Below are positions 1 through 64,000 of a stretch of 64,000 bases of DNA, one piece after another; the first letter of the stretch is position 1, and every line of letters begins with the position of its first letter. The DNA is taken from assembly GCF_001854185.1 (NCBI RefSeq), contig NZ_CP017603.1, positions 3,658,001 through 3,722,000 of the forward strand, written 5' to 3'. A program made the position numbers and the translations under genes. The DNA comes from Clostridium formicaceticum (GTDB lineage Bacteria; Bacillota; Clostridia; Peptostreptococcales; Natronincolaceae). A model generated the notes under the pieces. That model did not search any database. It was given only the letters and a program-made list of their open reading frames with translations, and was not told the DNA's origin.

Positions 1-24
1 ATTATAACAAGACATAGACTTAAT

Positions 25-747
25 CTATTTTTCATCTTTGTCACCTCTTTTTTCTTCATCATCCTTTTGTGATTTTTTTTCACTTTCACCTAGTGTACTA
101 ACGAAATGCCCTTTTTCAAAGTGCATTTCTTTTTTTTCTGTCCCTCCCTGTAATCTTTCCCTAATTTCTCCTATAATTTCAGCCAATAAAACAGCCAAAA
201 CTCCAGCAATCACCGTAGTATCTACTCCGCCAGCGCCGCCAAACCTAGTGGGTGCTGGTATATTATTGATGGCGTTTATAACCATCTGTATTATATCCGT
301 AATCACTACCCCCATGACCCCAGCGATAAAAGCGGCTCTTCTAGACCGTCCAAGAACATAAGCAATGATTCCTGCTATTATTGCATAAACATAGTTAGGT
401 TCGATATTTTGTGCCTCAGGTTCTGCAGGAAGTATGTATCTTTGCGTTGCATAAATAACCCCTCCTGCCACAACCGCTGCTATAACAGCCCTCCATCTTT
501 CTTTTCCTGTCTCAGCTTTAATAAATAAATAAATTGCTAAAGCAACGGGAATAACAAAGCCTCCTACGTTAAAGGATACGTTCTCGGTGACATTAATATC
601 TGGTAAAAAAATAGTAGATACAACAATTGCAATAATAATTGCTATTGCTGCCTTATCGCTTAATCTCAGTCGGTCCAATACTCTTTCTGCTAAGCCTGCA
701 AAAATCAATATGGATACAACGATTAGTAAAATCATTCCTATGGCCAT
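25..747 (-). CDS. polytopic membrane protein, DUF1614-like
   Basis: Unknown-function integral membrane protein of 240 residues. It has about seven hydrophobic segments between residues 1 and 195, a Gly-rich loop (FGGAGGVDTT, about residues 168-177) and a highly charged cytoplasmic-looking tail of about 45 residues rich in Lys, Glu and Asp. The layout fits the DUF1614 membrane family as I remember it, which is recall and not a search. The ATG at 747 follows a good AAGGAGG. It is the last gene before the left edge and is separated from the histidine kinase gene by a terminator, so it looks monocistronic here. No catalytic motif is visible. Confidence 0.7.
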   Translation of the reverse strand: MAIGMILLIVVSILIFAGLAERVLDRLRLSDKAAIAIIIAIVVSTIFLPDINVTENVSFNVGGFVIPVALAIYLFIKAETGKERWRAVIAAVVAGGVIYATQRYILPAEPEAQNIEPNYVYAIIAGIIAYVLGRSRRAAFIAGVMGVVITDIIQMVINAINNIPAPTRFGGAGGVDTTVIAGVLAVLLAEIIGEIRERLQGGTEKKEMHFEKGHFVSTLGESEKKSQKDDEEKRGDKDEK

Positions 748-854
748 TATTTTTCCTCCTTGTTAAAATGAAAATAATATTACTTTGCCTTATTTTTATA
801 ATTCCCTTGACAGTATGAAACTATACAGAAGGTTTATTATTGCTTGATATGATA

Positions 855-896
855 AAAAAAAGGAAGATATCTTATGATAAAATATCTTCCTTTTTT
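855..896 (-). terminator. intrinsic terminator after the kinase operon
   Basis: Stem AAGGAAGATAT paired with ATATCTTCC, flanked by A and T runs on both sides, so it can work in either direction. It lies 42 bases downstream of the histidine kinase stop codon. Confidence 0.85.
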
Positions 897-937
897 ATTG
901 AAACAAACTTTCACTATGCATTTATAATAACATTTTT

Positions 938-2698
938 TCACTTTTTTATAGGAAGGATTACCGTGAATTCAGTACCTTTTCCCTCTTCACTATTTACTTT
1001 AACTCTTCCTTTAAAAGATAATACAATATGTTTTACAATGGCTAAACCCAGTCCAGTTCCCCCAACCTTTCTACTTCTAGCTTTGTCCACCCGATAAAAT
1101 CGCTCAAAGAGCCTTGGTAAATCCTTTTTTGGGATACCAATCCCAGTATCCTTCACCGTGATAACAATATTATGGTGCTTTTTATAGCCAGTTAAAAGAA
1201 CCTTTCCTCCATGAGGGGTGTACTTAATAGCATTATCTGCTAAGTTAATCAACATCTGCTTAAACCAGTCCTTATTGCCATAAATGTTGGGTAGATTCAT
1301 ATCTATTTTTGATGATAATGCGATTCCCTTGTTGGCGGCAATAGGATGCATCATTTCCTCTACTTCCTTCATAACATTTGTTGGAAAAATCTCCTCTTGC
1401 AAAACCCGATGTTGAGAACTTTCTATTTCAGACAACGTCAAGATATCTTCAATGAGACGTGTTAATCTTTCTGTCTCTATGTCTATAATATCTAAAAAAC
1501 GTTTTTTCGTTTTCTCATCCTCTATCGTATTTGATTTTAAGGTTTCCACAAACCCACTGATAGAGGTTAAGGGGGTTTTTAGTTCATGGGATACATTGGT
1601 AACAAAGTTTGAACGCATTTTTTCTAGTTTTCTTATTTCAGTAACATCTTCAATCACAGTGACTAATCCTATTGTTTTGGTGGGATCATTTTCTAGCTTT
1701 ATAGGGTTTGTATAGACTTTTAAAATTTTTTCCTGAGGATTCTTCACATTGATCTCTATTTGTGTATCTATATTCTCTTTTAAAACTCTCTTAATTTCCT
1801 CATCCAATTGATTATTTCTAATCACCTCTAAAATATGCTTGCCTATTGCATCTTTTCTCTCAATACCAAATAACTGCTCGGCAGCAGTATTTAACAAAAT
1901 AATGTTTTTCTTATGATCCACCGCTATAATAGGATTGGTAATACTGGTTAATAAAGCTTTAAATTTTGTATTACTATCCGAAAGCTCTGCTATTGTATCT
2001 TCTAGTCTATCTGCCATATGGTTAAAATGATCTGCCAGCTCACCGATTTCATCCTTAGAAGGAACGCAAGCCCTCATGCCCAATCGTCCTGCTGCCATTT
2101 TTTTTGATACTTCTGTAATCTCCTTAATAGGTTCCATAATCTTATCAATAAAACGATAACCTATCAAAGTAGCTATGATGAGACCACTGCCAATAGAGAT
2201 AACAATATAATAAAATAAAGTTTGATTGATTTTTTTAATTTCTAAAAGGTTCACAGCTAACCTAACAACAATACTGCCTAAATCTGTATCCAGCGGCAAT
2301 GCAATATATAACATATCTAAGTCTACTGTATTGCTATAACGAATAGCTTTACCAACTTCTCCCCTATAGGCGGCTTGTATTTCTGGACGATTTCTATGAT
2401 TTTCAATAATTCCTTCTTTTTTAAAGGTTTCCACTAAAACATTACCCGCTTCATCAATAATGGTTATCCTAATACCAATTTTTTCACCTAAATCCTGCAT
2501 CTTTTCTTGAAATACTTTAGAACTTAATGCATGATGATCTTCCTTTATAAACTCTTGGATAAGCACTGCATTTGAAATTAGTTTTTCTTCTAATTGATCC
2601 ATATAACTAGAGCGAATAAGACTTAAAGACAAAAAACTTGTCAATAGTATCCCCACTAACAAAATAACAAAAAACACTAGGAAAATTTTTTTTTGCAT
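938..2698 (-). CDS. sensor histidine kinase (PhoR/WalK-type: TM, HAMP, PAS, HisKA, HATPase)
   Basis: Membrane sensor kinase of a two-component system, 586 residues from the ATG at 2698. This start has AGGTGG at proper spacing; a GTG at 2707 abuts the upstream stop and has no good site. TM1 is about residues 4-27, an extracellular loop follows to about 160, TM2 is about 162-180, and then come a HAMP segment, a PAS domain (about 245-350), HisKA with the phospho-accepting His371 in SHELKTPL, and the ATPase with N box (DNAIKYTP), G1 (DTGIGIP) and G2 (GGTGLGLAI) motifs. The architecture matches PhoR/PnpS and WalK. The signal is unknown, and no phosphate genes are adjacent. Confidence 0.92.
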   Translation of the reverse strand: MQKKIFLVFFVILLVGILLTSFLSLSLIRSSYMDQLEEKLISNAVLIQEFIKEDHHALSSKVFQEKMQDLGEKIGIRITIIDEAGNVLVETFKKEGIIENHRNRPEIQAAYRGEVGKAIRYSNTVDLDMLYIALPLDTDLGSIVVRLAVNLLEIKKINQTLFYYIVISIGSGLIIATLIGYRFIDKIMEPIKEITEVSKKMAAGRLGMRACVPSKDEIGELADHFNHMADRLEDTIAELSDSNTKFKALLTSITNPIIAVDHKKNIILLNTAAEQLFGIERKDAIGKHILEVIRNNQLDEEIKRVLKENIDTQIEINVKNPQEKILKVYTNPIKLENDPTKTIGLVTVIEDVTEIRKLEKMRSNFVTNVSHELKTPLTSISGFVETLKSNTIEDEKTKKRFLDIIDIETERLTRLIEDILTLSEIESSQHRVLQEEIFPTNVMKEVEEMMHPIAANKGIALSSKIDMNLPNIYGNKDWFKQMLINLADNAIKYTPHGGKVLLTGYKKHHNIVITVKDTGIGIPKKDLPRLFERFYRVDKARSRKVGGTGLGLAIVKHIVLSFKGRVKVNSEEGKGTEFTVILPIKK

Positions 2699-2707
2699 TT
2701 TTTCCAC

Positions 2708-3397
2708 CTACTTCATCTTATATCCCACACCTCTGATGGTTTCTATATATTTTCCTGTTTCATCATCCCCTATTTTTTTTCTCAAATGACGAATATGTAC
2801 ATCTACAGTTCTGGTTTCTCCAAAATAATCATAACCCCAGACTTCATCTAAAAGAACATTTCTTGACATAACTTTATTCTTATTTTCTAGCAACATCTTC
2901 AATAGTTCAAATTCTTTCAAGGTCAACTCTACTTTTTTTCCGCTTACTACTACCTCATGCTTTTCTAAATCCATCACGATATCTCTTAATTGTAATACTT
3001 TTATCTCCTGCTTTTTTATATCTTCACTTCTTCTTAAAACTGCTTTAACTCTAGCTACCAGTTCTCTCACACTAAAAGGTTTTGTAACATAATCATCAGC
3101 TCCCAGCTCTAAACCTAAAATACGATCAGTTTCTTCACTTTTTGCTGTTAACATAATGATAGGCAATTTACTAAAACCTTCTATTTTTCTTATTTCTTTG
3201 CATACCTCTAGGCCATCTATACCTGGTAGCATTAAATCCAATATAACTAAATCTACTGCATTACTATGGAGTAGTTCTATACAATCCTCACCATTATCAC
3301 TGGTAAAAACATAGAAACCACTTTTTTCTAAGTTAAATTTGATTAACTCTAAAATATGCTCTTCATCATCTACTACTAAGACCCTTCTCTTATCCAT
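2708..3397 (-). CDS. OmpR/PhoB-family response regulator
   Basis: Two-domain DNA-binding response regulator, 229 residues. The receiver domain has the acidic pair DDEE near residue 10, the phospho-acceptor Asp54 in LDLMLPG, and the conserved Lys in YVTKPF. The C-terminal winged helix carries the typical VDVHIRHLRKKIG recognition region and ends in RGVGYKMK. The ATG at 3397 is preferred because AAGGAGG is six bases upstream; a GTG one codon earlier is too close. Its stop lies just upstream of the kinase start, so the pair is co-transcribed. PhoP/PnpR identity is likely from the architecture but is not proven. Confidence 0.93.
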   Translation of the reverse strand: MDKRRVLVVDDEEHILELIKFNLEKSGFYVFTSDNGEDCIELLHSNAVDLVILDLMLPGIDGLEVCKEIRKIEGFSKLPIIMLTAKSEETDRILGLELGADDYVTKPFSVRELVARVKAVLRRSEDIKKQEIKVLQLRDIVMDLEKHEVVVSGKKVELTLKEFELLKMLLENKNKVMSRNVLLDEVWGYDYFGETRTVDVHIRHLRKKIGDDETGKYIETIRGVGYKMK

Positions 3398-3408
3398 CAC
3401 TTGCCTCC

Positions 3409-4224
3409 TTATTCAGTTAGTTCAATCACAGAAGCCATCCTTCCAGTCAATCCCTTCTCTTTACGATGAGAATAAAACAAATCTGTGTTGCAGGCAGTGC
3501 ACATATTTGCTATGAATATATTTCTATCTAATACGCCTATTTCCTTTAAGGATATTCGGTTAGCCTCCCATAAATCTAACATATATTTCCCTTCAGTATT
3601 TGGAAATGCAATGTTTGAAGTATATGTAAAATTTGTGTTAAATTCTTTAACAACCTCATTAGACACTTCATAACAACACTTTCCTATGGAAGGGCCTATA
3701 GCAACAGTGATATCTTCTACCCTGCATTCAAACTTCTTTATCATCTTTTCCACTGTTTTTTGTCCTATCTTCAACGCTGTCCCCCTCCATCCGGCATGAG
3801 AAGCAGCGATAACCTTCTTTATAGGATCAACAAATAACAGGGGTACACAATCAGCATGATAAGTCATAAGGGCTATTCCTGATACATTCGTAATTAGTCC
3901 ATCAACACCGCTATAATCTTTTTCACAAAAAATGCCTTTTCCTCTATCTTCTATCGTAACGAGCTTTATTTCATCTCTATGTATTTGATCTGCAAGCACT
4001 AAGTTTTCAACTTTTATATCTATGGCCTCACAAAACCTCTGTAGATTCGTCATTACGTGAGCTTTATGATCTTTTGTTTTAAAACTTAAATTTAAACTGC
4101 TATTATGAGCTGTGCTCACTCCTCCTATTCTTGTACTAAATCCATGTTTCACCATGCCTAGTTGTTGAAACTCTTCTACAATGATAATCTTAGTTTCTTT
4201 TTCTTCGATTATTTTAAAACTCAA
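3409..4224 (-). CDS. pgeF: PgeF/YlmD/YfiH family (laccase-domain) protein
   Basis: Member of the YfiH/PgeF family, first called polyphenol oxidases. Members have been shown to act as purine nucleoside phosphorylases, and E. coli YfiH as a peptidoglycan-editing factor. The zinc-site motifs are visible: THADCVPLLF near the middle (His and Cys ligands) and HAGWRGT just after it, with CCYEV and a C-terminal SHRKEKGLTGR also typical. The GTG at 4233 touches the Shine-Dalgarno sequence, so I prefer the TTG at 4224. It sits in the ylm-type block near sigG, as in Bacillus, and is followed 11 bases later by the response regulator gene. Confidence 0.88.
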   Translation of the reverse strand: MSFKIIEEKETKIIIVEEFQQLGMVKHGFSTRIGGVSTAHNSSLNLSFKTKDHKAHVMTNLQRFCEAIDIKVENLVLADQIHRDEIKLVTIEDRGKGIFCEKDYSGVDGLITNVSGIALMTYHADCVPLLFVDPIKKVIAASHAGWRGTALKIGQKTVEKMIKKFECRVEDITVAIGPSIGKCCYEVSNEVVKEFNTNFTYTSNIAFPNTEGKYMLDLWEANRISLKEIGVLDRNIFIANMCTACNTDLFYSHRKEKGLTGRMASVIELTE

Positions 4225-4332
4225 CCCCTTCACTCCTTTACATTAATTTATTAGTTTATATACTCATTATTTCCATTCTTATTTTGCTTTATCAAAACCA
4301 AATAGGTCTTCTTCAGTCTATAAGCACAAAAA

Positions 4333-4378
4333 ACCCAGCCAAGACAGCATATAAAACATGCAACTGTGCAAGCTGGGT
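4333..4378 (-). terminator. terminator after nrdR
   Basis: ACCCAGC pairs with GCTGGGT, an inner GCAT/ATGC stem sits in the large loop, and a T run (GGGTTTTTTG) follows on the minus strand. It lies between nrdR and pgeF. Confidence 0.75.
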
Positions 4379-4399
4379 CTTTGAAGTAATTGAAAAATC

Positions 4400-4861
4400 C
4401 TAATTCGTCTTTTCTTTTAGTAATTTTCTTAATTCACCCATAAAGGTATTAATATCCTTAAACTCCCTGTAAACAGAAGCAAATCGAACATAGGCAACCT
4501 CATCTAATTTTTTTATATGATCCATCACCAATTCTCCAATAAACTCTGTTTTTATTTCTTTCTCCATAGAATTATAAAGCTGTTTTTCTATTTCATTCAC
4601 GATGCTCTCTATATCATTTAATGCTACGGGTCTTTTTTCACAAGCCTTAATCATACCTTTTAAAATTTTATTGCGATTAAAGGATTCTCGATTTCCAGTT
4701 TTTTTGATAACCATCAAAGGTATTTCTTCAATTTTTTCATAAGTAGTAAATCTTCTACTACAGGAAATACATTCTCTTCTTCTACGAATTGACTGACCTT
4801 CCTCCGTAGGTCTTGAATCCACAACTTTTGATTCACCATCACCACAAAAAGGACAATTCAT
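4400..4861 (-). CDS. nrdR: transcriptional repressor NrdR
   Basis: Repressor of ribonucleotide reductase genes, sensing ATP/dATP. The protein is 153 residues, the usual family length. The N-terminal zinc ribbon is complete: MNCPFCG at residues 1-7 and CISC later, followed by RRFTTYEK, then the ATP-cone domain ([19 protein letters not shown] onward). The ATG at 4861 follows GGGGGGTGAG; an upstream TTG would add six residues before the MNCPFC that normally starts the family. It lies alone between ylmC and a terminator. Confidence 0.96.
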
Positions 4862-4939
4862 CCTATGCTCACCCCCCAAATGTTACACTGCTAAGTTCAT
4901 TATAATATACAGATTACAGTATGTCTAACGAAATCCCAT

Positions 4940-5248
4940 CTATTTTTTGTTTTTGCCTTCTTTTGAAAAAAAGTCCTCGTCTTCTTCATAATGCCTTAGA
5001 TGAGGTTCAATATTGTTTTTAACCTCTACCAATATAACATCAATGCCTATTTTTTTAATTTCTACCCACGTAATTTCATTCTCCAATTCCTTCCCAAACA
5101 AACCAAAAAATTTTTCACTGTTTGGAACAATAATAGCATTGATTTTCCCCTTTTCTAAATTTACATCAATATCAGAAATTAAACCTAATCTTCTGCCATC
5201 GGTTATATTAATTACTTCTTTTTCTGTTAAATCTGATGCTCGAATCAT
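4940..5248 (-). CDS. ylmC: YlmC/YmxH-family PRC-barrel sporulation protein
   Basis: Small PRC-barrel protein of 102 residues. It begins MIRASDLTEKEVINITDGRRLG, the classic YlmC/YmxH opening, followed by alternating beta strands (LISDIDVNLEKGKINAIIVP) and an acidic/lysine tail. The family is linked to sporulation by genome context, and its exact role is unknown. It lies between sigG and nrdR, as in other clostridia. The start ATG follows GGAGGTGAAAAG. Confidence 0.88.
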   Translation of the reverse strand: MIRASDLTEKEVINITDGRRLGLISDIDVNLEKGKINAIIVPNSEKFFGLFGKELENEITWVEIKKIGIDVILVEVKNNIEPHLRHYEEDEDFFSKEGKNKK

Positions 5249-5416
5249 CTTTTCACCTCCATAAAATCTACAAATATACGTTTATAACTCTTCCTCTAGT
5301 CCTTTTAGACGAGACCCTAGCCATTAAAGCCCTAAGTATCCAGCGCATATTTAGAGCAAATACCAATACTATGTAATATATTTATGGACTTGCTTTTTAC
5401 TTTATGCCTAAAAAAT

Positions 5417-5441
5417 AAAAATCACCCAAAGGGTGATTTTT
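5417..5441 (-). terminator. terminator overlapping the sigG stop
   Basis: Perfect 11-bp stem AAAAATCACCC / GGGTGATTTTT with a three-base loop. The stem begins inside the sigG stop codon, so termination should follow directly on translation end. Confidence 0.88.
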
Positions 5442-6213
5442 ATATGTATTTCTTCATATGTTTTACTGCTGTTTTTTCCAATCTAGAAACCTGTGCCTGT
5501 GAAATACCTATTTCCTCTGCTACCTCCATCTGTGTCCTACCTTCAAAAAATCTCAAGGTTAAAATTAATTTTTCTCGATCATTTAACTTTCTCATTGCTT
5601 CTCTTATGGCAATACCATCAATCCATGTCTCATCTTCGCTTTTTTCGTCACTCACTTGATCCATTACAAATATAGCATCACCACTATCATGATAAATCGG
5701 TTCAAATAGAGATACAGGATCCTGAATAGCATCAAGGGCAAAAACTACCTCTGCTCTAGGTAAATTTAACTGCTCAGCAATTTCTGATATTACTGGTTCC
5801 TTTGCATTTTTATTAATGAGCTGGTCCCTTACTTGTAATGCTTTATAAGCAGTATCTCTTAAGGATCTGCTTACCCTAATAGAATTATTGTCCCTTAAAT
5901 ATCTTCTGATCTCTCCAATAATCATTGGAACAGCATAGGTAGAAAATTTTACATTATGACTTAAATCAAAGTTGTCAATTGCTTTAATCAATCCAATACA
6001 ACCTACTTGAAACAAATCATCCACATGTTCTCCTCTATTGTTAAATCTCTGAATGACACTTAGCACTAATCTTAAGTTCCCTCTTATAAATTGTTCTCTA
6101 GCAGCATAATCTCCCTCTTTAATGCGACCAAATAGTTTATACATTTCATCATTCGTCAACACTGGTAATTCTGATGTGTTTACTCCGCAAATTTCTACTT
6201 TGTTGATATGCAT
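5440..6213 (-). CDS. sigG: RNA polymerase sigma-G factor (late forespore)
   Basis: Forespore-specific sigma factor of 257 residues, the usual SigG length. The N-terminus (KVEICGVNTSELPVL) is the SigG signature. Region 2 (FIRGNLRLVLSVIQRF, DDLFQVGCIGLIKAIDNFD, FSTYAVPMIIGEIRRYLRD) and region 4 (LNDREKLILTLRFFEGRTQMEVAEEIGISQAQVSRLEK) are intact. It follows sigE after about 256 bases that hold a dispersed repeat (6311-6438), so sigG could have its own promoter. A terminator overlaps its stop. Confidence 0.97.
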   Translation of the reverse strand: MHINKVEICGVNTSELPVLTNDEMYKLFGRIKEGDYAAREQFIRGNLRLVLSVIQRFNNRGEHVDDLFQVGCIGLIKAIDNFDLSHNVKFSTYAVPMIIGEIRRYLRDNNSIRVSRSLRDTAYKALQVRDQLINKNAKEPVISEIAEQLNLPRAEVVFALDAIQDPVSLFEPIYHDSGDAIFVMDQVSDEKSEDETWIDGIAIREAMRKLNDREKLILTLRFFEGRTQMEVAEEIGISQAQVSRLEKTAVKHMKKYI

Positions 6214-6310
6214 TGTAAAATCTCAGTCCTTTCACTTTGAATTACCCCTTTAATATTTAGATTATTGACTGAATGATTATTTTTATGCAGTAGTTATGCT
6301 ATGAAAAATA

Positions 6311-6438
6311 AAATTCGAAGATATAGTGCTTGATCTCCCACTTGCATAAATAGCTAATCCAAATCTTTGATTTGGTGTTAGTCACTTAGTTTGTTCACCT
6401 AGAAGTGGAGGTCTTAGCAATACACCGAAGGATAAAAA
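6311..6438 (+). repeat. dispersed structured intergenic repeat, copy A (near full length)
   Basis: About 120 bases that match the minus-strand copy at 62678-62811 at roughly 90% or better by eye. An outer stem is possible between GATCTCCCACTT (about 6332-6343) and AAGTGGAGGTC (about 6403-6413). A perfect inner hairpin CCAAATC-TTT-GATTTGG is at about 6359-6375. The conserved 3' end reads CTTAGCAATACACCGAAGGA. No ORF lies inside it. Confidence 0.85.
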
Positions 6439-6469
6439 AGCACCACATGTCACTGTGACAAGTACCTCT

Positions 6470-7204
6470 TTATATCATTCTATTAATTTCCTTTTTAAGT
6501 CTTGATACGATTCTTTTTTCTAGCCTTGATATGTAAGATTGAGAAATCCCTAGGATATCTGCCACTTCTTTTTGCGTTCTTTCTTTACCGCTATTTAACC
6601 CAAACCTCAGTTCCATAATCTTTTTTTCTCTCTTTGAAAGTTTATCTAAAGCTACCTTCAAGAGTTCCTTATCTACCTCTTCCTCTAAAAAACGATAAAT
6701 AATATCGTTATCGGTTCCTAAAATGTCTGATAATAACAGTTCATTACCATCCCAATCAATGTTAAGAGGTTCATCGAAGGAAACCTCCATTTTGATTTTA
6801 CTATTTCTTCTTAAGTACATTAAAATTTCATTTTCTATACATCGTGAAGCGTAGGTGGCTAACTTAATGTTTTTTTCTGGGTTAAAAGTATTTACTGCTT
6901 TAATTAACCCTATTGTTCCTATGGATATTAAATCCTCCACACCTATACCTGTGTTTTCAAACTTTCTTGCAATATATACCACTAAACGCAGATTTCTTTC
7001 AATTAAAATCGTCCTCACTGTACTCTGGTCATCTTTTAATTTCTCTATGAGGAAACTCTCTTCATCATTTGATAAGGGGGGCGGCAAAGTTTCACTACCC
7101 CCAATATAGTAGATACTTTCCTCTTGATAAAGCTTAAAGTACTTTAATAATTTAATATAATAATAACGGTATAATAATTTCATTTTCAATAGTGATTGTC
7201 TCAT
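6470..7204 (-). CDS. sigE: RNA polymerase sigma-E factor precursor (mother cell)
   Basis: Early mother-cell sigma factor, 244 residues, made as pro-SigE. The first 30 or so residues form a Tyr/Lys-rich pro-sequence ending at the conserved [14 protein letters not shown], where SpoIIGA-type proteases cut nearby in Bacillus. Regions 2 ([56 protein letters not shown]) and 4 ([26 protein letters not shown]) are complete. It follows spoIIGA by 46 bases, so the protease and its substrate should be made together. The start ATG has TTAGGAGGTAG upstream. Confidence 0.97.
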
Positions 7205-7250
7205 TTTTCTACCTCCTAAGTTTCGTTAAAAAGCTTACATTGTTTATATC

Positions 7251-8141
7251 TTATATTAAATCTGGATGTAAAAGGGCTCTATATTCTCCTGCCTTCGATA
7301 GTTTTCTGTCATAAATAGCAACAATAATTTCTTGAATACTTTTACTATCTGCTTCTTTTTGTATAGACACAAAATCAGGTTTAAAGCCAATCAACATACC
7401 ATTTTCTGTTCCTAATGCATTATAAGGAATCATTCTGAACCGCGTTATCCAGCTGCTGCCATGCAAAAGCAAAGCCATTTGTGTAAAATTTGGTTTTCCT
7501 GTACAACTAAAAAATCTTTGCACCTCTAAAGGTAATAAATCTATAATAGCATCATACTCTACAATGATTACAGGATACTTGCTAATAGGATCTACCAATG
7601 AGTTACCGGTATCTACTATACCCATTACCTCAACTGTAGCGCCATCGATCTCTATCTTTATATTGATAAGGATTTTTTCTTTAGATAACTGCTTTTGCAG
7701 ATAACCCCAACAAAAGTTGATAAGCATGTAACCTACACCTACAGCAATAAAAATATTTTTTGCAGAAATGTTCGTGATATAAAAAATACCATTGCTTATG
7801 ATGCCATTAAAGTTCGTAAAATAAAATATAGCAAAACCTGCTCCTCCAAATACCAAAGTAATTAAATAAAATATCCCTAAAAGCCGAAAAAACTCTTTAA
7901 ATTTGTAGGGAGTAAAGGCCAAAATAATAATCATCATAGAGCAGGCCAACTTCATAACAATAGAAAATAAAAAATGCAGTGAAGGAAAAAAAATAATAAA
8001 CGCATATAGAGCACTAATAGCTGAAGCCAATAATATCTTTCTCTTTTTTGCAGGATTTTTTCCAAATTTAGCTGTTAAAGACAATATAACGAAATTCATA
8101 ATAAAGTTTTCCAAAAAAACATATTCCGCATAGACAATCAT
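7251..8141 (-). CDS. spoIIGA: sigma-E processing peptidase SpoIIGA
   Basis: Membrane aspartyl protease that activates pro-SigE. The protein has 296 residues. Residues 1-150 contain about five membrane segments, starting with the typical MIVYAEYVFLENFIMNF. The soluble C-terminal half has the catalytic D-T-G at residues 177-179 in GIVDTGNSLVDP, as in retroviral-like proteases acting as dimers. It heads the spoIIGA-sigE pair. GGGAGGG precedes the ATG. Confidence 0.95.
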   Translation of the reverse strand: MIVYAEYVFLENFIMNFVILSLTAKFGKNPAKKRKILLASAISALYAFIIFFPSLHFLFSIVMKLACSMMIIILAFTPYKFKEFFRLLGIFYLITLVFGGAGFAIFYFTNFNGIISNGIFYITNISAKNIFIAVGVGYMLINFCWGYLQKQLSKEKILINIKIEIDGATVEVMGIVDTGNSLVDPISKYPVIIVEYDAIIDLLPLEVQRFFSCTGKPNFTQMALLLHGSSWITRFRMIPYNALGTENGMLIGFKPDFVSIQKEADSKSIQEIIVAIYDRKLSKAGEYRALLHPDLI

Positions 8142-8210
8142 TTATTTTCCCTCCCGAGGGACATATCCTTCTTATTATACAAATATTCATTAGAAAGACG
8201 TTTTATGTAT

Positions 8211-8257
8211 ATTATATAGAATAGAGAATCGCTTTTTTGTCATTTTCTGAAGTCGAA
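8211..8257 (-). promoter_or_regulatory. candidate spoIIG promoter with Spo0A-box-like sites
   Basis: Upstream of spoIIGA the minus strand has a TATAAT-like -10 at 8211-8216. No normal -35 is seen at 17 bases. About 22 bases further upstream are TTTGTC (8236-8241) and AGTCGAA (8251-8257), partial matches to the Spo0A box TGTCGAA. The long spacing with Spo0A sites recalls the Bacillus spoIIG promoter. The matches are weak, so this is a suggestion only. Confidence 0.3.
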
Positions 8258-8310
8258 AGACTAGTTTGTTCTTCTCATTTTAAAGAATATTGTAAACAGC
8301 TTATAAAATC

Positions 8311-8378
8311 CCAAAATGTAGTGCTTGATCTTCTCACTTTAAGAAGTGGGCATCTTAGCAATAACCGAAGGATAAAAA
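8311..8378 (+). repeat. dispersed intergenic repeat, copy B (centre deleted)
   Basis: Shares TGTAGTGCTTGATCT and the 3' block CTTAGCAATA-ACCGAAGGATAAAA with copies A and D but lacks the central 50 or so bases. The stem is kept in altered form: CTCACTT pairs with AAGTGGG directly across a short loop, with one G-T pair. Confidence 0.75.
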
Positions 8379-8397
8379 TATTTTTTTATATAAATAG

Positions 8398-8423
8398 AAA
8401 AAGACTTGCTGGCAGCAAGTCTT
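8398..8423 (-). terminator. terminator after ftsZ
   Basis: Perfect 10-bp stem AAGACTTGCT / AGCAAGTCTT with a three-base loop and a T run on the minus strand, 48 bases after the ftsZ stop. Confidence 0.88.
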
Positions 8424-8470
8424 AAGTGTTGAACGCCTATAGATTTATATGTTTGTTTCAAATAGAATAT

Positions 8471-9559
8471 TTATTTTTTTCTTCTTAAAAAGATAGGAAT
8501 ATCTAATTCGTCTACTTGTTTTACCTGATCTTCTGCAGCTGCCGCCACTTCTTTATGAACGGCAGTTACACTAGCCTTCTTTTGCGGTTCTATAGGTTTT
8601 GTTAAATCATGTTCAAAACCTGTAGCTATTACTGTAATTCTAATTTCATCCTTTAGCTCTTCATTGATTACAGCACCAAAAATAATATTCGCATCCTGGT
8701 CTGCTGCCTCAGTGACTAATTCCGCGGCTTCATTCACCTCAAACAACCCTAAACTAGATCCTCCAGTAATATTTAATAATACGCCCTTTGCTCCTTGAAT
8801 AGAGGTCTCCAACAGCGGACTTTGAATAGCTTGTTTTGCTGCTTCTGCAGCACGATTTTCACCACTAGCTCGTCCTATACCCATATGTGCTAAGCCTTGT
8901 TCTACCATAATCGTTTTAACATCAGCAAAGTCTAGATTTACTAGACCAGGTACCGCAATTAAATCGGATATACCTTGTACACCTTGCTTTAATACATCAT
9001 CAGCCATTCTAAATGCATCTAACATGGTTGTCTTCTTTTCTATTACCTGAAGCAAACGATCATTTGGAATCGTTACTAAAGTGTCCACTCTACCCTTTAA
9101 TTCTTGAACACCTTGTTCAGCATGTAACATTCTTCTTTTACCTTCAAATGTAAAGGGTTTTGTTACAACACCTACAGTTAAAATCCCTAGTTCCTTTGCC
9201 ACCTCTGCAACAATTGGCGCTGCTCCTGTGCCTGTGCCGCCTCCCATACCAGCAGTAATGAAGACCATATCAGCTCCCTGTAGTAACTTATAGATGTCTT
9301 CCCTGCTTTCTTCAGCAGCTTTTCTACCAATTTCAGGATTTGCACCAGCACCTAATCCCCTTGTCAGCTTCTCACCTATTTGTATCTTATGTTCAGCCTT
9401 AGAAGTAAATAAAGCTTGTTTATCTGTGTTAACGGCAATAAACTCCACACCTTTTAATTCCGATTCAATCATACGATTTACAGCGTTGTTTCCACCTCCG
9501 CCCACACCGATTACTTTGATCTGAGCAAATTGATCCATATCCACATCAAATTCTAACAC
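8471..9559 (-). CDS. ftsZ: cell division protein FtsZ
   Basis: Tubulin-like GTPase that forms the division ring. It has 362 residues. The G-box [10 protein letters not shown] (about residues 106-115) and the early glycine-rich [15 protein letters not shown] are intact, as are [11 protein letters not shown] and the T7-loop region. After the globular core (about residue 315) come a short variable linker and the conserved C-terminal peptide [10 protein letters not shown], which binds FtsA, SepF or ZapA-like partners. The start is GTG at 9559 behind AAGGGGGTAATA. ftsA is not upstream, which is unusual for this locus. Confidence 0.98.
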
Positions 9560-9874
9560 ACTATTACCCCCTTAATTATATGAATGCCATGTTTTGATTT
9601 TAAGTTTTTAAAAGTCTCCAATTTTCTCTACATTATCATAATTCCATTGAGTTATCTATAGGACATAGGGCTATGATTATGATAAAATTTATGTATCCTC
9701 TATATCACACTGAATCTTATAGATCAAATATTGTGAATATAGAGATTCATAGTTTTTTATGGTCACAAGTAAACCCATACATATTATTATAAATTCAACA
9801 TAAATTTAATTTTTCCTTTTTTTCAATTTCAATTTATAACATAAAAATTTTGGAAAAAATTAATAAACTTTTTA
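9560..9874. other. 315-bp intergenic gap between ftsZ and sbp
   Basis: AT-rich and without a supportable ORF on either strand. This is where ftsA sits in Bacillus-type clusters; no ftsA remnant is recognisable. It probably holds an ftsZ promoter, but I could not settle on one. Confidence 0.6.
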
Positions 9875-10213
9875 TTAAAAACGTATTTTTTCTAGTAAAT
9901 GCCTTCTTAAGATGGCAAAGTTTTGGAACAATCTTGCACCAAAGGCAAATATTGCTGCATAATATAGGGGAACCCCTAGACGATCGCCTATATAAGCTAA
10001 AAACCCTGCCAGTATTGCATTACCAAAAAAGCCTGATACAAAAATCCCTGTGTTAAACTTATTTTCTACACTAGCTCTAAGTGCTCCAAAAACAGAGTCC
10101 ATTGCTGCCAGTATTGCAACAGAGATATAAAGAGAATAAGTGGCAGGATAAGTTATGGGCAGATATAATCCTAAAAAGATTCCCAGTGCTAAACCAATAA
10201 TTGCAAATAACAT
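9875..10213 (-). CDS. sbp: small basic protein Sbp (DUF1290)
   Basis: Membrane protein of 112 residues with three or four hydrophobic segments. It matches the Sbp family in the segment AAMDSVFGALRASVENKFNT and the basic end RRHLLEKIRF. In Bacillus, sbp lies between ylxX and ftsA in the division cluster; the function is not established. The ATG at 10213 has GGAAGG eight bases upstream, whereas the GTG at 10222 is too close. It directly follows a DUF881 gene. Confidence 0.9.
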   Translation of the reverse strand: MLFAIIGLALGIFLGLYLPITYPATYSLYISVAILAAMDSVFGALRASVENKFNTGIFVSGFFGNAILAGFLAYIGDRLGVPLYYAAIFAFGARLFQNFAILRRHLLEKIRF

Positions 10214-10214
10214 C

Positions 10215-10937
10215 TTAATCACCTTCCATCATTGAAATATATTTTAAAGAAATATCACCTTGATATTTTGATATTTTCACTCGGTCACTTGTATAGGATT
10301 CTATTGTCAAACCAAATACCTCTCTTAAATACCAAGCATAAGAATCAGGCGCCTTTATAGCAGCATCTAAAGTTTGTGGATCTCCTATGGCTCTTATGGT
10401 AAAAGGCTGTCCATAGGTATAATTATTAATGGTAATCGTAGGACCGGCGCATTTTATTTCTGATGTATTTAATACCCTCTGACCATTGATAGAAATCACC
10501 TCTGCCCCTGCAATTTTTAAGTCATTTAATATGGTTAATACATCTCCATCATGAATAATAAGATCATTAGGGTCCTGCCCTTCGTATAACTCCCGTTCAC
10601 TATCACTTAATCTTATGATAATTCCTGGCCCTTCTACATCTACAAAGCCACTGGTTAATCGCATTGTATTAATTTCATTAATTAGTACTTCTTTAATACT
10701 ACCATCTTCTTCTAACGCCCTCTGATACTCACTTAATTTTGCTTCCTTAGAAAGAATCATCTGCTTTTTATTATTTATTTCTTCTTTTTCTGTATCAATG
10801 GCTCCCTGCAAATTACTGATAGTTTTTATGCTAATAAAGCTATAATCCTCTAAATCGCTTCTAAACTGCAAGACAATCATAAAGCCTAGTACAAAAAACA
10901 TAAGTCCAATTGTTATTTTTCCATAGAAAGATCTCAT
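10215..10937 (-). CDS. DUF881 (YlxW/YlxX-like) division-cluster protein
   Basis: Protein of 240 residues with one N-terminal membrane helix (about residues 8-25), a coiled-coil segment (about 40-80) and a conserved extracellular DUF881 domain (from GFVDVEGPGIIIRLSD to the end, including LNDLKIAGAEVISINGQRV and NYTYGQPFTIRAIGDP). The function is unknown, but the family accompanies ftsQ in Firmicutes. The ATG at 10937 has GGAGGGG upstream. It is a tandem paralogue of the next gene at 10955-11683. Confidence 0.88.
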   Translation of the reverse strand: MRSFYGKITIGLMFFVLGFMIVLQFRSDLEDYSFISIKTISNLQGAIDTEKEEINNKKQMILSKEAKLSEYQRALEEDGSIKEVLINEINTMRLTSGFVDVEGPGIIIRLSDSERELYEGQDPNDLIIHDGDVLTILNDLKIAGAEVISINGQRVLNTSEIKCAGPTITINNYTYGQPFTIRAIGDPQTLDAAIKAPDSYAWYLREVFGLTIESYTSDRVKISKYQGDISLKYISMMEGD

Positions 10938-10954
10938 AGTTCTCCCCTCCAATC

Positions 10955-11683
10955 CTATTGAAGTGGTTCAACGGGTTTAGCATAATCGAATTGAATTACT
11001 TTACTATACCTTGGTACTTGAACAACATTTTCTTTTCTCACATTTACCTGCAGGTTATAAACCTGCCGCATTCCCCAGACAACGCCATACCTCATGTTCA
11101 ACGCTGCTTCCAATGTCTCAGGATTCCCAATAGCCTTAATAACAAAAGGAGGTCTTGTAGGTACAGAATTAATCAGTACCGTATTTGATGTATAATGTAT
11201 TTCAGTATTGGCAATGTATCTTTGATCATTAACGGCAATCGCCTCTGCTCCTGCAGCGTTTAATTGATTGATTACTTCTAAGAGCACATCGTAATTATAC
11301 ATAATGAAGCTTCCCTCCCCCTCCAAAAAATAATCATTAGGAGGATCATCCACCGTAACAACAACCCCTGGACCCTCACCTTCCTTATAACCTGCTAATA
11401 ATTGATAGCGTTCTAAATCTCTTTTTAGATTTTTAATCATAAGATTTTCATCAGCTTCAGAAATTTCATATTCCTTCAAACGCTTTTCCAGATTGGTTAG
11501 CTCTTCATTTAGCCTTTCCTTCTCAGTTCTTAAGTTTCTTAACTCCATTGCCAGCTGTTGTGCTTTTTGTGTAGATAAAAAGCCCCCTCCAGGCCCACTT
11601 TTCACAGTATTAAATTGTATGGATATAGTAAGTCCTAATATACCACAGAGTAAAGCAATGGCAATTTTACCTTTGAAATTCAT
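10955..11683 (-). CDS. DUF881 (YlxW/YlxX-like) division-cluster protein
   Basis: The second DUF881 protein, 242 residues: an N-terminal membrane helix, a coiled coil (about residues 35-80, rich in Glu, Leu and Arg), and the extracellular domain beginning AGYKEGEGPGVVVTVDD with INQLNAAGAEAIAVNDQRY. It shares the domain plan of its neighbour at 10215-10937, which points to an old tandem duplication. The ATG overlaps the ftsQ stop by one base (TGATG), which implies translational coupling. Confidence 0.88.
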   Translation of the reverse strand: MNFKGKIAIALLCGILGLTISIQFNTVKSGPGGGFLSTQKAQQLAMELRNLRTEKERLNEELTNLEKRLKEYEISEADENLMIKNLKRDLERYQLLAGYKEGEGPGVVVTVDDPPNDYFLEGEGSFIMYNYDVLLEVINQLNAAGAEAIAVNDQRYIANTEIHYTSNTVLINSVPTRPPFVIKAIGNPETLEAALNMRYGVVWGMRQVYNLQVNVRKENVVQVPRYSKVIQFDYAKPVEPLQ

Positions 11684-12480
11684 CAATTTTCCTCCCAATT
11701 TTCTCTATTTCTTATAGATATTTGTCCTTTATATCGCATATCAACTATAACACTTTTTATATTCCTTGTATATAAGTTGGTTAATACTTCCTTTAAAGCC
11801 AACACAGAATAAGCCATATCTGTTTTATTCCCTATTAAAACCTCTATACCATCAAAGGTAACCAACTTGATATAATCTTCTTGCCCTATATTAATCTCAG
11901 AAATGAGTTCTCCAATTGTAACTAACTTAGAGGCCTCAATCAGTTCAATCGCTGCATCTAATAGAGGTTCTTTACTTATGTCCACCTGGTCTCCTAAGTT
12001 AAAACTTTGAAATTCAACACCGGTGATTAATATTAAATCCTCTGCTAAATAATTTTCAGAAACCTGCAATACTACTTTATCTTGATCTATATAAATATAC
12101 GACCCCATATATGGTATTATAGCATATTTTTCTCGCTCTCTCACAGTCACTATGATTCTATTCGGTAACTTTCTTTGGAGGCTTACTTCCTTAATAAAAG
12201 GATGAGATAGTAAGTTTTTTTCTATATCTATTAATTTATATTGAAATATATTTCTATTTAAAAATAATTGCCCAGTATCGATGATCTCTTCGGTTGTTAA
12301 AATGATGTTTCCCTGAACCTCAATTTTTTTTAGATTTAATAAATCCGATTGTAATAAAAAATATATCCCCCATAAGAAAAAAACGATAATAAAGAAAAAA
12401 GCAGTTAAAAACTTTTTTATCTTCCGTTTTCTTATGTTTTTTATCCTTTGCTTCTCTCTCTTTTTTTCTAGATATTCCAT
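11683..12480 (-). CDS. ftsQ: cell division protein FtsQ/DivIB
   Basis: Bitopic division protein of 265 residues. It has a very basic cytoplasmic N-terminus, one membrane helix (about residues 25-45), a POTRA domain (NLKKIEVQGNIILTTEEIID...) and the FtsQ/DivIB beta domain ending with the conserved SVIVDMRYKGQISIRNR. FtsQ bridges FtsL/FtsB-type proteins to the septal synthase. It lies downstream of murA in place of the Bacillus murB-divIB order. The function is well supported by its family and place. Confidence 0.93.
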   Translation of the reverse strand: MEYLEKKREKQRIKNIRKRKIKKFLTAFFFIIVFFLWGIYFLLQSDLLNLKKIEVQGNIILTTEEIIDTGQLFLNRNIFQYKLIDIEKNLLSHPFIKEVSLQRKLPNRIIVTVREREKYAIIPYMGSYIYIDQDKVVLQVSENYLAEDLILITGVEFQSFNLGDQVDISKEPLLDAAIELIEASKLVTIGELISEINIGQEDYIKLVTFDGIEVLIGNKTDMAYSVLALKEVLTNLYTRNIKSVIVDMRYKGQISIRNRENWEEN

Positions 12481-12518
12481 TTTTCATCCCTACCTTTAAT
12501 GGCTTGTACCTTTTTTGG

Positions 12519-12556
12519 AAATTTTAAGGGCAGCTTATGGCTGCTACTTAAAATTT
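12519..12556 (-). terminator. hairpin after murA
   Basis: AAATTTTAAG pairs with CTTAAAATTT around an inner GCAGC/GCTGC stem. It lies in the 174-bp gap between murA and ftsQ. The T run is short, so it may be a weak terminator or attenuator. Confidence 0.55.
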
Positions 12557-12654
12557 AAAACAAATACACGTTTTCATAACTATAAATATATCATCCTATG
12601 GTGTAATGTGCTATATAAAAAAAGTAAAATTCATCTATCAAGCGTCATAACCTG

Positions 12655-13905
12655 TTACAACTTATAAATTTCCGCCCCTGCAGCTTTTAAAACTTCTTCA
12701 ATATGATCATAGCCTCTTTCAATATGTCTTGCATTTTCTATAATCGTAGTGCCTTCGGCAACTAAGCCTGCTAAAATCAAAGCTGCTCCTCCCCGCAGAT
12801 CATTGGCAGATACAGTAGCTCCAGTTAATTTTGGTACACCCTTTATAATAGCTGTTCTCCCATCTACTTTAATATTTGCTCCCATTCGAACTAGTTCATA
12901 AGCATGCTTATATCTATTTTCAAATATATTCTCAGTGATAATACTGGTACCATCGCTAATTGTCATCAATGCCATGATTTGAGATTGCATATCCGTTGGG
13001 AATCCTGGGTAAGGCAAGGTTTTCGTAGACTCTATCGCATGCAATTTTTCAGGCGCCATTAACTTTATGCTATCCTGCGTGTACAAAATTCTACAGCCAG
13101 CCTCCTTTAGTTTATAAATCGTAGACTGAATATGCTCTGGCACAACATTTTTTAATACAATCTCTCCCCTTGTAATGGCTGCAGCGATTAAGTAGGTTCC
13201 CGCAACAATACGATCAGGAATGATGGTATGTTTAACCTCATGAAGTTCCTTTACGCCTTCGATGTAAATTGTAGCACTTCCTGCTCCTGAAACTTTTCCC
13301 CCCATGGCGTTGATAAAATCTTGCAAATCTTTAATTTCTGGCTCCCTTGCCGCATTTCTAATGATCGTCGTGCCCTCTGCAAAAACAGCCGCTAGCATAA
13401 TGTTCTCCGTTGCCCCCACACTAGGGAAATCCAATTGAATTTCACATCCCTTTAGTCCTTCAGTTTTACATATTAAAAATCCATGTTTTTCTTTGATAAC
13501 TGCCCCCATCTCTCTCAAAGATTTCAAATGCAGATCAATGGGCCGAGGTCCGATTTCACATCCACCGGGATAGCTCATGGTGGTTTCTCTGCATCTTGCC
13601 AGCATCGCTCCTAAAAATACAATAGAAGATCGCATCTCCCTTATCAGCTCTTCTGGAATTTTATGATTGTTTAATTTACTAGAATCTACAATGATTGTGT
13701 TATTTTCCCGCGTTACTTCACAACCTACAGATTTTAAGATTTTAATCATTACCTCTACATCAGATAACTTAGGAATATCATGAATTACATTTAATTTTCC
13801 GTTTAATACAGTCGCAGCTAATATTGGCAATACAGAATTTTTAGCCCCGCTAACCTTCAATTCACCCTCGATTTTATGTCCACCACGAATCACTAGCTTA
13901 CTCAC
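12655..13905 (-). CDS. murA: UDP-GlcNAc 1-carboxyvinyltransferase MurA
   Basis: First committed enzyme of peptidoglycan synthesis: it adds enolpyruvate from PEP to UDP-GlcNAc. The length is 416 residues, which is normal. Catalytic Cys116 sits in PGGCEIGPRPIDLH, the fosfomycin target residue. The KNSVLPILAA motif (about 22-31) and RGGAALILAGL near the end are conserved. The GTG start at 13905 has GGAGGTGG eight bases upstream. It sits between murG and ftsQ, where Bacillus carries murB; no murB is seen in this window. Confidence 0.96.
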   Translation of the reverse strand: MSKLVIRGGHKIEGELKVSGAKNSVLPILAATVLNGKLNVIHDIPKLSDVEVMIKILKSVGCEVTRENNTIIVDSSKLNNHKIPEELIREMRSSIVFLGAMLARCRETTMSYPGGCEIGPRPIDLHLKSLREMGAVIKEKHGFLICKTEGLKGCEIQLDFPSVGATENIMLAAVFAEGTTIIRNAAREPEIKDLQDFINAMGGKVSGAGSATIYIEGVKELHEVKHTIIPDRIVAGTYLIAAAITRGEIVLKNVVPEHIQSTIYKLKEAGCRILYTQDSIKLMAPEKLHAIESTKTLPYPGFPTDMQSQIMALMTISDGTSIITENIFENRYKHAYELVRMGANIKVDGRTAIIKGVPKLTGATVSANDLRGGAALILAGLVAEGTTIIENARHIERGYDHIEEVLKAAGAEIYKL

Positions 13906-14046
13906 CTTAGGCCACCTCCAGAACTTAATTAAGTATATTTATATAGAAAATTACGTTTTAAAAATGATTATTTGGCAGAATATACGTTATAAAACAAATA
14001 TATAACCATATTATGCAAAAGTTCTAAAGGTGTTCCTATAATTTGT

Positions 14047-15144
14047 CTATTTAATGCCTAAGAGTTTTCTTATTTCCTCATAAATATCTTCCGTAGCAAG
14101 TTTTTTAGAAGCATCTAGACTTGCTTTTTCCATAGATTGTAGTTTTTTACTATCATGTAAGACCTCTTTTATCTTATTTAGCAAACGACTGCTCTCTAAT
14201 TCCTCTTCTTTAATAACAAAGGCTGCACCTCTAGCCTCTAATGCTCTAGCATTATATTCCTGATGATTTTCAGCTGTGTAAGCCTTTGGTATTAAAATAG
14301 AAGGTTTCCCTACTGCATTTATTTCTGTAATAGTGATTGCTCCTGCACTACAAATAATTAAATCACAAGCCTTTAAGGCATAGGGCATATCCTCCATATA
14401 TTCTATAATACGATTATACTTTAACACCTCTTCATGTTGGGAGAGTTTTTCCATAAGTTCTTTATAGTGTTTTTTTCCTGTAACCAATAGGATTTCAAAA
14501 CTATTTTTAGGATGCTTTACCAACATATCGATTACCGTTTTATTGATGCTAACAGAACCACCACTTCCTCCCACAATTAAAACTAAGGGTCTTTCCGATT
14601 TATATCTGGACTTTGCCTCCTGAGAAGTAACTTTAAAAAACTCTTCCCTTATGGGATTTCCTGTAACAACTAACTTGTTTTTCTGCTTAAAATATTTTTG
14701 TGCTTCTTCAAAGCTTATCGCTATTTTATCAACATAGTTACCTAATATTTTATTCGTAATGCCTGGAAAAACATTTTGTTCGTGAATGAGGGTTTTTATA
14801 CCCAGCTTTGATGCCATATAAACAACTGGGCCACACACAAATCCACCTGTACCTATAACAACATCTGGATGAAAGTCCTTAATAATTTTTCGTGCCTGCC
14901 ATAATCCTTTTAACAACATTCCAGCACTTTTTAAATTATGGAGAGATATTTTTCGTCTTAGGTAACTGACGGTTATGGTCTTGATTTCATAGCCTGCTTT
15001 AGGCACAATATCACTTTCTAATCCCGCAGATGTACCTATAAATAAAATCTGACACTTGGGATGTTTTTCTTTTATTTTATTTGCAATAGCTATCGCAGGG
15101 TAGATATGACCTCCTGTTCCACCGCCACTTATGATCACTTTCAT
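14047..15144 (-). CDS. murG: UDP-GlcNAc:lipid I transferase MurG
   Basis: Peripheral membrane glycosyltransferase that turns lipid I into lipid II. It has 365 residues. The N-terminal glycine motif SGGGTGGHIYPAIAIA, HEQNVFPGITNK, GGSGGSVSINK and the acceptor/donor region SAGAITITEINAVGKPSILIP with NHQEYNARALE are all present. It starts four bases after ftsW ends, so the two are translated together. Confidence 0.97.
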   Translation of the reverse strand: MKVIISGGGTGGHIYPAIAIANKIKEKHPKCQILFIGTSAGLESDIVPKAGYEIKTITVSYLRRKISLHNLKSAGMLLKGLWQARKIIKDFHPDVVIGTGGFVCGPVVYMASKLGIKTLIHEQNVFPGITNKILGNYVDKIAISFEEAQKYFKQKNKLVVTGNPIREEFFKVTSQEAKSRYKSERPLVLIVGGSGGSVSINKTVIDMLVKHPKNSFEILLVTGKKHYKELMEKLSQHEEVLKYNRIIEYMEDMPYALKACDLIICSAGAITITEINAVGKPSILIPKAYTAENHQEYNARALEARGAAFVIKEEELESSRLLNKIKEVLHDSKKLQSMEKASLDASKKLATEDIYEEIRKLLGIK

Positions 15145-15148
15145 GTTT

Positions 15149-16267
15149 TCAGCTCCTGTTCATATTCGTATATTTTGAAATGTTTAATAAAATCCCCATA
15201 GATGCCATAAATACCACTAAGGCGTTTCCCCCAAAGCTAATAAAGGGCAATGGCATCCCAGTAACTGGCATAGAGGAAGTCGCCACTGCAATGTTAATAA
15301 CCACCTGAACAATGAGCATGGTGGTAATTCCTGTTGCCATTAAGCAACTTAAAAGGTCTGGTGCATTAATAGCAATACGAATACCACGCCAAATCAAAAT
15401 CATAAAGAGCAACATGATGGCAACGCCCCCTATAAACCCCAGTTCTTCTCCTATAATAGCAAAAATGAAATCATTTTGGGGCTCAGGTAAGTAAAAATGT
15501 TTCTGCACACTTCTTCCCAGTCCTCTTCCAAAAAGCCCCCCAGAACCTAGCGCTAACAGAGACTGTACTGCCTGAAAACCGCTATCACTGGGATCCGCCC
15601 AAGGGTCTAAAAAGGCTGTAATTCTCTTAGCCTTATAGCCTTTACCACTAATGAAGATGTAACCAATCATAGAAGCCAATCCTATAAAACCACTTGCCGC
15701 TAATCCAATAAAGTGGGAGAGTTTCATGCCTCCAACAAATACCATAGAAATAATCACGACTGTCACCACAAAGGCTGTACTAAAGTCTGGCTGCTTGTAA
15801 ATTAGACCAAAAAACATCCCTGCAATGAGCAAGTAGGGTAGAACCCCATAGGTAAAAGTTTGCATGCTTTCTTTTTTTCTTGTTACACTTGTGGCTATAA
15901 AAATGATAGCAGCAAACTTTGCAACTTCAGAGGGCATCACCGTAATAGAACCTACCCCAATCCATCTTTTCGCACCGTTAACTTCTTTGCCTAAAGGTGT
16001 TAGAACTAAAACCAATAGAAGGATACTTCCCACCAAAATGATATTGGCATATTTTGACCATTTCCAATATTTTACTCTGGCACAAAAATTCATAGCAACA
16101 GTTCCTATTGCCGCCCAAGCCAATATCCTTTTCAAAAAATAATACCCATCACCCATGACCACCATAGCATAAGAAAAGCTGGAACTAAATACCATAACGA
16201 TACCAGTCGTCACCAAAAGTGCTACAGTGACAATAATCGTAAAGTCATAGGGATTTTTTTTTCCCAT
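15149..16267 (-). CDS. ftsW: FtsW/SpoVE-family lipid II polymerase (SEDS)
   Basis: Ten-helix SEDS protein of 372 residues that polymerises lipid II with a partner class B penicillin-binding protein. Conserved features include GAKRWIGVG, MPSEVAKFA, KQPDFSTA, PQNDFIFAIIGEELGF and a C-terminal MPLPFISFGGNAL. It is encoded between murD and murG. Vegetative FtsW and sporulation SpoVE cannot be separated by eye; this may serve both roles, since no second SEDS gene lies here. Confidence 0.95.
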   Translation of the reverse strand: MGKKNPYDFTIIVTVALLVTTGIVMVFSSSFSYAMVVMGDGYYFLKRILAWAAIGTVAMNFCARVKYWKWSKYANIILVGSILLLVLVLTPLGKEVNGAKRWIGVGSITVMPSEVAKFAAIIFIATSVTRKKESMQTFTYGVLPYLLIAGMFFGLIYKQPDFSTAFVVTVVIISMVFVGGMKLSHFIGLAASGFIGLASMIGYIFISGKGYKAKRITAFLDPWADPSDSGFQAVQSLLALGSGGLFGRGLGRSVQKHFYLPEPQNDFIFAIIGEELGFIGGVAIMLLFMILIWRGIRIAINAPDLLSCLMATGITTMLIVQVVINIAVATSSMPVTGMPLPFISFGGNALVVFMASMGILLNISKYTNMNRS

Positions 16268-16270
16268 CTT

Positions 16271-17638
16271 TTAAGACCTCCTTAAATTTGCTACTATTTT
16301 TTTAAAATGATCTCCTCTTTCTTCAAAGTTCCTATACATATCCCAACTGGCGCAGGCAGGAGAAAGCAAGATAGTATCTTCTTCTTTTGCTATAGCATAT
16401 GCATCGCTTGCAGCTTCTTCCAAATCTTTTACGATGGTTACATGATGAAAAGCTAATTTTTCTGCTGTAGCATAAATTTTTTCTGCAGTTTCTCCGTAGG
16501 CAAATACATGCTTTACCTTCTGATTAAATGCCTGAATGAAATCTTCAAACTCACTGGCCTTATCTAAGCCTCCTGCTAACAAAATAATAGGAGGGTTTAC
16601 AGCTTCAATTGCCTTAATAGCTGCATCTGTATTGGTAGCCTTTGAATCATTAATAAAGTGAACACCCTTGATGGTATCTACATATTCAATGCGGTGAACT
16701 ACACCTTTAAAATGCATTAACGCAGTCCGAATTACTTCAATTTCTACCCCCATTAAAAAGGCCATTGCTGTAGCTGCTAATGCATTTTCTAGATTATGTA
16801 GACCTGGGATTTTTATATCTTCTATGTTGATAACAACTTCTTTTCTATCATCATATGAAATCACAATGTGGTTGTTTTCTACAAATACCCCCTCTGACAA
16901 CTGTACCTTTCTACTAAAGTACAGCTTTTTACTTGAAAGGCCTTCACTGGCCTTTCTGCAAATGCTGTCATCATAATTAATAACAGCATAATCATTTGGC
17001 CCCTGATTTTTGAATAGATTAAATTTAGCACTTTGATAATTTTCCATAGTTTTATGACGATTTAAATGATCTGGCGTTAAGTTTAATATCGCCGCTACCT
17101 TCGGACGAAATTCTTTGACACTTTCTAGTTGAAAACTGCTAACCTCCATCACCATAACATCTTTTTCAGTTGTCTCCAGCGCCTTAGATATAGCAGCTAC
17201 ACCAATATTGCCTACAACAAAGGTGTTTTTTTTCGCCCTTCTAAATATTTCTCCTGTTAAAGCTGTGGTTGTGGTTTTTCCATTGGTTCCAGTAATGGCA
17301 ACAATGGGCGCTTTATTTAGTCGATAAGCTAGCTCTATCTCCCCAATGATTTCAATATCTGTTTCCTTTAGCTTCTTGATAAATGGTATATCTAAAGGCA
17401 CACCAGGGGAAACCACCGCTAAATCCAAGTTGCCCAGCTCTTCTATACTTTCAGGATGCTTTCCTAAAATAGCCTGAAACTTTAGCCCCTCCAACTCCTT
17501 TAAACTCTCTGCTAGCGTTTCTTCTGGCTTAAGATCATTCACAATTACTGTGGCCCCTAAGCTTAATAATGTCTTTACTAATGGTACGCCTGTTATAGCT
17601 AATCCTATGACTAAAACCTTTTTATTTTTTAAATTCAT
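16271..17638 (-). CDS. murD: UDP-MurNAc-L-Ala:D-Glu ligase MurD
   Basis: Cytoplasmic Mur ligase that adds D-glutamate. It has 455 residues. The ATP-binding loop is GTNGKTTTTALTGE (about residues 115-128), followed by NLTPDHLNRH and the C-terminal NDSKATNTDAAIKAIEA, both standard for MurD. It starts 16 bases after mraY ends and runs almost directly into ftsW. Confidence 0.97.
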   Translation of the reverse strand: MNLKNKKVLVIGLAITGVPLVKTLLSLGATVIVNDLKPEETLAESLKELEGLKFQAILGKHPESIEELGNLDLAVVSPGVPLDIPFIKKLKETDIEIIGEIELAYRLNKAPIVAITGTNGKTTTTALTGEIFRRAKKNTFVVGNIGVAAISKALETTEKDVMVMEVSSFQLESVKEFRPKVAAILNLTPDHLNRHKTMENYQSAKFNLFKNQGPNDYAVINYDDSICRKASEGLSSKKLYFSRKVQLSEGVFVENNHIVISYDDRKEVVINIEDIKIPGLHNLENALAATAMAFLMGVEIEVIRTALMHFKGVVHRIEYVDTIKGVHFINDSKATNTDAAIKAIEAVNPPIILLAGGLDKASEFEDFIQAFNQKVKHVFAYGETAEKIYATAEKLAFHHVTIVKDLEEAASDAYAIAKEEDTILLSPACASWDMYRNFEERGDHFKKIVANLRRS

Positions 17639-17653
17639 ACTGCACCTTCTTTC

Positions 17654-18649
17654 TTAGTGTAAAGCTAAAATACCTATTAAACATAAAATAACTGTCACAA
17701 TCCAAAAGACCGTAACAACTTTTGTTTCTGCCCAACCGCTAAGCTCAAAGTGGTGGTGCAAGGGACTCATTTTAAAAATCCGCTTTCCAGTAGTTTTAAA
17801 AGAAATCACCTGTAAAATAACAGATACGGACTCTGCAAAATAAATACCTCCTACAATCGGTATGATTAAAGGAACATTCATCAGTATGGCCATTGTAGCC
17901 ACTGCCCCCCCTAAGGCCAAAGAGCCAGTATCCCCCATAAACACTTGAGCAGGGTGGGTATTGTATCTTAAAAAACCTAAACAAGCTCCTGTTACAGCAC
18001 TTGCAAAAATCGCCAAACTAGTATAACCCCAACTCATGGCTAATAGACTGAAGAAACCAGTAATGATTAAGGTCACTCCTGCTGCTAAGCCGTCTAAACC
18101 ATCTGTTAGATTTGCACTATTTACTGTTGCTACTACGACAAATACAATAAAAGGAATATACAAAATACCTAAATCTAAATATTGAGGTATAACAATATTA
18201 CCTATCTGCACACTTCCCTCAATAAAAGGAATAATAATTTTTGTCTGTACAATCGATGTATTGGATTGATAAACCGCTAATAGTACCGCCACAATGATCT
18301 GTAGCAAAAGTTTTTGATATGCCCTCAATCCAAGATTTCGTTTTAAAACCACCTTAATAAAATCATCAATAAATCCTATAAATCCAAAGGCCACGGTGGC
18401 TCCTAATGCCACCAATAAATCTGTATTCATCATTCCCGAAGTAAGGGATGTCATTAAAACAGATGCGATAATAATAACACCACCAATCGTCGGTGTCCCG
18501 CTTTTGGACATATGGCTTTGGGGTCCCTCTTCTCTAATGGTTTGACCTACCTTTAGCCTTTTTAAAAAGGGAATAATTAATGGTCCTAGTATTAGTGTAA
18601 TGAAAAAACCGATAATTATTGTATAAATAAGCTGGTTTTGCTGTAACAT
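17654..18649 (-). CDS. mraY: phospho-MurNAc-pentapeptide transferase MraY
   Basis: Polytopic enzyme that makes lipid I from UDP-MurNAc-pentapeptide and undecaprenyl phosphate. It has 331 residues with about ten membrane helices. Catalytic motifs are visible: GFIDDFIKV (Asp pair), NSANLTDGLDGLAAG, FMGDTGSLALGG and the HHHFE motif (SPLHHHFELSGW). It starts five bases after murF ends. Confidence 0.97.
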   Translation of the reverse strand: MLQQNQLIYTIIIGFFITLILGPLIIPFLKRLKVGQTIREEGPQSHMSKSGTPTIGGVIIIASVLMTSLTSGMMNTDLLVALGATVAFGFIGFIDDFIKVVLKRNLGLRAYQKLLLQIIVAVLLAVYQSNTSIVQTKIIIPFIEGSVQIGNIVIPQYLDLGILYIPFIVFVVVATVNSANLTDGLDGLAAGVTLIITGFFSLLAMSWGYTSLAIFASAVTGACLGFLRYNTHPAQVFMGDTGSLALGGAVATMAILMNVPLIIPIVGGIYFAESVSVILQVISFKTTGKRIFKMSPLHHHFELSGWAETKVVTVFWIVTVILCLIGILALH

Positions 18650-18653
18650 CTAA

Positions 18654-20039
18654 TTAACTCCTCTCTTGTAAACGATCAACAATTTCCTCCATTGCCATTC
18701 CTCTTGATCCCTTCACCAAAATAACATCATTGTTTTTTATTATATTATTTAATATTTCTATTGCTTCTTGATTTGTAGTAGTAATATACACTTGCTTTTT
18801 AAATCCCTGGCTTACTGCTTCCTCGGCAATCCACTTAGCATGCTTTCCAACAGTAATAAGGATATCCGTTTTATCAACCGCACAAGCGCCAACAATCCTA
18901 TGGCCTTTTTCCGAAAACTCTCCCATTTCAAACATATCTCCTAAAACAGCTATTTTTCGATCCCCTTTCATATTGACCAGCACAGATAAGGCAGCCTCCA
19001 TAGAGTCTGGACTAGCATTATAAGCGTCATTAATAATTTTTATATGCTGATGCTCTATTACTTCCATTCTCATCTTAGAAGGCGTATAGTTTAATAAACT
19101 TTTAGCAATAGCTTCTACTTCAATTTTATTTTGGCGTCCTATCCCTATAGCTACTAATGCATTGTAAACATTATGTATTCCAGGCTGTTTTATCCTAAAG
19201 CTACAGTCCTTTCCATCGATGTTGATATCAAAGGTAAAACCTTCTTCCCTTAAATTTATCAAATTCTTAGGGTAAATATCGTTGGTGGGTTCTAAACCAA
19301 AAAAGATCTTTTTGTAGTTACTCTTTTGAAATTTTAATGTCTTTAAAAGATCATTATCTCCATTTAAAATCAAGTAATCGTCACTATCTAAATCGTTGGC
19401 TATCTCCATTTTTGCCTTCATAATATTTTCTCTACTACCCAGATGTTCAATATGAGCTAAGCCTATATTGGTAATAACAGCAAGGGTAGGTCTAGCGATT
19501 TCTGTCAACTTCAGTATTTCTCCAAATCCAGACATCCCCATCTCTAAAACAGCCATTTCATGGTGGGTGTCTAAATTAAATAAAGTTAAAGGCAGCCCAA
19601 TATGGTTATTTAAATTACCAATATTTTTTAATACATTGTATTTACTAGACAATACACTGCTGACCATATCTTTTGTTGAGGTTTTACCTGTACTTCCTGT
19701 AATAGCAACAATAGGAATATCAAATAGATTTCTATAATACTTGCTAATATCCTGTAAAGCCGCTAAAGTATTTTCCACTTCTATTATATAAATATCCTTG
19801 AAAGTTTCCCTAACTATATTTTTTCCTTTTTCATAAAGAATAGCAGATACTCCATTCTTTACAGCGGTCTCAAGAAAATCATGTCCATCAAATCGCTCAC
19901 CTATCAAGGGTATAAAAAGACTATTTTTTTCAATGCTTCGAGAGTCTGTAGATATTCCCTTGACCCACTCTTCTAAACCCCTTTGTATCATTTTCCCACC
20001 GCACGCCTTTGTAATATCTTCAATAGACTGCCTGATCAT
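18654..20039 (-). CDS. murF: UDP-MurNAc-tripeptide:D-Ala-D-Ala ligase MurF
   Basis: Adds the D-Ala-D-Ala dipeptide to complete the pentapeptide precursor. It has 461 residues. The P-loop is GSTGKTSTKDMV (about residues 115-126), with NHIGLPLTL, ITNIGLAHIEHLGS and the MurF-typical INDAYNASPDSMEAAL. Its ATG overlaps the murE stop (ATGA), which gives translational coupling. Confidence 0.97.
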   Translation of the reverse strand: MIRQSIEDITKACGGKMIQRGLEEWVKGISTDSRSIEKNSLFIPLIGERFDGHDFLETAVKNGVSAILYEKGKNIVRETFKDIYIIEVENTLAALQDISKYYRNLFDIPIVAITGSTGKTSTKDMVSSVLSSKYNVLKNIGNLNNHIGLPLTLFNLDTHHEMAVLEMGMSGFGEILKLTEIARPTLAVITNIGLAHIEHLGSRENIMKAKMEIANDLDSDDYLILNGDNDLLKTLKFQKSNYKKIFFGLEPTNDIYPKNLINLREEGFTFDINIDGKDCSFRIKQPGIHNVYNALVAIGIGRQNKIEVEAIAKSLLNYTPSKMRMEVIEHQHIKIINDAYNASPDSMEAALSVLVNMKGDRKIAVLGDMFEMGEFSEKGHRIVGACAVDKTDILITVGKHAKWIAEEAVSQGFKKQVYITTTNQEAIEILNNIIKNNDVILVKGSRGMAMEEIVDRLQERS

Positions 20040-21499
20040 ATTATCCCATCCTCCTTAGCTATTTCCAAAGCCACTTTTCTATCATCAAATTCAAACACAC
20101 TATCACCAATAATTTGATAGGTTTCATGACCTTTGCCGGCAATCAGAATAATATCGCCTTTTGTTGCACTTTTTAATGCAAAAACGATGGCTTCTCTACG
20201 GTCTTCTATCACATGATATTTTCCCTTGGTCTTATTCATTCCCTCTTCGATCATTTTTAAAATTTTCATTGAATCTTCTGTTCTTGGGTTGTCGGAGGTA
20301 ATGATTGTTAAATCACTGTATATACCAGCAATTTCTCCCATCACTGGTCTTTTTGTCTGATCTCTATCACCACCACAGCCAAAAACAGTGATGAGTTTAT
20401 TATTTGTGAAATCTTTTACTGACTTCAGCACATTCTCTAAAGCATCTGGAGTATGGGCATAATCAACAATTACAGCAAAATCTTTAAATTCTTCTACAGC
20501 TTCTAACCTTCCTGCCACCCCTCTGAGATTTTTTAATCCTTTTTTTATATTCTTTATATCTATATTCATGCTATAGCAGGCAGCAATAGCCGCAAGTCCA
20601 TTATATACAGTAAACATGCCTGGAATGTTTAGTTCTATCTTTTCTGTATACTTTGGTGTAATTAAATCAAAAGAAACAGATGTCATAGTCATTACAATAT
20701 TTCGTGCTGTAATCTCCGCCTGTTCCCTAATCCCATAAGTTAACAATGGCGTTGATAAATCTTTCATTTCCTCGGCAATTTTTCTACCATCCAGATCGTC
20801 TATATTGATGACATTGCATAGAGAAGTTTTATAAAATAGCTTTTTCTTAGCATTTCTATAGTCCTCTAACGTTTTGTGAAAATCTAAATGTTCAGGCGTC
20901 AAATTAGTAAAAACCCCTACCTTGAATTCGCATTCCTCTACTCTCTGCAGTTCTAATGAATGAGAGGAAACCTCCATAACACAACTATCTGCTTCAACTT
21001 CTAACATATTTTTAAATAATCTCTGCAAATCTAAAGCCTCTGGGGTGGTCCTACTGGCATCCATTTTTTCCTCACCAATCCAGTTAGAAATGGTACCAAT
21101 CAAGCCAGTCTTTTTTCCACAGGTTTCCAATATTTTTTTGATCATATAGGTTGTAGAGGTTTTTCCATTGGTACCAGTTACCCCTATTAGATTAAGGGAT
21201 CTGCTGGGATGGCCATAAAATCGACTTGCTATGGCTGCCATTGCTTTTCTTGTATCCTTTACCCTTATCACTGTTACACCTTCAACCTCCACAGTTCTTT
21301 CCACCATAACAGCAGTAGCTCCCCTTCGTATAGCATCCTTTATGTATAAATGTCCATCTGTCTTGAATCCTTTGATACACAGAAATAGACTGTTTTTCTT
21401 TAGATTCCTTGAATCATACCCTATATCATCAATATTTATTTTATCATTTCCTACAATTTCTTCAATCACCATTCCCTTTAATAATTCTGTTAGTAGCAT
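20036..21499 (-). CDS. murE: UDP-MurNAc-tripeptide synthetase MurE (meso-DAP type)
   Basis: Adds the third stem-peptide residue. It has 487 residues. The P-loop is GVTGTNGKTSTTYMI, followed by TTPEALDLQ, FTNLTPEHLDFH and the specificity motif SDNPRTED. DNPR in this place is characteristic of enzymes that use meso-diaminopimelate, so the cell wall should be DAP-type. A terminator separates it from the upstream penicillin-binding protein gene, so murE may also have its own promoter. Confidence 0.97.
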   Translation of the reverse strand: MLLTELLKGMVIEEIVGNDKINIDDIGYDSRNLKKNSLFLCIKGFKTDGHLYIKDAIRRGATAVMVERTVEVEGVTVIRVKDTRKAMAAIASRFYGHPSRSLNLIGVTGTNGKTSTTYMIKKILETCGKKTGLIGTISNWIGEEKMDASRTTPEALDLQRLFKNMLEVEADSCVMEVSSHSLELQRVEECEFKVGVFTNLTPEHLDFHKTLEDYRNAKKKLFYKTSLCNVINIDDLDGRKIAEEMKDLSTPLLTYGIREQAEITARNIVMTMTSVSFDLITPKYTEKIELNIPGMFTVYNGLAAIAACYSMNIDIKNIKKGLKNLRGVAGRLEAVEEFKDFAVIVDYAHTPDALENVLKSVKDFTNNKLITVFGCGGDRDQTKRPVMGEIAGIYSDLTIITSDNPRTEDSMKILKMIEEGMNKTKGKYHVIEDRREAIVFALKSATKGDIILIAGKGHETYQIIGDSVFEFDDRKVALEIAKEDGII

Positions 21500-21581
21500 G
21501 GATATCCTCCTGTCCCATCATATTCTTTTCCATAAAAATTTACCTTCTATTTATGTTGTATTTCCATTTACGAGACTTTTT

Positions 21582-21633
21582 AAAAGGCAACTTGAAATTA
21601 AAGTTTAAAATCTTTAACTTCAGTTGCCCTTTT
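21582..21633 (-). terminator. terminator between spoVD-like gene and murE
   Basis: Long imperfect stem: AAAAGGCAACTTGAA pairs with TTCAGTTGCCCTTTT, with an inner TTAAAG/CTTTAA, then TTTTAAAAAG on the minus strand. It divides the mraZ-to-PBP block from murE onward. Confidence 0.7.
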
Positions 21634-21682
21634 CATTATTGAAGAAGTATGAAAAAGTATCTAGCGTACTAGGACACTATTT

Positions 21683-23854
21683 TTAATCGGGCCTAAACTC
21701 TACACTTACTATTGTTCCAAGCTCTACTTCGGTTCCAACTTCTGGCATTTGACTATAGGCTAAACCACTTCCTGCAATTTTAAGCTTCAAGCCTATTGCA
21801 TTTAAGATGGTGTTAACTTCTCTTATGGTTTTTCCCTTTAAGTCTGGAACAATCACAGCAGAAGGAAGATGCTCGTTCACCTTTGTATACAACATAATCA
21901 CTGATTTTTCTGGTACCTTTGCACTTGGTTTTGGAAACATATCTACAACAACACTGCTTGGATCGACAATGAATTCCGGTCCAGTAGCATATTCTAGTTT
22001 GTTTTCCAAAAGAATTTTTGATGCCTCGCTTATGCTTAAACCTCTTACTTCTGGTACGATTACCTCTTCCTGAATCAATGTTTTTGCTTCTTCTTCTGTA
22101 TATTTAGGTTTAACATCTAAATATCTTAAGCTCTCTTCTAATATCTCCTTTGCAATAGGGGTACCTACTACACTACCAAAATGACTATATCCTCCAGGTT
22201 CATCTACAATAGCTAGCACTGCCAGTCTAGGATCATCACTGGGGGCAATCGCTACAAAAGAAGATACATATACTCCTTGAGCATATTTTCCGTCTACAAC
22301 TTTTTGCGCTGTCCCTGTTTTTCCTCCTACTCTGTAGCCTGGTATATAAGCACTTTTTCCTGACCCCTCCGACACAACAGATTCCATAATTTCCCTCATG
22401 TCCTCTGAAGTTTTTTGAGAAACTACCTGCCTCACCATAGTTTCCTCAAAACGGTGAACAATTTTACCATCAGCGTCGATAAGTTCTTTTACAATTCGAG
22501 GCTTCATTAGCTTACCATCATTAGCAATGGCGGATACAGCAGTAATCAACTGAATAGGTGTAACGGAAATACTCTGCCCAAAGGAAATCGTAGCCAATTC
22601 TACAGGACCTACGTTATTTAAGCTATACATAATAGATCTTCTTTCCCCTGGCAAGTCTATCCCTGTAACATCTGAAAATCCAAAACCATCTATGTAATGA
22701 TAAAAGGTTTCTGCCCCCATTTTTTGTCCTAATTCCACAAAAACAGGGTTACAGGAATTTTGTACAGCCTCCGTTAAAGTTTGCTGTCCATGGGGATTAT
22801 ACCATCTCCAGCATCTTATCGTTTGTCCTGCAACTTTAATTGTTCCACTAGAATAAAATTGACTAGTAGGCGTAGCAACAGCCTCTTCAATAGCGGCAGC
22901 CGTAGTAATTAGTTTAAAGGTAGAACCTGGTTCATAGGTATCATTAATCACTGGATTTCTCCACATACTAAACCAAGCTTCTAATTTCTCCTCATTATCC
23001 ATTGCTTCTATCTGCTGTCTTAAAGTTTCATCTAAAGGAATTCTAGGTTCATTTGGATCATAATCTGGCTTAGCAGCCATGGCTAAAATATCCCCTGTTT
23101 TTATATCCATCACAATCGCCATGACTCTCTTTGCCTGATTCACCTTTAAAGCATTTTCAACAGCCTTTTCTGCAAAGTGCTGTATCACTTCATCAATGGT
23201 TAACACAATACTTAGTCCATCTTCTGGAGGATAATATCTTTCTACACTAAAGGCCAACTGTCTTCCTGCACCATCAGTATTCTTAATCCATCTTCCTGGC
23301 AACCCGCTTAAATACTTTTCGTATTCTAACTCAATTCCTGCCATCCCTGCATTATCATCAGTAGTATGTCCTAGAATATAAGCCGCAAAGTTTCCATAGG
23401 GGTAATATCGTTTATTGTCCTCTGCAATCCAAACCCCCTTTAATTTCTTCGAACGAATTTCATCTGCTAAATCATCCTGAATCCATCGGGCGATTCTTAC
23501 TAATCCTTGGGTAGTGTTACTCAATTTTTTCACCGTATCTTCTACCTCTAAGGCTAAAACTTCCGCTAAAACCCCTCCTACTGCTTCAGGATTTTCAATT
23601 TCTCTAGGTCTTGCCCAAACAGTATTCGTGCTGGCACTGATAGCTAACTCTTTGCCATTGCGATCATAAATGGTTCCTCGTTTTGCCGGAATCGGAATAT
23701 CTCTTGTCTGTTGTGCGTTTGCTAATTCTTTATACCTTTCTCCCTGTACAATTTGTATCCATCCTAGCCTGATAATTAGACCAAACATAGACAAACATAC
23801 AATCGTAAAAATAAATATAAGTCGTTTCTTGCTAGAAATACTAGGTTGTGACAC
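21683..23854 (-). CDS. spoVD: class B penicillin-binding protein (SpoVD/PBP2B-like) with two PASTA domains
   Basis: Transpeptidase that cross-links septal or cortex peptidoglycan, 723 residues. One N-terminal membrane helix (about 12-32) is followed by the dimerisation domain (GTIYDRNGKELA) and then the transpeptidase with serine motif STFK (GSTFKLITT), the second motif SCN (QNSCNPVFVELGQ) and KTGTAQK. Two C-terminal PASTA domains start at about residues 597 and 668 (VPEVRGLS, VPDLKGKT). Bacillus SpoVD has one PASTA domain and PBP2B has two, so this single gene may do both jobs. The start is GTG. Confidence 0.92.
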   Translation of the reverse strand: MSQPSISSKKRLIFIFTIVCLSMFGLIIRLGWIQIVQGERYKELANAQQTRDIPIPAKRGTIYDRNGKELAISASTNTVWARPREIENPEAVGGVLAEVLALEVEDTVKKLSNTTQGLVRIARWIQDDLADEIRSKKLKGVWIAEDNKRYYPYGNFAAYILGHTTDDNAGMAGIELEYEKYLSGLPGRWIKNTDGAGRQLAFSVERYYPPEDGLSIVLTIDEVIQHFAEKAVENALKVNQAKRVMAIVMDIKTGDILAMAAKPDYDPNEPRIPLDETLRQQIEAMDNEEKLEAWFSMWRNPVINDTYEPGSTFKLITTAAAIEEAVATPTSQFYSSGTIKVAGQTIRCWRWYNPHGQQTLTEAVQNSCNPVFVELGQKMGAETFYHYIDGFGFSDVTGIDLPGERRSIMYSLNNVGPVELATISFGQSISVTPIQLITAVSAIANDGKLMKPRIVKELIDADGKIVHRFEETMVRQVVSQKTSEDMREIMESVVSEGSGKSAYIPGYRVGGKTGTAQKVVDGKYAQGVYVSSFVAIAPSDDPRLAVLAIVDEPGGYSHFGSVVGTPIAKEILEESLRYLDVKPKYTEEEAKTLIQEEVIVPEVRGLSISEASKILLENKLEYATGPEFIVDPSSVVVDMFPKPSAKVPEKSVIMLYTKVNEHLPSAVIVPDLKGKTIREVNTILNAIGLKLKIAGSGLAYSQMPEVGTEVELGTIVSVEFRPD

Positions 23855-23869
23855 TAGATTTTTCCCCCT

Positions 23870-24355
23870 TTAAATTCTAAACAAACCAAGGAATCGGTTC
23901 AATGTTTCACCGAAGATATTACCAGAACCGTTTTGAGCATCAAGCTGTTCTTCACCATATTGAAGTTGATGGGAAAGTTTGGCAATTTCAGTAGGATCCA
24001 CATGAATATATACAACCTGCTCTGGCAAAGGATACTGCATGCTCAGTCTTTCCATTGCTTCCCTTTCAATCCATCGGGACTTGGATACCTTCTCTACTTC
24101 AATTCTTAAATGTTCCTTCTGCGTCTCTAATTGCTCTAGCTGTTTATTGAGATGATTCACTCTATGTCGTACCTCCGTAACGGTGGCAAACCTTGTTAGC
24201 AACATTAAACTTAAAGATAACACCGTAATAATTCCCATGCTTAATACAATTTTTTCAAACCTATAACTTCTTTTTAATTTTTTCTTTTTTATCGTTTTTT
24301 CCTGCTGCTGTCCATGGTTTTCAATAGGGTTATACTTTTTTCTTGCTACTACCAA
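23870..24355 (-). CDS. ftsL: FtsL-like septum protein
   Basis: Bitopic coiled-coil protein of 161 residues: a basic cytoplasmic N-terminus, one membrane helix (about residues 36-56), then a leucine-zipper-like coiled coil (HRVNHLNKQLEQLETQKEHLRIEVEKV has heptad spacing; about 66-95) and a short tail. The place between rsmH and the PBP gene is that of ftsL, and this protein type is poorly conserved in sequence. The start is TTG at 24355 behind GGGGGG. It is longer than Bacillus FtsL, with an extra tail of about 50 residues. Confidence 0.8.
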   Translation of the reverse strand: MVVARKKYNPIENHGQQQEKTIKKKKLKRSYRFEKIVLSMGIITVLSLSLMLLTRFATVTEVRHRVNHLNKQLEQLETQKEHLRIEVEKVSKSRWIEREAMERLSMQYPLPEQVVYIHVDPTEIAKLSHQLQYGEEQLDAQNGSGNIFGETLNRFLGLFRI

Positions 24356-24394
24356 ATTTATTCATCCCCCCTTCCCTTTAGAACAAATGGATTC

Positions 24395-25330
24395 TTAGAC
24401 TTTTTCGGCTACTCTTAACTTAGCGCTTCTTGATCTAGGATTTATTTTTAATTCTTCATTGCTTGGCACAATGGGCTTTCGTGTAACAATATGTACTTCT
24501 TTCTTTCCCCCACACTGACATACTGGAAATTGTGGCGGGCACACACAAGGATCATTTAATGCTTTAAAAACGTTTTTTACAATTCTATCTTCTAAAGAGT
24601 GGAAAGTAATCACACATATTCGTCCTCCTACGTTTAGATAATGATTCGCTGTTTTGATTGTGTCTTCGATGATATCCAACTCTTCGTTCACTTCAATTCT
24701 AATAGCTTGGAAAGTTCTTTTGGCGGGATGAGAACCTTCCCTTCTTGCTGCCATAGGTATGGCTTTTTTTATAATATCTACCAATTCATAGGTAGTATGA
24801 ATTTCTTTTGTTTTTCTATGTTCCACAATAAAAGCAGCAATTCTTTTCGCCCATTTTTCTTCTCCATATTGCCAGATAATTTTTGTTAACGCTTCTTGAC
24901 TATATTTATTTATAACTTCTTTGGCAGTTAAAGGATTTCTAATATCCATTCTCATATCTAACTCGGCATTATGCATATAAGAAAATCCTCTTTCAGCCTC
25001 ATCTAACTGATGAGAAGATACCCCCAAGTCCAGCAAAATCCCATCAATTTTATTAATGTTCAGTTCTTTTAAAACGCCTTCTAAATTTCTAAAGTTATTG
25101 TGTACAAGTTTCACTTGACAAGTACTGTCCTTTAATCTTTCACCAGCAGCCTTAAGAGCATTGGTATCTTGGTCAATCCCTATTAATAGGCCTTCTTTAC
25201 TTAATCGTTTTGTTATTTCCTTTGAATGTCCAGCCCCACCTAGTGTGCCATCTACATAAATGCCATGACTTTTTATATTTAGGTTATCTATACATTCCTG
25301 CAATAATACTGATACATGTTGGAAGTCCAT
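24395..25330 (-). CDS. rsmH: 16S rRNA m4C1402 methyltransferase RsmH (MraW)
   Basis: SAM-dependent methyltransferase for C1402 of 16S rRNA, 311 residues. Family motifs are [23 protein letters not shown] (SAM site), [36 protein letters not shown] and [12 protein letters not shown]. The [13 protein letters not shown] cysteine segment near the C-terminus is typical of Gram-positive members. It follows mraZ by 16 bases. Confidence 0.97.
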
Positions 25331-25346
25331 TTCATCACCTTCCTAT

Positions 25347-25778
25347 TTAGATTCCTAGTTCTTCCATTTTTACGGCGATTTCATCATAACTCAAATTGGC
25401 ATCATCGTTATATTGCTGCCATTGTCCGGTACTCCAAATCTCTATACGGGTGGCAACACCAATAATAACAGCTTCTTTATCTAAAAGCGCATGTTCTCTT
25501 AAATTGTTGGGTATTCTTATTCTTCCCTGATTATCCAGTTCGCATTCTGTTGCTCCAGCAAAGAAAAATCTCACAAAGGCTCTAGCATCTTTATTGGTTA
25601 TAGGAAGCTTTTTTAACTTATCCTCCATAACCTTCCATTCTTCAAGAGGATAAAGAAATAAACAGTTATCTAAGCCCTTTGTAACAATAAAGTGCTCTCC
25701 CAATTCCTCTCTGAATTTTGACGGAATACTCAGTCTGCCCTTTGAATCTATAGAATGATTATACTCACCAATAAACAT
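25347..25778 (-). CDS. mraZ: MraZ division-cluster transcriptional regulator
   Basis: AbrB-like double-SpoVT fold DNA-binding protein, 143 residues. It begins [19 protein letters not shown] and repeats the DxKGR pattern as DNQGRIRIP in the second half. The ATG at 25778 with AAGGTGGGAAGAG is the family-conserved start; an upstream in-frame codon would add 14 residues. MraZ represses or tunes its own operon, and three matching direct repeats lie just upstream (25804-25833). Confidence 0.96.
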
Positions 25779-25803
25779 TTTCTCTTCCCACCTTAGGGAT
25801 TGC

Positions 25804-25833
25804 TTCCCACTTTGTGCCACTTTGTGCCACTTT
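25804..25833 (-). promoter_or_regulatory. MraZ-box array, three 10-bp direct repeats
   Basis: On the minus strand: AAAGTGGCAC, AAAGTGGCAC, AAAGTGGGAA in direct 10-bp periodicity, 26 bases before the mraZ start. MraZ is known to bind tandem AAAGTG or TGGG repeats upstream of its own gene, so this is a probable autoregulatory operator. Confidence 0.85.
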
Positions 25834-25847
25834 AATATTATTTCTAT

Positions 25848-25865
25848 AGGATTTTATAAAATCCT
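25848..25865. promoter_or_regulatory. 18-bp perfect palindrome upstream of mraZ
   Basis: AGGATTTTATAAAATCCT is its own reverse complement. It lies 15 bases upstream of the MraZ boxes in the likely promoter area and could be a dimer-binding operator or chance in AT-rich DNA. Confidence 0.4.
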
Positions 25866-25928
25866 TCTAAATCTACTAAAATTATTTTTTATAGGGCTAA
25901 AGTTTTATAGTGTTTTTTTGACACACAT

Positions 25929-25958
25929 AAAAACTGTCGTCATTAGACGACAGTTTTT
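25929..25958 (-). terminator. terminator after the Spo0E-like gene
   Basis: 13-bp perfect stem AAAAACTGTCGTC / GACGACAGTTTTT with a four-base loop, 20 bases after the small gene's stop. It also isolates the mraZ operon from upstream transcription. Confidence 0.9.
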
Positions 25959-25977
25959 GATTTCTATTATTTCATCA

Positions 25978-26124
25978 TCACATATTTTTTGCTTCTTGAT
26001 ACAAAAAGATAAGCTCATCAAGCTCCCTACTCAATTTCAAGATACTCTTTATATCCTCTGGCTCCTCAATCATCCTAAAATCCCGTAATATTTGCTGTAA
26101 ATCTTTCATTTCTTCTCTTGTCAT
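25978..26124 (-). CDS. Spo0E-like aspartyl-phosphate phosphatase (48 residues)
   Basis: Very short gene. The product begins MTREEMKDLQQILRD and contains LSRELDELIFLYQ near the C-terminus, matching the S-x-x-L-D-x-L-I-x-x-Y signature of the Spo0E-like family. These small helical-hairpin proteins remove phosphate from Spo0A and so delay sporulation. The ATG at 26124 has GGGGTGAAGG upstream and a terminator follows the stop. The reading frame was translated by hand. Which regulator it acts on here is unknown. Confidence 0.82.
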   Translation of the reverse strand: MTREEMKDLQQILRDFRMIEEPEDIKSILKLSRELDELIFLYQEAKNM

Positions 26125-26346
26125 TTCCTTCACCCCAAATAATCCTTAGTAGTTTTCTTGTCTCTTTTTTTATTCCTGTATACTAATTTAAATGAAAATA
26201 GGTTAATTTGTCAAAGTATACTTATAGTAGTTTTTTACATCTTAGTAGAATTTTTCTAATTTTTTCTCTACTATCCTTCATATTCTATCAATATTTTCTG
26301 TTTCATGTCAATATCTTGTTATTTTGTCTAAAGTGTTACGTTATTC

Positions 26347-26364
26347 ACTACAATATATTGTAGT
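26347..26364. promoter_or_regulatory. 18-bp perfect palindrome downstream of lgt
   Basis: ACTACAATATATTGTAGT, fully self-complementary and without a loop, 14 bases after the lgt stop and in the upstream region of the Spo0E-like gene. It looks more like an operator than a terminator because no T run follows. Confidence 0.4.
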
Positions 26365-26377
26365 ATTCCATAACCTT

Positions 26378-27118
26378 TTAGCCTATTACCTTATGACTTC
26401 TAGCCTTTAATACCTGCATAACAGCCAAAGCTCCTATAACCGTAACAACACTAATCACCTGTGCTGTTCTTAAAGGACCTATCATTAAACTATCAATGCG
26501 AAGCCCCTCTACGAAAAATCTTCCAACAGAATATAGAATCAGATAGAGTAAGAAAATTTGTCCATCCATTTTTTTTCTCTTGGTATAGTAAAGTAAAAAG
26601 ATAAATACACCAAAGTTCCATAGGGACTCATATAAAAATGTAGGATGTACCATAACACCATCTACTTCAATAGCCCATGGCAAATCTGTGGGTGTACCAT
26701 AAGCCTCTTGATTAAAATAGTTACCCCATCTACCGATAGCTTGACCTAGAATGATACTAGGAGCACAGATATCTGCCATTTGCCAAAAACCAATTCCTTT
26801 ATATCTGCAAAATAAATATCCCGCTAATACACCGAAAATAATAGCGCCATGAATAGCCAGCCCTCCTTGACGTATTCGAAGAATGCTTATAGGGTTTTGT
26901 CCATAATAATCCCACTTAAAAACGACATAGTACAGTCTAGCCCCTATCACTGCAGCAGGCACTGCAATAAGGGATAAATCCAAAACAGCATCTTCGTATA
27001 AACCTTCTTTTTTTGCTCTAATCATAGCAACAAAAATACCTAAAAAAATTCCAATCGAGATAACAATACCATACCAAGCTACCTCCACACCAAATATCCT
27101 AAAGGCTATTGGGTTCAT
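26378..27118 (-). CDS. lgt: prolipoprotein diacylglyceryl transferase Lgt
   Basis: Membrane enzyme that attaches diacylglycerol to the lipobox cysteine of preprolipoproteins. It has 246 residues and seven hydrophobic segments. The Lgt signature GRWGNYFNQEAYG (about residues 131-143) and HPTFLYESLWN are intact, as is the early RLYYVVF. Its substrates in this window would include the lipoproteins at 28538, 34456 and 37370. Confidence 0.97.
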   Translation of the reverse strand: MNPIAFRIFGVEVAWYGIVISIGIFLGIFVAMIRAKKEGLYEDAVLDLSLIAVPAAVIGARLYYVVFKWDYYGQNPISILRIRQGGLAIHGAIIFGVLAGYLFCRYKGIGFWQMADICAPSIILGQAIGRWGNYFNQEAYGTPTDLPWAIEVDGVMVHPTFLYESLWNFGVFIFLLYYTKRKKMDGQIFLLYLILYSVGRFFVEGLRIDSLMIGPLRTAQVISVVTVIGALAVMQVLKARSHKVIG

Positions 27119-27197
27119 TTGTAATCATCCTTTACTTTTAAATTTTACGCTAATAATCTGCAATAAATTATAGTGAATTTTTGCATAAATGTCAAAT

Positions 27198-28355
27198 TTA
27201 TAGGTTTCTTAGCAAAATTCTACGGCATAATTCCTTTGCAATAGCATCATTAAATCTCCAAGGATCTACCTTATGAATGTTTACACTATAAGGTACCTCT
27301 AGTCCTTCAATGATTTTTTCTACTGTTAAATAATGCCTCATTTGCTGTAAATCCGTCGTGGCTAGAAACAAGATAATCTCTCCAACGCCATATTCCATTA
27401 GACCTTCTATGGCAGCATGAATATCCCTTTTTTGTAAGAAAGTCAACTTAATTTTATTGTTATTATATCCTTCCTTAATCAAATAATCCTTTATTTTTTC
27501 TCGAAAAAGTATATCTTGCTTTATATGAGGGAAACTTACTTCCCTCTTTTCCACGCTGGGACCAATTAGAAGGATACCTACATTTTGTTTATGTGGACTA
27601 ACAGTAGATTGAATCGTTTGATTTACAAAGGACTTGGCAATAAATTCACTGTTCCATAAAGCTTCTACCATCCGAGGTTCCACGTTATACTGTTGAAGAT
27701 TTAGTCTCTTTACTTGGTTTACTATCCCTATAAAATCCCTACACTCTGTCAACAAAAAGGGACTTACAATAATTCTTTGGTTTCCCTCCTGCACTGCCCT
27801 GTCTATGGTTTCAATAAGATAAGGGGTATTGGCTAAATATGCAGGATATATATTGTAGTCTTCCCCCAGTTCTTCTCTAAGTTGATTGACGAATCTCCTA
27901 CTACTATCATGCACACTAGCAGCTACTTCTATCTTCTCATAGGTCAACTTTTCCTTAAATAATATAAAGGGTAAAATAGATACCTTCCAGAAGCTATTGT
28001 TCTCGATAAAATTTTTTGTTGCCAGCGATGTATTATAAGTAGTTGGCTCCCCTTGAAATACTAAAATAATAGCAGTTTTTTGATTAGAAACATAATTTGT
28101 TGCTATATAGTTTGCTTTAGGAATGTATCGAAAATATATCAATGAGACGATAATAATAAGATAGCCACAAGCAGCTCCCATGAAGATATTTTTATAATTT
28201 ATTTTGCTCTGATGTACATTTTTTTTGTTTTTTATATATTGAATTCCTATTAGAAGAAAAAAAAAGCCCAGCAATCCTCTTTCTACCATACCCTTTGTAA
28301 TTAACGCAAAGCCAAGTATAAGTGTTAATAGCAATGATTTTACGAAAATATTCAT
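27198..28355 (-). CDS. membrane-anchored chelatase-fold (ferrochelatase/CbiX-like) protein
   Basis: Protein of 385 residues not assigned to a named family. Residues 1-45 and about 57-76 are hydrophobic membrane segments. From about 90 on the pattern recalls class II chelatases: TAIILVFQGEPTTYN at the start of a Rossmann-like repeat, then YPAYLANTPYLIETIDRAV followed by IIVSPFLLTEC, as in the ferrochelatase segment before the metal site. A second half-repeat starts NVGILLIGPS. The catalytic HGLP histidine motif of ferrochelatase is not seen. The resemblance is by eye only. It stands alone downstream of the YhcN-like gene. Confidence 0.5.
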   Translation of the reverse strand: MNIFVKSLLLTLILGFALITKGMVERGLLGFFFLLIGIQYIKNKKNVHQSKINYKNIFMGAACGYLIIIVSLIYFRYIPKANYIATNYVSNQKTAIILVFQGEPTTYNTSLATKNFIENNSFWKVSILPFILFKEKLTYEKIEVAASVHDSSRRFVNQLREELGEDYNIYPAYLANTPYLIETIDRAVQEGNQRIIVSPFLLTECRDFIGIVNQVKRLNLQQYNVEPRMVEALWNSEFIAKSFVNQTIQSTVSPHKQNVGILLIGPSVEKREVSFPHIKQDILFREKIKDYLIKEGYNNNKIKLTFLQKRDIHAAIEGLMEYGVGEIILFLATTDLQQMRHYLTVEKIIEGLEVPYSVNIHKVDPWRFNDAIAKELCRRILLRNL

Positions 28356-28496
28356 GGTATTTTCTCCTTTAGATAAGTATAAAACATGAGATTTAACATA
28401 CTGGGAACTATATTTTCCATCCTTAGCTAGGTCTTTTAATAAAATAGGTTATCTATATAAAACCTTTCTTATAAATACTATGATGTTTTTCTTAAT

Positions 28497-28539
28497 AAAA
28501 TGAATAAAGATGGAGTCAACCTCCATCTTTATTCATTTT
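28497..28539 (-). terminator. terminator after the YhcN-like gene
   Basis: 19-bp perfect stem, AAAATGAATAAAGATGGAG against its complement, five-base loop; the arm overlaps the stop codon at 28538. Confidence 0.88.
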
Positions 28540-29194
28540 ATGCTCCAGGCACAATTCTTCTGAAGATTTCTTCTATTTCTCTACCAAAACCACTTAATGG
28601 TCTGCCTTCTCCAGCTTCTCTTGAAATATCTCTAATTCTTTGAAACAAATCAGGATCTGCTGTTACTGCTACTCTCTCAATGCTTCGGTCTGCTTGTCTA
28701 GCCGTATCTTCAATCTTTTTTTCAATGTCTCTGTTTATTTCTCCATCTGTATCATCTGTTAATGTAACTCCTACTAAAGCTGTATTTTCAAAAATCACCA
28801 CTGAAGCACTGCGTACTTCTTCCATTCTAACAACTTCATTTACAATTCTGTCAGCCCTCACCATCAAGTCCTGTTCCATTTCTGCTGGCTGCATGTTTCT
28901 AGGTGCAGTTCTGGCATCTTCAGGTGTTCTGGCGTCTCTAATTATACCATCATCAGCTTGCTCTCCTGGTACCCTTTGTCCTGGGCCTGGCACACCTGCG
29001 CCTGGAGTTGGTGCTACACCTTCTTCACCTGGCACTACTGGTGCTCCTGGCGCCGCTGTTCCTGGACCTGGTACAGTTTGTTCTGGTGCTGTTTGTTCTT
29101 CTGGTAAAGGCCTTCTAGCAGGTCTACAACCAGTTATAGCCATTGCTACAATAACAAAAATACAAATCGTTAATAGTAATTTTTTATTTTTCAA
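28538..29194 (-). CDS. YhcN/YlaJ-family spore lipoprotein
   Basis: Secreted lipoprotein of 218 residues with a signal peptide ending at the lipobox ITGC. A low-complexity linker of Pro, Gly, Ala and Glu follows (about 55 residues, PGPGTAAPGAP-like). The C-terminal domain contains ADRIVNEVVRMEEVRSASV and ALVGVTLTD, the YhcN/YlaJ pattern found in spore membrane or cortex lipoproteins. I chose the TTG at 29194 because GGAGGTGATAA sits seven bases before it; an ATG at 29224 would place this site inside the gene. A long linker tethered to lipid suits a spore intermembrane location. Confidence 0.85.
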   Translation of the reverse strand: MKNKKLLLTICIFVIVAMAITGCRPARRPLPEEQTAPEQTVPGPGTAAPGAPVVPGEEGVAPTPGAGVPGPGQRVPGEQADDGIIRDARTPEDARTAPRNMQPAEMEQDLMVRADRIVNEVVRMEEVRSASVVIFENTALVGVTLTDDTDGEINRDIEKKIEDTARQADRSIERVAVTADPDLFQRIRDISREAGEGRPLSGFGREIEEIFRRIVPGA

Positions 29195-29285
29195 ATTATC
29201 ACCTCCTATCATATATTTTCTCACCAGTTAAGCTTTTTATTTAACTACTTTTTTCATTTATTCACATACTTTGACAATCGTTTGT

Positions 29286-29337
29286 TAAAAAGAAAGTCCT
29301 ATATTCTAAATTTTAGAATATAGGACTTTCTTTTTAA
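29286..29337 (-). terminator. long bidirectional terminator after deoC
   Basis: Near-perfect 26-bp palindrome centred on 29311 (arm AGAAAGTCCTATATTCTAAA, extended by A and T runs). It overlaps the last bases of deoC. Confidence 0.9.
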
Positions 29338-30002
29338 TATCTATCCTTTGGAGACGCAATACCTCTAACAATATTTACAGAAGCACTGGCACCAATCCTA
29401 GTAGCTCCTGCTTCAAGCATTTTTTTAGCTTTTTCAACATCTCTTATGCCTCCAGATGCCTTAACCCCCATGCTGATACCAACAGTTTGTCTCATTAATT
29501 GAATATCTTCCACTGTTGCTCCAGCTGTACTAAAACCTGTAGAGGTTTTTACAAAGTGAGCTCCCGCAGCTTTAGCAATTTTACAGGCCAGTATCTTCTC
29601 ATCATCCTGTAATAAAGATGTTTCAATAATTACTTTAACAATAGCATCCTCACCAACTGCCTTTACAACCGCCTCTATATCTCTAAATACATAGTCTTGG
29701 GCTTTGCTTTTCAAAGCACCTATATTCATCACCATATCAATCTCATGAGCACCCTGAACAACAGCATTTTGAGCCTCAAAAGCTTTCGCTTCTATAGAAG
29801 AAGCTCCCAAAGGAAAACCTATCACAGAGGTGACTTTTACATGACTATGCTTTAGCTCAGTGGCTACAAAAGCTACATGACAGCTATTAACACAGACAGA
29901 ATAAAAGTGATATTGTTTTGCTTCATCACATACCTTTTTTATATCTTCTTGTGTAGCATCCGCATTTAAAATTGTGTGATCTATATATTGTGCTATGTTC
30001 AT
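29334..30002 (-). CDS. deoC: deoxyribose-phosphate aldolase DeoC
   Basis: Cleaves 2-deoxyribose 5-phosphate to glyceraldehyde 3-phosphate and acetaldehyde in deoxynucleoside breakdown. It has 222 residues. The Schiff-base lysine is in [14 protein letters not shown] and the proton-relay lysine in [25 protein letters not shown] opens the TIM barrel. It follows pduL by 78 bases, so acetaldehyde-linked acyl-phosphate chemistry is possible, although no aldehyde dehydrogenase is nearby. Confidence 0.97.
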
Positions 30003-30080
30003 TTATAGTATTCACCTATCTTACATTGTTTTACTGAATCCAGATCCTTACCTTCAGCTTTCATTAGGCTAGTCGCATTT

Positions 30081-30659
30081 TTATTCAACAATTAGCTCAA
30101 CCATTTCTCCATTTTTAACACCAGCAGCATTTCCTTCATCAACATCCACATGCATTTCTAGAGCAAAAGTTTGATGCGCCCTTACTAGTACATTTTCAAA
30201 AACTACTGCCCTTTCTCCACTTGTCTTTACCTTTACCCTTTGCTTGTCCACCACACCAAATTTAGCTGCATCATCCGTATGCATATGTATATGTCTAGCA
30301 GCAGCAATGACACCCTCTTTTAGTTCTACTTCTCCTTGTGGACCTACAATCTTAACACCAGGACTTCCTGCAACATCTCCAGAATCTCTTACAGGTGGTG
30401 TTACACCTAAAGCAAATCCATCTGCTAAAGATACTTCGATTTGTGTACTAGGTCTAGCTGGTCCTAAAACACGTACACCTTTTATGGTGCCTTTAGGGCC
30501 TACTAAATCAACTTTTTCAACAGCAGCATATTGTCCAGGTTGAGATAAATCCTTAAATTTATTTAACTCATATCCCTTACCAAATAATGTTTCAATATCT
30601 TCTTGACTTAAATGAAGATGACGATTAGATAACGCAATTGGTAACATTTTTTCACTCAT
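30081..30659 (-). CDS. pduL: phosphate acyltransferase PduL
   Basis: Interconverts acyl-CoA and acyl phosphate (acetyl or propionyl). It has 192 residues and is made of two beta-barrel halves. Zinc-binding histidines are visible in SNRHLHLS (N-terminal) and AARHIHMHTDDAAKFG, and a third set in ALEMHVDVDEGNAAG. No encapsulation peptide is seen before SNRHLHLS, so it is probably the cytosolic housekeeping form and not a microcompartment enzyme. The start ATG has AAGGAGG. Confidence 0.95.
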   Translation of the reverse strand: MSEKMLPIALSNRHLHLSQEDIETLFGKGYELNKFKDLSQPGQYAAVEKVDLVGPKGTIKGVRVLGPARPSTQIEVSLADGFALGVTPPVRDSGDVAGSPGVKIVGPQGEVELKEGVIAAARHIHMHTDDAAKFGVVDKQRVKVKTSGERAVVFENVLVRAHQTFALEMHVDVDEGNAAGVKNGEMVELIVE

Positions 30660-30801
30660 TATAACTCCTCCTTACAAAATATTGTTAATTTTTTATTTAT
30701 TTCCTATCCAATCATATTATACGATTTTTATTAAGAAAAATCAAATCTTTAATAAGTATATGACTACCAATTCATAAAAGTACATCGCCACACATTCATC
30801 C

Positions 30802-31806
30802 TTATAAATGTCGAAACAAATTTTCTATATCTTTCCACTCCCCTTGTTTTTGCCTTTTTTCCTTAAAATATACAAATATAGTTGTCAAGGTTAAAAATAG
30901 CAAAATACTAACGATAATCATATAGTACTTCGTATAAGGGATATATACAGCAATAATCGCTAGATAAACGCTTAGTAAAAGATAGCCTTTTATTTTTTTA
31001 TTGTTTAAGACTGCTAACTTATACTTCTCCCAACTCTTTTTTGATTTACTAATCTTATTTTCAATCATTTCATCAATTTCTTCCTCAGAAGGAAACATAT
31101 CACTTGCTTCTATTACATCCAAAAACTTATCTTTATTTACCAAAACCATCGTATATTTTTCATTTAACTGGTCTAAGAAACTATGACAATCCTGTGTAAA
31201 ATCAGAGGTGGTAATAAAAATTCCTCGTTTTGTATTGCTGTTGATTAACTGACAGAGAAATTCCTTTAAATCTTTTAAATCTACATCAAAATTATTTTTA
31301 TACATATAACATAAAATCATTACTTTATTATGATGATAAAGTGCCTCTAGGCGTATGAAGTTGTGGCTATGATCTAAACACTTTATTTCATCAAAACCTC
31401 TTTTATTAAATATCTCTGCAAGATACTCCTTCATCTCATCTACAGTTTTATTTAATATTTCTTTATAAATTTTTTCGTTAGCGATTGCTTTTCTTTTTTC
31501 CTTTTTAAAATGAGTTAATTTTTCTTTGCGAATATTTATTGAAAAAATATGATAAATGGTTAAAAAAACAGCAGCTATTACTGTTGATGCATAAATATAG
31601 CCTATTTTAAGATATGCTATTAAAAATACTGCAAAAAAAATAAACATTCTTCCCAATAGGTAATCTATAATTTTGGCCAGTCCACCTCTTTTATCCTCTT
31701 TACTACTACTATAAAAAGCTCTAAATCTCCTACTATTGGATCTGTTTTTTCTGTAATTAAAATACTTTTCTTTCATATCTTTTAACATGGTTTCTATTAC
31801 ATTCAT
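30802..31806 (-). CDS. membrane protein with degenerate Mrr-like endonuclease domain
   Basis: 334 residues from the ATG at 31806, which has AAGGAGGG upstream. Order: basic N-terminus; two membrane segments (about 55-100); a soluble domain (about 125-250); two more membrane segments (about 270-315); a short tail. The soluble domain has KRGFDEIKCLDHSHN and ends GIFITTSDFTQDCHSFL, which is how Mrr/PD-(D/E)XK domains typically close. The usual catalytic D...QxK is not seen; LEALYHHNKVMILCYMY stands in its place, so it is probably inactive. The function is unknown. Confidence 0.65.
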   Translation of the reverse strand: MNVIETMLKDMKEKYFNYRKNRSNSRRFRAFYSSSKEDKRGGLAKIIDYLLGRMFIFFAVFLIAYLKIGYIYASTVIAAVFLTIYHIFSINIRKEKLTHFKKEKRKAIANEKIYKEILNKTVDEMKEYLAEIFNKRGFDEIKCLDHSHNFIRLEALYHHNKVMILCYMYKNNFDVDLKDLKEFLCQLINSNTKRGIFITTSDFTQDCHSFLDQLNEKYTMVLVNKDKFLDVIEASDMFPSEEEIDEMIENKISKSKKSWEKYKLAVLNNKKIKGYLLLSVYLAIIAVYIPYTKYYMIIVSILLFLTLTTIFVYFKEKRQKQGEWKDIENLFRHL

Positions 31807-31873
31807 TTTACAACCCTCCTTCTTTAAAGGATTACCAAAAAAATCCATAATATACCATGGATTTTTTGATAAG

Positions 31874-32137
31874 CTATTCTAATTCTTTAAGAAAAGTTGC
31901 TATATTTTCTATGCCTATCTCATCAATATTCACCATTTTTACAAATTGATTGTAGGAGGGGATATTGATTTTACCTGTCATATTATGGGCTAAATAATGC
32001 CGAGAATGATTTGAGTAAATAATGGCATCAATCGGCTCCTCTGCTTCGTCTATTGTTGTTACTTTGTATCCTTTTCTTCTTAAAACCTCTGCTACTTCAT
32101 GAAGACCCTCTTGCACAGCTACTAATTTATTTTGCAT
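31874..32137 (-). CDS. YkuS/UPF0180-family small protein
   Basis: 87 residues. The opening VAVQEGLHEVAEVLRRKGYKV followed by PIDAIIYSNHSRHYL fits the UPF0180 (YkuS) family of unknown function. The C-terminal part extends beyond the usual YkuS core with an MTGKINIPSYNQFVKMVNI segment. The ATG is preceded by GGAGGTTG. It lies alone between terminators. Confidence 0.72.
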   Translation of the reverse strand: MQNKLVAVQEGLHEVAEVLRRKGYKVTTIDEAEEPIDAIIYSNHSRHYLAHNMTGKINIPSYNQFVKMVNIDEIGIENIATFLKELE

Positions 32138-32167
32138 TTTTTCAACCTCCAGATTATGTTTAAAAAC

Positions 32168-32201
32168 AAAAACCTCCTTAACAAAATATAAGAAGGTTTT
32201 T
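32168..32201 (-). terminator. terminator after the 57-residue gene
   Basis: 12-bp stem AAAAACCTCCTT / AAGAAGGTTTTT with one wobble pair, T run on the minus strand. Confidence 0.75.
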
Positions 32202-32212
32202 AAGTCTTTTTA

Positions 32213-32386
32213 TTAAGCCATTGCTCTTTCTAACTTATCAAGATGCTGTAATGGAAAATGTTTTAGTAGTTCTTTAAATTGTTCTACTGTAAGCCCCTGT
32301 GTTGTTGTATAGATTGTAATTTTCTCATCTATATCAGCTTGAATAAAACGTTGTTTTATTTCTTGGAAGTCTACCACTGCATTCAT
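32213..32386 (-). CDS. unrecognised 57-residue protein
   Basis: Short, probably helical protein containing MNAVVDFQEIKQRF at the start and EQFKELLKHFPLQHLDKLERA at the end. I do not recognise a family. The ATG at 32386 has GGGAGG ten bases upstream; part of this site lies in a hairpin (32400-32429). It has its own terminator, which supports a real short gene. Confidence 0.6.
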   Translation of the reverse strand: MNAVVDFQEIKQRFIQADIDEKITIYTTTQGLTVEQFKELLKHFPLQHLDKLERAMA

Positions 32387-32399
32387 TATTAAAAATCCT

Positions 32400-32429
32400 C
32401 CCATACTATAGATTTAATTATAGTATGGG
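32400..32429 (-). promoter_or_regulatory. hairpin whose 3' arm abuts the ribosome binding site
   Basis: 11-bp perfect stem CCCATACTATA / TATAGTATGGG. On the minus strand the GGG of the arm forms the first bases of the GGGAGG site of the 57-residue gene. It could end the hpt transcript or hide the binding site. Confidence 0.5.
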
Positions 32430-32462
32430 AAATACTTTAGATAACTATACAAATTTTTTATA

Positions 32463-32999
32463 CTATTCATATACTTCTTTTTTTAATGTAGCAATAAATG
32501 GCAAATTCCTATACTTTTCTGCAAAATCAATACCATAACCTACAATAAATTCATCCGGAATTTCAAAACCAACATAATCAATATTTAAATCACACTTTCT
32601 TCTCAGTGGTTTATCTAGCAAAGTACAAATTTTAAGACTGGCTGCCTTTCTAGATTTCAAGTTTTCGGTTAGATACTTTAAAGTCAGTCCTGTATCTACG
32701 ATATCTTCAATAATCAATACATGTTTATTCTCTATCTCTAAATCTAGATCCTTTAATATTCTTACCACACCAGAGCTTTCAGTGGAAAAACCATAACTAG
32801 ATACCGCCATAAAATCAATGGATAGAGGGATGTTTATCTCCCTTACCAAGTCACCTAAAAAAATATTTGCTCCCTTTAGTACGCCAATAACAATAACTTC
32901 CTTCGAAACATATTCTTCACTAATTTTTCTTCCTAATTCCTTTACTTTTTCTTGTATCGCTTCCTTGGTAAATAAAACTTCTTTGATATCCTTTTCCAT
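32463..32999 (-). CDS. hpt: hypoxanthine phosphoribosyltransferase
   Basis: Purine salvage enzyme that makes IMP or GMP from hypoxanthine or guanine and PRPP. It has 178 residues. The PRPP loop is VLIIEDIVDTGLTLKYL, with VIGVLKGANIFLGDLVR before it and DEFIVGYGIDFAEKYRNLP after it. The ATG at 32999 has GAGGAG upstream; an upstream start codon would extend it by eight residues. It starts 28 bases after the adenosyltransferase gene. Confidence 0.95.
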   Translation of the reverse strand: MEKDIKEVLFTKEAIQEKVKELGRKISEEYVSKEVIVIGVLKGANIFLGDLVREINIPLSIDFMAVSSYGFSTESSGVVRILKDLDLEIENKHVLIIEDIVDTGLTLKYLTENLKSRKAASLKICTLLDKPLRRKCDLNIDYVGFEIPDEFIVGYGIDFAEKYRNLPFIATLKKEVYE

Positions 33000-33027
33000 G
33001 ATGTTTTCAACTCCTCTAATCAAACTA

Positions 33028-33558
33028 TTACTTTTTAAATACTACATATTTTAATTCTTTTTCTAAATACCTTGCAATGGCATAAATAAGATCAGATAAT
33101 CGATTAATATACTTTATCAAGATCGGGCTAACATCTGCTTCTGTACTTAGAGTCAATACTCTTCTTTCAGCTCTTCTACATACAGTACGTGCCACATGTA
33201 AACTAGCAGAAGCTTTACCTGTTCCAGGAATAATAAAAGCATTTATCTCGTCTATCTTTTCTAAATATTCATCTATCGTCTTCTCTAAAAAGTTTATATG
33301 TTCTTCTCGGATTTTCTGCGAAAACTTATCTTTATTCACTGTAGCCAGTTCCCCTGCTACATCAAATAGTTCTGCTTGAATTCTATATATAATTTCAATA
33401 ATTTTTTCATCCTCTATGTAATTTCTTGCAAAACCCAGAGAAGCATTTAACTCATCAATCGTACCATAACTTTCTACTCTAATATCATCTTTTCTAACTC
33501 TTTTTCCATCATACAAACTAGTTTCTCCATAATCTCCTGTTTTTGTATATATCTTCAT
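33028..33558 (-). CDS. ATP:cob(I)alamin adenosyltransferase (PduO type)
   Basis: Makes adenosylcobalamin from cob(I)alamin and ATP. It has 176 residues in a five-helix bundle. The ATP-binding N-terminus is KIYTKTGDYGETSLYDGKRV (GDxGxT pattern), followed by YGTIDELNASLGFAR, and the C-terminal helix has RTVCRRAERRVLTL. It pairs with hpt in one transcript. No cobalamin-dependent enzyme lies in this window. Confidence 0.94.
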   Translation of the reverse strand: MKIYTKTGDYGETSLYDGKRVRKDDIRVESYGTIDELNASLGFARNYIEDEKIIEIIYRIQAELFDVAGELATVNKDKFSQKIREEHINFLEKTIDEYLEKIDEINAFIIPGTGKASASLHVARTVCRRAERRVLTLSTEADVSPILIKYINRLSDLIYAIARYLEKELKYVVFKK

Positions 33559-33825
33559 ATTTTCCCTCCTTTTTTAAGTCTCATTTTTATATTTTCGACA
33601 TACTTCATCTTTTTCCTCCATCATCATCAAATCTAGTTTCTATTTTATCTTTTATAGAGACAAGCTATGTATGTTCTATTCTCGAATGATATAGTGATTG
33701 AATACCATGCTAAAAATTGTACAAGTTAAATTTCATTAATATTTTGTATCTCTACTATAAATATGATACGCTAATCATAGTTTCGGAAATATTTTATTAT
33801 AATACTAATAGAGGTGGATATAAAT

Positions 33826-34440
33826 ATGAACTATGAAAAAATTATAAAATCCTTCCAAATCAATAACAAAAAACACGCTTCTGCCCTACTAAAATCATCG
33901 GTTTTAGTCCCTATTATTACTGTTAAGAATGAGCTGCATATATTATTCGAAGTTCGTTCTCATCAGTTAAAGAGCCAACCAGGAGAAATCTGTTTTCCTG
34001 GTGGAAAAGTAGAAAACAATGAAACCCTTCAAACCTCTGCTTTAAGAGAAACTGTTGAAGAATTAAATATTGATACAAATAACATACAGATTATAGGAAA
34101 GCTTGACCCTGTTATTACAATGTTTAATATGATTATCTATCCCTATTGTGGCATCCTCCATAATATAAGACCAGAAGACATTTGCTACAATAAAACAGAA
34201 GTAGCCTCTATCTTCACCGTACCTATAAAAAAACTACTACAACAAACCCCCTTAAGCCATAAAATTAAAATCAATATCTCCCCTAATGAAGATTTTCCTT
34301 TTCATTTAATACAAGAGGGAAAAAAATACAATTGGAAAATTAGTGATTATGACGTATACTTTTATCAACATCAACAGTATGTCATTTGGGGCATTACTGC
34401 AAAAATATTAAAAAACTTTTTGGAAATTATACAAGCATAA
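33826..34440 (+). CDS. Nudix hydrolase, CoA-diphosphatase-like
   Basis: 204 residues. The Nudix box is GGKVENNETLQTSALRETVE continuing EELNID; it has Asn where the usual Gly is near the end. The preceding VRSHQLKSQPGEICFPGG resembles the CoA/coenzyme A pyrophosphatase signature, so hydrolysis of CoA or a related diphosphate is likely. The ATG at 33826 has GAGGTGG upstream; a GTG at 33814 lies too close. It is convergent with the lipoprotein gene and shares its terminator. Confidence 0.85.
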   Translation: MNYEKIIKSFQINNKKHASALLKSSVLVPIITVKNELHILFEVRSHQLKSQPGEICFPGGKVENNETLQTSALRETVEELNIDTNNIQIIGKLDPVITMFNMIIYPYCGILHNIRPEDICYNKTEVASIFTVPIKKLLQQTPLSHKIKINISPNEDFPFHLIQEGKKYNWKISDYDVYFYQHQQYVIWGITAKILKNFLEIIQA

Positions 34441-34443
34441 ACA

Positions 34444-34481
34444 CACCAGCACCTGTTACTCTCCGGCAACAGGTGCTGGTG
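34444..34481. terminator. bidirectional terminator that also encodes the lipoprotein C-terminus
   Basis: 14-bp perfect stem CACCAGCACCTGTT / AACAGGTGCTGGTG. The upstream arm on the minus strand is read as the last residues APAPV of the lipoprotein, whose stop is in the loop-side of the stem. Confidence 0.85.
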
Positions 34482-34959
34482 CTGTATTTGTTTTAAAAAA
34501 GTTTTGTAGCTCTTGGGACTTTTTATTATTAATAAAAAAGTAGTAACCTTCAATGTAAATATATTCATTATTCATCAGCCCGTAGATGTCTTCATTATCG
34601 GCAAAATAGAAGTTAATAGGTCCTACCACTTGTCCTTGCTTATTGGTGGTGTAGTCCTCTTCGACTTTGTATGTAAACAACCCTTCCACAAAATTTGCTA
34701 TCTTTTCTTTTTCCCTTAGCATCCCTATGGTATGATTGTCTACATCTTTTAATTCTATTGCTGCTGATTCTAGTAGCCTTTCCTTTAGTTCATCACTTTC
34801 TATAAACTGATTTGTTTCTACCCCTTTATAATGAATATCTTCGTCATTGTTTATAAAGTCTGCATAATTCTCCGGCTCACTTGACTTGTCTGTAGAACAG
34901 CTCATTAAAGAAAGGGTCATTGCTATAAGTATTAGTATCGTCCATTTTTTCATCTTCAT
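34456..34959 (-). CDS. unrecognised small lipoprotein
   Basis: 167 residues. Signal peptide with lipobox LMSC at about residues 18-21, then a mature domain rich in Asp, Glu and Asn with a beta-strand-rich middle (GQVVGPINFYFADNEDIYG, YIYIEGYYFFINN). I recognise no family. The C-terminal APAPVAGE is encoded by the terminator hairpin. It is anchored outside the membrane, next to the cytochrome c assembly and nitrite reductase operon, though a role there is not shown. Confidence 0.75.
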   Translation of the reverse strand: MKMKKWTILILIAMTLSLMSCSTDKSSEPENYADFINNDEDIHYKGVETNQFIESDELKERLLESAAIELKDVDNHTIGMLREKEKIANFVEGLFTYKVEEDYTTNKQGQVVGPINFYFADNEDIYGLMNNEYIYIEGYYFFINNKKSQELQNFFKTNTAPAPVAGE

Positions 34960-35010
34960 CTATTTCACCTTCCTCTGTCATTTCCTTTATTATATCATAG
35001 ATTTATAGCA

Positions 35011-35823
35011 TTATGCATAGGAATGATACCCAGACAAGACTGTATTCACCCCAATATAGGTAAATAATATCGCCAAAAATCCCAATATCGCAAACCAAGC
35101 TGCTTTTTTATTTTTCCATCCCTTAGATAGTCTAACATGGAGATAGATAGCGTAAATAATCCAAGTGATAAAAGACCAGGTTTCCTTTGGATCCCACTGC
35201 CAATATCTTCCCCATGCCTTTTCTGCCCATATAGCACCACTAATGATCACTACTGTCAACATGATAAAACCTAATGCGATGGCTCTGTAACTTATGCTAT
35301 CCAAAATTTCAGAGGTTGGCATATATTTTGTGATAAAAGGATCTTCCTTTAGCCTATCACGAATTAAGTACATCATAGAAACGCCGCAACCAATAGCAAA
35401 GGCACCATAACTAAAAATAGCTGTACTCACGTGAATCGTAATCCAATTACTTTGTAGTGCTGGCATCAAGGGTCTTATCTCCTTGGATTGTAGTGCTGCG
35501 TAAAAAGCAACCAATACAATCAAAGGAGTAACAAAGGTACCCAATGCTTTAAACTTATACTTCCATTCAAAACCTACAAAACTTACAGCAATTCCCCATG
35601 CAAAAGTTGTAGCAAATTCATATTGATTCGATAGCGGTAATCTACTAGCTTCCACGCTCCTAGAAGCTAAGGCTACCGTATGAAAAATCACACCTAATTT
35701 CACCAATAAACTTCCATAATTAGAAAATTTTTCGTTACGAAACATAAAAAAAACGAAATAAGCCAATACAGATAAACCATAGAATATTAATGTAGCTATA
35801 AAGCTATAATCCTCATTCAACAT
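35011..35823 (-). CDS. ccsA: cytochrome c synthase subunit CcsA/ResC (cassette 1)
   Basis: Heme-handling membrane protein of system II cytochrome c maturation. It has 270 residues and about eight membrane helices. The heme-binding WWD-type motif is WGRYWQWDPKETWSFITWI, with flanking histidines (ITIHVSTAIFSYG; YLHVRLSKGW; a final GYHSYA). The ATG lies inside the end of resB, 11 bases of overlap, with GGGAGG upstream, so the two proteins are coupled as expected for a ResB-ResC complex. A paralogue is at 57122. Confidence 0.93.
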   Translation of the reverse strand: MLNEDYSFIATLIFYGLSVLAYFVFFMFRNEKFSNYGSLLVKLGVIFHTVALASRSVEASRLPLSNQYEFATTFAWGIAVSFVGFEWKYKFKALGTFVTPLIVLVAFYAALQSKEIRPLMPALQSNWITIHVSTAIFSYGAFAIGCGVSMMYLIRDRLKEDPFITKYMPTSEILDSISYRAIALGFIMLTVVIISGAIWAEKAWGRYWQWDPKETWSFITWIIYAIYLHVRLSKGWKNKKAAWFAILGFLAILFTYIGVNTVLSGYHSYA

Positions 35824-37093
35824 ATAAATTTACCTCCCTAAACAACTTATTGTTTGTATCAAGATTCTTTCCAAAAATATGTACTTCTTTTCCCTGCTGA
35901 ACAATCATTAACTCTTTAGGCTTCTTATAAAAACATAGTATCAACCCAAGGAGGATGAACAAAGCACCTATAGCAGCTCCAGTCTTACCCTTCATTTTGT
36001 TTACTTGAAGATACGTATACATTTGAGGATCATCAAATACAAAGGTAAAATCCTGCCAATGGATAGCTTCCCCTATAGCAGCCACATTCATAGAAATCCT
36101 CTGTCCCATAAAAAATAGAGAGTACAGCACTTTAGGATTATTAGGCTGATTAGAGACACTTAGTATGCCATTTTCTGTTGCCATAAAGTCAGGATAAAAT
36201 TTTTGAAATTCTATCGCAAGTATACCATTTTGATCCGCTATTCCAGTTGTTTCATAAAGTATATCCTCCTGAATCAATTCATCCCTTCGATATACTTTTA
36301 TACTGGTTGCCCATCCAGCTGCTGATTGATAGAAAGCATATCCCTTATGCCTCATAGGATGATTTACATAAATATTTGATGACTTTAATGGGTCCCCCTT
36401 TTGGTTTTTCAAATCTATATGAGAGACATATTGCTTTATTGACCCATCTTCCCTATAATCTATATCAAAGTCATGAATATCTATCCTATACTCTGTTCCC
36501 TGTACTTCCTTACTCTCTCCAGGCAGACCATAGACAGAGGTGGTAAAATAAGTAAATTGACCATAGGCATAAAATACGATGGTAAGCAATACCCCTAAGT
36601 GAATAAACCATGAACCTAAATAACCCATTTGACTTTTCTTGCTATAGTACATTATTTTATTATTGTCTTTCTTGATTTTGCTAAACCCATTAAACCCATA
36701 GGTTTGAAAAATCTCTTTAAACACAATTTTATGATCCACTTTATTTTGCATTTCACCTGAAGATATTTTATCCATTATGCTGGGATTAGGAACTGCTCTA
36801 ACTCTTTCTATGATCTTACTGAATCTAGAGATGCTGCATAAAAATAGATTTAAACACAAAGCACCGAGTAATACAATAAAATAAGGTGAATGATACAAAT
36901 CATCTATCTTAAACATTAAAATTCCCTTTGCTATTGCCTGAGAATAACTATGCTCATAAAAGTTTACTTCTCTACCCTGTGGTACTAGAGAACCCACTAC
37001 AGAAAAACCTCCGAGGATTCCCAACAACATTAAACCAAATTTCATGGACTTTAGGAAATCTACAATACCTCTAATCCTCTTTTTTCTTTTCAT
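35813..37093 (-). CDS. resB: cytochrome c synthase subunit ResB/Ccs1 (cassette 1)
   Basis: Partner of CcsA in heme ligation to apocytochromes. It has 426 residues: three N-terminal membrane helices (about 13-33, 65-87, 155-178), a large extracytoplasmic domain and a final helix (about 372-390). Family motifs include SMKFGLMLLGILGG, GSLVPQG, SWFIHLGVLLTIV and VNHPMRHKGYAFYQS. Downstream of nrfA on the same strand, so it presumably matures that pentaheme protein. Confidence 0.93.
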   Translation of the reverse strand: MKRKKRIRGIVDFLKSMKFGLMLLGILGGFSVVGSLVPQGREVNFYEHSYSQAIAKGILMFKIDDLYHSPYFIVLLGALCLNLFLCSISRFSKIIERVRAVPNPSIMDKISSGEMQNKVDHKIVFKEIFQTYGFNGFSKIKKDNNKIMYYSKKSQMGYLGSWFIHLGVLLTIVFYAYGQFTYFTTSVYGLPGESKEVQGTEYRIDIHDFDIDYREDGSIKQYVSHIDLKNQKGDPLKSSNIYVNHPMRHKGYAFYQSAAGWATSIKVYRRDELIQEDILYETTGIADQNGILAIEFQKFYPDFMATENGILSVSNQPNNPKVLYSLFFMGQRISMNVAAIGEAIHWQDFTFVFDDPQMYTYLQVNKMKGKTGAAIGALFILLGLILCFYKKPKELMIVQQGKEVHIFGKNLDTNNKLFREVNLYVE

Positions 37094-37129
37094 CTCATCA
37101 CATCCTTAAACTTTATAAAAAATTCATAG

Positions 37130-37232
37130 GCGTTAACTTAACCCTATTATTTTCAAAATTCCCTCGCGAACTATCATCCTGAGCATAGCGAAGGATCTTG
37201 GAATGATGACAAATTATGGTCTAAGTTAACGC
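37130..37232. repeat. inverted-repeat-bounded intergenic element (about 103 bp)
   Basis: Ends GCGTTAACTTA (37130-37140) and TAAGTTAACGC (37222-37232) are perfect 11-bp inverted repeats. Inside is a sequence like the short dispersed repeat CCTGAGCATAGCGAAGGATC that I recall from several Firmicute genomes, with a local ATCCT/AGGAT stem. Non-coding. Confidence 0.65.
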
Positions 37233-37257
37233 TAATGATAAAAAATTATAAAATAAG

Positions 37258-37297
37258 ACTTAATTCAGTGGGCGCCTTAGCAATACACCGAAGGAGC
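37258..37297 (+). repeat. dispersed intergenic repeat, copy C (3' end only)
   Basis: Keeps CTTAGCAATACACCGAAGGA, the right-hand part of copies A and D, and CAGTGGGCGC in place of the stem arm. The rest of the element is missing. Confidence 0.65.
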
Positions 37298-37315
37298 AAT
37301 TATCTTAATAGAAAA

Positions 37316-37349
37316 CTACCACTATCTAAAAATTTCTTGATAGTGGTAG
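37316..37349 (-). terminator. terminator after nrfA (cassette 1)
   Basis: 11-bp stem CTACCACTATC / GATAGTGGTAG with a short T run, about 20 bases after the nrfA stop. Together with the repeats it separates nrfA from resB, so resB-ccsA may need read-through or its own promoter. Confidence 0.75.
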
Positions 37350-37369
37350 ATAATTAAGTCTCATTTTAT

Positions 37370-38644
37370 CTACTGCTGCTCTGCTAAAATATCTAACGCC
37401 TGCTGAGCAAAGTCTTTAGCCTGCTCTAAGGCTTCTCTAGCCTTCGCCGCATGATGGAACCCAGTAGAGTTTTCCACCATGACAAAATCCCAACGATACT
37501 GTGCTTTCCTATGTAAATCCCAAAGCTTTTCTACTGTATCCTCATCTAAATTTCTCTCATCTAGTGCAGTGGCAAAATCTTCTATAAGCTGCACAATCAT
37601 GCCGCTGACCTCTACCTGCATTGCATCTATTTCTCTTTGAATTTCTTCTGTTTCAGCGATAATGGCCTCAGTATCTGTATGACATCTTCCGCAGGATTCT
37701 TCAACGGTTTTTAGTGGACTCTTTGCCCAGTGAGAAGTATAGGTTTCACCTTCTTCTTCTACCGTTGGCATATGGCAATCGGCACAACTTATCCCCATTC
37801 TATCATGTACACTACCTGTATACATTTCAAACTCTGGATGTTGTACTTTAATGAGTGGTGTTCCTGTTCTAGGATGCTTCCAATCATAAAAATCTCTTTC
37901 ATCAAAATAAGCTTCTATCTCTTCAATCCCTATACCATTATCCCAAGGTAAAACAACTTCTCTCGTTTCTGGATCAAAGTAATATTCTACATGACATTGG
38001 GCACAGGCCATAGTTCCTGGTGATGGCTCCTGCTGCAATTTGGTTAAACCTACCGTAAGATGTGGCGCAGTTACCTGTATATTTTCTCCTGGTTCATTTC
38101 TATGACAATTATAACAGCTAATCGCATTTTCTATCCCCTGTACGGTTTCATGAAAATCTAATGTAAATAAGTCTTGTCCATGCTCTACAAATAACTTTTC
38201 ATAATCAGCTGTTTTACAAGCTAGACAAGAGGCACCTGGTTTAGGTCGAGCAGTGTTGATTACATCCTCTAAAGAATAATAGTGTCCTCTAGCTACAAAA
38301 TATTCTTTAGAAAATCCTATCCCATCATAAAGTATCTTTATGTTAGGATATTTTTCCAAGTAATCAACAGGGTGTAGTCCACCTAGTGTACTATCTTCCA
38401 CTGTATTGTCTCCCATTCTAGAAGTTCTTAAAAAAGACTCATAAATCATAGGATACTCCTCCTGCCAATGGGCTGCTTCTAAAATCATATCCTCTGGCGC
38501 TGGCACTTCCCCTAGCGGTCTTTGAGGTACTTCTTCAGGAGTTTCTTCTGGCGTCTCCTCCTGCTGTCTTGCACAACCTATGTTGGTGAGCACTAATGTT
38601 AACACCATCACAAAAACCAACAGTGTATTGATATATCGTTTCAT
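37370..38644 (-). CDS. nrfA: pentaheme nitrite reductase NrfA, lipoprotein form
   Basis: Ammonia-forming cytochrome c nitrite reductase, 424 residues. The signal peptide ends in lipobox TNIGC with Cys24, so it should be lipid-anchored outside the membrane. Heme sites: CLACK (140-144, the catalytic Lys-ligated heme), then CYNCH (177-181), CAQCH (214-218), CADCH (287-291) and CGRCH (318-322). HVEYY supplies the active-site Tyr and KVQHPE the catalytic His region. An acidic Pro/Glu linker follows the lipid cysteine. No NrfH is encoded nearby. A second nrfA is at 54546. Confidence 0.94.
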   Translation of the reverse strand: MKRYINTLLVFVMVLTLVLTNIGCARQQEETPEETPEEVPQRPLGEVPAPEDMILEAAHWQEEYPMIYESFLRTSRMGDNTVEDSTLGGLHPVDYLEKYPNIKILYDGIGFSKEYFVARGHYYSLEDVINTARPKPGASCLACKTADYEKLFVEHGQDLFTLDFHETVQGIENAISCYNCHRNEPGENIQVTAPHLTVGLTKLQQEPSPGTMACAQCHVEYYFDPETREVVLPWDNGIGIEEIEAYFDERDFYDWKHPRTGTPLIKVQHPEFEMYTGSVHDRMGISCADCHMPTVEEEGETYTSHWAKSPLKTVEESCGRCHTDTEAIIAETEEIQREIDAMQVEVSGMIVQLIEDFATALDERNLDEDTVEKLWDLHRKAQYRWDFVMVENSTGFHHAAKAREALEQAKDFAQQALDILAEQQ

Positions 38645-38803
38645 TTTATTTTCTCCCTTCTTGTAATCTTTAGCTTACACTTTATTATTCGCTATATTAA
38701 GAAATTCTATGATGATTTTTATATTTTTTTATACAAATATTCATAAGAAGCAAGTCATATATATTAATATTACTCATTTACTACAAATAAAGGAGGAAAT
38801 AAA

Positions 38804-40552
38804 ATGGTAATGCTCCCGCTGCAACCCCCTAATCCCACCACAGAAGAACGCTATGAAATGGTGCGCTTTGCGCTGGAAATGGAAAATCGTCCTGAGGATT
38901 TCAAAAATGTTATTTCTCTGCTAAACCCTCCCCCTGATATTACTACAATTCGCCCTCCCGGCTCTTGTAAACACATAAAGGTGGCCATTTTAGGAGCAGG
39001 GACGGCAGGCTTATCAGCTGCCTTTGAACTAAGGAAGCTCGGGGTTCATACTACTGTATTTGAAGCACAAGAAAAAAGAATTGGGGGTAGAATTTACACC
39101 CATTACTTTGACAAAGCAAAATGTTTTTATGGAGAGCTTGGGGCGATGCGTTTTGCTGCCAGTCATAATGTTATGTGGCATTATATCAACCTTTTTAAGT
39201 TAGATACTCGCCCCTTTATACAGACCAACGAAAATGCCTTTATCTATGTACGGGGCGTGCGAGTTAGAAATGACCCTGAAGGTAGAAACGTACAAAGATA
39301 TATTTACCCAAAGTTTGATATGACGGAGCAGGAAAGGCTCCTGACATGGCAACAGTTAGAAGCCATTGCCTTTGAAGAACCCCTGCTTTCCATTCCTCCG
39401 GAAATCAGAAAAGAAATTCTACAAATAAGAGCCTTCTATAGTCCTCAGATAAATGTTGCGGACTTTTTCAATATTCGACAAAGTATGGAGAAGGCTGGGT
39501 TAAGCGATGGTGCTATAGCAATGCTAAGTAATGTGAATCCATCGACTGGAGGATTTCTCTATAAAAGCTTTTTCGAAATATTGATGGAGATATACGGGGT
39601 GAATTTTTCTTTTATGTATGAAATTCCCGGTGGTATGGCAAAGTTTCCCGAAGCCTTTCAACACTCTCTCCTGCAAGAATATCCTCAATATCACTATCCT
39701 ACGATCTCCCCTGATGACTTAGGAAAAGTTCATTTAAAGCTTGGGCATAAAATTATGGGACTTAGTCAGTGTAGATTGGATGGAAGTGTAACCCTTCAGT
39801 ATAAAGTAAAGGATAACCCCTCTATCCAGCAGGAGGACTTTGATTTTGTTATTTGTACCCTCCCCTTCTCTAGTGTCAGACAATTGAAGTTAGAACCTCT
39901 ATTCAGCAGCAATAAAATGCAAGCCATTAGAATTTTAACCTATATAGCTGCTCAAAAAACTGCTTGTTTCTTTAAAAGCCGTTTTTGGGAAATGGGAGAA
40001 AAGAAGATCGTTGGAGGCAGTTCCTCAACGGATTTACCTATTAATACCATCTGGTATCCTTCTGATGATGCCCTTAGGTTGGAAGAAGAAGTAGAAAAGG
40101 ACCGTAAAAAAAGCTATCATGACGCCTACGGTTGTAAATGGGACACTACATCACCTCAAGCTCCCAAGGGTCCTGGCGTTTTACTGGCTTCCTATAATTG
40201 GGGCCAAGACGCTGTAAGATTAGGAAATGTACCTGAACCCTTCCGAATTTATTTTATAAAGAGACAGGTAGAAGAGGTGCATGGCCTCTATCCCGGAAGT
40301 CTGGATCCCTTGCTGATCGATCATAAAACTGTCCATTGGAATACAGAACCATGGTTTTGGGGAGCTTATTCCTTCTATTCCCCTAGTGAAAATAGGGTGT
40401 TCTCTAAGGTAGCTATAACACCAGAATATAACAATAGGGTGTTTTTCGCTGGCGAACATGTTTCTGTATCTAGGGCATGGATTCAAGGCGCTTTGCAAAC
40501 TGGTATGATGGCAGCTAACGATGTAGCAAAAGCTTGCAATAGAATTCTCTAG
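38804..40552 (+). CDS. FAD-dependent amine/amino acid oxidase family protein
   Basis: Flavoprotein of 582 residues in the flavin monoamine oxidase / L-amino acid oxidase superfamily. An N-terminal extension of about 55 residues precedes the Rossmann motif VAILGAGTAGLSAAFELRKL (about 62-81), with FEAQEKRIGGRIYTH after it. The substrate domain has GELGAMRFAASHNV, and the C-terminal FAD motif is VFFAGEHVSVSRAWIQGALQTG. The closest functional guesses are L-tryptophan or other amino acid oxidases. No signal peptide is seen. An oxygen-using enzyme type in an apparent anaerobe is notable; the real acceptor is unknown. Confidence 0.87.
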   Translation: MVMLPLQPPNPTTEERYEMVRFALEMENRPEDFKNVISLLNPPPDITTIRPPGSCKHIKVAILGAGTAGLSAAFELRKLGVHTTVFEAQEKRIGGRIYTHYFDKAKCFYGELGAMRFAASHNVMWHYINLFKLDTRPFIQTNENAFIYVRGVRVRNDPEGRNVQRYIYPKFDMTEQERLLTWQQLEAIAFEEPLLSIPPEIRKEILQIRAFYSPQINVADFFNIRQSMEKAGLSDGAIAMLSNVNPSTGGFLYKSFFEILMEIYGVNFSFMYEIPGGMAKFPEAFQHSLLQEYPQYHYPTISPDDLGKVHLKLGHKIMGLSQCRLDGSVTLQYKVKDNPSIQQEDFDFVICTLPFSSVRQLKLEPLFSSNKMQAIRILTYIAAQKTACFFKSRFWEMGEKKIVGGSSSTDLPINTIWYPSDDALRLEEEVEKDRKKSYHDAYGCKWDTTSPQAPKGPGVLLASYNWGQDAVRLGNVPEPFRIYFIKRQVEEVHGLYPGSLDPLLIDHKTVHWNTEPWFWGAYSFYSPSENRVFSKVAITPEYNNRVFFAGEHVSVSRAWIQGALQTGMMAANDVAKACNRIL

Positions 40553-40567
40553 AAAGAAGTCTTCAAG

Positions 40568-40597
40568 TTGACATTTTAGAAGTGTTAATGCTATACT
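40568..40597 (+). promoter_or_regulatory. sigma-A-type promoter for the thi operon
   Basis: TTGACA at 40568-40573 and TATACT at 40592-40597, with 18 bases between, 114 bases before the thiE start. Confidence 0.75.
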
Positions 40598-40603
40598 AAA
40601 ATC

Positions 40604-40710
40604 AAAATAGTAAATCTATTAGAGATGTGCCCTTTAGAGGGTGAGAAAGGATTTTATACACCTCCCATTAAAGCTGGGTGGTGTTTTTATTTCAAAGGAG
40701 GAAAAGTTGG
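40604..40710 (+). promoter_or_regulatory. thi operon leader, possible attenuator of unknown type
   Basis: About 105 bases of untranslated leader with a small hairpin CCCT-TTAG-AGGG and then a terminator-like hairpin before thiE. GAGGGTG in the first part could pair with CACCTC of the terminator stem as an antiterminator. The conserved TPP-riboswitch blocks (CTGAGA, ACCTGATCTGG, GCGTAGGGAA) are not present. Confidence 0.45.
40658..40688 (+). terminator. terminator hairpin in the thi leader
   Basis: ACACCTCCC pairs with GGGTGGTGT (one T-T mismatch), nine-base loop, then TTTTT. It lies directly before the thiE ribosome binding site, so it should be conditional. Confidence 0.75.
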
Positions 40711-41334
40711 ATGACTATAGATTATAGCTTATATTTAATTACAGACCGCTATTTAGTAGGAAACAAAAACTTTTTTGATGCTGTTGCAAAAGCACTAAAG
40801 GGGGGAGTTACACTACTGCAGGTAAGAGAGAAGAATGTTAGTTCCAGGGAATTTTATGCTATTAGTTCAAAACTTAAAGAAATCACAAGACAGTTTGATG
40901 TGCCTCTTATTATCAATGATCGACTAGACATTGCCTTAGCGGTAGATGCTGATGGTCTACATATAGGTGAAGATGATTTGCCGATTGAAATAGCAAGAAA
41001 ATTATTGGGTAATAATAAAATCTTAGGCTACTCTGCATCTACTGTAGAAGAAGCCCGTTATGCTGAAAAAATGGGGGCAAATTATTTAGGCACTGGAGCC
41101 GTATTTCCTACCGATAGTAAAAAAGATGCAGGAGCTGCCATAGGTTTGGATAAACTTAGAGAGGTTGTAGAGAGTGTTAATATTCCCGTAGTAGGCATTG
41201 GAGGTATTTCTCCCCAAAACATAGATGCGGTAAAATCAGCCGGAGCTAATGGTATAGCCCTCATATCCGCCATATTATCCCAGGAAGATACTTATAAAGC
41301 TGCTAAGGAGCTACTTACCCGATGGAAAAGATAA
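40711..41334 (+). CDS. thiE: thiamine-phosphate synthase ThiE
   Basis: Joins HMP-PP and thiazole phosphate to give thiamine monophosphate. It has 207 residues in a TIM barrel. Motifs: YLITDRYLV at the start, LLQVREKNVSSREFY, LIINDRLDIALAVDADGLHIGEDDLP, GTGAVFPTDSKKDAG and PVVGIGGISPQNI. The ATG at 40711 has AAAGGAGG; an earlier in-frame codon lies inside the terminator stem. It overlaps the next gene by 13 bases. Confidence 0.95.
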   Translation: MTIDYSLYLITDRYLVGNKNFFDAVAKALKGGVTLLQVREKNVSSREFYAISSKLKEITRQFDVPLIINDRLDIALAVDADGLHIGEDDLPIEIARKLLGNNKILGYSASTVEEARYAEKMGANYLGTGAVFPTDSKKDAGAAIGLDKLREVVESVNIPVVGIGGISPQNIDAVKSAGANGIALISAILSQEDTYKAAKELLTRWKR

Positions 41335-41975
41335 GCTATGTTTTTTTTGTGGACTTTGATGGTACCATTACAAAAACGGATGTGTGTGAAACGATTATAG
41401 CAAAACTAGCAGGTCCTGGTTGGAAAGAAATCAATAAAAAGTGGGAAAGAAAAGAATTATCTACATTAGCCTGTGCTAAAGAAACCTTTAAGCTATTTAC
41501 AAGAAAAGATCCCGAAGCCTTTCAGGAAATCGTGGAGACTGTAGAAGTCAATGAAGGCTTCAAAGCTTTTGTGGCCTATTGTCAAACGAAAGGTTATCCT
41601 ATTTATATTTTAAGTGATGGTTATGACTACTATATTGAGTATATTTTAAATAGAGAGGGTTTAACTTTACCTTATTACTCTAATAAGTTGACTTTCTCTG
41701 CAGATCTTGAAGTAGCAACACCTCACCACTCAAAAGATTGTGGCTTATGTGGTGTATGCAAAACAGCCTTAATACAGCAGTTGAGAAAAAAAGCTGAAAA
41801 AAGCATCTATATTGGTGATGGTTCTTCCGATTTTTGCCCAGCGGAAAAAGTGGATTATGTATTTGCAAAAAAAAGGCTTCTTAATCACTGTTTAAGCTTA
41901 GGAAGACAGGTTTATAGTTTTAACAACTTTAAAGACATATTAAATCAAATGCAGCGTTTAGAGGAGGGACAATGA
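41322..41975 (+). CDS. MtnX-like HAD phosphatase in the thiamine operon
   Basis: 217 residues. HAD motif I is VDFDGTITKTD with nucleophile Asp11 and general acid Asp13; motif II is ILSDGYDYY and motif IV is YIGDGSSDFCPA. A cysteine cluster CGLCGVCK (about 137-144) fits the MtnX/phosphoserine-phosphatase-like group and may bind metal. Its overlap with thiE and thiD suggests it dephosphorylates thiamine phosphate or an HMP phosphate; this is inferred from context and no methionine-salvage genes are nearby. Confidence 0.85.
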   Translation: MEKISYVFFVDFDGTITKTDVCETIIAKLAGPGWKEINKKWERKELSTLACAKETFKLFTRKDPEAFQEIVETVEVNEGFKAFVAYCQTKGYPIYILSDGYDYYIEYILNREGLTLPYYSNKLTFSADLEVATPHHSKDCGLCGVCKTALIQQLRKKAEKSIYIGDGSSDFCPAEKVDYVFAKKRLLNHCLSLGRQVYSFNNFKDILNQMQRLEEGQ

Positions 41976-42775
41976 TGAAACGTTTGTTAACAATTGCTGG
42001 CTCCGATTGCAGTGGAGGAGCTGGTATTCAGGCAGATTTAAAAACCTTTTCGGCCTTAGGAACCTATGGCATGAGTGTTATCACAGCCATCACTGCGCAA
42101 AATACACAAGGAGTAGATGCTGTTGTCGATATTGATAAAACTATGGTGAAGGCGCAGATTGATGCCATTTTTGAAGATATTGTGGTGGACGCAGTCAAGG
42201 TGGGTATGGTTTCTAGTAGTGAAATCATCCTTCAAATTACTAATTCTTTATTGGAGTGGCTTCCCCCTTTTCTTGTAGTAGACCCTGTGATGGTTTCCAC
42301 AAGTGGTCGTCGCTTGCTGAAGCCAGAAGCAAAAAATACCCTTATCAAAGAACTATTCCCTATCACAACATTAGTGACACCTAATATTCCTGAGGCAGAA
42401 ACAATACTAGATACAAAAATTGTTGGCATCGAGGACATGGAGCGAGCAGCTAAAGCAATCTATGCTCTAGGACCTAAAGGTGTATTGGTAAAGGGAGGAC
42501 ATTTACTAGGAGATGCTGTTGATATATTCTATGATGGTACAACAATAACAAAATTTACTTCTCCAAGAATATACAAAAAGAACACCCATGGCACTGGATG
42601 TACGCTTTCTTCCGCTATTGCTACTCACCTAGCACTTGGCTTTGATTTAGTAACCGCTATTAGTAAATCAAAGGATTATGTCACAAAAGCTATTGATTGC
42701 GGAATAGCGATCGGCAAAGGAGTAGGCCCCCTGCACCATTTTCACCAATTCTATCCTTCTACCGTCAGTGATTAA
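41972..42775 (+). CDS. thiD: hydroxymethylpyrimidine (phosphate) kinase ThiD
   Basis: Phosphorylates HMP and HMP-P to HMP-PP for ThiE. It has 267 residues in a ribokinase fold. Motifs: TIAGSDCSGGAGIQADLKTF, ITAITAQNTQGV, VDPVMVSTSGRRLL and the C-terminal anion hole NTHGTGCTLSSAIA. It starts with an ATGA overlap with the HAD gene and is followed by a strong terminator that ends the operon. Confidence 0.96.
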   Translation: MMKRLLTIAGSDCSGGAGIQADLKTFSALGTYGMSVITAITAQNTQGVDAVVDIDKTMVKAQIDAIFEDIVVDAVKVGMVSSSEIILQITNSLLEWLPPFLVVDPVMVSTSGRRLLKPEAKNTLIKELFPITTLVTPNIPEAETILDTKIVGIEDMERAAKAIYALGPKGVLVKGGHLLGDAVDIFYDGTTITKFTSPRIYKKNTHGTGCTLSSAIATHLALGFDLVTAISKSKDYVTKAIDCGIAIGKGVGPLHHFHQFYPSTVSD

Positions 42776-42783
42776 AATAAATC

Positions 42784-42824
42784 AGTAAATCCTTCTTAAT
42801 TTATCATCTTAAGAAGGATTTACT
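42784..42824 (+). terminator. terminator of the thi operon
   Basis: 16-bp perfect stem AGTAAATCCTTCTTAA / TTAAGAAGGATTTACT, nine-base loop. Confidence 0.88.
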
Positions 42825-42945
42825 TATAAAATACTCTTTTTTATAATGTAGCTATCCGCCTATGCATCTTAATACATGAAAGGCCGCATTCCCGATCATT
42901 CACTATATTTTTTATCCAAAATCTATATCGTGTATATAAAAATAA

Positions 42946-43479
42946 TTATTTCTTTTTACTTTTCTTATAGATTGAATAAAGTTTTTGAATGATATCTAAG
43001 GGATTATCCCACTGAGTTATATGATTAGCACCATCAGTAGTGACAGCTTTTTCTATCTCATTATCTATATGATTTTCTAGAATTTCTTCCTTGCTTATAG
43101 AAGCCTCTTCTTTATTAATTTCTTTCTCTATAGGAAATGTTTCAAATATTTCGAGTGCTTCAGCTTTTTCTTCACTTATGCTCTCACTTTCTTGATGTAC
43201 ACGATCTTTAAAGTAATTATCCTCTTCACTTAACAATTCCTGATTTTCTGCTATGCTATCTTTAAAATCACTTGCTTGTTTATAAGGAGCATTACTTTTT
43301 TCTTCTGTTTCCTGAGCGGAGCAAACCTCCTCTATATACGCTTCGTTATCAAAGTTTTTTTGAAAACTACTTTTGTCTTCATCGCTATTCTTTTCATAGG
43401 TTTTTATCGTGTTGTTGTACATCACCCATCGTGATGTGTACATATCACTGTTTTTGGATTTTGATGAATGATTTTTCAT
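42946..43479 (-). CDS. unrecognised acidic, disordered-looking protein with C-terminal NPLDIIQKLY motif
   Basis: 177 residues, not recognised. Residues 1-150 are rich in Glu, Ser, Lys and Asn with no clear hydrophobic core and look largely disordered. The end is WDNPLDIIQKLYSIYKKSKKK, a short amphipathic helix with a basic tail. A very similar motif, NNPIELLEKLYRIRNE, occurs in the 62-residue protein at 44580-44768, so the two may bind the same partner. It is the last gene of the minus-strand small-gene cluster. The ATG has AAGGAG upstream. Confidence 0.65.
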   Translation of the reverse strand: MKNHSSKSKNSDMYTSRWVMYNNTIKTYEKNSDEDKSSFQKNFDNEAYIEEVCSAQETEEKSNAPYKQASDFKDSIAENQELLSEEDNYFKDRVHQESESISEEKAEALEIFETFPIEKEINKEEASISKEEILENHIDNEIEKAVTTDGANHITQWDNPLDIIQKLYSIYKKSKKK

Positions 43480-43511
43480 ATTGCAAAATTCTCCTTACTT
43501 TAAGTTTGACG

Positions 43512-43862
43512 CTACTTTTCAACTTTATTATTAAACTTTGTTATCTTTTTAAATAATCTGTAAATTTCTTCTTGATTAAACTTGCATTTTTCAGTTAAAT
43601 AGTTTATTACCTTTTCAGGGTTAGAGGAAATAAAAAAGTTTTGATTTTTTGCTATTTCACTCAAAACCTTTTCATAAAGTATCTTTTCACTAGGAAATAA
43701 AATATCCTCCACTTTTATTTTATACGACTTAGGTCTGCGGTGAGAGCCTCCCTTATCTACATATTCTTCCACCCATGTATGTCCTTGCTTACATTGAAAC
43801 CTAACATGTTCTGGTTTGTTTATTTTTATAACCTCAGTGCTGTTGCATTCTTTACATTTCAC
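43512..43862 (-). CDS. zinc-ribbon protein of unknown function
   Basis: 116 residues. The N-terminus MKCKECNSTEVIKIN with FQCKQGHTW after it gives C-x2-C and C-x3-H, a one-ribbon zinc site. A basic segment (HRRPKSYKIK) and a helical C-terminal half (about 60-116) ending KKITKFNNKVEK follow. It may be a nucleic-acid or protein-binding adaptor, but nothing more specific can be said. The start is GTG at 43862 behind GGGGGG. It lies between unrecognised small genes. Confidence 0.7.
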   Translation of the reverse strand: MKCKECNSTEVIKINKPEHVRFQCKQGHTWVEEYVDKGGSHRRPKSYKIKVEDILFPSEKILYEKVLSEIAKNQNFFISSNPEKVINYLTEKCKFNQEEIYRLFKKITKFNNKVEK

Positions 43863-43873
43863 GTATATCCCCC

Positions 43874-44269
43874 CTAATTACGTTTAGAAATACCAAATAC
43901 CTTAATTCCTGGTTTTACCTCAAAAGTACTAAAAGCCTCACCATTGATGCACACGGTACCTTTGTCATCTATATTTATATTTAGATCAAATCCTTCTAAA
44001 TTAAATTTTTCAACGTAATAAGGAGAAACCAATACAAAAATAGCATTTGCTTGAAAAGGCGATGTACTATAAGCATTCGTCAGATTTGCTTGGTTCGATA
44101 AGTTGGCTAAAAAATTGTAACATCCACTATTTTGTATACTACTTTCTTTAGTACTTTGTTTGTTACTTATGCCATTATTTTCTTTATTAATTTTATCCTC
44201 ACTGGTTTTCTTGATCTCTTCATTGATTTTTTCGTTATTTTTTTCATTCTTCTCGATATGATCTGTCAA
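43874..44269 (-). CDS. small-cluster protein with SNQAN motif and beta-like tail
   Basis: 131 residues, family not recognised. The first 45 residues are charged and disordered-looking (Lys, Glu, Asn). From residue 46, GCYNFLANLSNQANLTNAYS leads into a hydrophobic strand (ANAIFVLVSPYYVEKFN), then INIDDKGTVCINGEAF. SNQAN and the I-x-I-D-x-x-G-x-x-x-I-N-G pattern recur in the neighbours at 44304 and, in part, 44790 and 45114. The start is probably TTG at 44269 (GGGGG upstream). The repeated design suggests co-assembling subunits; that is an inference. Confidence 0.68.
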   Translation of the reverse strand: MTDHIEKNEKNNEKINEEIKKTSEDKINKENNGISNKQSTKESSIQNSGCYNFLANLSNQANLTNAYSTSPFQANAIFVLVSPYYVEKFNLEGFDLNINIDDKGTVCINGEAFSTFEVKPGIKVFGISKRN

Positions 44270-44303
44270 ACTTAGTTTACCCCCTTTTCTCTATGATTTA
44301 AGA

Positions 44304-44573
44304 CTAATTATTTTCATCTGTTATTTTCTTGTCAGAATAAATGAAAATATTGCTATCATTTATTAAGTCTTCATCAAGACCGTTTATCGTTAATTCCCCT
44401 GCTTTATTAATATCTATAGTTATGGGTATAGCCTCTTCCCCACCACCAGTATTTAAATACTCAAGTCCTAAAATTACAAAAAAGTTAAATTGCGATAAAT
44501 TTGATTTTCTTGATTTATATACATTCGCCTGATTAGAAAAGTTCAATGCCATTGAAGATTTAATATTTTCCAA
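44304..44573 (-). CDS. small-cluster protein with SNQAN motif and beta-like tail
   Basis: About 89 residues. NFSNQANVYKSRKSNLSQFN is followed by a hydrophobic strand (FFVILGLEYLN), a GGGEE turn and IPITIDINKAGELTINGLDE. It shares the SNQAN motif and the ITIDINKAGELTING tail pattern with the protein at 43874. The start is uncertain: TTG at 44573 has GGAG nine bases upstream, and TTG at 44579 directly abuts the previous stop. No known family is recognised. Confidence 0.65.
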   Translation of the reverse strand: MENIKSSMALNFSNQANVYKSRKSNLSQFNFFVILGLEYLNTGGGEEAIPITIDINKAGELTINGLDEDLINDSNIFIYSDKKITDENN

Positions 44574-44579
44574 AACCAA

Positions 44580-44768
44580 TCACTCCATATATTCTTTCAT
44601 AATTTTTTGTACTTTTTTGTTTTTTTCTTCATTAGATAGAGACTTTTCATTACGTATCCTATATAATTTTTCTAGTAATTCTATGGGATTATTGTACTTT
44701 TTACTATAAATCGTAAACTCAGCATCCTCTATCGAAGTAACTTTTATAAAAGTATTTTCTTCTCCCAT
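44580..44768 (-). CDS. 62-residue protein with NPIELLEKLY motif
   Basis: Begins MGEENTFIKVTSIEDAEFTIYS, then NNPIELLEKLYRIRNEKSLS and a Lys/Glu-rich helix to the end. The NP-I/L-E/D-LL/II-E/Q-KLY motif also ends the protein at 42946. Strong GGAGGTGG before the ATG. It lies 21 bases after the gene at 44790 and runs directly into 44573. Function unknown. Confidence 0.65.
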   Translation of the reverse strand: MGEENTFIKVTSIEDAEFTIYSKKYNNPIELLEKLYRIRNEKSLSNEEKNKKVQKIMKEYME

Positions 44769-44789
44769 CGTGCCACCTCCAATACACCT

Positions 44790-45098
44790 TTAAAATTTAA
44801 CAGTTGTACTTTCTTTACGATCTGGTCCTTTAACATCTTTAATGGTAACAGAATCTCCTTTTTTCATTTTCTTTCTAGCTTCAATTATTTTTTCAGTCTC
44901 TTCACCTACATTGAATCGATTATGGTTTTCTACATCTACGCTTAAAGTTTTATATTTAGAATTCGCTTCATCATATGGTACGCCGTCCATGTACACTGTT
45001 CCATCCATATTAATCTGAATTTCTGAGGGTGCATTCCTATGTTTTTTTCTTGTTTTGATTTTTATCCACTGATTAGCAGGATGATCATTTATAGCCAT
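44790..45098 (-). CDS. 102-residue small-cluster protein
   Basis: Starts MAINDHPANQWIKIKTRKKHR, a basic segment with an ANQ motif, followed by EIQINMDGTVYMDGVPYDE, which repeats the I-x-I-x-x-D-G-x-x-x-x-x-G pattern of its neighbours. The C-terminal half is Lys/Glu-rich with strands (DSVTIKDVKG). I recognise no family. AGAAGGGAG precedes the ATG. It follows the 56-residue gene by 15 bases, which suggests one transcript. Confidence 0.68.
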   Translation of the reverse strand: MAINDHPANQWIKIKTRKKHRNAPSEIQINMDGTVYMDGVPYDEANSKYKTLSVDVENHNRFNVGEETEKIIEARKKMKKGDSVTIKDVKGPDRKESTTVKF

Positions 45099-45113
45099 GC
45101 TTCTACTCCCTTC

Positions 45114-45284
45114 TTAGCCAAAATTAATATTTACAGTAGAACAACTTTGTGTTGTAACGCTATAGGCTGAAAGAGCCATATTGGATTGTTGATTTGTGTT
45201 TATCTGATTAGAAATTTTAGCTGTCATTCGAACATTATCTTTATGCTGAATTTTAGACAAGTCCTTTGGAATAGCTTTGTTCAT
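45114..45284 (-). CDS. 56-residue Asn/Gln/Ser-rich protein
   Basis: The product contains AKISNQINTNQQSNMALSAY and ends TTQSCSTVNINFG. The ISNQIN stretch resembles the SNQAN motif of its neighbours, and one Cys lies near the C-terminus. The ATG at 45284 has AAAGGAGAGG upstream; a longer in-frame start would add 11 residues. It may head a second transcript of the cluster because two hairpins lie upstream. Asn/Gln/Ser-rich strands are typical of self-assembling proteins, but no assembly is shown. Confidence 0.65.
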   Translation of the reverse strand: MNKAIPKDLSKIQHKDNVRMTAKISNQINTNQQSNMALSAYSVTTQSCSTVNINFG

Positions 45285-45346
45285 AGATATATCCTCTCCT
45301 TTACATAGCCTAGACAATTAAAAGTTTTATTGTATAAGTGGGCTTT

Positions 45347-45378
45347 GAAACAGGTGGAGTAGTGTCTCCACCTGTTTC
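45347..45378 (-). terminator. hairpin in the gap upstream of the 56-residue gene
   Basis: 13-bp perfect stem GAAACAGGTGGAG / CTCCACCTGTTTC with six-base loop. The T run is poor on both strands, so it may be a leader structure. The rest of the 45285-45576 gap holds no gene I can support. Confidence 0.5.
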
Positions 45379-45528
45379 CCCGATCTTCAGCTTTAGCTGG
45401 ATGAATTCACTTAGCTCTACAGTTCAGACCTATAATATGATAAGTACTCTGCATTAACATACTATGCAATAAAGAAACTAAATGTTCTTAAGTTTAAGAA
45501 AGATCCACCTTATTCCAACGCTAAAAAT

Positions 45529-45569
45529 GAAAGATGACAATACAGCAGAGGGCTATATTGTCATCTTTC
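45529..45569 (-). terminator. terminator after the 73-residue gene
   Basis: 14-bp perfect stem GAAAGATGACAATA / TATTGTCATCTTTC followed by ATTTTTAG on the minus strand. It ends the transcript that starts at the tandem 51-residue genes. Confidence 0.75.
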
Positions 45570-45576
45570 TATTTCT

Positions 45577-45798
45577 TTAGCTATTCATCTTATCCATTGC
45601 TTCTTTTAAACCTTTAATTTTATCTAGTTTTGTAGCTTTTTTTGTTTTTATTGAGCTAAGGGCCTCCAATAATTCTACCGCATCTACGGAGTTAATTGCC
45701 TCATTAGACTCTATTTCATATCCTTTAATACCCATATTTAATGGATGGAATTTTTTAGAGTTAAAGGTTAATCCCCCTTTAGAGAATCCAATTTTCAA
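45577..45798 (-). CDS. 73-residue protein downstream of the tandem paralogues
   Basis: Starts at TTG with GGGAG nine bases upstream; sequence KIGFSKGGLTFNSKKFHPLN is followed by an acidic stretch and a Lys-rich helical tail (DKIKGLKEAMDKMNS). No family recognised. It follows the third 51-residue paralogue by 63 bases and precedes a terminator, so it is probably the last gene of that transcript. Confidence 0.62.
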   Translation of the reverse strand: MKIGFSKGGLTFNSKKFHPLNMGIKGYEIESNEAINSVDAVELLEALSSIKTKKATKLDKIKGLKEAMDKMNS

Positions 45799-45861
45799 TT
45801 TTTAGCGCTCCCTTCTGTAAAGATTTCTAATTAAATGATTTCTTTGTTTAACATAGCACTT

Positions 45862-46017
45862 TTATAGGTCTAGAATATCATCATCAGTTTGTAGTGCAAA
45901 ACCAATTTGAGCTTCAATAATGTTAGTAACTTGTGCTGCTATTAATGTTAGTACCTGTAATTGTACCTGGGTTACGTTTTTTTGATTTACTACAGAAGCA
46001 TAAACTCTATCTGCCAT
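45862..46017 (-). CDS. 51-residue paralogue 1 (MADRIYASVVNQ family)
   Basis: Translated by hand: 51 residues beginning MADRIYASVVNQKNVTQVQL and ending LQTDDDILDL. The middle is a continuous hydrophobic/polar helix (LQVLTLIAAQVTNIIEAQIG) and the tail is acidic. AGAAGGAGG precedes the ATG. It is the most divergent of three tandem copies (Asn-Val-Thr in place of Thr-Val-Ser; Ile-Ile in place of Leu-Ile). No known family. Lack of a leader peptide or export genes argues against a bacteriocin. Confidence 0.8.
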   Translation of the reverse strand: MADRVYASVVNQKNVTQVQLQVLTLIAAQVTNIIEAQIGFALQTDDDILDL

Positions 46018-46061
46018 TGTATAACCTCCTTCTTGAATAAGTTATTCTTTTTAAAGGAAAT

Positions 46062-46217
46062 TTAAGCGTCTATTACATCATTGTCAGTTTGTAAAGTAAA
46101 ACCAATCTGAGCTTCGATCAGGTTAGTAACCTGCGCTGCTATTAATGTCAATACTTGTAATTGAATTTGAGATACAGTTTTTTGGTTTACTACAGAAGCA
46201 TAAATTCTATCTGCCAT
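46062..46217 (-). CDS. 51-residue paralogue 2 (MADRIYASVVNQ family)
   Basis: 51 residues, differing from copy 3 at only a few positions (Ile18, Asn46, Ala51). A longer in-frame start at 46250 exists, but GGGGGAG lies just before the ATG at 46217 and both sister copies begin at MADRIY, so the short form is right. Identical length and start in all three copies show that purifying selection acts on the whole protein. Confidence 0.82.
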   Translation of the reverse strand: MADRIYASVVNQKTVSQIQLQVLTLIAAQVTNLIEAQIGFTLQTDNDVIDA

Positions 46218-46252
46218 AGTTGATTCTCCCCCTTTTTTAATTAACTTCAAAA

Positions 46253-46408
46253 TTAGATGTCTATTACATCATCGTCTGTTTGTAAAGTAAAACCGATTTG
46301 AGCTTCAATTAAGTTGGTAACTTGTGCTGCTATTAATGTTAAAACTTGTAACTGTACCTGAGATACAGTTTTCTGATTTACTACAGAAGCATAGATACGA
46401 TCTGCCAT
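46253..46408 (-). CDS. 51-residue paralogue 3 (MADRIYASVVNQ family), first of the tandem set
   Basis: 51 residues, MADRIYASVVNQKTVSQVQL at the start and LQTDDDVIDI at the end. AAAGGAGGTGAAACACA gives a very strong ribosome binding site, so high expression is expected. A SigK-like promoter candidate lies 41 bases further upstream. Hydrophobic positions in the central helix have a near-heptad spacing, which suits oligomerisation. The VVNQ segment may relate to the SNQ motifs of the downstream cluster. Confidence 0.82.
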   Translation of the reverse strand: MADRIYASVVNQKTVSQVQLQVLTLIAAQVTNLIEAQIGFTLQTDDDVIDI

Positions 46409-46448
46409 TGTGTTTCACCTCCTTTCACGTCCTCCCTTTTTTCTACTA

Positions 46449-46475
46449 CAATATATGAAGATGTACTTATTGCGT
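46449..46475 (-). promoter_or_regulatory. candidate SigK-type promoter for the tandem 51-residue genes
   Basis: On the minus strand AC (46474-46475), 16 bases, then CATATATTG (46449-46457), against the Bacillus SigK consensus AC-N16-17-CATANNNTA with one mismatch at the last position. The motif is short, so chance matches are common in AT-rich DNA. Confidence 0.45.
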
Positions 46476-46588
46476 GCTATTGAAAAAAAGTTTTTAATTG
46501 AATCTTTTTTAGTTCTTCTTTTGGATGTATGGGAATCAATGGCTTCAAATAAGTTCCAAACTATTTTTTGCTTTTAAAAAATTAAAAA

Positions 46589-46618
46589 TGGACACATCGT
46601 TATAACACGATGTGTCCA
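46589..46618 (-). terminator. terminator after the CotJC-like gene
   Basis: 12-bp perfect stem TGGACACATCGT / ACGATGTGTCCA, six-base loop, then TTTTTAATTTTTT on the minus strand. About 100 bases separate it from the stop. Confidence 0.88.
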
Positions 46619-46714
46619 AAGCTTTCCATCCTACTATTTAATTAAGCTTATTTGCTAAGTATCTAAAAGTTCCCCAATCTTGCTTTGGTGTTTTCATTGC
46701 TAATGCTATTTCTC

Positions 46715-47404
46715 TTAGTTAGGTTGTTGTCTTGGATCCTGAAAACTTGGTGGTGTAGGGTTTGGTGCTTCAAATCCATTGGTTGCAGGGGAAGGGTTTG
46801 ATAAATTGAAGTAAAGTTTAGCATCTGGTGTTACCCCGAAATCTCTATTAGAAGCCGTATCTTGTATCCTATTTAATGCTTCTCTAAACATAGCATTATG
46901 CGCTTCTTCTCGATTCAACAAAAAGTCTATTGTTTCCTTTACATACTTATCATTAATCTGTCGATATAAGTATTCATAAACTACTTTAGCTCTTTGTTCT
47001 GCTGCTATATTTGATAATAAATCTGCTGCCAAGTCTCCTGTGACATTAACATAATTAGCTGTCCAAGGCTCTCCAGAAGCATTGGTCAACATAGGTGCTA
47101 ATCCACCTAACACTTGATTCTCAATAACACCTGATGTAACCTGCTCTACCTTTAAATCATGTCCATTTAATAAAGTAATTGTTTGCGCTACCATCTCCAT
47201 ATGACTTAGTTCCTCTGCCCCTATATCCAAAAATAAATCCTTGATATCAGGATCCTTCACACGAAAACTTTGAGAAAGATACTGCATAGCGGCTTTCAGT
47301 TCTCCATTAGGCCCCCCCAATTGTTCCTGCAGTAAAGCAGCGTATTGAGGATTAGGCGCTTCGATTTTTACTTCTCGCATCATTTTTTTATCATGATTAA
47401 ACAT
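46715..47404 (-). CDS. manganese catalase / CotJC-like ferritin-fold protein
   Basis: 229 residues. Dimanganese-site ligands are recognisable: Glu in GELKAAMQYLSQ, Glu and His in GAEELSHMEM, Glu in AAEQRAKVVYEYL and His in REEAHNAMF. This is the manganese catalase family, which includes the spore coat protein CotJC. The C-terminal tail (about 30 residues, Pro/Asn-rich, NPSPATNGFEAPNPTPPSF) is disordered-looking. The ATG at 47404 has GGAGGTGA at nine bases. No cotJA or cotJB partner is seen. A spore coat or peroxide-protection role is likely by family. Confidence 0.88.
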   Translation of the reverse strand: MFNHDKKMMREVKIEAPNPQYAALLQEQLGGPNGELKAAMQYLSQSFRVKDPDIKDLFLDIGAEELSHMEMVAQTITLLNGHDLKVEQVTSGVIENQVLGGLAPMLTNASGEPWTANYVNVTGDLAADLLSNIAAEQRAKVVYEYLYRQINDKYVKETIDFLLNREEAHNAMFREALNRIQDTASNRDFGVTPDAKLYFNLSNPSPATNGFEAPNPTPPSFQDPRQQPN

Positions 47405-47465
47405 AATCATTCACCTCCAATCATTAGTATAATCAAAATTGTCTTTATTATAAGATGAAAATATC

Positions 47466-47508
47466 AAAAGCTATCCTTTTAAAAAAATTTCTTATAAGGA
47501 TAGCTTTT
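47466..47508 (-). terminator. terminator after the DUF1653 gene
   Basis: 13-bp stem AAAAGCTATCCTT / AAGGATAGCTTTT beginning just after the stop codon of the DUF1653 gene. Confidence 0.8.
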
Positions 47509-47512
47509 TTAC

Positions 47513-47743
47513 CTATAGCTCTTCAAGTGCTGTTTCGTTACATTCTTGAAACCTATTCACTAACTTTCCGTCAACCTCAACCTCCTCTAAAAACATAGCA
47601 AGAGGTCTTACCCATATACCTCCTTCTCCATATAACGCTTGATATACAACCAATTCCTCCATCGTTTCAGAATGCTTTGCTATATGTAACACCAAATATT
47701 CTTTTCCCTTAAAATGTCTATACTTTTTACCGATTTGGCACAT
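47513..47743 (-). CDS. DUF1653-family small protein
   Basis: 76 residues. KKYRHFKGKEYLVLHIAKHS, ELVVYQALYGEGGIWVRPLAMF and the final RFQEC match DUF1653, a small beta-rich SH3-like domain of unknown function. The ATG follows AAGGAGGG. It has its own terminator. It lies between a zinc-ribbon gene and the CotJC-like gene. Confidence 0.87.
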   Translation of the reverse strand: MCQIGKKYRHFKGKEYLVLHIAKHSETMEELVVYQALYGEGGIWVRPLAMFLEEVEVDGKLVNRFQECNETALEEL

Positions 47744-47819
47744 ACTATTCCCTCCTTACTGAAAGATATGGACACTACTGGAATCTTGCTCCCATAGTGT
47801 CCTAAAAGATTTCTTACAT

Positions 47820-48029
47820 TTAAATTAACATTCCTTCCTTTTGAAATATATTTTTTTTATTTGCACATTCTTTACAAAGTACCTTTTTGGGTCCTCCTTG
47901 AGGATCAAGTAACTTTCCACACGTATCACATATGATACAGCAGCAGCTGGCAATCTCTGATGTACTCCTAGTGATAGGTTGCCCCTCATAGTTATATCCT
48001 ATAACTACTTTTTCTTTTTTCTCTTCCAT
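47820..48029 (-). CDS. small cysteine-rich (zinc-ribbon-like) protein
   Basis: 69 residues. EIASCCCIICDTCGKLLD and VLCKECANKK provide two CxxC pairs for a zinc ribbon. The layout recalls the SR1P/GapA-binding peptide type, but the match is loose and I do not assign it. GGGAGGTGATGTGAC precedes the ATG. Confidence 0.68.
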   Translation of the reverse strand: MEEKKEKVVIGYNYEGQPITRSTSEIASCCCIICDTCGKLLDPQGGPKKVLCKECANKKNIFQKEGMLI

Positions 48030-48232
48030 GTCACATCACCTCCCACATTACCTTTTTTTACTATATTATATGCATTTAGAAATCTTTTTGTTTTTTCTAA
48101 AACCTACTATCACTTCATTATATCATGGATAGCAAAATGTATTTCATGAAATAGCACCAACTTTCTGTTACTTCATATGATAACTAGTAGGAAGCTTTTC
48201 TTAAAAGAGTTTTAAGAGAAAGGATGGTGTGT

Positions 48233-49615
48233 ATGGTGGCACTAACATTAACTCACTGGATCTATGTTGTGATGGTTTTCGTTGTTTTAGTAGTTATGGT
48301 AATGAGAAGAGATACTTTAGTTCCTTGTATCTTAGGAATTTTTCTAATGGGATTAACAGCATCAAAGGGAGTTTTTGGTGCAATAGGAGGAATTTTTGAT
48401 GCCTTTGTTGTTGCCGGTACCGAACTGTTAGGGATTATATTTGTTATTTCAGTCATTGTATCTATGTCTAGATTGTTGGAGGATTTAGGGGCAAATCAAT
48501 TGATGGTCAAGCCCTTTACCAAACTGATTAAAACGCCTGATCGCGCTTTTTGGTTTATGGGCTTTGTCATGTTTATCGTATCTTGGTTTTTCTGGCCATC
48601 TCCTGCTACAGCCCTTGTTGGTGCTGTATTACTACCAGTAGCTTTGAAGGTAGGTCTTCCGGCTATAGGAGCTGCTATGGCTATTAATTTATTTGGCCAT
48701 GGCTTAGCGCTTTCTACAGACTTTGTTATCCAAGGGGCTCCCACAATGGCGGCCAATGCAGCACAGGTAGAAGTAACGGATCTAATGATTCAAGGACTTC
48801 CCCTCTTTGCTGTAATGGGAATTGTTACTATTATTACTGCCTACATTCTATTAAAAAAAGATATGAAAAAAGGGCTCCTTAAACCTGAAGAAGACTTCAT
48901 TGAAGAAACCCTCACCGAGGAAAAATTAAAACCTACTGCAAAGGTAGCAGCTATTTTGGTGCCATTGGTTTTTACTATTGATATTATTGCAATGTTTGTT
49001 TTTCAACTAAAAGGCGGAGATGCAACAGCTTTAATCGGAGGAACAGCAGTTTTGATTCTACTGGTTTTATGCTTTGCTGAACATAAAAAAAGTGCTTTAG
49101 AAGCAGTAACCAAATACATCAAGTCAGGATTTGTATTTGGTATGGAGATTTTTGGTCCCATCATCCCTATTGCTGCCTTCTTTTACATGGGAGATATAAG
49201 TACCTTTGCCCAAGTAATGGGAAGAGAAGCTCTGCCTGCTGCCTCTCAAGGAATTTTAGCTGACTTGGGAAATGCCTTAGCCTCCATTGCACCTATGAAC
49301 AAGCCTACGGCAGCAGTAATGGAGATGACTATAGGCGCTATTACTGGCTTAGATGGTTCTGGCTTTTCAGGCGTACCTTTAGTGGGAGCTTTAGCTAGAG
49401 TTTTTGGTACGGCAGTGCGTGGGAGCGTCGCTACCCTTGCAGCTTTAGGGCAAATTGGTGCTATTTGGGTAGGAGGAGGAACCATCGTTCCTTGGGGTTT
49501 AATTCCTGCTGCCGCTATTTGTAAAGTAGCCCCTATGGATTTAGCCCGGAGAAATTTTATCCCAGTTATCATTGGATTAATTGTAACTACAATTGTTGCT
49601 ATGTTTATTATTTAA
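48233..49615 (+). CDS. polytopic transporter of the ion-transporter superfamily, substrate unknown
   Basis: 460 residues and about eleven to twelve membrane helices. The repeated halves with glycine/proline-rich re-entrant loops (SWFFWPSPATALVGAVLLP, FGHGLALSTDFVIQGAP; ITGLDGSGFSGVPLVGAL) are typical of ion-transporter (NhaC/DcuC/CitM-like) carriers. A charged cytoplasmic loop lies at about 210-240. The ATG at 48233 is chosen because GAAAGGA is well spaced; an upstream ATG touches the site. It is monocistronic with its own promoter region (48030-48232). Confidence 0.78.
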   Translation: MVALTLTHWIYVVMVFVVLVVMVMRRDTLVPCILGIFLMGLTASKGVFGAIGGIFDAFVVAGTELLGIIFVISVIVSMSRLLEDLGANQLMVKPFTKLIKTPDRAFWFMGFVMFIVSWFFWPSPATALVGAVLLPVALKVGLPAIGAAMAINLFGHGLALSTDFVIQGAPTMAANAAQVEVTDLMIQGLPLFAVMGIVTIITAYILLKKDMKKGLLKPEEDFIEETLTEEKLKPTAKVAAILVPLVFTIDIIAMFVFQLKGGDATALIGGTAVLILLVLCFAEHKKSALEAVTKYIKSGFVFGMEIFGPIIPIAAFFYMGDISTFAQVMGREALPAASQGILADLGNALASIAPMNKPTAAVMEMTIGAITGLDGSGFSGVPLVGALARVFGTAVRGSVATLAALGQIGAIWVGGGTIVPWGLIPAAAICKVAPMDLARRNFIPVIIGLIVTTIVAMFII

Positions 49616-49650
49616 ACAAATTTTATAAACAATGCATTACAGATGAACCT

Positions 49651-49684
49651 TAAAAGACCTTGAAATAACCTTCAAGGTCTTTTA
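49651..49684. terminator. bidirectional terminator between convergent genes
   Basis: 13-bp perfect stem TAAAAGACCTTGA / TCAAGGTCTTTTA with eight-base loop, serving the transporter gene (plus) and the ABC cluster (minus). Confidence 0.88.
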
Positions 49685-49727
49685 TTTAAAGGATCTATCA
49701 CGACATATAGTTTTTATCATCTGTTTT

Positions 49728-50996
49728 TTAAATAAAGCGCAATGCCTCAACTGGATCCAGTTTTGCAGCTTGATAAGCAGGATAAAGACTGGAAAGGATA
49801 CCAATCACCAGTGCTACAATTATAGAGATCAATAAAAGATCTCCCCTCCAAACTACAGCAATATTCATACCTGCAAAAAAAGGTCCCCCATAGCCAGCAA
49901 TTAACATACCTACTAAGTAGCCTAAAAATCCTCCTGCTAGACTAATAAAAACGCCTTCTAAAAGAATCATTTTAGCGATATGGGATTTCCGAAAACCTAG
50001 TGCACGGAATACCCCAATTTCCCGAGTGCGTTCTCGAACAGAAGCAGACATGGTTAAGCCAACTACTAACATTCCCACAAGGAGTACTAGTAAAGATACG
50101 GTCATGCCAAAACGCACTAACCGCGTCAGCATCTCATCCCGCCTCAGCGTTTCTTGACGCAAACTAGTGACCTGAGTGTGGGGAAGTGCTTCATCTATCT
50201 CTAGAAGTAAAGCTTCTTCAGATCCAGCCAAGTAATCAACCGACATTTCAATAACGGTTATTTCATCAGGACGATTTAATAGTTTCTGTGCTGTTGGAAG
50301 ATTCATAAAAACTTGTTGATCTTCTACTGATCCACTTTCCACCAAAATCCCAAAAACCTCCAATACCTGCCCTGAAAGGGTTATTAAATCACCTTCCATT
50401 GCCCCCAAAGATGCTGCAGCACTAGATCCAAGCACTATCTGATCATCTGAAGGATTCAATCCTTCCAAATCCTGCCTTGTAAGATCGATGGTTTCAAAAT
50501 CCATCTTTTTACTATCTCCAACTCCTTTGGTCTCTTGCATCTTCTCTTCTACCTTTGATCGTTGATCCTTGTCTCTGATCCTCAACCAGGGTTTTAATAG
50601 AAATTCTTCTTGTAGGTCAGTACCCACCATAATCATCTTTTGTCCATGCTCTAATGTACCTAACCCCAATAACTTTGGCGCCATAACTTTAATCATGTTT
50701 CTTGAGGGAAGTCCTTGAATTACATCTATATCAGTTGTGCTTAATTGCGCTACATCATACATTATCTCTGGAAGAGTAATACCCCCATAGGAAAAAGTTA
50801 AACCACCAGCCTCCGGTGTAATAACAACATTCACACCAAATTCTGCCACCTGACGGGTCATCTCTATCTTCATAGCTTCTATCACCCCATAGACCGATAC
50901 TATGGTGGCAATACCAATCATCAGCCCCAAAAGAACAAAAAACATTTTTGCCTTTCGACGGCGGAGGTTGTTGAATGTTATATGATAAAACTGCAT
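49728..50996 (-). CDS. ABC transporter permease, MacB/FtsX type (permease 2)
   Basis: 422 residues: one N-terminal helix (about 17-38), a large extracytoplasmic MacB-like domain (about 40-285), then three helices (about 293-315, 340-365, 380-405). It ends YPAYQAAKLDPVEALRFI, the classic FtsX/MacB C-terminus. It is paralogous to the permease at 51781-52974 (same ends, NNLRRRKAKMFF versus NNLKRRKIKMLF), so the pair should form a heterodimer with the ATPase between them. Confidence 0.92.
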   Translation of the reverse strand: MQFYHITFNNLRRRKAKMFFVLLGLMIGIATIVSVYGVIEAMKIEMTRQVAEFGVNVVITPEAGGLTFSYGGITLPEIMYDVAQLSTTDIDVIQGLPSRNMIKVMAPKLLGLGTLEHGQKMIMVGTDLQEEFLLKPWLRIRDKDQRSKVEEKMQETKGVGDSKKMDFETIDLTRQDLEGLNPSDDQIVLGSSAAASLGAMEGDLITLSGQVLEVFGILVESGSVEDQQVFMNLPTAQKLLNRPDEITVIEMSVDYLAGSEEALLLEIDEALPHTQVTSLRQETLRRDEMLTRLVRFGMTVSLLVLLVGMLVVGLTMSASVRERTREIGVFRALGFRKSHIAKMILLEGVFISLAGGFLGYLVGMLIAGYGGPFFAGMNIAVVWRGDLLLISIIVALVIGILSSLYPAYQAAKLDPVEALRFI

Positions 50997-51008
50997 TTTA
51001 TCCCTCCG

Positions 51009-51725
51009 TTAGTTTTTCTTATTAGAAAGTACTTGAAGGATTTCTTCTTGATCTGATAACAGACTTCCATCCTTCATCATAATGCTACGCCCCATATAAC
51101 GGGTGTTATCTGGATTATGGGTAACCATAAGAATCGTCAAACCTTCTTTGTTTAATTGTTGAAAAAGTTCCATAATCTCATCACCAGTTTTTGTATCAAG
51201 GCTACCAGTAGGCTCATCCGCTAATATAAGTGGAGGCGCATTTACAATAGCTCTTGCAATTGCTACTCTTTCCTGTTCCCCTCCAGAGAGTTGATTAGGA
51301 AGTCGCTTCATTTTATTGGCTAAACCCACCCGATGCAGGGCATCCTCTGCCATTTCCCTCTTTTCTTTGTTTGATCGTTTTGTAGTAGTTAAAGGAAGCA
51401 TAACATTTTCATGTGCCGTTAAATAGGGAATTAATTGAAATTGTTGAAAAACAAACCCTAAATATTCACGCCTAAAATCAGCCCGTCTCTCCTGGGATAG
51501 CTTATAAATATCGATACCATCTATTTCAATGATTCCAGAGGTAGGAGGATTCAGCGCTCCTATAATAGATAAGAGGGTACTTTTACCAGATCCAGAATGC
51601 CCCATTACGCTGACGGATTCTCCTTTCTCAATATCCAATGTTATAGACTTCAGGGCTTGAACTTCCTCACCCATGGACTTATATACTTTCTTTATATCTC
51701 TTAATGAGATCATCGTCTCAGACAT
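51009..51725 (-). CDS. ABC transporter ATP-binding protein, MacB/LolD type
   Basis: 238 residues. Walker A GHSGSGKST (about 42-50), Q loop FQQFQLIPYLTAHENV, signature LSGGEQERVAIARA, Walker B LILADEPTGSLD and switch His in MVTHNPD. It energises the two FtsX-type permeases that flank it. Such systems transmit force rather than transport small molecules through a channel. It starts 55 bases after the first permease. Confidence 0.95.
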   Translation of the reverse strand: MSETMISLRDIKKVYKSMGEEVQALKSITLDIEKGESVSVMGHSGSGKSTLLSIIGALNPPTSGIIEIDGIDIYKLSQERRADFRREYLGFVFQQFQLIPYLTAHENVMLPLTTTKRSNKEKREMAEDALHRVGLANKMKRLPNQLSGGEQERVAIARAIVNAPPLILADEPTGSLDTKTGDEIMELFQQLNKEGLTILMVTHNPDNTRYMGRSIMMKDGSLLSDQEEILQVLSNKKN

Positions 51726-51780
51726 ATTTATCCTCCTTTAATATTTTTCTTCGATACGCTATTGGCTCTTTTTAAGTCTA

Positions 51781-52974
51781 CTAAATAAAACGCAAGGCTT
51801 CAGCCGGATCAAGTTTCACAGCCTTTAGCGCTGGATAGACACTGCTTAAAAGTGCCAATCCTACAGAAAGTACTACAGCAGGTAGAAGTAATTGGAGTTG
51901 TAGGGAAAACCCTCCTTGGATTTGTACCAAATACGGGCCAGCATAAATGGCAATAAAACTGCCTAGAAAATATCCAGTTAATCCCCCTAAAAAACTAACG
52001 ATCCCTGCCTCCAAGAAAATCACCTGCATAATATGAATACGTCGGAAACCAATAGCTCTAAAAATTCCAATTTCTCTCTTTCTCTCATTTACAGAAGAAA
52101 GCATGGTGATGAATACAACCAAAGCCGCAACCAGTAATACCGTTCCTGCAAGGGCAAAACCAAAAACTGAAAACTGCTGAATTGTTTCTTCACGGAAAAG
52201 CGCTGCCTGTCGCATAGGGATTGCACGACTGTTTGGCAAAGCGTCTTCTAGCCCCATGGCTATTTCTTCTATAGGACAACTATTACAATAAGCTGAAATT
52301 TCTATCATCGACAATTCCTGAGGTCTATTCAACAAGTCCTGAACTACCGCTAGATTACCATAAACCAGGCCATCTTCTTCACTTCCCAACTTATTTAGCA
52401 GGCCAAATACTTTAAAAGTCTGCTCATTTATCATCAGCAAATCTCCTGTTTTTACTCCTAAAGCTTCAGCAGCAGAACTTCCAACAATTAGCCCATCTTC
52501 AGGTATATCCATAAGGGCCAAGTCTCCCACCTTTTCCCCTGGACCAATTCCCATCTGCTGTTGCAGTGAAAACCAAGGTTTTTGGGTAAATTCTTGTCTA
52601 GTTTCTACCCCTACCATCAGTGCCTTCTGATCCCCTATTTCCACAGCCCCCACCAATTTAGGTGATACAATGTTGATATACTCTGCTACTGAGGATGAAT
52701 AGATTTTAGGAACATCCTCCATAGTAAGCTTTTGTACATCAAAGGCCAGGTCAGAAATAACTGTATTACCATAGTGTATCTCCTCGGAGCGTGGAAGAAG
52801 GATGGCATTTGCACCAAACTCATCAATCCTATCTCCTAAATCCACATGCATTGCTTCGATAATATTCAAGATCCCCACTACAGTGGCCACGCCTACTACT
52901 AGGCCAAGCATTAAAAATAACATCTTTATTTTTCGTCTTTTTAAGTTGTTTAAAGCGATTTGAAAAATATTCAT
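51781..52974 (-). CDS. ABC transporter permease, MacB/FtsX type (permease 1)
   Basis: 397 residues from the ATG at 52974 (AAGGAGTG upstream); a longer in-frame start would overlap the preceding gene. The topology is like permease 2: one N-terminal helix, a MacB-type periplasmic domain, three C-terminal helices, ending YPALKAVKLDPAEALRFI. A CNSCP cysteine pair in the extracytoplasmic domain (ISAYCNSCPIEE) is not in permease 2 and could be a metal or redox site. Confidence 0.92.
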   Translation of the reverse strand: MNIFQIALNNLKRRKIKMLFLMLGLVVGVATVVGILNIIEAMHVDLGDRIDEFGANAILLPRSEEIHYGNTVISDLAFDVQKLTMEDVPKIYSSSVAEYINIVSPKLVGAVEIGDQKALMVGVETRQEFTQKPWFSLQQQMGIGPGEKVGDLALMDIPEDGLIVGSSAAEALGVKTGDLLMINEQTFKVFGLLNKLGSEEDGLVYGNLAVVQDLLNRPQELSMIEISAYCNSCPIEEIAMGLEDALPNSRAIPMRQAALFREETIQQFSVFGFALAGTVLLVAALVVFITMLSSVNERKREIGIFRAIGFRRIHIMQVIFLEAGIVSFLGGLTGYFLGSFIAIYAGPYLVQIQGGFSLQLQLLLPAVVLSVGLALLSSVYPALKAVKLDPAEALRFI

Positions 52975-53014
52975 TGCTTCACTCCTTATCCAATCATTGC
53001 TAAAGGTAATTCTA

Positions 53015-53326
53015 TCATAGCTCGTATACTTGACCATTCGCATAGGTCACCTTCATCACCAGCTCCCCATCTTTGTAAATATGGATTTCTTGGTGACAAC
53101 CAAAATTTCGTACAACTGCTCTTACTTCTTGACCGTCATCTCCGTAGTTTTCAACATAGTATTCCAAAGCGATTTGACTAAGCCTACCATCCCGGGGCCC
53201 AAATACATCAGCACTTCGTGCAAAGACAAACTTCATACCTATGAGAATGATTAACACTACTAAACCTGTCTGAATATATTTTCCAACATCAGAAAGTTTT
53301 TTTCCATCTTGTTTGTATCTATCCAC
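53015..53326 (-). CDS. small single-pass membrane protein of the DUF2318 cluster
   Basis: 103 residues with one membrane helix (about 17-35) and an extracytoplasmic beta-rich domain (EVRAVVRNFGCHQEIHIYKD) with one Cys-His pair (GCHQE). I do not recognise a family. It lies 34 bases after the DUF2318 gene and 40 bases before permease 1, so it belongs to this operon. A FGCHQEIHIYKDGE layout would suit a metal or redox partner, but this is a guess. Confidence 0.7.
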   Translation of the reverse strand: MDRYKQDGKKLSDVGKYIQTGLVVLIILIGMKFVFARSADVFGPRDGRLSQIALEYYVENYGDDGQEVRAVVRNFGCHQEIHIYKDGELVMKVTYANGQVYEL

Positions 53327-53360
53327 AATTTCATCCTCTCTTCCTTTTTAAAAACAACGA

Positions 53361-53942
53361 TTACCCACGAACTCTCCAGTTTAGAACTTCCTCCAGATCA
53401 ATCATAATGATTTCATCTTGTATCTCTGGATTCATATTCACAGGAGGATAAGATCCACATGCAGAAGACCCAGAAATAAATTCATGGTTCTCAATATTGT
53501 AGGTGGTACGGCATGTATCGCATACAAGGGTATCACCTGCAAGAGAGAATGTCCTGCCTCGGCAAGGCTCACACATACTACTCCCAACAAAAATGCGGCC
53601 TGAAGGGGTAATATAAGCCATCAATGGAACTAAATCTCCCTCATTATTTTCCACTTCAAAAAAAACAATATTGTTTTGATCCACATCTTGTAGGGCTATT
53701 TTAATTTGTCCATCTTCAACAATAGGCGCTATAGGCGTCATGGAGATAAATTCACCTACATAGGACCGAGAAGCAGCCACTGTATCACCAAAATACTTCT
53801 CCTCTTCTTGTTTGCTAGCGCCAAGGACTACAAATAATACGACAACAGCTAGAACAGCACAGCAGGCCGCTATCATTAACGGTAACCTACTTTTTGGAGC
53901 CTGCATAAATTGTTCTTTTTTACTAGGTAATTTCTTTGACAT
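53361..53942 (-). CDS. DUF2318 membrane-anchored protein
   Basis: 193 residues. Basic N-terminus, one membrane helix (about 20-43), then an extracytoplasmic domain with MCEPCRGRTFSL and LVCDTCRTTYNIE, a paired CxxC set, and a later SACGSYPP. This is the DUF2318 pattern, found in bacterial systems with FTR1-type iron permeases and P19. The family is thought to handle iron or its reduction. First gene of the minus-strand cluster; the 600-bp region upstream should hold its promoter. Confidence 0.87.
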   Translation of the reverse strand: MSKKLPSKKEQFMQAPKSRLPLMIAACCAVLAVVVLFVVLGASKQEEEKYFGDTVAASRSYVGEFISMTPIAPIVEDGQIKIALQDVDQNNIVFFEVENNEGDLVPLMAYITPSGRIFVGSSMCEPCRGRTFSLAGDTLVCDTCRTTYNIENHEFISGSSACGSYPPVNMNPEIQDEIIMIDLEEVLNWRVRG

Positions 53943-54545
53943 TTTTTCTTCCTCCTCATCGATTATAGATATGCTTTTATGAACTTTAGCCCATCAAAAA
54001 CTACGTTTGTGTCTTTTTCAGCTGAAATAACAATTTCACCCCCTTAAGGTTATTCTTTGTATGTTTTGTCATCTACAGGGTAATTTATACCTTACCCCTT
54101 GTAGATTAGGCACTAATAAAAGATAGCACCATAACTACTGTGTCTTTTCCTACACTTAGCTGTAAGTTATCCTACTTTTTTTCACAAATCTCATTGCTAT
54201 AATAACAACTAAGGTTATGCCAAGGTTAAAGATATCAGCAATGAATATAGGCTCAAAATCATGGGATTTATTGTCGCAGCTTCTTCCCAATACTAGTAGT
54301 CTTATGTATCAAATTTTTTATGATAGCTTAAGACATCTTTTTTTATGCAATATTGATGCCAATCTTGAAATAAAATTTCTTTTTATCTAAACATCAATAA
54401 TAATTTGGAAAAATTGAGATTATTTTATTATATTGTAAAAAAAACGGGTATATAAATCAGTGATTTATCTATCTGCAATAAACATTATAAAAAACATTTA
54501 ATTTTTTATAATGTCATAACTTAAGAAAGGAGGTGAAAACAAGAT
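53943..54545. other. 603-bp divergent intergenic region
   Basis: Separates the DUF2318 cluster (minus) from the second nrfA cassette (plus). It contains a hairpin near 54074-54107 (GGGTAA/TTACCC within CTAC...GTAG arms) and AT-rich tracts. A 49-codon ORF at 54241-54390 lacks a ribosome binding site. Divergent promoters are expected here, but I could not define them. Confidence 0.6.
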
Positions 54546-55760
54546 ATGAAGATTCAACCTAGAAAAAATCAATGGTTTAGTGCTGTGACAATCGTTGCTC
54601 TTTCTCTCGTAGCTATTTTAGTTTTTCAGCTAACGATAGACAATTCCCCAGAAGGAATTATCTATGCTGAGGATTGGGCGCAACAATATCCGCTACAATA
54701 TGAGACTTACTTAAAAAATGCAGAGATGGAAAAAACAACTTTTGGCGGTTCTGAACCCTATGACTATCTAGAAAAGTATCCAAATCTTCTAGTATTATAT
54801 GATGGTGTAGGATTCAGTAAGGAATATTTAAGAGCTAGGGGGCATGTATACGCTTTAGAAGATGTTATACATACAGCGAGACCAAAGCCAGGTGCTAGTT
54901 GTTTAAGCTGTAAAACCCCTGATTATGTAGCTATGATCAATGAACTGGGCAGTGAAGTACATGCAATGAATTTTGATGAGGTTGCCGCGCAGGCTATTAG
55001 TCCTATCAGTTGTTATGATTGTCACCAAAATGCACCTGGAGAACCTGTAATTACTAGAAATCATCTAAAGGTAGCACTAGAAAAAGTAGACATGGACTTT
55101 AAACAGGGGGATCTTGCCTGTGCACAGTGCCATGTTGAATACTATCTCCATCCTGAATCAAAGGAAGTTATCCTTCCTTGGGAAAATGGTATTACTGTAG
55201 CTGGTATTGAGAAAACCTTTGATGACATGGGATACTCTGATTGGATTCATCCTACTACAGGAACACCCCTTCTGAAGGTACAACACCCTGAATTTGAAAC
55301 CTACCAAGGAAGCCTTCATAGCAACATAGGTTTAAGTTGTATTGACTGTCACATGCCAAATATGAGTACCGATAATGGTGATTTATTTAGTTCTCACCAC
55401 TGGACTAGTCCGCTAAAAACCATCGAAGCCTCTTGTATGGGATGTCATTCAGAAACCCCTGATGCATTAATAGCACGGGTCGAAACAATTCAAGCAGAAA
55501 TAGAATCTACCACAAATGAAGTCAGTGATTTAATTGTTGAACTAATTGATGAACTTACTAAAGCTGTTGAGGCTGGTGAACACACTGAGGAGTTTTTAGA
55601 CTTAGCAAGAGACTATCATCGTAAAGCTCAGTGGAGATGGGATTTTGTGTTTGTAGAAAACGCCACAGGTTTCCACAATCCTCAATTAGCTCGTGATACC
55701 TTAACCGAAGCTCGTATGTATGCTGAAAAAGGATTAGAATTATTCAGGCAAGAACTATAA
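54546..55760 (+). CDS. nrfA: pentaheme nitrite reductase NrfA, membrane-anchored form
   Basis: 404 residues. Instead of a lipobox it has an N-terminal hydrophobic helix (about 11-29), likely an uncleaved anchor. Heme sites: CLSCK (119-123), CYDCH (156-160), CAQCH (192-196), CIDCH (265-269) and CMGCH (297-301), so the Lys-ligated catalytic heme is intact, along with HVEYY and KVQHPEFE. Followed by resB and ccsA in the same direction. It is the paralogue of 37370 with the same gene partners but a different membrane anchor. Confidence 0.94.
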   Translation: MKIQPRKNQWFSAVTIVALSLVAILVFQLTIDNSPEGIIYAEDWAQQYPLQYETYLKNAEMEKTTFGGSEPYDYLEKYPNLLVLYDGVGFSKEYLRARGHVYALEDVIHTARPKPGASCLSCKTPDYVAMINELGSEVHAMNFDEVAAQAISPISCYDCHQNAPGEPVITRNHLKVALEKVDMDFKQGDLACAQCHVEYYLHPESKEVILPWENGITVAGIEKTFDDMGYSDWIHPTTGTPLLKVQHPEFETYQGSLHSNIGLSCIDCHMPNMSTDNGDLFSSHHWTSPLKTIEASCMGCHSETPDALIARVETIQAEIESTTNEVSDLIVELIDELTKAVEAGEHTEEFLDLARDYHRKAQWRWDFVFVENATGFHNPQLARDTLTEARMYAEKGLELFRQEL

Positions 55761-55814
55761 ATGTTGGGGCTATTTTATAGCCCCAACGATACAAGATGAA
55801 AGGAGCGTAAGAGG

Positions 55815-57104
55815 ATGAAACAGGACAGTGTTTTAAAGGAGTCTTGGCAGGCTCTTCATTCCATGAAGTTTGGAATTATTCTATTGCTTCTTATCGGTAT
55901 ATCCTCTATTGCAGGAACAATCATTCCTCAAAAAAATCCATTGTTATTTTATCAAAGGGAATATAGTTCCCTCGTATATACGTTGATTACTACCTTAAGT
56001 TTGCATAATGTATATAACTCATGGTGGTTTATTACAATGACGGTTGTACTTTCCATCAATTTAACTTTGTGTAGCATTATCCGTTTACCCATACTTATAA
56101 AACAAATGACGAAAACACCTGAGCTATACAAGGAGTTGAAAAGAGAGAACTATTTAATAAAAAAAGAACTAAACAAAGAGATCAATGTTGAAAAATTTTT
56201 CAAGAAGGCAAGGTTCTTTAAAATAAAAAAGCTAGAAACTGAAGAAGGAATGTATTATTGGAGTTGTAAAAATAGATTTGGTATTTTAGGATCTTGGTTG
56301 ACGCACATTGGATTGTTATTCATCCTTGTATCCTATATGTTTGGACAAATTGCTGGATTTGAAACTTATCTTTATGGCGTACCTGGTATTAAAGAAAAGA
56401 TAGATAATACGCCATATGAAATACAGATAGATGCTTTTGAAATACAATTTCGTGAAGATCATAGTGTCAGGCAGTATATTAGTGAAATTACTGTTCTTGA
56501 CGCCGCTACTGGCAATCAGCTTACAAAAGGAGAACTTTCTGTGAATCATCCCTTTAGAATGGACAATTTCAGTATCTATCAAAATGGTACAGGTTGGGCT
56601 GTAGATATGACTTTAGAGCGTGATGATCAAGTAATAGCAGAGCGCATTCTATATCAAAATGAAATTCATGTGGATGACAATCAAAAAATTGCCCTCCAGT
56701 TTGTAAATTTTTATCCAGATTATCATGTTTCCATGGGTAGACCTTTTACAATCAGTCCTTACCCTAACAATCCACAGTTACTTTATACTGTTTTTTATGA
56801 GGGTCAACGGGCAGATATGAATGTAGTTGCTATGGGTGAAACCGTTACATGGGAAGAATATACCTTTACGATAAAAAATCCAAGACAATTTACTTTTCTA
56901 CAGATAACAAAAGATCCTGGGATCTCTGGGGCAAAGTTAGGCGGATTCCTACTGCTTCTTGGCATTCTTTTTGCTTTTTACTTTCAACCAAGACAACTAC
57001 AAATCTTAAAAAGAAAAGATGGAAAAGTTTTATTATGGGCAGATACAATAAAAGACCAAGAAAATTATAAACATCAAATAGAACAACTTTTGCAAAAAAT
57101 ATAA
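55815..57104 (+). CDS. resB: cytochrome c synthase subunit ResB/Ccs1 (cassette 2)
   Basis: 429 residues. Starts SMKFGIILLLLIGISSIAGT, with helices at about 14-34, 67-90 and 156-178, a long extracytoplasmic domain (VNHPFRMDNFSIYQNGTGWA) and a final helix (about 377-395). It parallels the ResB at 35813 region by region. It follows nrfA by 54 bases and overlaps the start region of ccsA. Confidence 0.93.
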   Translation: MKQDSVLKESWQALHSMKFGIILLLLIGISSIAGTIIPQKNPLLFYQREYSSLVYTLITTLSLHNVYNSWWFITMTVVLSINLTLCSIIRLPILIKQMTKTPELYKELKRENYLIKKELNKEINVEKFFKKARFFKIKKLETEEGMYYWSCKNRFGILGSWLTHIGLLFILVSYMFGQIAGFETYLYGVPGIKEKIDNTPYEIQIDAFEIQFREDHSVRQYISEITVLDAATGNQLTKGELSVNHPFRMDNFSIYQNGTGWAVDMTLERDDQVIAERILYQNEIHVDDNQKIALQFVNFYPDYHVSMGRPFTISPYPNNPQLLYTVFYEGQRADMNVVAMGETVTWEEYTFTIKNPRQFTFLQITKDPGISGAKLGGFLLLLGILFAFYFQPRQLQILKRKDGKVLLWADTIKDQENYKHQIEQLLQKI

Positions 57105-57121
57105 TGAATGGAGGACGAATG

Positions 57122-57952
57122 ATGGAACTACAAAATTTACTACAACTTGAAAATAGTTTTTTCAATGTGGCTATATCTACCTATATTATTTCGATGGTAT
57201 TATACTTTTTGTTTTTTGTTATGAAACATGAAAAAGCCGGAATGTATGCTACGTTTTTAATTAAAATCGCCTTTATCCTGCATACTTTAGCGATTATAGT
57301 TCGGGGGATTGGCGCAGAACGGATACCTTTAACAAATCAGTATGAGTTTGCAACAAGCTTTGCCTGGGGGATTAGCCTATGTTTTATTATTTTTGAACAT
57401 AAATATCATTTCAGAGCTATGGGTACCTTCGTTACACCAATTATCTTTATTATCATAGGTTATGCCGCAATGCAGTCAAAGGACGTACGTCCTTTAATGC
57501 CAGCTTTACAAAGCTATTGGCTTGCTCTTCATGTGGCTACAGCGGTTATTGGTTATGGTTCCTTTGGTGTGGCTTGTGGTGTTTCCTGCATGTATTTACT
57601 AAAAGACAAGTTTAAGGAAGACCAATTTATCCATAAACATATACCTACTTTAGAAAAATTAGATGCAATAAGCTATAGAGCCACTGCTTTAGGCTTCTTA
57701 TTTCTTACTTTAGTAATTGTCACAGGCGCCATTTGGGCAGAACAGGCTTGGGGAAGATATTGGGCATGGGATCCTAAAGAAACTTGGTCTTTTATTACTT
57801 GGATTATCTACTCGGTTTATCTTCATCTTAGATTAACAAAGAGATGGCGGGGAAAAAAGGCTGCTTTATTTAGCATAATAGGTTTTATCTGTGTGCTGTT
57901 TACTTATATAGGCGTCAACACATTATTACCAAGTATACATAGTTACGCCTAA
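57122..57952 (+). CDS. ccsA: cytochrome c synthase subunit CcsA/ResC (cassette 2)
   Basis: 276 residues from the ATG at 57122, with GGAGG seven bases upstream; an earlier in-frame ATG at 57104 overlaps the resB stop. The heme motif WGRYWAWDPKETWSFITWI is present with NTLLPSIHSYA at the end. About eight membrane helices. With ResB it completes system II for the second NrfA. ResA and CcdA-like thiol-reduction partners are absent here. Confidence 0.93.
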   Translation: MELQNLLQLENSFFNVAISTYIISMVLYFLFFVMKHEKAGMYATFLIKIAFILHTLAIIVRGIGAERIPLTNQYEFATSFAWGISLCFIIFEHKYHFRAMGTFVTPIIFIIIGYAAMQSKDVRPLMPALQSYWLALHVATAVIGYGSFGVACGVSCMYLLKDKFKEDQFIHKHIPTLEKLDAISYRATALGFLFLTLVIVTGAIWAEQAWGRYWAWDPKETWSFITWIIYSVYLHLRLTKRWRGKKAALFSIIGFICVLFTYIGVNTLLPSIHSYA

Positions 57953-57967
57953 AACGACTAAAAAAAC

Positions 57968-57999
57968 AAGTACCCATAACAAATTCATGTTATGGGTAC
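57968..57999 (-). terminator. terminator serving the catalase gene (minus)
   Basis: 12-bp perfect stem AGTACCCATAAC / GTTATGGGTACT; on the minus strand it is followed by TTGTTTTTTTAG. It may also help end the plus-strand ccsA transcript. Confidence 0.78.
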
Positions 58000-58076
58000 T
58001 CAAAGGTATGATAGTAAACCTTTATCAAGGCTTTAAAATCCTTATAGTATAACTTCACTGAAGTTTTATCTAATAA

Positions 58077-60215
58077 CTAAGCAGGTATCATTTGTTTTTT
58101 GTTTTGACGAATCCAATGGCGATGTTGAGCCATGCCATTGATAAATTCTTTGGTAAAATTCTTCATATCTGTGACATTTCTTACTGTTATGACACCCATT
58201 TCAGTTATTACCTGTGCTTGGGTATCTGCACCAGCCATAGCCACCCCTTGTATAGCAGAAGCCATCAACAAATCTATCCCTTCATTAGTAGCTCCAATTG
58301 TCTTTGCATGCTTAAAAGCTTCATTAATGAAGTGCAGCGCATCACCCTGCATCATTAAAGTATTTATGCTTTGCTGACCTCCAGCTATGTAGACTGCATC
58401 ATACTTGATAGATCCAGTGGTTACGTAGTTTTTTCCAACCTCCAACTGTTGGCCATCAACACTTGTAAGCATACCTAAATTCTTGCTAATGATTTCTGAA
58501 TGTACGCCAGCAGCGGTTAACGCCTCCATTACTTGACTTACCTCCTGATGATTAAATCCATTTTCTAGTAATATAGCAACCTTCCTAGTCTTTGCATCCT
58601 TAACGGTGTTCTCCTGACTTACAGCTGGGGATGAAGCTGTAATACCAGCATTACCCGGATTTGCTGGCGGTGTAGCACCGACTCCAGCAGCAATCTGAGC
58701 AGCCAATTGTCCATCTACATTATTAAACATGTCTACCACCCGTTGCTTGATTTGTTTATCCATCACACTTCCTACCTCAAAGTGGAAGGCTTCTATAATG
58801 TGCTGCTTTTCTGCAGTAGACATACTGTTCCAGAAAAGCGTAGCCTGGCTATAGTGATCTTGAAAGCTCTGGCTACGTTGACGAACCTTTTTGCCCTCTA
58901 CTTTCTCTTCGTAATGAACATATCCGCCTTCTGTTTCCGAAGCCGGCATTGGTGCATTCCCCTGAAGAGAGTTTGGAGAATAACTAACAGAGCTTCGATC
59001 AATTGTCATACGATGGTAGCCATCCCTTTGGTTATTATGTATTGGTGCTACAGGTCGGTTAATAGGAATCTCATGGAAATTAGGGCCCCCTAATCGGATA
59101 AGCTGTGTATCTAAATAAGAAAACAGTCTTCCTTGTAACAGAGGGTCATTGCTAAAATCTATCCCTGGCACCACATGACCAGGATGAAATGCAACCTGCT
59201 CTGTTTCAGCAAAGAAATTATCTACGTTGCCATCTAGCGTCATCTTACCTATTCGTCTCACAGGAATAATTTCTTCAGGCCAAATTTTAGTAGGGTCAAG
59301 AATATCAAAGTCAAAATTGAACTCTTCTTCTTCTTCTAACATCTGTACCCCTAACTCGTACTCAGGATATGCCCCCATGTTAATGGCATCCCATAGGTCG
59401 CGTCTGTGATAGTCAGGATCTTTGCCCGCCAACTTCTGAGCCTCATCCCAAACCAAGGAATGTACACCTAATAAAGGCTTCCAGTGGAATTTAACAAAGC
59501 GAGCTTTTCCTTGATGATTAATGAATCTAAAGGTATTGACGCCAAAACCCTCCATCATACGGAAACTCCGTGGAATGGCCCTATCCGATAGGAGCCACAT
59601 GATCATGTGTGCCGTCTCTGGCGTATTAACGACAAAATCCCAAAAAGTATCATGGGCAGCAGAAGCCTGTGGTATCTCATTATTAGGTTCTGGTTTAATA
59701 GCATGAACCACATCAGGAAACTTGATAGCGTCCTGAATAAAAAATACGGGAATATTGTTTGCTACAAGATCATAGTTGCCTTCTTCAGTGTAAAACTTAG
59801 TGGCAAAGCCTCGTACATCTCTAACAGTATCAGCTGAACCCCGAGAACCTACCACAGTAGAAAAACGCACAAAAACGGGGGTTTTCACCGATGGATCTTG
59901 TAAAAATTTTGCCTTAGTAAATTCAGCCATTGATTCATAGACCTGAAAATAGCCATGTACGCCAAAACCGCGGGCATGAACCACTCGTTCTGGAATTCGT
60001 TCATGATCGAAATGGGTGAGCTTCTCTCTGAAATGAAAGTCCTCCATCAGTGTCGGCCCTCGGTCACCCGCCTTCAAAGAATCATCAGTATTGGAGACAC
60101 GCACCCCTTGATTTGTTGTAAGAAGCTGCTCCCCATGACTTTTACGATAATCTTCTAACTGATGATTTTTTGTATTTTTTTGTATAGAAGTATGACTCTG
60201 CTGTTTTTTATCCAT
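58077..60215 (-). CDS. clade-2 (large-subunit) heme catalase with DJ-1-like C-terminal domain
   Basis: 712 residues, which is the large catalase size (KatE/HPII type). The catalytic His80 is in VVHARGFGVHGYF, Asn153 in VANNIPVFF, and the proximal Tyr in RLFSYLDTQLIRLGG (about 367). The last 170 residues start KTRKVAILLENGFNH and include SIKYDAVYIAGGQQS, the flavodoxin/DJ-1-like domain of clade 2. A Pro/Gly-rich hinge precedes it. The ATG has AAGGAGG. Strong peroxide defence is expected; it lies near CotJC-type Mn catalase and nitrite reductases. Confidence 0.96.
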   Translation of the reverse strand: MDKKQQSHTSIQKNTKNHQLEDYRKSHGEQLLTTNQGVRVSNTDDSLKAGDRGPTLMEDFHFREKLTHFDHERIPERVVHARGFGVHGYFQVYESMAEFTKAKFLQDPSVKTPVFVRFSTVVGSRGSADTVRDVRGFATKFYTEEGNYDLVANNIPVFFIQDAIKFPDVVHAIKPEPNNEIPQASAAHDTFWDFVVNTPETAHMIMWLLSDRAIPRSFRMMEGFGVNTFRFINHQGKARFVKFHWKPLLGVHSLVWDEAQKLAGKDPDYHRRDLWDAINMGAYPEYELGVQMLEEEEEFNFDFDILDPTKIWPEEIIPVRRIGKMTLDGNVDNFFAETEQVAFHPGHVVPGIDFSNDPLLQGRLFSYLDTQLIRLGGPNFHEIPINRPVAPIHNNQRDGYHRMTIDRSSVSYSPNSLQGNAPMPASETEGGYVHYEEKVEGKKVRQRSQSFQDHYSQATLFWNSMSTAEKQHIIEAFHFEVGSVMDKQIKQRVVDMFNNVDGQLAAQIAAGVGATPPANPGNAGITASSPAVSQENTVKDAKTRKVAILLENGFNHQEVSQVMEALTAAGVHSEIISKNLGMLTSVDGQQLEVGKNYVTTGSIKYDAVYIAGGQQSINTLMMQGDALHFINEAFKHAKTIGATNEGIDLLMASAIQGVAMAGADTQAQVITEMGVITVRNVTDMKNFTKEFINGMAQHRHWIRQNKKQMIPA

Positions 60216-60379
60216 TTTTTCCTCCTTCTTAAACTAAAGCGCAAAACATCTTGCTTCAGTGTCTAATAGCGACTTTGGTTAATTTTTACACTATTATTGT
60301 TAATTGTATAGTCCTATTCTATACTGGAATTTGTTGGTGAATTAGAGGCTCCATCGTAAAAAAGTCATGATAATATTTT

Positions 60380-60407
60380 AAAAGACTGTCTGGCAAGACA
60401 ATCTTTT
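60380..60407 (+). terminator. orphan terminator-like hairpin
   Basis: AAAAGACTGTCT / AGACAATCTTTT (one mismatch) with four-base loop and T run, between divergent genes where no coding transcript should end. Confidence 0.55.
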
Positions 60408-60593
60408 TTCATTACCTATTCTTTGTTTTAATCATTACAATAACTTTACCAGAATTTAATTTAATTTTAAAGAATGTTATAGATTTCTTTTATATAATGA
60501 AGGCAGAGCAAAAAACTTACTCTGTCTAATGCTTACAATCGATAGTTTTATAACTTAAAAGAAAAATTACTGAAAAGATGGGAGGAATAAGCA

Positions 60594-61187
60594 GTGAAAC
60601 ATTTAAATCTATGTATTGATATTGATGGTACCATTACTGAAGCTTATGATTGGATTCCTCGAGCAAATGATTATTTTTCCAGGAAAATTGCGCCTAAAGA
60701 TGTAAAGGTCTATGAAATACATGAGGTTTTAGGCGTAAGTAGAAAAGCCTATGATGAATTTTACACATTATATGGAGAAGTACTTCATGAAGAGGCGAAA
60801 ATCCGAGAAGGAGTAAAAACTATTGTAAATGAATTATATAAACAGCATAAAATCCACTTCGTTACAGCTCGTGAAGAAAAAATGAAAGATGTGACAAATA
60901 GATGGTTTATACATCATCAAATCTCCTCCCATTCTTTGTCTCTACTGGGTAGCCATAATAAAGTAACTAAAGCACAGGAATTAGCATGTGATATTTTTAT
61001 TGAAGATCGATACGAAAATGCTATGCAGCTTTCACTAGCAGGCTTTGAAGTATTACTTATGGACTGCCACTATAATCAAGGAATCTTACCTCCCAAAGTT
61101 ACTCGAGTCAACAATTGGTATGAAATCAGTGATATTATAGAAAAGCGCCTGCACAAATTATACCCTCTTTTTAAAATTGCCACTTGA
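60594..61187 (+). CDS. HAD-family 5'(3')-nucleotidase-like protein
   Basis: 197 residues. HAD motif I is IDIDGTITEAYDW with the acidic pair at positions 9 and 11, followed by a cap region (VLGVSRKAYDEFYTLYGEVL). VTAREE holds motif II, and a later IFIEDRYENAMQ is motif IV. The group resembles YqfW/5'-deoxynucleotidases of Firmicutes, with substrate unknown. The start is GTG at 60594 behind GGGAGG. Stand-alone gene. Confidence 0.82.
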   Translation: MKHLNLCIDIDGTITEAYDWIPRANDYFSRKIAPKDVKVYEIHEVLGVSRKAYDEFYTLYGEVLHEEAKIREGVKTIVNELYKQHKIHFVTAREEKMKDVTNRWFIHHQISSHSLSLLGSHNKVTKAQELACDIFIEDRYENAMQLSLAGFEVLLMDCHYNQGILPPKVTRVNNWYEISDIIEKRLHKLYPLFKIAT

Positions 61188-61348
61188 TCCTTCTCTTTTG
61201 CAAAGCAACACCTTCAGTACAACTGAATATTAGAGGTTTAGATGGGCATACTACCTCATCTATAAAAAGTAGTACCTTATAAAAAGCACAAGGCTAAAAG
61301 CTAAAGCATAAACATTAAGATAAAAATTCATAGAGGAGCAGTATATTT

Positions 61349-62641
61349 ATGGCAATTGCAATGATTAAAAACAACTTAAAACAGGAATATTTTAATATCC
61401 TTAAAAAACAAGAAATTACCACCTATTTTCAGCCAATCATTTCCTTAAAAGATGGTGGCGTTTTAGGTTATGAGGCTTTAAGCCGTGGTCCAGCAAATAG
61501 CCACTTTCATTATCCTGATGAACTATTTCATTATGCTAAAAAGGTCAATAAAGTATGGGAGTTAGACCTCCTCTGTCGCTTAAAAGCTATTGAAAAAGCA
61601 AAAGAGACTATTTCTGATAAGCTCTTATTTATCAATATAGATTCTGATATTATTAAAGATATTAAATTTAAAAAAGGCTTCACAAAGGAATTTCTAAGAC
61701 ATCATAACATTGATACTAATCATATAATTTTTGAACTTACGGAACATACTGCAGTAAGCGATTATAAGACATTTAACCAAATTATCGAAAACTATCGCCA
61801 TCAAGGCTATCGCATTGCTATAGATGATGCAGGTGACGGATACTCTGGCCTACGGCTTATGACAGAAATTCGTCCTAATTTCATAAAAATTGATATGGCC
61901 CTTATTCGAGATATCGATAAAGATATGATGAAAAAAGAATTATTAAAAAGCTTTCAGCAATTTTCACACATAACAAATATTCAAGTGATTGCTGAAGGGA
62001 TTGAAACCTCGGAGGAGCTTAAAACCTTGATTGAAATTGGTATTCCCTATGGTCAAGGTTATTATATTCAGCGTCCTTCAGAGGGTTTTGTTGCTATTTC
62101 CCCTAAACTAATGGAGGAAATTCAACGACTCAACCAACAGAATAAAAAAATTCAACGACTGCCTACCACCCTGACAATTGGCATGTTACAGCGTCGTGAC
62201 TCTCCTTTACAACAGGATGATACTTGTGACAAAGCTAACAATATCTTTAGTGAATCCTACAATTTACAAGGTATTGTCGTATTAAAAGAAAAGAAGGTTA
62301 TAGGACTAATCATGCGTCATAAGTTTTACTATCAAATGCGAAAAGAAGGGAATCAAAATAACTTTTTACTACGTCCTTTAAGCAGTATAATGAATCATGC
62401 CCCTTTAGTCCTTGATCATTCAATAAATATTAGAGAGGCTTCAAATATAGCTATGTCTAGGGAAGAAAGCACCGTCTATGACTATATTATCGTAACAAAA
62501 GGAGAAGAATATAGCGGTGTGGTTCCCATTGCTTATTTATTAAATGCCTTTGCGCAAGCAGGTGTAATTCATGAAGCTGAAGTATCGAAGAATCAGAATT
62601 TACTCCACTTGATGGAGAAACCTGTCTACCTTGATGCTTAG
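61349..62641 (+). CDS. EAL-domain c-di-GMP phosphodiesterase with C-terminal CBS-like domain
   Basis: 430 residues. The EAL motif is in GYEALSRG (about 35-42), with FELTEHTAVSD, IAIDDAGDGYSGLRLM, FIKIDMALIRDI, VIAEGIET and IPYGQGYYIQRP. The second acidic loop reads DDAGDGYSG where DDFGTGYSS is common. The C-terminal 150 residues resemble paired CBS modules (GIVVLKEKKVIGLIMRHKFY, PLVLDHSINIREASNIAMSREESTVYDYIIVTKGEEYSGVV as separated segments), a likely nucleotide-sensing part. No GGDEF domain. Probably active, cytosolic. Confidence 0.9.
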   Translation: MAIAMIKNNLKQEYFNILKKQEITTYFQPIISLKDGGVLGYEALSRGPANSHFHYPDELFHYAKKVNKVWELDLLCRLKAIEKAKETISDKLLFINIDSDIIKDIKFKKGFTKEFLRHHNIDTNHIIFELTEHTAVSDYKTFNQIIENYRHQGYRIAIDDAGDGYSGLRLMTEIRPNFIKIDMALIRDIDKDMMKKELLKSFQQFSHITNIQVIAEGIETSEELKTLIEIGIPYGQGYYIQRPSEGFVAISPKLMEEIQRLNQQNKKIQRLPTTLTIGMLQRRDSPLQQDDTCDKANNIFSESYNLQGIVVLKEKKVIGLIMRHKFYYQMRKEGNQNNFLLRPLSSIMNHAPLVLDHSINIREASNIAMSREESTVYDYIIVTKGEEYSGVVPIAYLLNAFAQAGVIHEAEVSKNQNLLHLMEKPVYLDA

Positions 62642-62677
62642 AAATAAATAAAACCTTATGCTAAAATATATAGATCA

Positions 62678-62811
62678 TTTTATCCTTCGGTGTATTTGCT
62701 AAGACGTCCACTTCTAGGTGAACAAACTAAGTGACTAACACCAAATCAAAGATTTGGGTGACCTACTTATGCAAGTAGGAGATCAAGCACTACATCCTCG
62801 AAGTAAATTCG
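62678..62811 (-). repeat. dispersed structured intergenic repeat, copy D (near full length)
   Basis: Reverse-strand copy of the 6311-6438 element. It shares CTTGATCTCC, CAAATCTTTGATTTGGTG and CACTTAGTTTGTTCACCTAG with copy A. Differences cluster in the loop between stems, and here CCTACTT can also pair with AAGTAGG as a local hairpin. It lies between the EAL gene and the PglX-like gene. Confidence 0.85.
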
Positions 62812-62821
62812 ACTATAATGA

Positions 62822-62859
62822 AAACTGGTTGACAAAATACATTATTTGTCAACCAGTTT
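62822..62859 (-). terminator. terminator after the PglX-like gene
   Basis: 15-bp perfect stem AAACTGGTTGACAAA / TTTGTCAACCAGTTT with eight-base loop, 31 bases after the stop. Confidence 0.85.
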
Positions 62860-62889
62860 GTCTTGTATTTTAGATTTTATTTCTCTAAG

Positions 62890-64000
62890 CTAAATTCTAG
62901 CTAAAAGGTTAAGTGTTAATTCTTTTCCTTGAGAAATCTTCACATTTTGGAACTTAGAATAATTTACTTGCACACCATCATCTAAATCAATCTCTATTTT
63001 TTGATTAGCTATATGTGCAATGATCTGATCATAGATAGCACATTGTGCTATTTGCCTTTCTATATACTCTTTTCTCTTCATTGCAGCAGTCTTTTGCTTT
63101 TCAGGCAACTCTGATTTTATAAGTATATTTAGATTTTTCACCTCATCCTCATATCTCTTTTGCAATTTATGAAGATAATCTGTTCTGATTCTATCCACCG
63201 TTGAAACATCATAGCGATGCATATAGATCAGGGCTTTAAATCCGTTTTCTTTACCACTATCAAATAACCAATAAATAGGTCGTTTGCTATAGATTTTTAA
63301 ATGATCGCTATAAAAGTCCTCTAAGAAATATCTTCTTATGGTTTGTCTAGAAGTTTCATTGGTTTTCTTACTTAATAAGCGTGCAATATAATCAAGATTT
63401 TCCTCTAACATTTTTTCACCAAAGGTTATTTTTACAAACGTTACAAATCTATTGACAATATCGTCTTCAAAATAATCATCCTCCACTATTGGGATAATAT
63501 TATCTTTTGCAGGGATAAAGGTCTTGTACCTGTCTATCTTAAACTCTCCACCTGCATAAATCAACCCTTCTTCATCTAAAGAATATCTTCCAAACATGCA
63601 TCCTACCGCATAGGAGATAAAGGATTGAATATCTCCTCTCCTTCTCATCGTAATCTCTTTCACTTCGGGTGTCAGCTCATTCTCTAGCCCGTAGATTTCA
63701 ATAAATGTTTTATTTAGTTCTTCCTCATAGGCTTTCATCTGATAAAATTCTTTATGAATAACATCTTCCCATTCCTTAAAAGCAGTTTCTATTTTACTTG
63801 CATTAAAATCATTTTTTATTGCTGAGCCTCTTAGTAATGGATGCTGCTTGAAGTTCCATGATGTTTCAAAGGAATCCCAATCTTTTTGCGCCTTTCTAAT
63901 GCATCTAGAAACCAGGGCCTTAATATTTTCTTCCTTTTCTTTGTCTAAGATTACTGGAATATTTTTAATATCTCCTACCTGGATATTAATGGTGGGGTTC
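62890..64000 (-). CDS. pglX: PglX-like BREX adenine-specific DNA methyltransferase, C-terminal part (runs off window)
   Basis: The frame is open to the right edge, so the ATG at 63738 is internal and the start lies outside. Visible part: NPTINIQVGDIKNIPVI, which fits the specificity region after the methyltransferase core, then FGRYSLDEEGLIYAGGEF, and the PglX-typical ALIYMHRYDVSTVDRIRTDY followed by LHKLQKRYEDE. The end reads KELTLNLLARI. PglX methylates host DNA in BREX phage defence, so further brx genes should follow beyond 64000. About 370 residues are seen, against about 1,200 for full PglX. Confidence 0.85.
   Translation of the reverse strand, partial: NPTINIQVGDIKNIPVILDKEKEENIKALVSRCIRKAQKDWDSFETSWNFKQHPLLRGSAIKNDFNASKIETAFKEWEDVIHKEFYQMKAYEEELNKTFIEIYGLENELTPEVKEITMRRRGDIQSFISYAVGCMFGRYSLDEEGLIYAGGEFKIDRYKTFIPAKDNIIPIVEDDYFEDDIVNRFVTFVKITFGEKMLEENLDYIARLLSKKTNETSRQTIRRYFLEDFYSDHLKIYSKRPIYWLFDSGKENGFKALIYMHRYDVSTVDRIRTDYLHKLQKRYEDEVKNLNILIKSELPEKQKTAAMKRKEYIERQIAQCAIYDQIIAHIANQKIEIDLDDGVQVNYSKFQNVKISQGKELTLNLLARI

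Follow-up and report, generated by a model that had tools for sequence, protein, structure and literature searches.

The repeat family that we describe here in Clostridium formicaceticum is a BOX-like composite in a new lineage. It is carried by the closed genome of 4,586,755 bp (strain DSM 92 was described with a genome of 4.59 Mb; PMC5477410), and the window analyzed in detail is the 64,000-nucleotide stretch at positions 3658001-3722000. Our favored reading, to which we give roughly even chances, is that the repeat is a non-autonomous, modular mobile element that targets ATAAA(A) and is moved in trans. Two constant end boxes would enclose one or two hairpins, and further hairpin modules, chiefly one that we call module C, would be inserted into those hairpins. 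The whole element would enter at ATAAA(A), which is then present at both ends, and a transposase supplied in trans, most likely of the HUH (Y1) type and acting on single-stranded hairpins, would move the composite. Module C itself would be a portable hairpin that lodges in the loops of folded sequences. A host function is unnecessary to explain this pattern, any effects on RNA stability or termination possibly being side effects.

Copy numbers in the genome were obtained by pattern searches, and 430 kb around the copies were gathered and then read for anatomy. The right-end box CTTAGCAATACACCGAAGGATA has 83 matches with up to three mismatches (none for the reversed control) and the left-end box ATAAAATGAGACTTAATTCA has 90 (one for the control), while blastn with the copy at 6311-6438 gives 41. 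This genome-wide search had been suggested in a first-pass annotation of the window, and the four copies listed there are indeed in place, far above chance. A full element starts with ATAAAATGAGACTTAATTCA and ends with GTCTTAGCAATACACCGAAGGATAAA, its end motifs being ATAAAATGAGACTT and CTTAGCAATACACCGAAGGATAAA. Its parts follow one another in the order left end (ATAAAAT...), hairpin 1 (AATTCAGGGGGAGTTTTTACTCCCCCTGAATT, then GTAGCCGAATTTA), hairpin 2 (GTAGTGCTTGATCTCCCACTT-nnnn-AAGTGGGnGTCTTAGCAATAC), and tail (ACCGAAGGATAAA).

The same two ends are found throughout, and end-to-end lengths are stepped (~50, 84, 126, 166, 181, 185-191, and 224-237 bp) because the internal modules differ. The ~50-bp form, present six or seven times in the genome, consists of the left and right boxes only; the 126-bp form has both hairpins; and the 181-bp form has, in addition, C within the hairpin 2 loop. 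A C-type module stands between the left box and hairpin 1 in the 185-191-bp form (for example, 187 bp), and the 224-237-bp form (for example, 226 bp) contains two nested C-type modules. Bare left-box palindromes of 60 nt occur at 4070652 and 2430485. Left- and right-flank variants vary separately among copies. Other genera have left and right boxes of the same sequence (L045 and L046), with C in tandem in the elements of A. multivorans (L045) and within hairpin 1, not hairpin 2, in those of another genome (G012). In Clostridium, seven loci (L288, L295, L324, L326, L354, L361, and L364) have C in a longer hairpin ending TAG(A/T)CATCGGATAAA, which resembles the right end of the element and hints at a wider composite family.

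Read against this anatomy, the window copies (Table 1) differ in part from their first description. The extent of 128 bp holds for the copy at 6311-6438, which has no hairpin 1, and complete copies elsewhere measure ~181 bp. The copy at 8311-8378 does lack its center, that is, module C, and it also lacks hairpin 1, with its left end ATAAAAT at 8303. The copy at 37258-37297, thought to keep only the 3' end, in fact has both ends, the left box starting at 37248. The inverted copy at 62678-62811 exists, but the 5' arm of its hairpin 1 is gone.

Table 1. Features of the repeat family in the window (window coordinates)
Feature	Position	Strand	Basis
Copy in which left end ATAAAATTCG adjoins hairpin 2; C and right end present, hairpin 1 absent	6308..6436	+	Empty site in sister species
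Left arm of hairpin 2 (ATAGTGCTTGATCTCCCACTT)	6323..6343	+	Compared with 33 copies
C module, TAAATAG...CACCTA	6347..6401	+	Covariance model match, 75.5 bits, E 2.4e-16
Hairpin 2 right arm	6403..6423	+	Compared with 33 copies
Right-end box CTTAGCAATACACCGAAGGATAA	6413..6436	+	83 copies, control 0
Copy with left end ATAAAAT, hairpin 2 lacking C, and right end with short box deletion	8303..8376	+	Sequence
Minimal 50-bp element: left-end and right-end box only	37248..37296	+	Sequence
Inverted left-end box, 122 bp from left end of minimal copy	37350..37369	-	Left-box pattern
Copy with remnant of the 3' arm of hairpin 1, C-bearing hairpin 2, and right end	62678..62814	-	blastn, sequence
C module of the 62678 copy	62715..62769	-	Covariance model match, 88.4 bits, E 1.5e-19

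The central module C is 54-56 nt long and has the core TAAGT-AGANNACC-(hairpin)-GTGNNANTC-ACTTA. In several versions an AGATGA/TCATCT helix is added, which crosses the first helix and would thereby form a pseudoknot. We model C as a covarying pseudoknot or imperfect hairpin. Across 17 sequences, 91% of the cells pair, and 22 double-change cells are found, compared with 7.8 +/- 2.1 after shuffling (0 of 500 shuffles as high) and at most 4 when the pairing is slid. Likewise, the covariation score of 0.246 compares with 0.114 for shuffled and at most 0.106 for slid versions. The usual pair exchanges are TAAGT/ACTTA, AAAGT/ACTTT, TAAGC/GCTTA, and AAAGC/GCTTT. The covariance analysis that had been proposed thus supports the central module, and the idea that paired changes reflect selection on structure stands for that part of the element. 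The paired changes first noted lie in the outer stems, and in hairpin 1 covariation is not above chance (1 double-change cell versus 2.0 in shuffled alignments). No consensus fold was obtained for hairpin 2. Any functional RNA fold of the outer stems is therefore hypothetical.

The intergenic placement noted for the window copies extends to 80 of the 82 classifiable copies in the genome; the remaining two overlap mechanical open reading frames, which we think are spurious. A covarying, conserved structure in intergenic copies is also what one would expect of a host regulatory RNA, such as a riboswitch, attenuator, or terminator, amplified because it is useful. We find this quite improbable, given that the copies show no orientation bias toward neighboring genes (-- 32, ++ 20, -+ 15, and +- 13 for 80 copies, compared with a background of 111, 55, 43, and 38), that relatives carry the family patchily and the sister species hardly at all, that its modules shuffle freely, and that C also occurs in unrelated RNA genes.

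That the element is mobile is suggested by empty sites together with its dispersal. In the sister species (G001), the sigG-sigE spacer lacks precisely the copy found at 6311-6438, and the site corresponding to the 50-bp copy at 3482435 is empty and already reads ATAAAA. These two cases answer the earlier suggestion to look for empty sites in relatives; clean ones were not found for the copies at 62678, 3724506, 2250787, 2253005, and 3486299, where the spacers have diverged. The family is nearly missing from the 4,201,318-bp genome of the sister species, and its presence among relatives is patchy. With copies in many genomes, these empty sites, and a covarying central module, the proposal of a mobile structured element has held up. 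No match to the element was found in phage, plasmid, and viral collections.

ATAAA(A) borders both ends of the element and is single in the empty site, and we read it as the target or as a short target duplication. The same doubling would fit a classical MITE, moved by a DDE transposase with duplication of ATAAA, which we nevertheless judge rather unlikely: terminal inverted repeats are absent, the left end being unrelated to the reverse complement of the right end; the left- and right-flank variants change independently; and the insertions of C into guide RNAs described below came without duplication (at most 1 nt). An HUH (Y1) mobilizer acting in trans is our best guess, at even chances or somewhat less. 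It is suggested by the lack of inverted repeats, by the lack of duplication at the guide-RNA insertions, and by hairpins that lie ~14-16 nt inward of ends of like sequence (ATAAA and GGATAAA). The hallmark of Y1 elements is guide pairing of an end with the foot of a hairpin, which for the element described here is hypothetical.

An autonomous partner was not found among the genome's Y1, TnpB, and RAYT loci, none of which shares the ends of the element. The first-pass suggestion of a non-autonomous IS200/IS605-type end is not supported by this comparison, and we rejected a link to the genome's own IS605/IS607 ends, none of which match. Near the Y1 and TnpB loci there are only unrelated dispersed copies (L061, L066, and L070), including one degenerate element copy ~300 bp 3' of the L061 gene. 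RAYT-like genes for Y1 transposases are located at four loci (L060-L063, at 4217662, 1985265, 4471956, and 219027); three of the genes are short or broken. A RAYT link was likewise rejected, because the RAYT-like genes are flanked by REP-like GGGGACG repeats and not by the element.

Module C is also found within the guide RNAs of RNA-guided nucleases. The C. formicaceticum genome has two IS607-type TnpB loci (L065 and L066), the guide RNA of which matches RAGATH-18, known as the guide RNA of IS607 TnpB (RF03064; PMC11061315). In these loci and in L238, C lies just 3' of the TnpB gene, where it borders the RAGATH-18 motif on its 5' side. The guide RNA of L066 reads GCCTTTGG-(55 nt C)-AGTGTTATATC, and relatives without C read GCCTTTGGAGTGTTATATC or GCCCTCGGAGTGTTATACC; the TnpB of L066 shares 91% identity with that of L263, from the sister species, and 87% with that of L264. 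C occupies the same position in L065 and L238, although the TnpBs are only 38% and 40% identical to that of L066 and L238 belongs to another family. In L065, a second C is inserted precisely into the first (GCAGA-(TAAG...TCTA)-GAACC). The C copies at the guide-RNA site are far more similar than their TnpBs, so they were acquired separately or exchanged between guide RNAs; either course implies movement.

The occurrence of C just 3' of three TnpB genes bears on the proposal that the repeats are IS200/IS605 or IS607 transposon ends, the central stem being a left-behind TnpB guide-RNA scaffold. The comparison of the stems to TnpB guide hairpins was apt insofar as C does occur in guide-RNA genes, but there it is an insertion in three members and not a normal part of the RAGATH-18 family, since all 30 other RAGATH-18 loci of the order, the two closest relatives included, lack it. 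Moreover, no TnpB relative lies within 400 nt of C in 80 named loci. No Rfam family matches the element or C (window at gathering score, element loci at E<=1), the dispersed copies tested thus containing no Rfam guide RNA; RAGATH-18 was matched by L065 and L066 only. We therefore give the scaffold proposal very little credence and consider it already refuted as stated.

A second type of guide RNA is affected, namely, the HEARO RNA of IscB (RF02033): the consensus of that family has no C, whereas one HEARO (L232, in NORP52) has two C modules, in antisense orientation, in a loop. These cases directly raise the question of whether TnpB or IscB guides still work with C inside, and whether its presence reflects decay, tolerance, or regulation of RNA-guided nucleases.

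A further class of sites is formed by tRNA genes. In a survey of 105 C cores in 90 loci, a tRNA gene starts 20-260 nt downstream of 22 cores. In 18 of these 22 cases, C is fused exactly after a copy of nt 1-20/21 of the same tRNA (nt 18 in two). The copy usually extends over 0-4 nt of additional upstream identity, mostly starting within 4 nt of the tRNA 5' end. Counted from the start of C, the intact tRNA comes 97-105 nt farther on; with tandem units, it comes ~120 nt later. The isotypes concerned are Thr, Gly, Lys, Leu, and Phe. Since tRNA genes make up well under 1% of a genome, C is strongly enriched at them, with the qualification that copies within Acetobacterium are not independent. Two ideas about the stretch between C and the tRNA were ruled out by shuffles, namely, that it repeats the 5' part of the tRNA in inverted form, as single folds had suggested, or that it is a decayed tRNA 3' part. 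A similar arrangement is found at the 5' part of a 5S rRNA gene (L242).

Such targets invite the idea of movement at the RNA level, in which the RNA of C would be joined into the loops of folded RNAs and a DNA copy would arise through a cellular reverse transcriptase and recombination. The sites are loops of stable RNAs. In tRNAs, C stands behind nt 20-21 and the mature 5' part is duplicated exactly (18 cases), the duplication mostly beginning within 4 nt of the tRNA 5' end; the TnpB guide RNA is entered at one fixed position; and the IscB guide RNA and the 5' part of 5S rRNA are also among the sites. We regard this mechanism as unlikely, because an intact tRNA stays downstream, which would require an extra step, the C copies in HEARO are antisense, many C copies lie in plain intergenic DNA, and no reverse transcriptase is linked to C. 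A broader proposal, which we put forward tentatively and hold to be possible but on the unlikely side, is that C, 45-56 nt in length and widespread in Clostridia, represents a previously undescribed kind of mobile unit that recognizes genes of folded RNAs and enters them at set positions in loops (tRNA nt 20-21 with a 20- to 21-nt 5' duplication; one nucleotide of the TnpB guide RNA), possibly at the RNA level or guided by structure, and that would change the guide RNA of a mobile nuclease.

Returning to the composite as a BOX-like mobile element, the distribution of its central module is wider than its own. Of 198 genomes of the order, 33 have C according to a covariance model, about nine of them in high copy number. 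Searching with an exact degenerate pattern yields at least 114 stretches, from genera including Acetobacterium, Clostridium, Sedimentibacter, Anaerovirgula, Alkaliphilus, Marinisporobacter, and Anaerosalibacter; the pattern has no match in viral contigs. Based on this wider distribution, we infer that C is probably the older of the two, a module mobile in its own right that was taken up by the composite in a hairpin loop. Tandem arrays of C-type units of ~53-60 nt occur in one genus (g19, family f6; L247, L250, L253, and L255) and in Sedimentibacter (L315). Three C copies in C. nigeriense (L294, L318, and L366) have identical flanks and possibly lie inside repeated coding sequence. Because C can be traced through more than 100 sequence contexts, some with near-identical empty sites, its mechanism is testable. 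C also has consequences for how guide RNAs and tRNA clusters are annotated in Clostridia.

To our knowledge, no mobilizer is firmly established for small modular repeats of the BOX type. The BOX elements of Streptococcus pneumoniae and S. suis consist of boxA, a variable boxB, and boxC, and are thought to be parasitic and mobilized in trans (PMC3049150). The composite shares with them constant ends, a central folding module that is present in varying number, down to zero, and so sets the length, and a high copy number, the likeness being one of organization. It differs in the class of its host and in that C, as modeled, is a covarying pseudoknot found also on its own in tRNA and nuclease guide-RNA genes of many genera. 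Rickettsia palindromic elements are small palindromes that insert within and between genes, and Y1 transposases are believed to move the GTAG/CGTC REPs (PMC3733652). Like these, our repeat is small, palindromic, and present in and between genes, but in particular RNA genes C has a fixed insertion position; unlike in REPs, the tag motif is not invariant, and the local RAYT genes carry other repeats. In the open-licence literature, we found no description of a portable pseudoknot with fixed-site insertions in tRNA or OMEGA guide-RNA genes, nor of the element family.

Two other kinds of repeat lie nearby. A CRISPR-like array with the repeat (CT)TTAATAGAACTACAGTAGAATGTAAAT and unrelated spacers stands just right of the window end (L010:5920-7201, ~3724920-3726200); L223 has such an array too, and the sister species carries it at the syntenic position. 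Another inverted-repeat family, GCGTTAACTTAA...GCGAAGGATCTT...TTAACGCTAATGA, occupies 37125-37238 of the window and recurs in L215, and two of its copies are found in the spoIIGA-ftsZ spacer of the sister species, on either side of a gene of ~1.1 kb.
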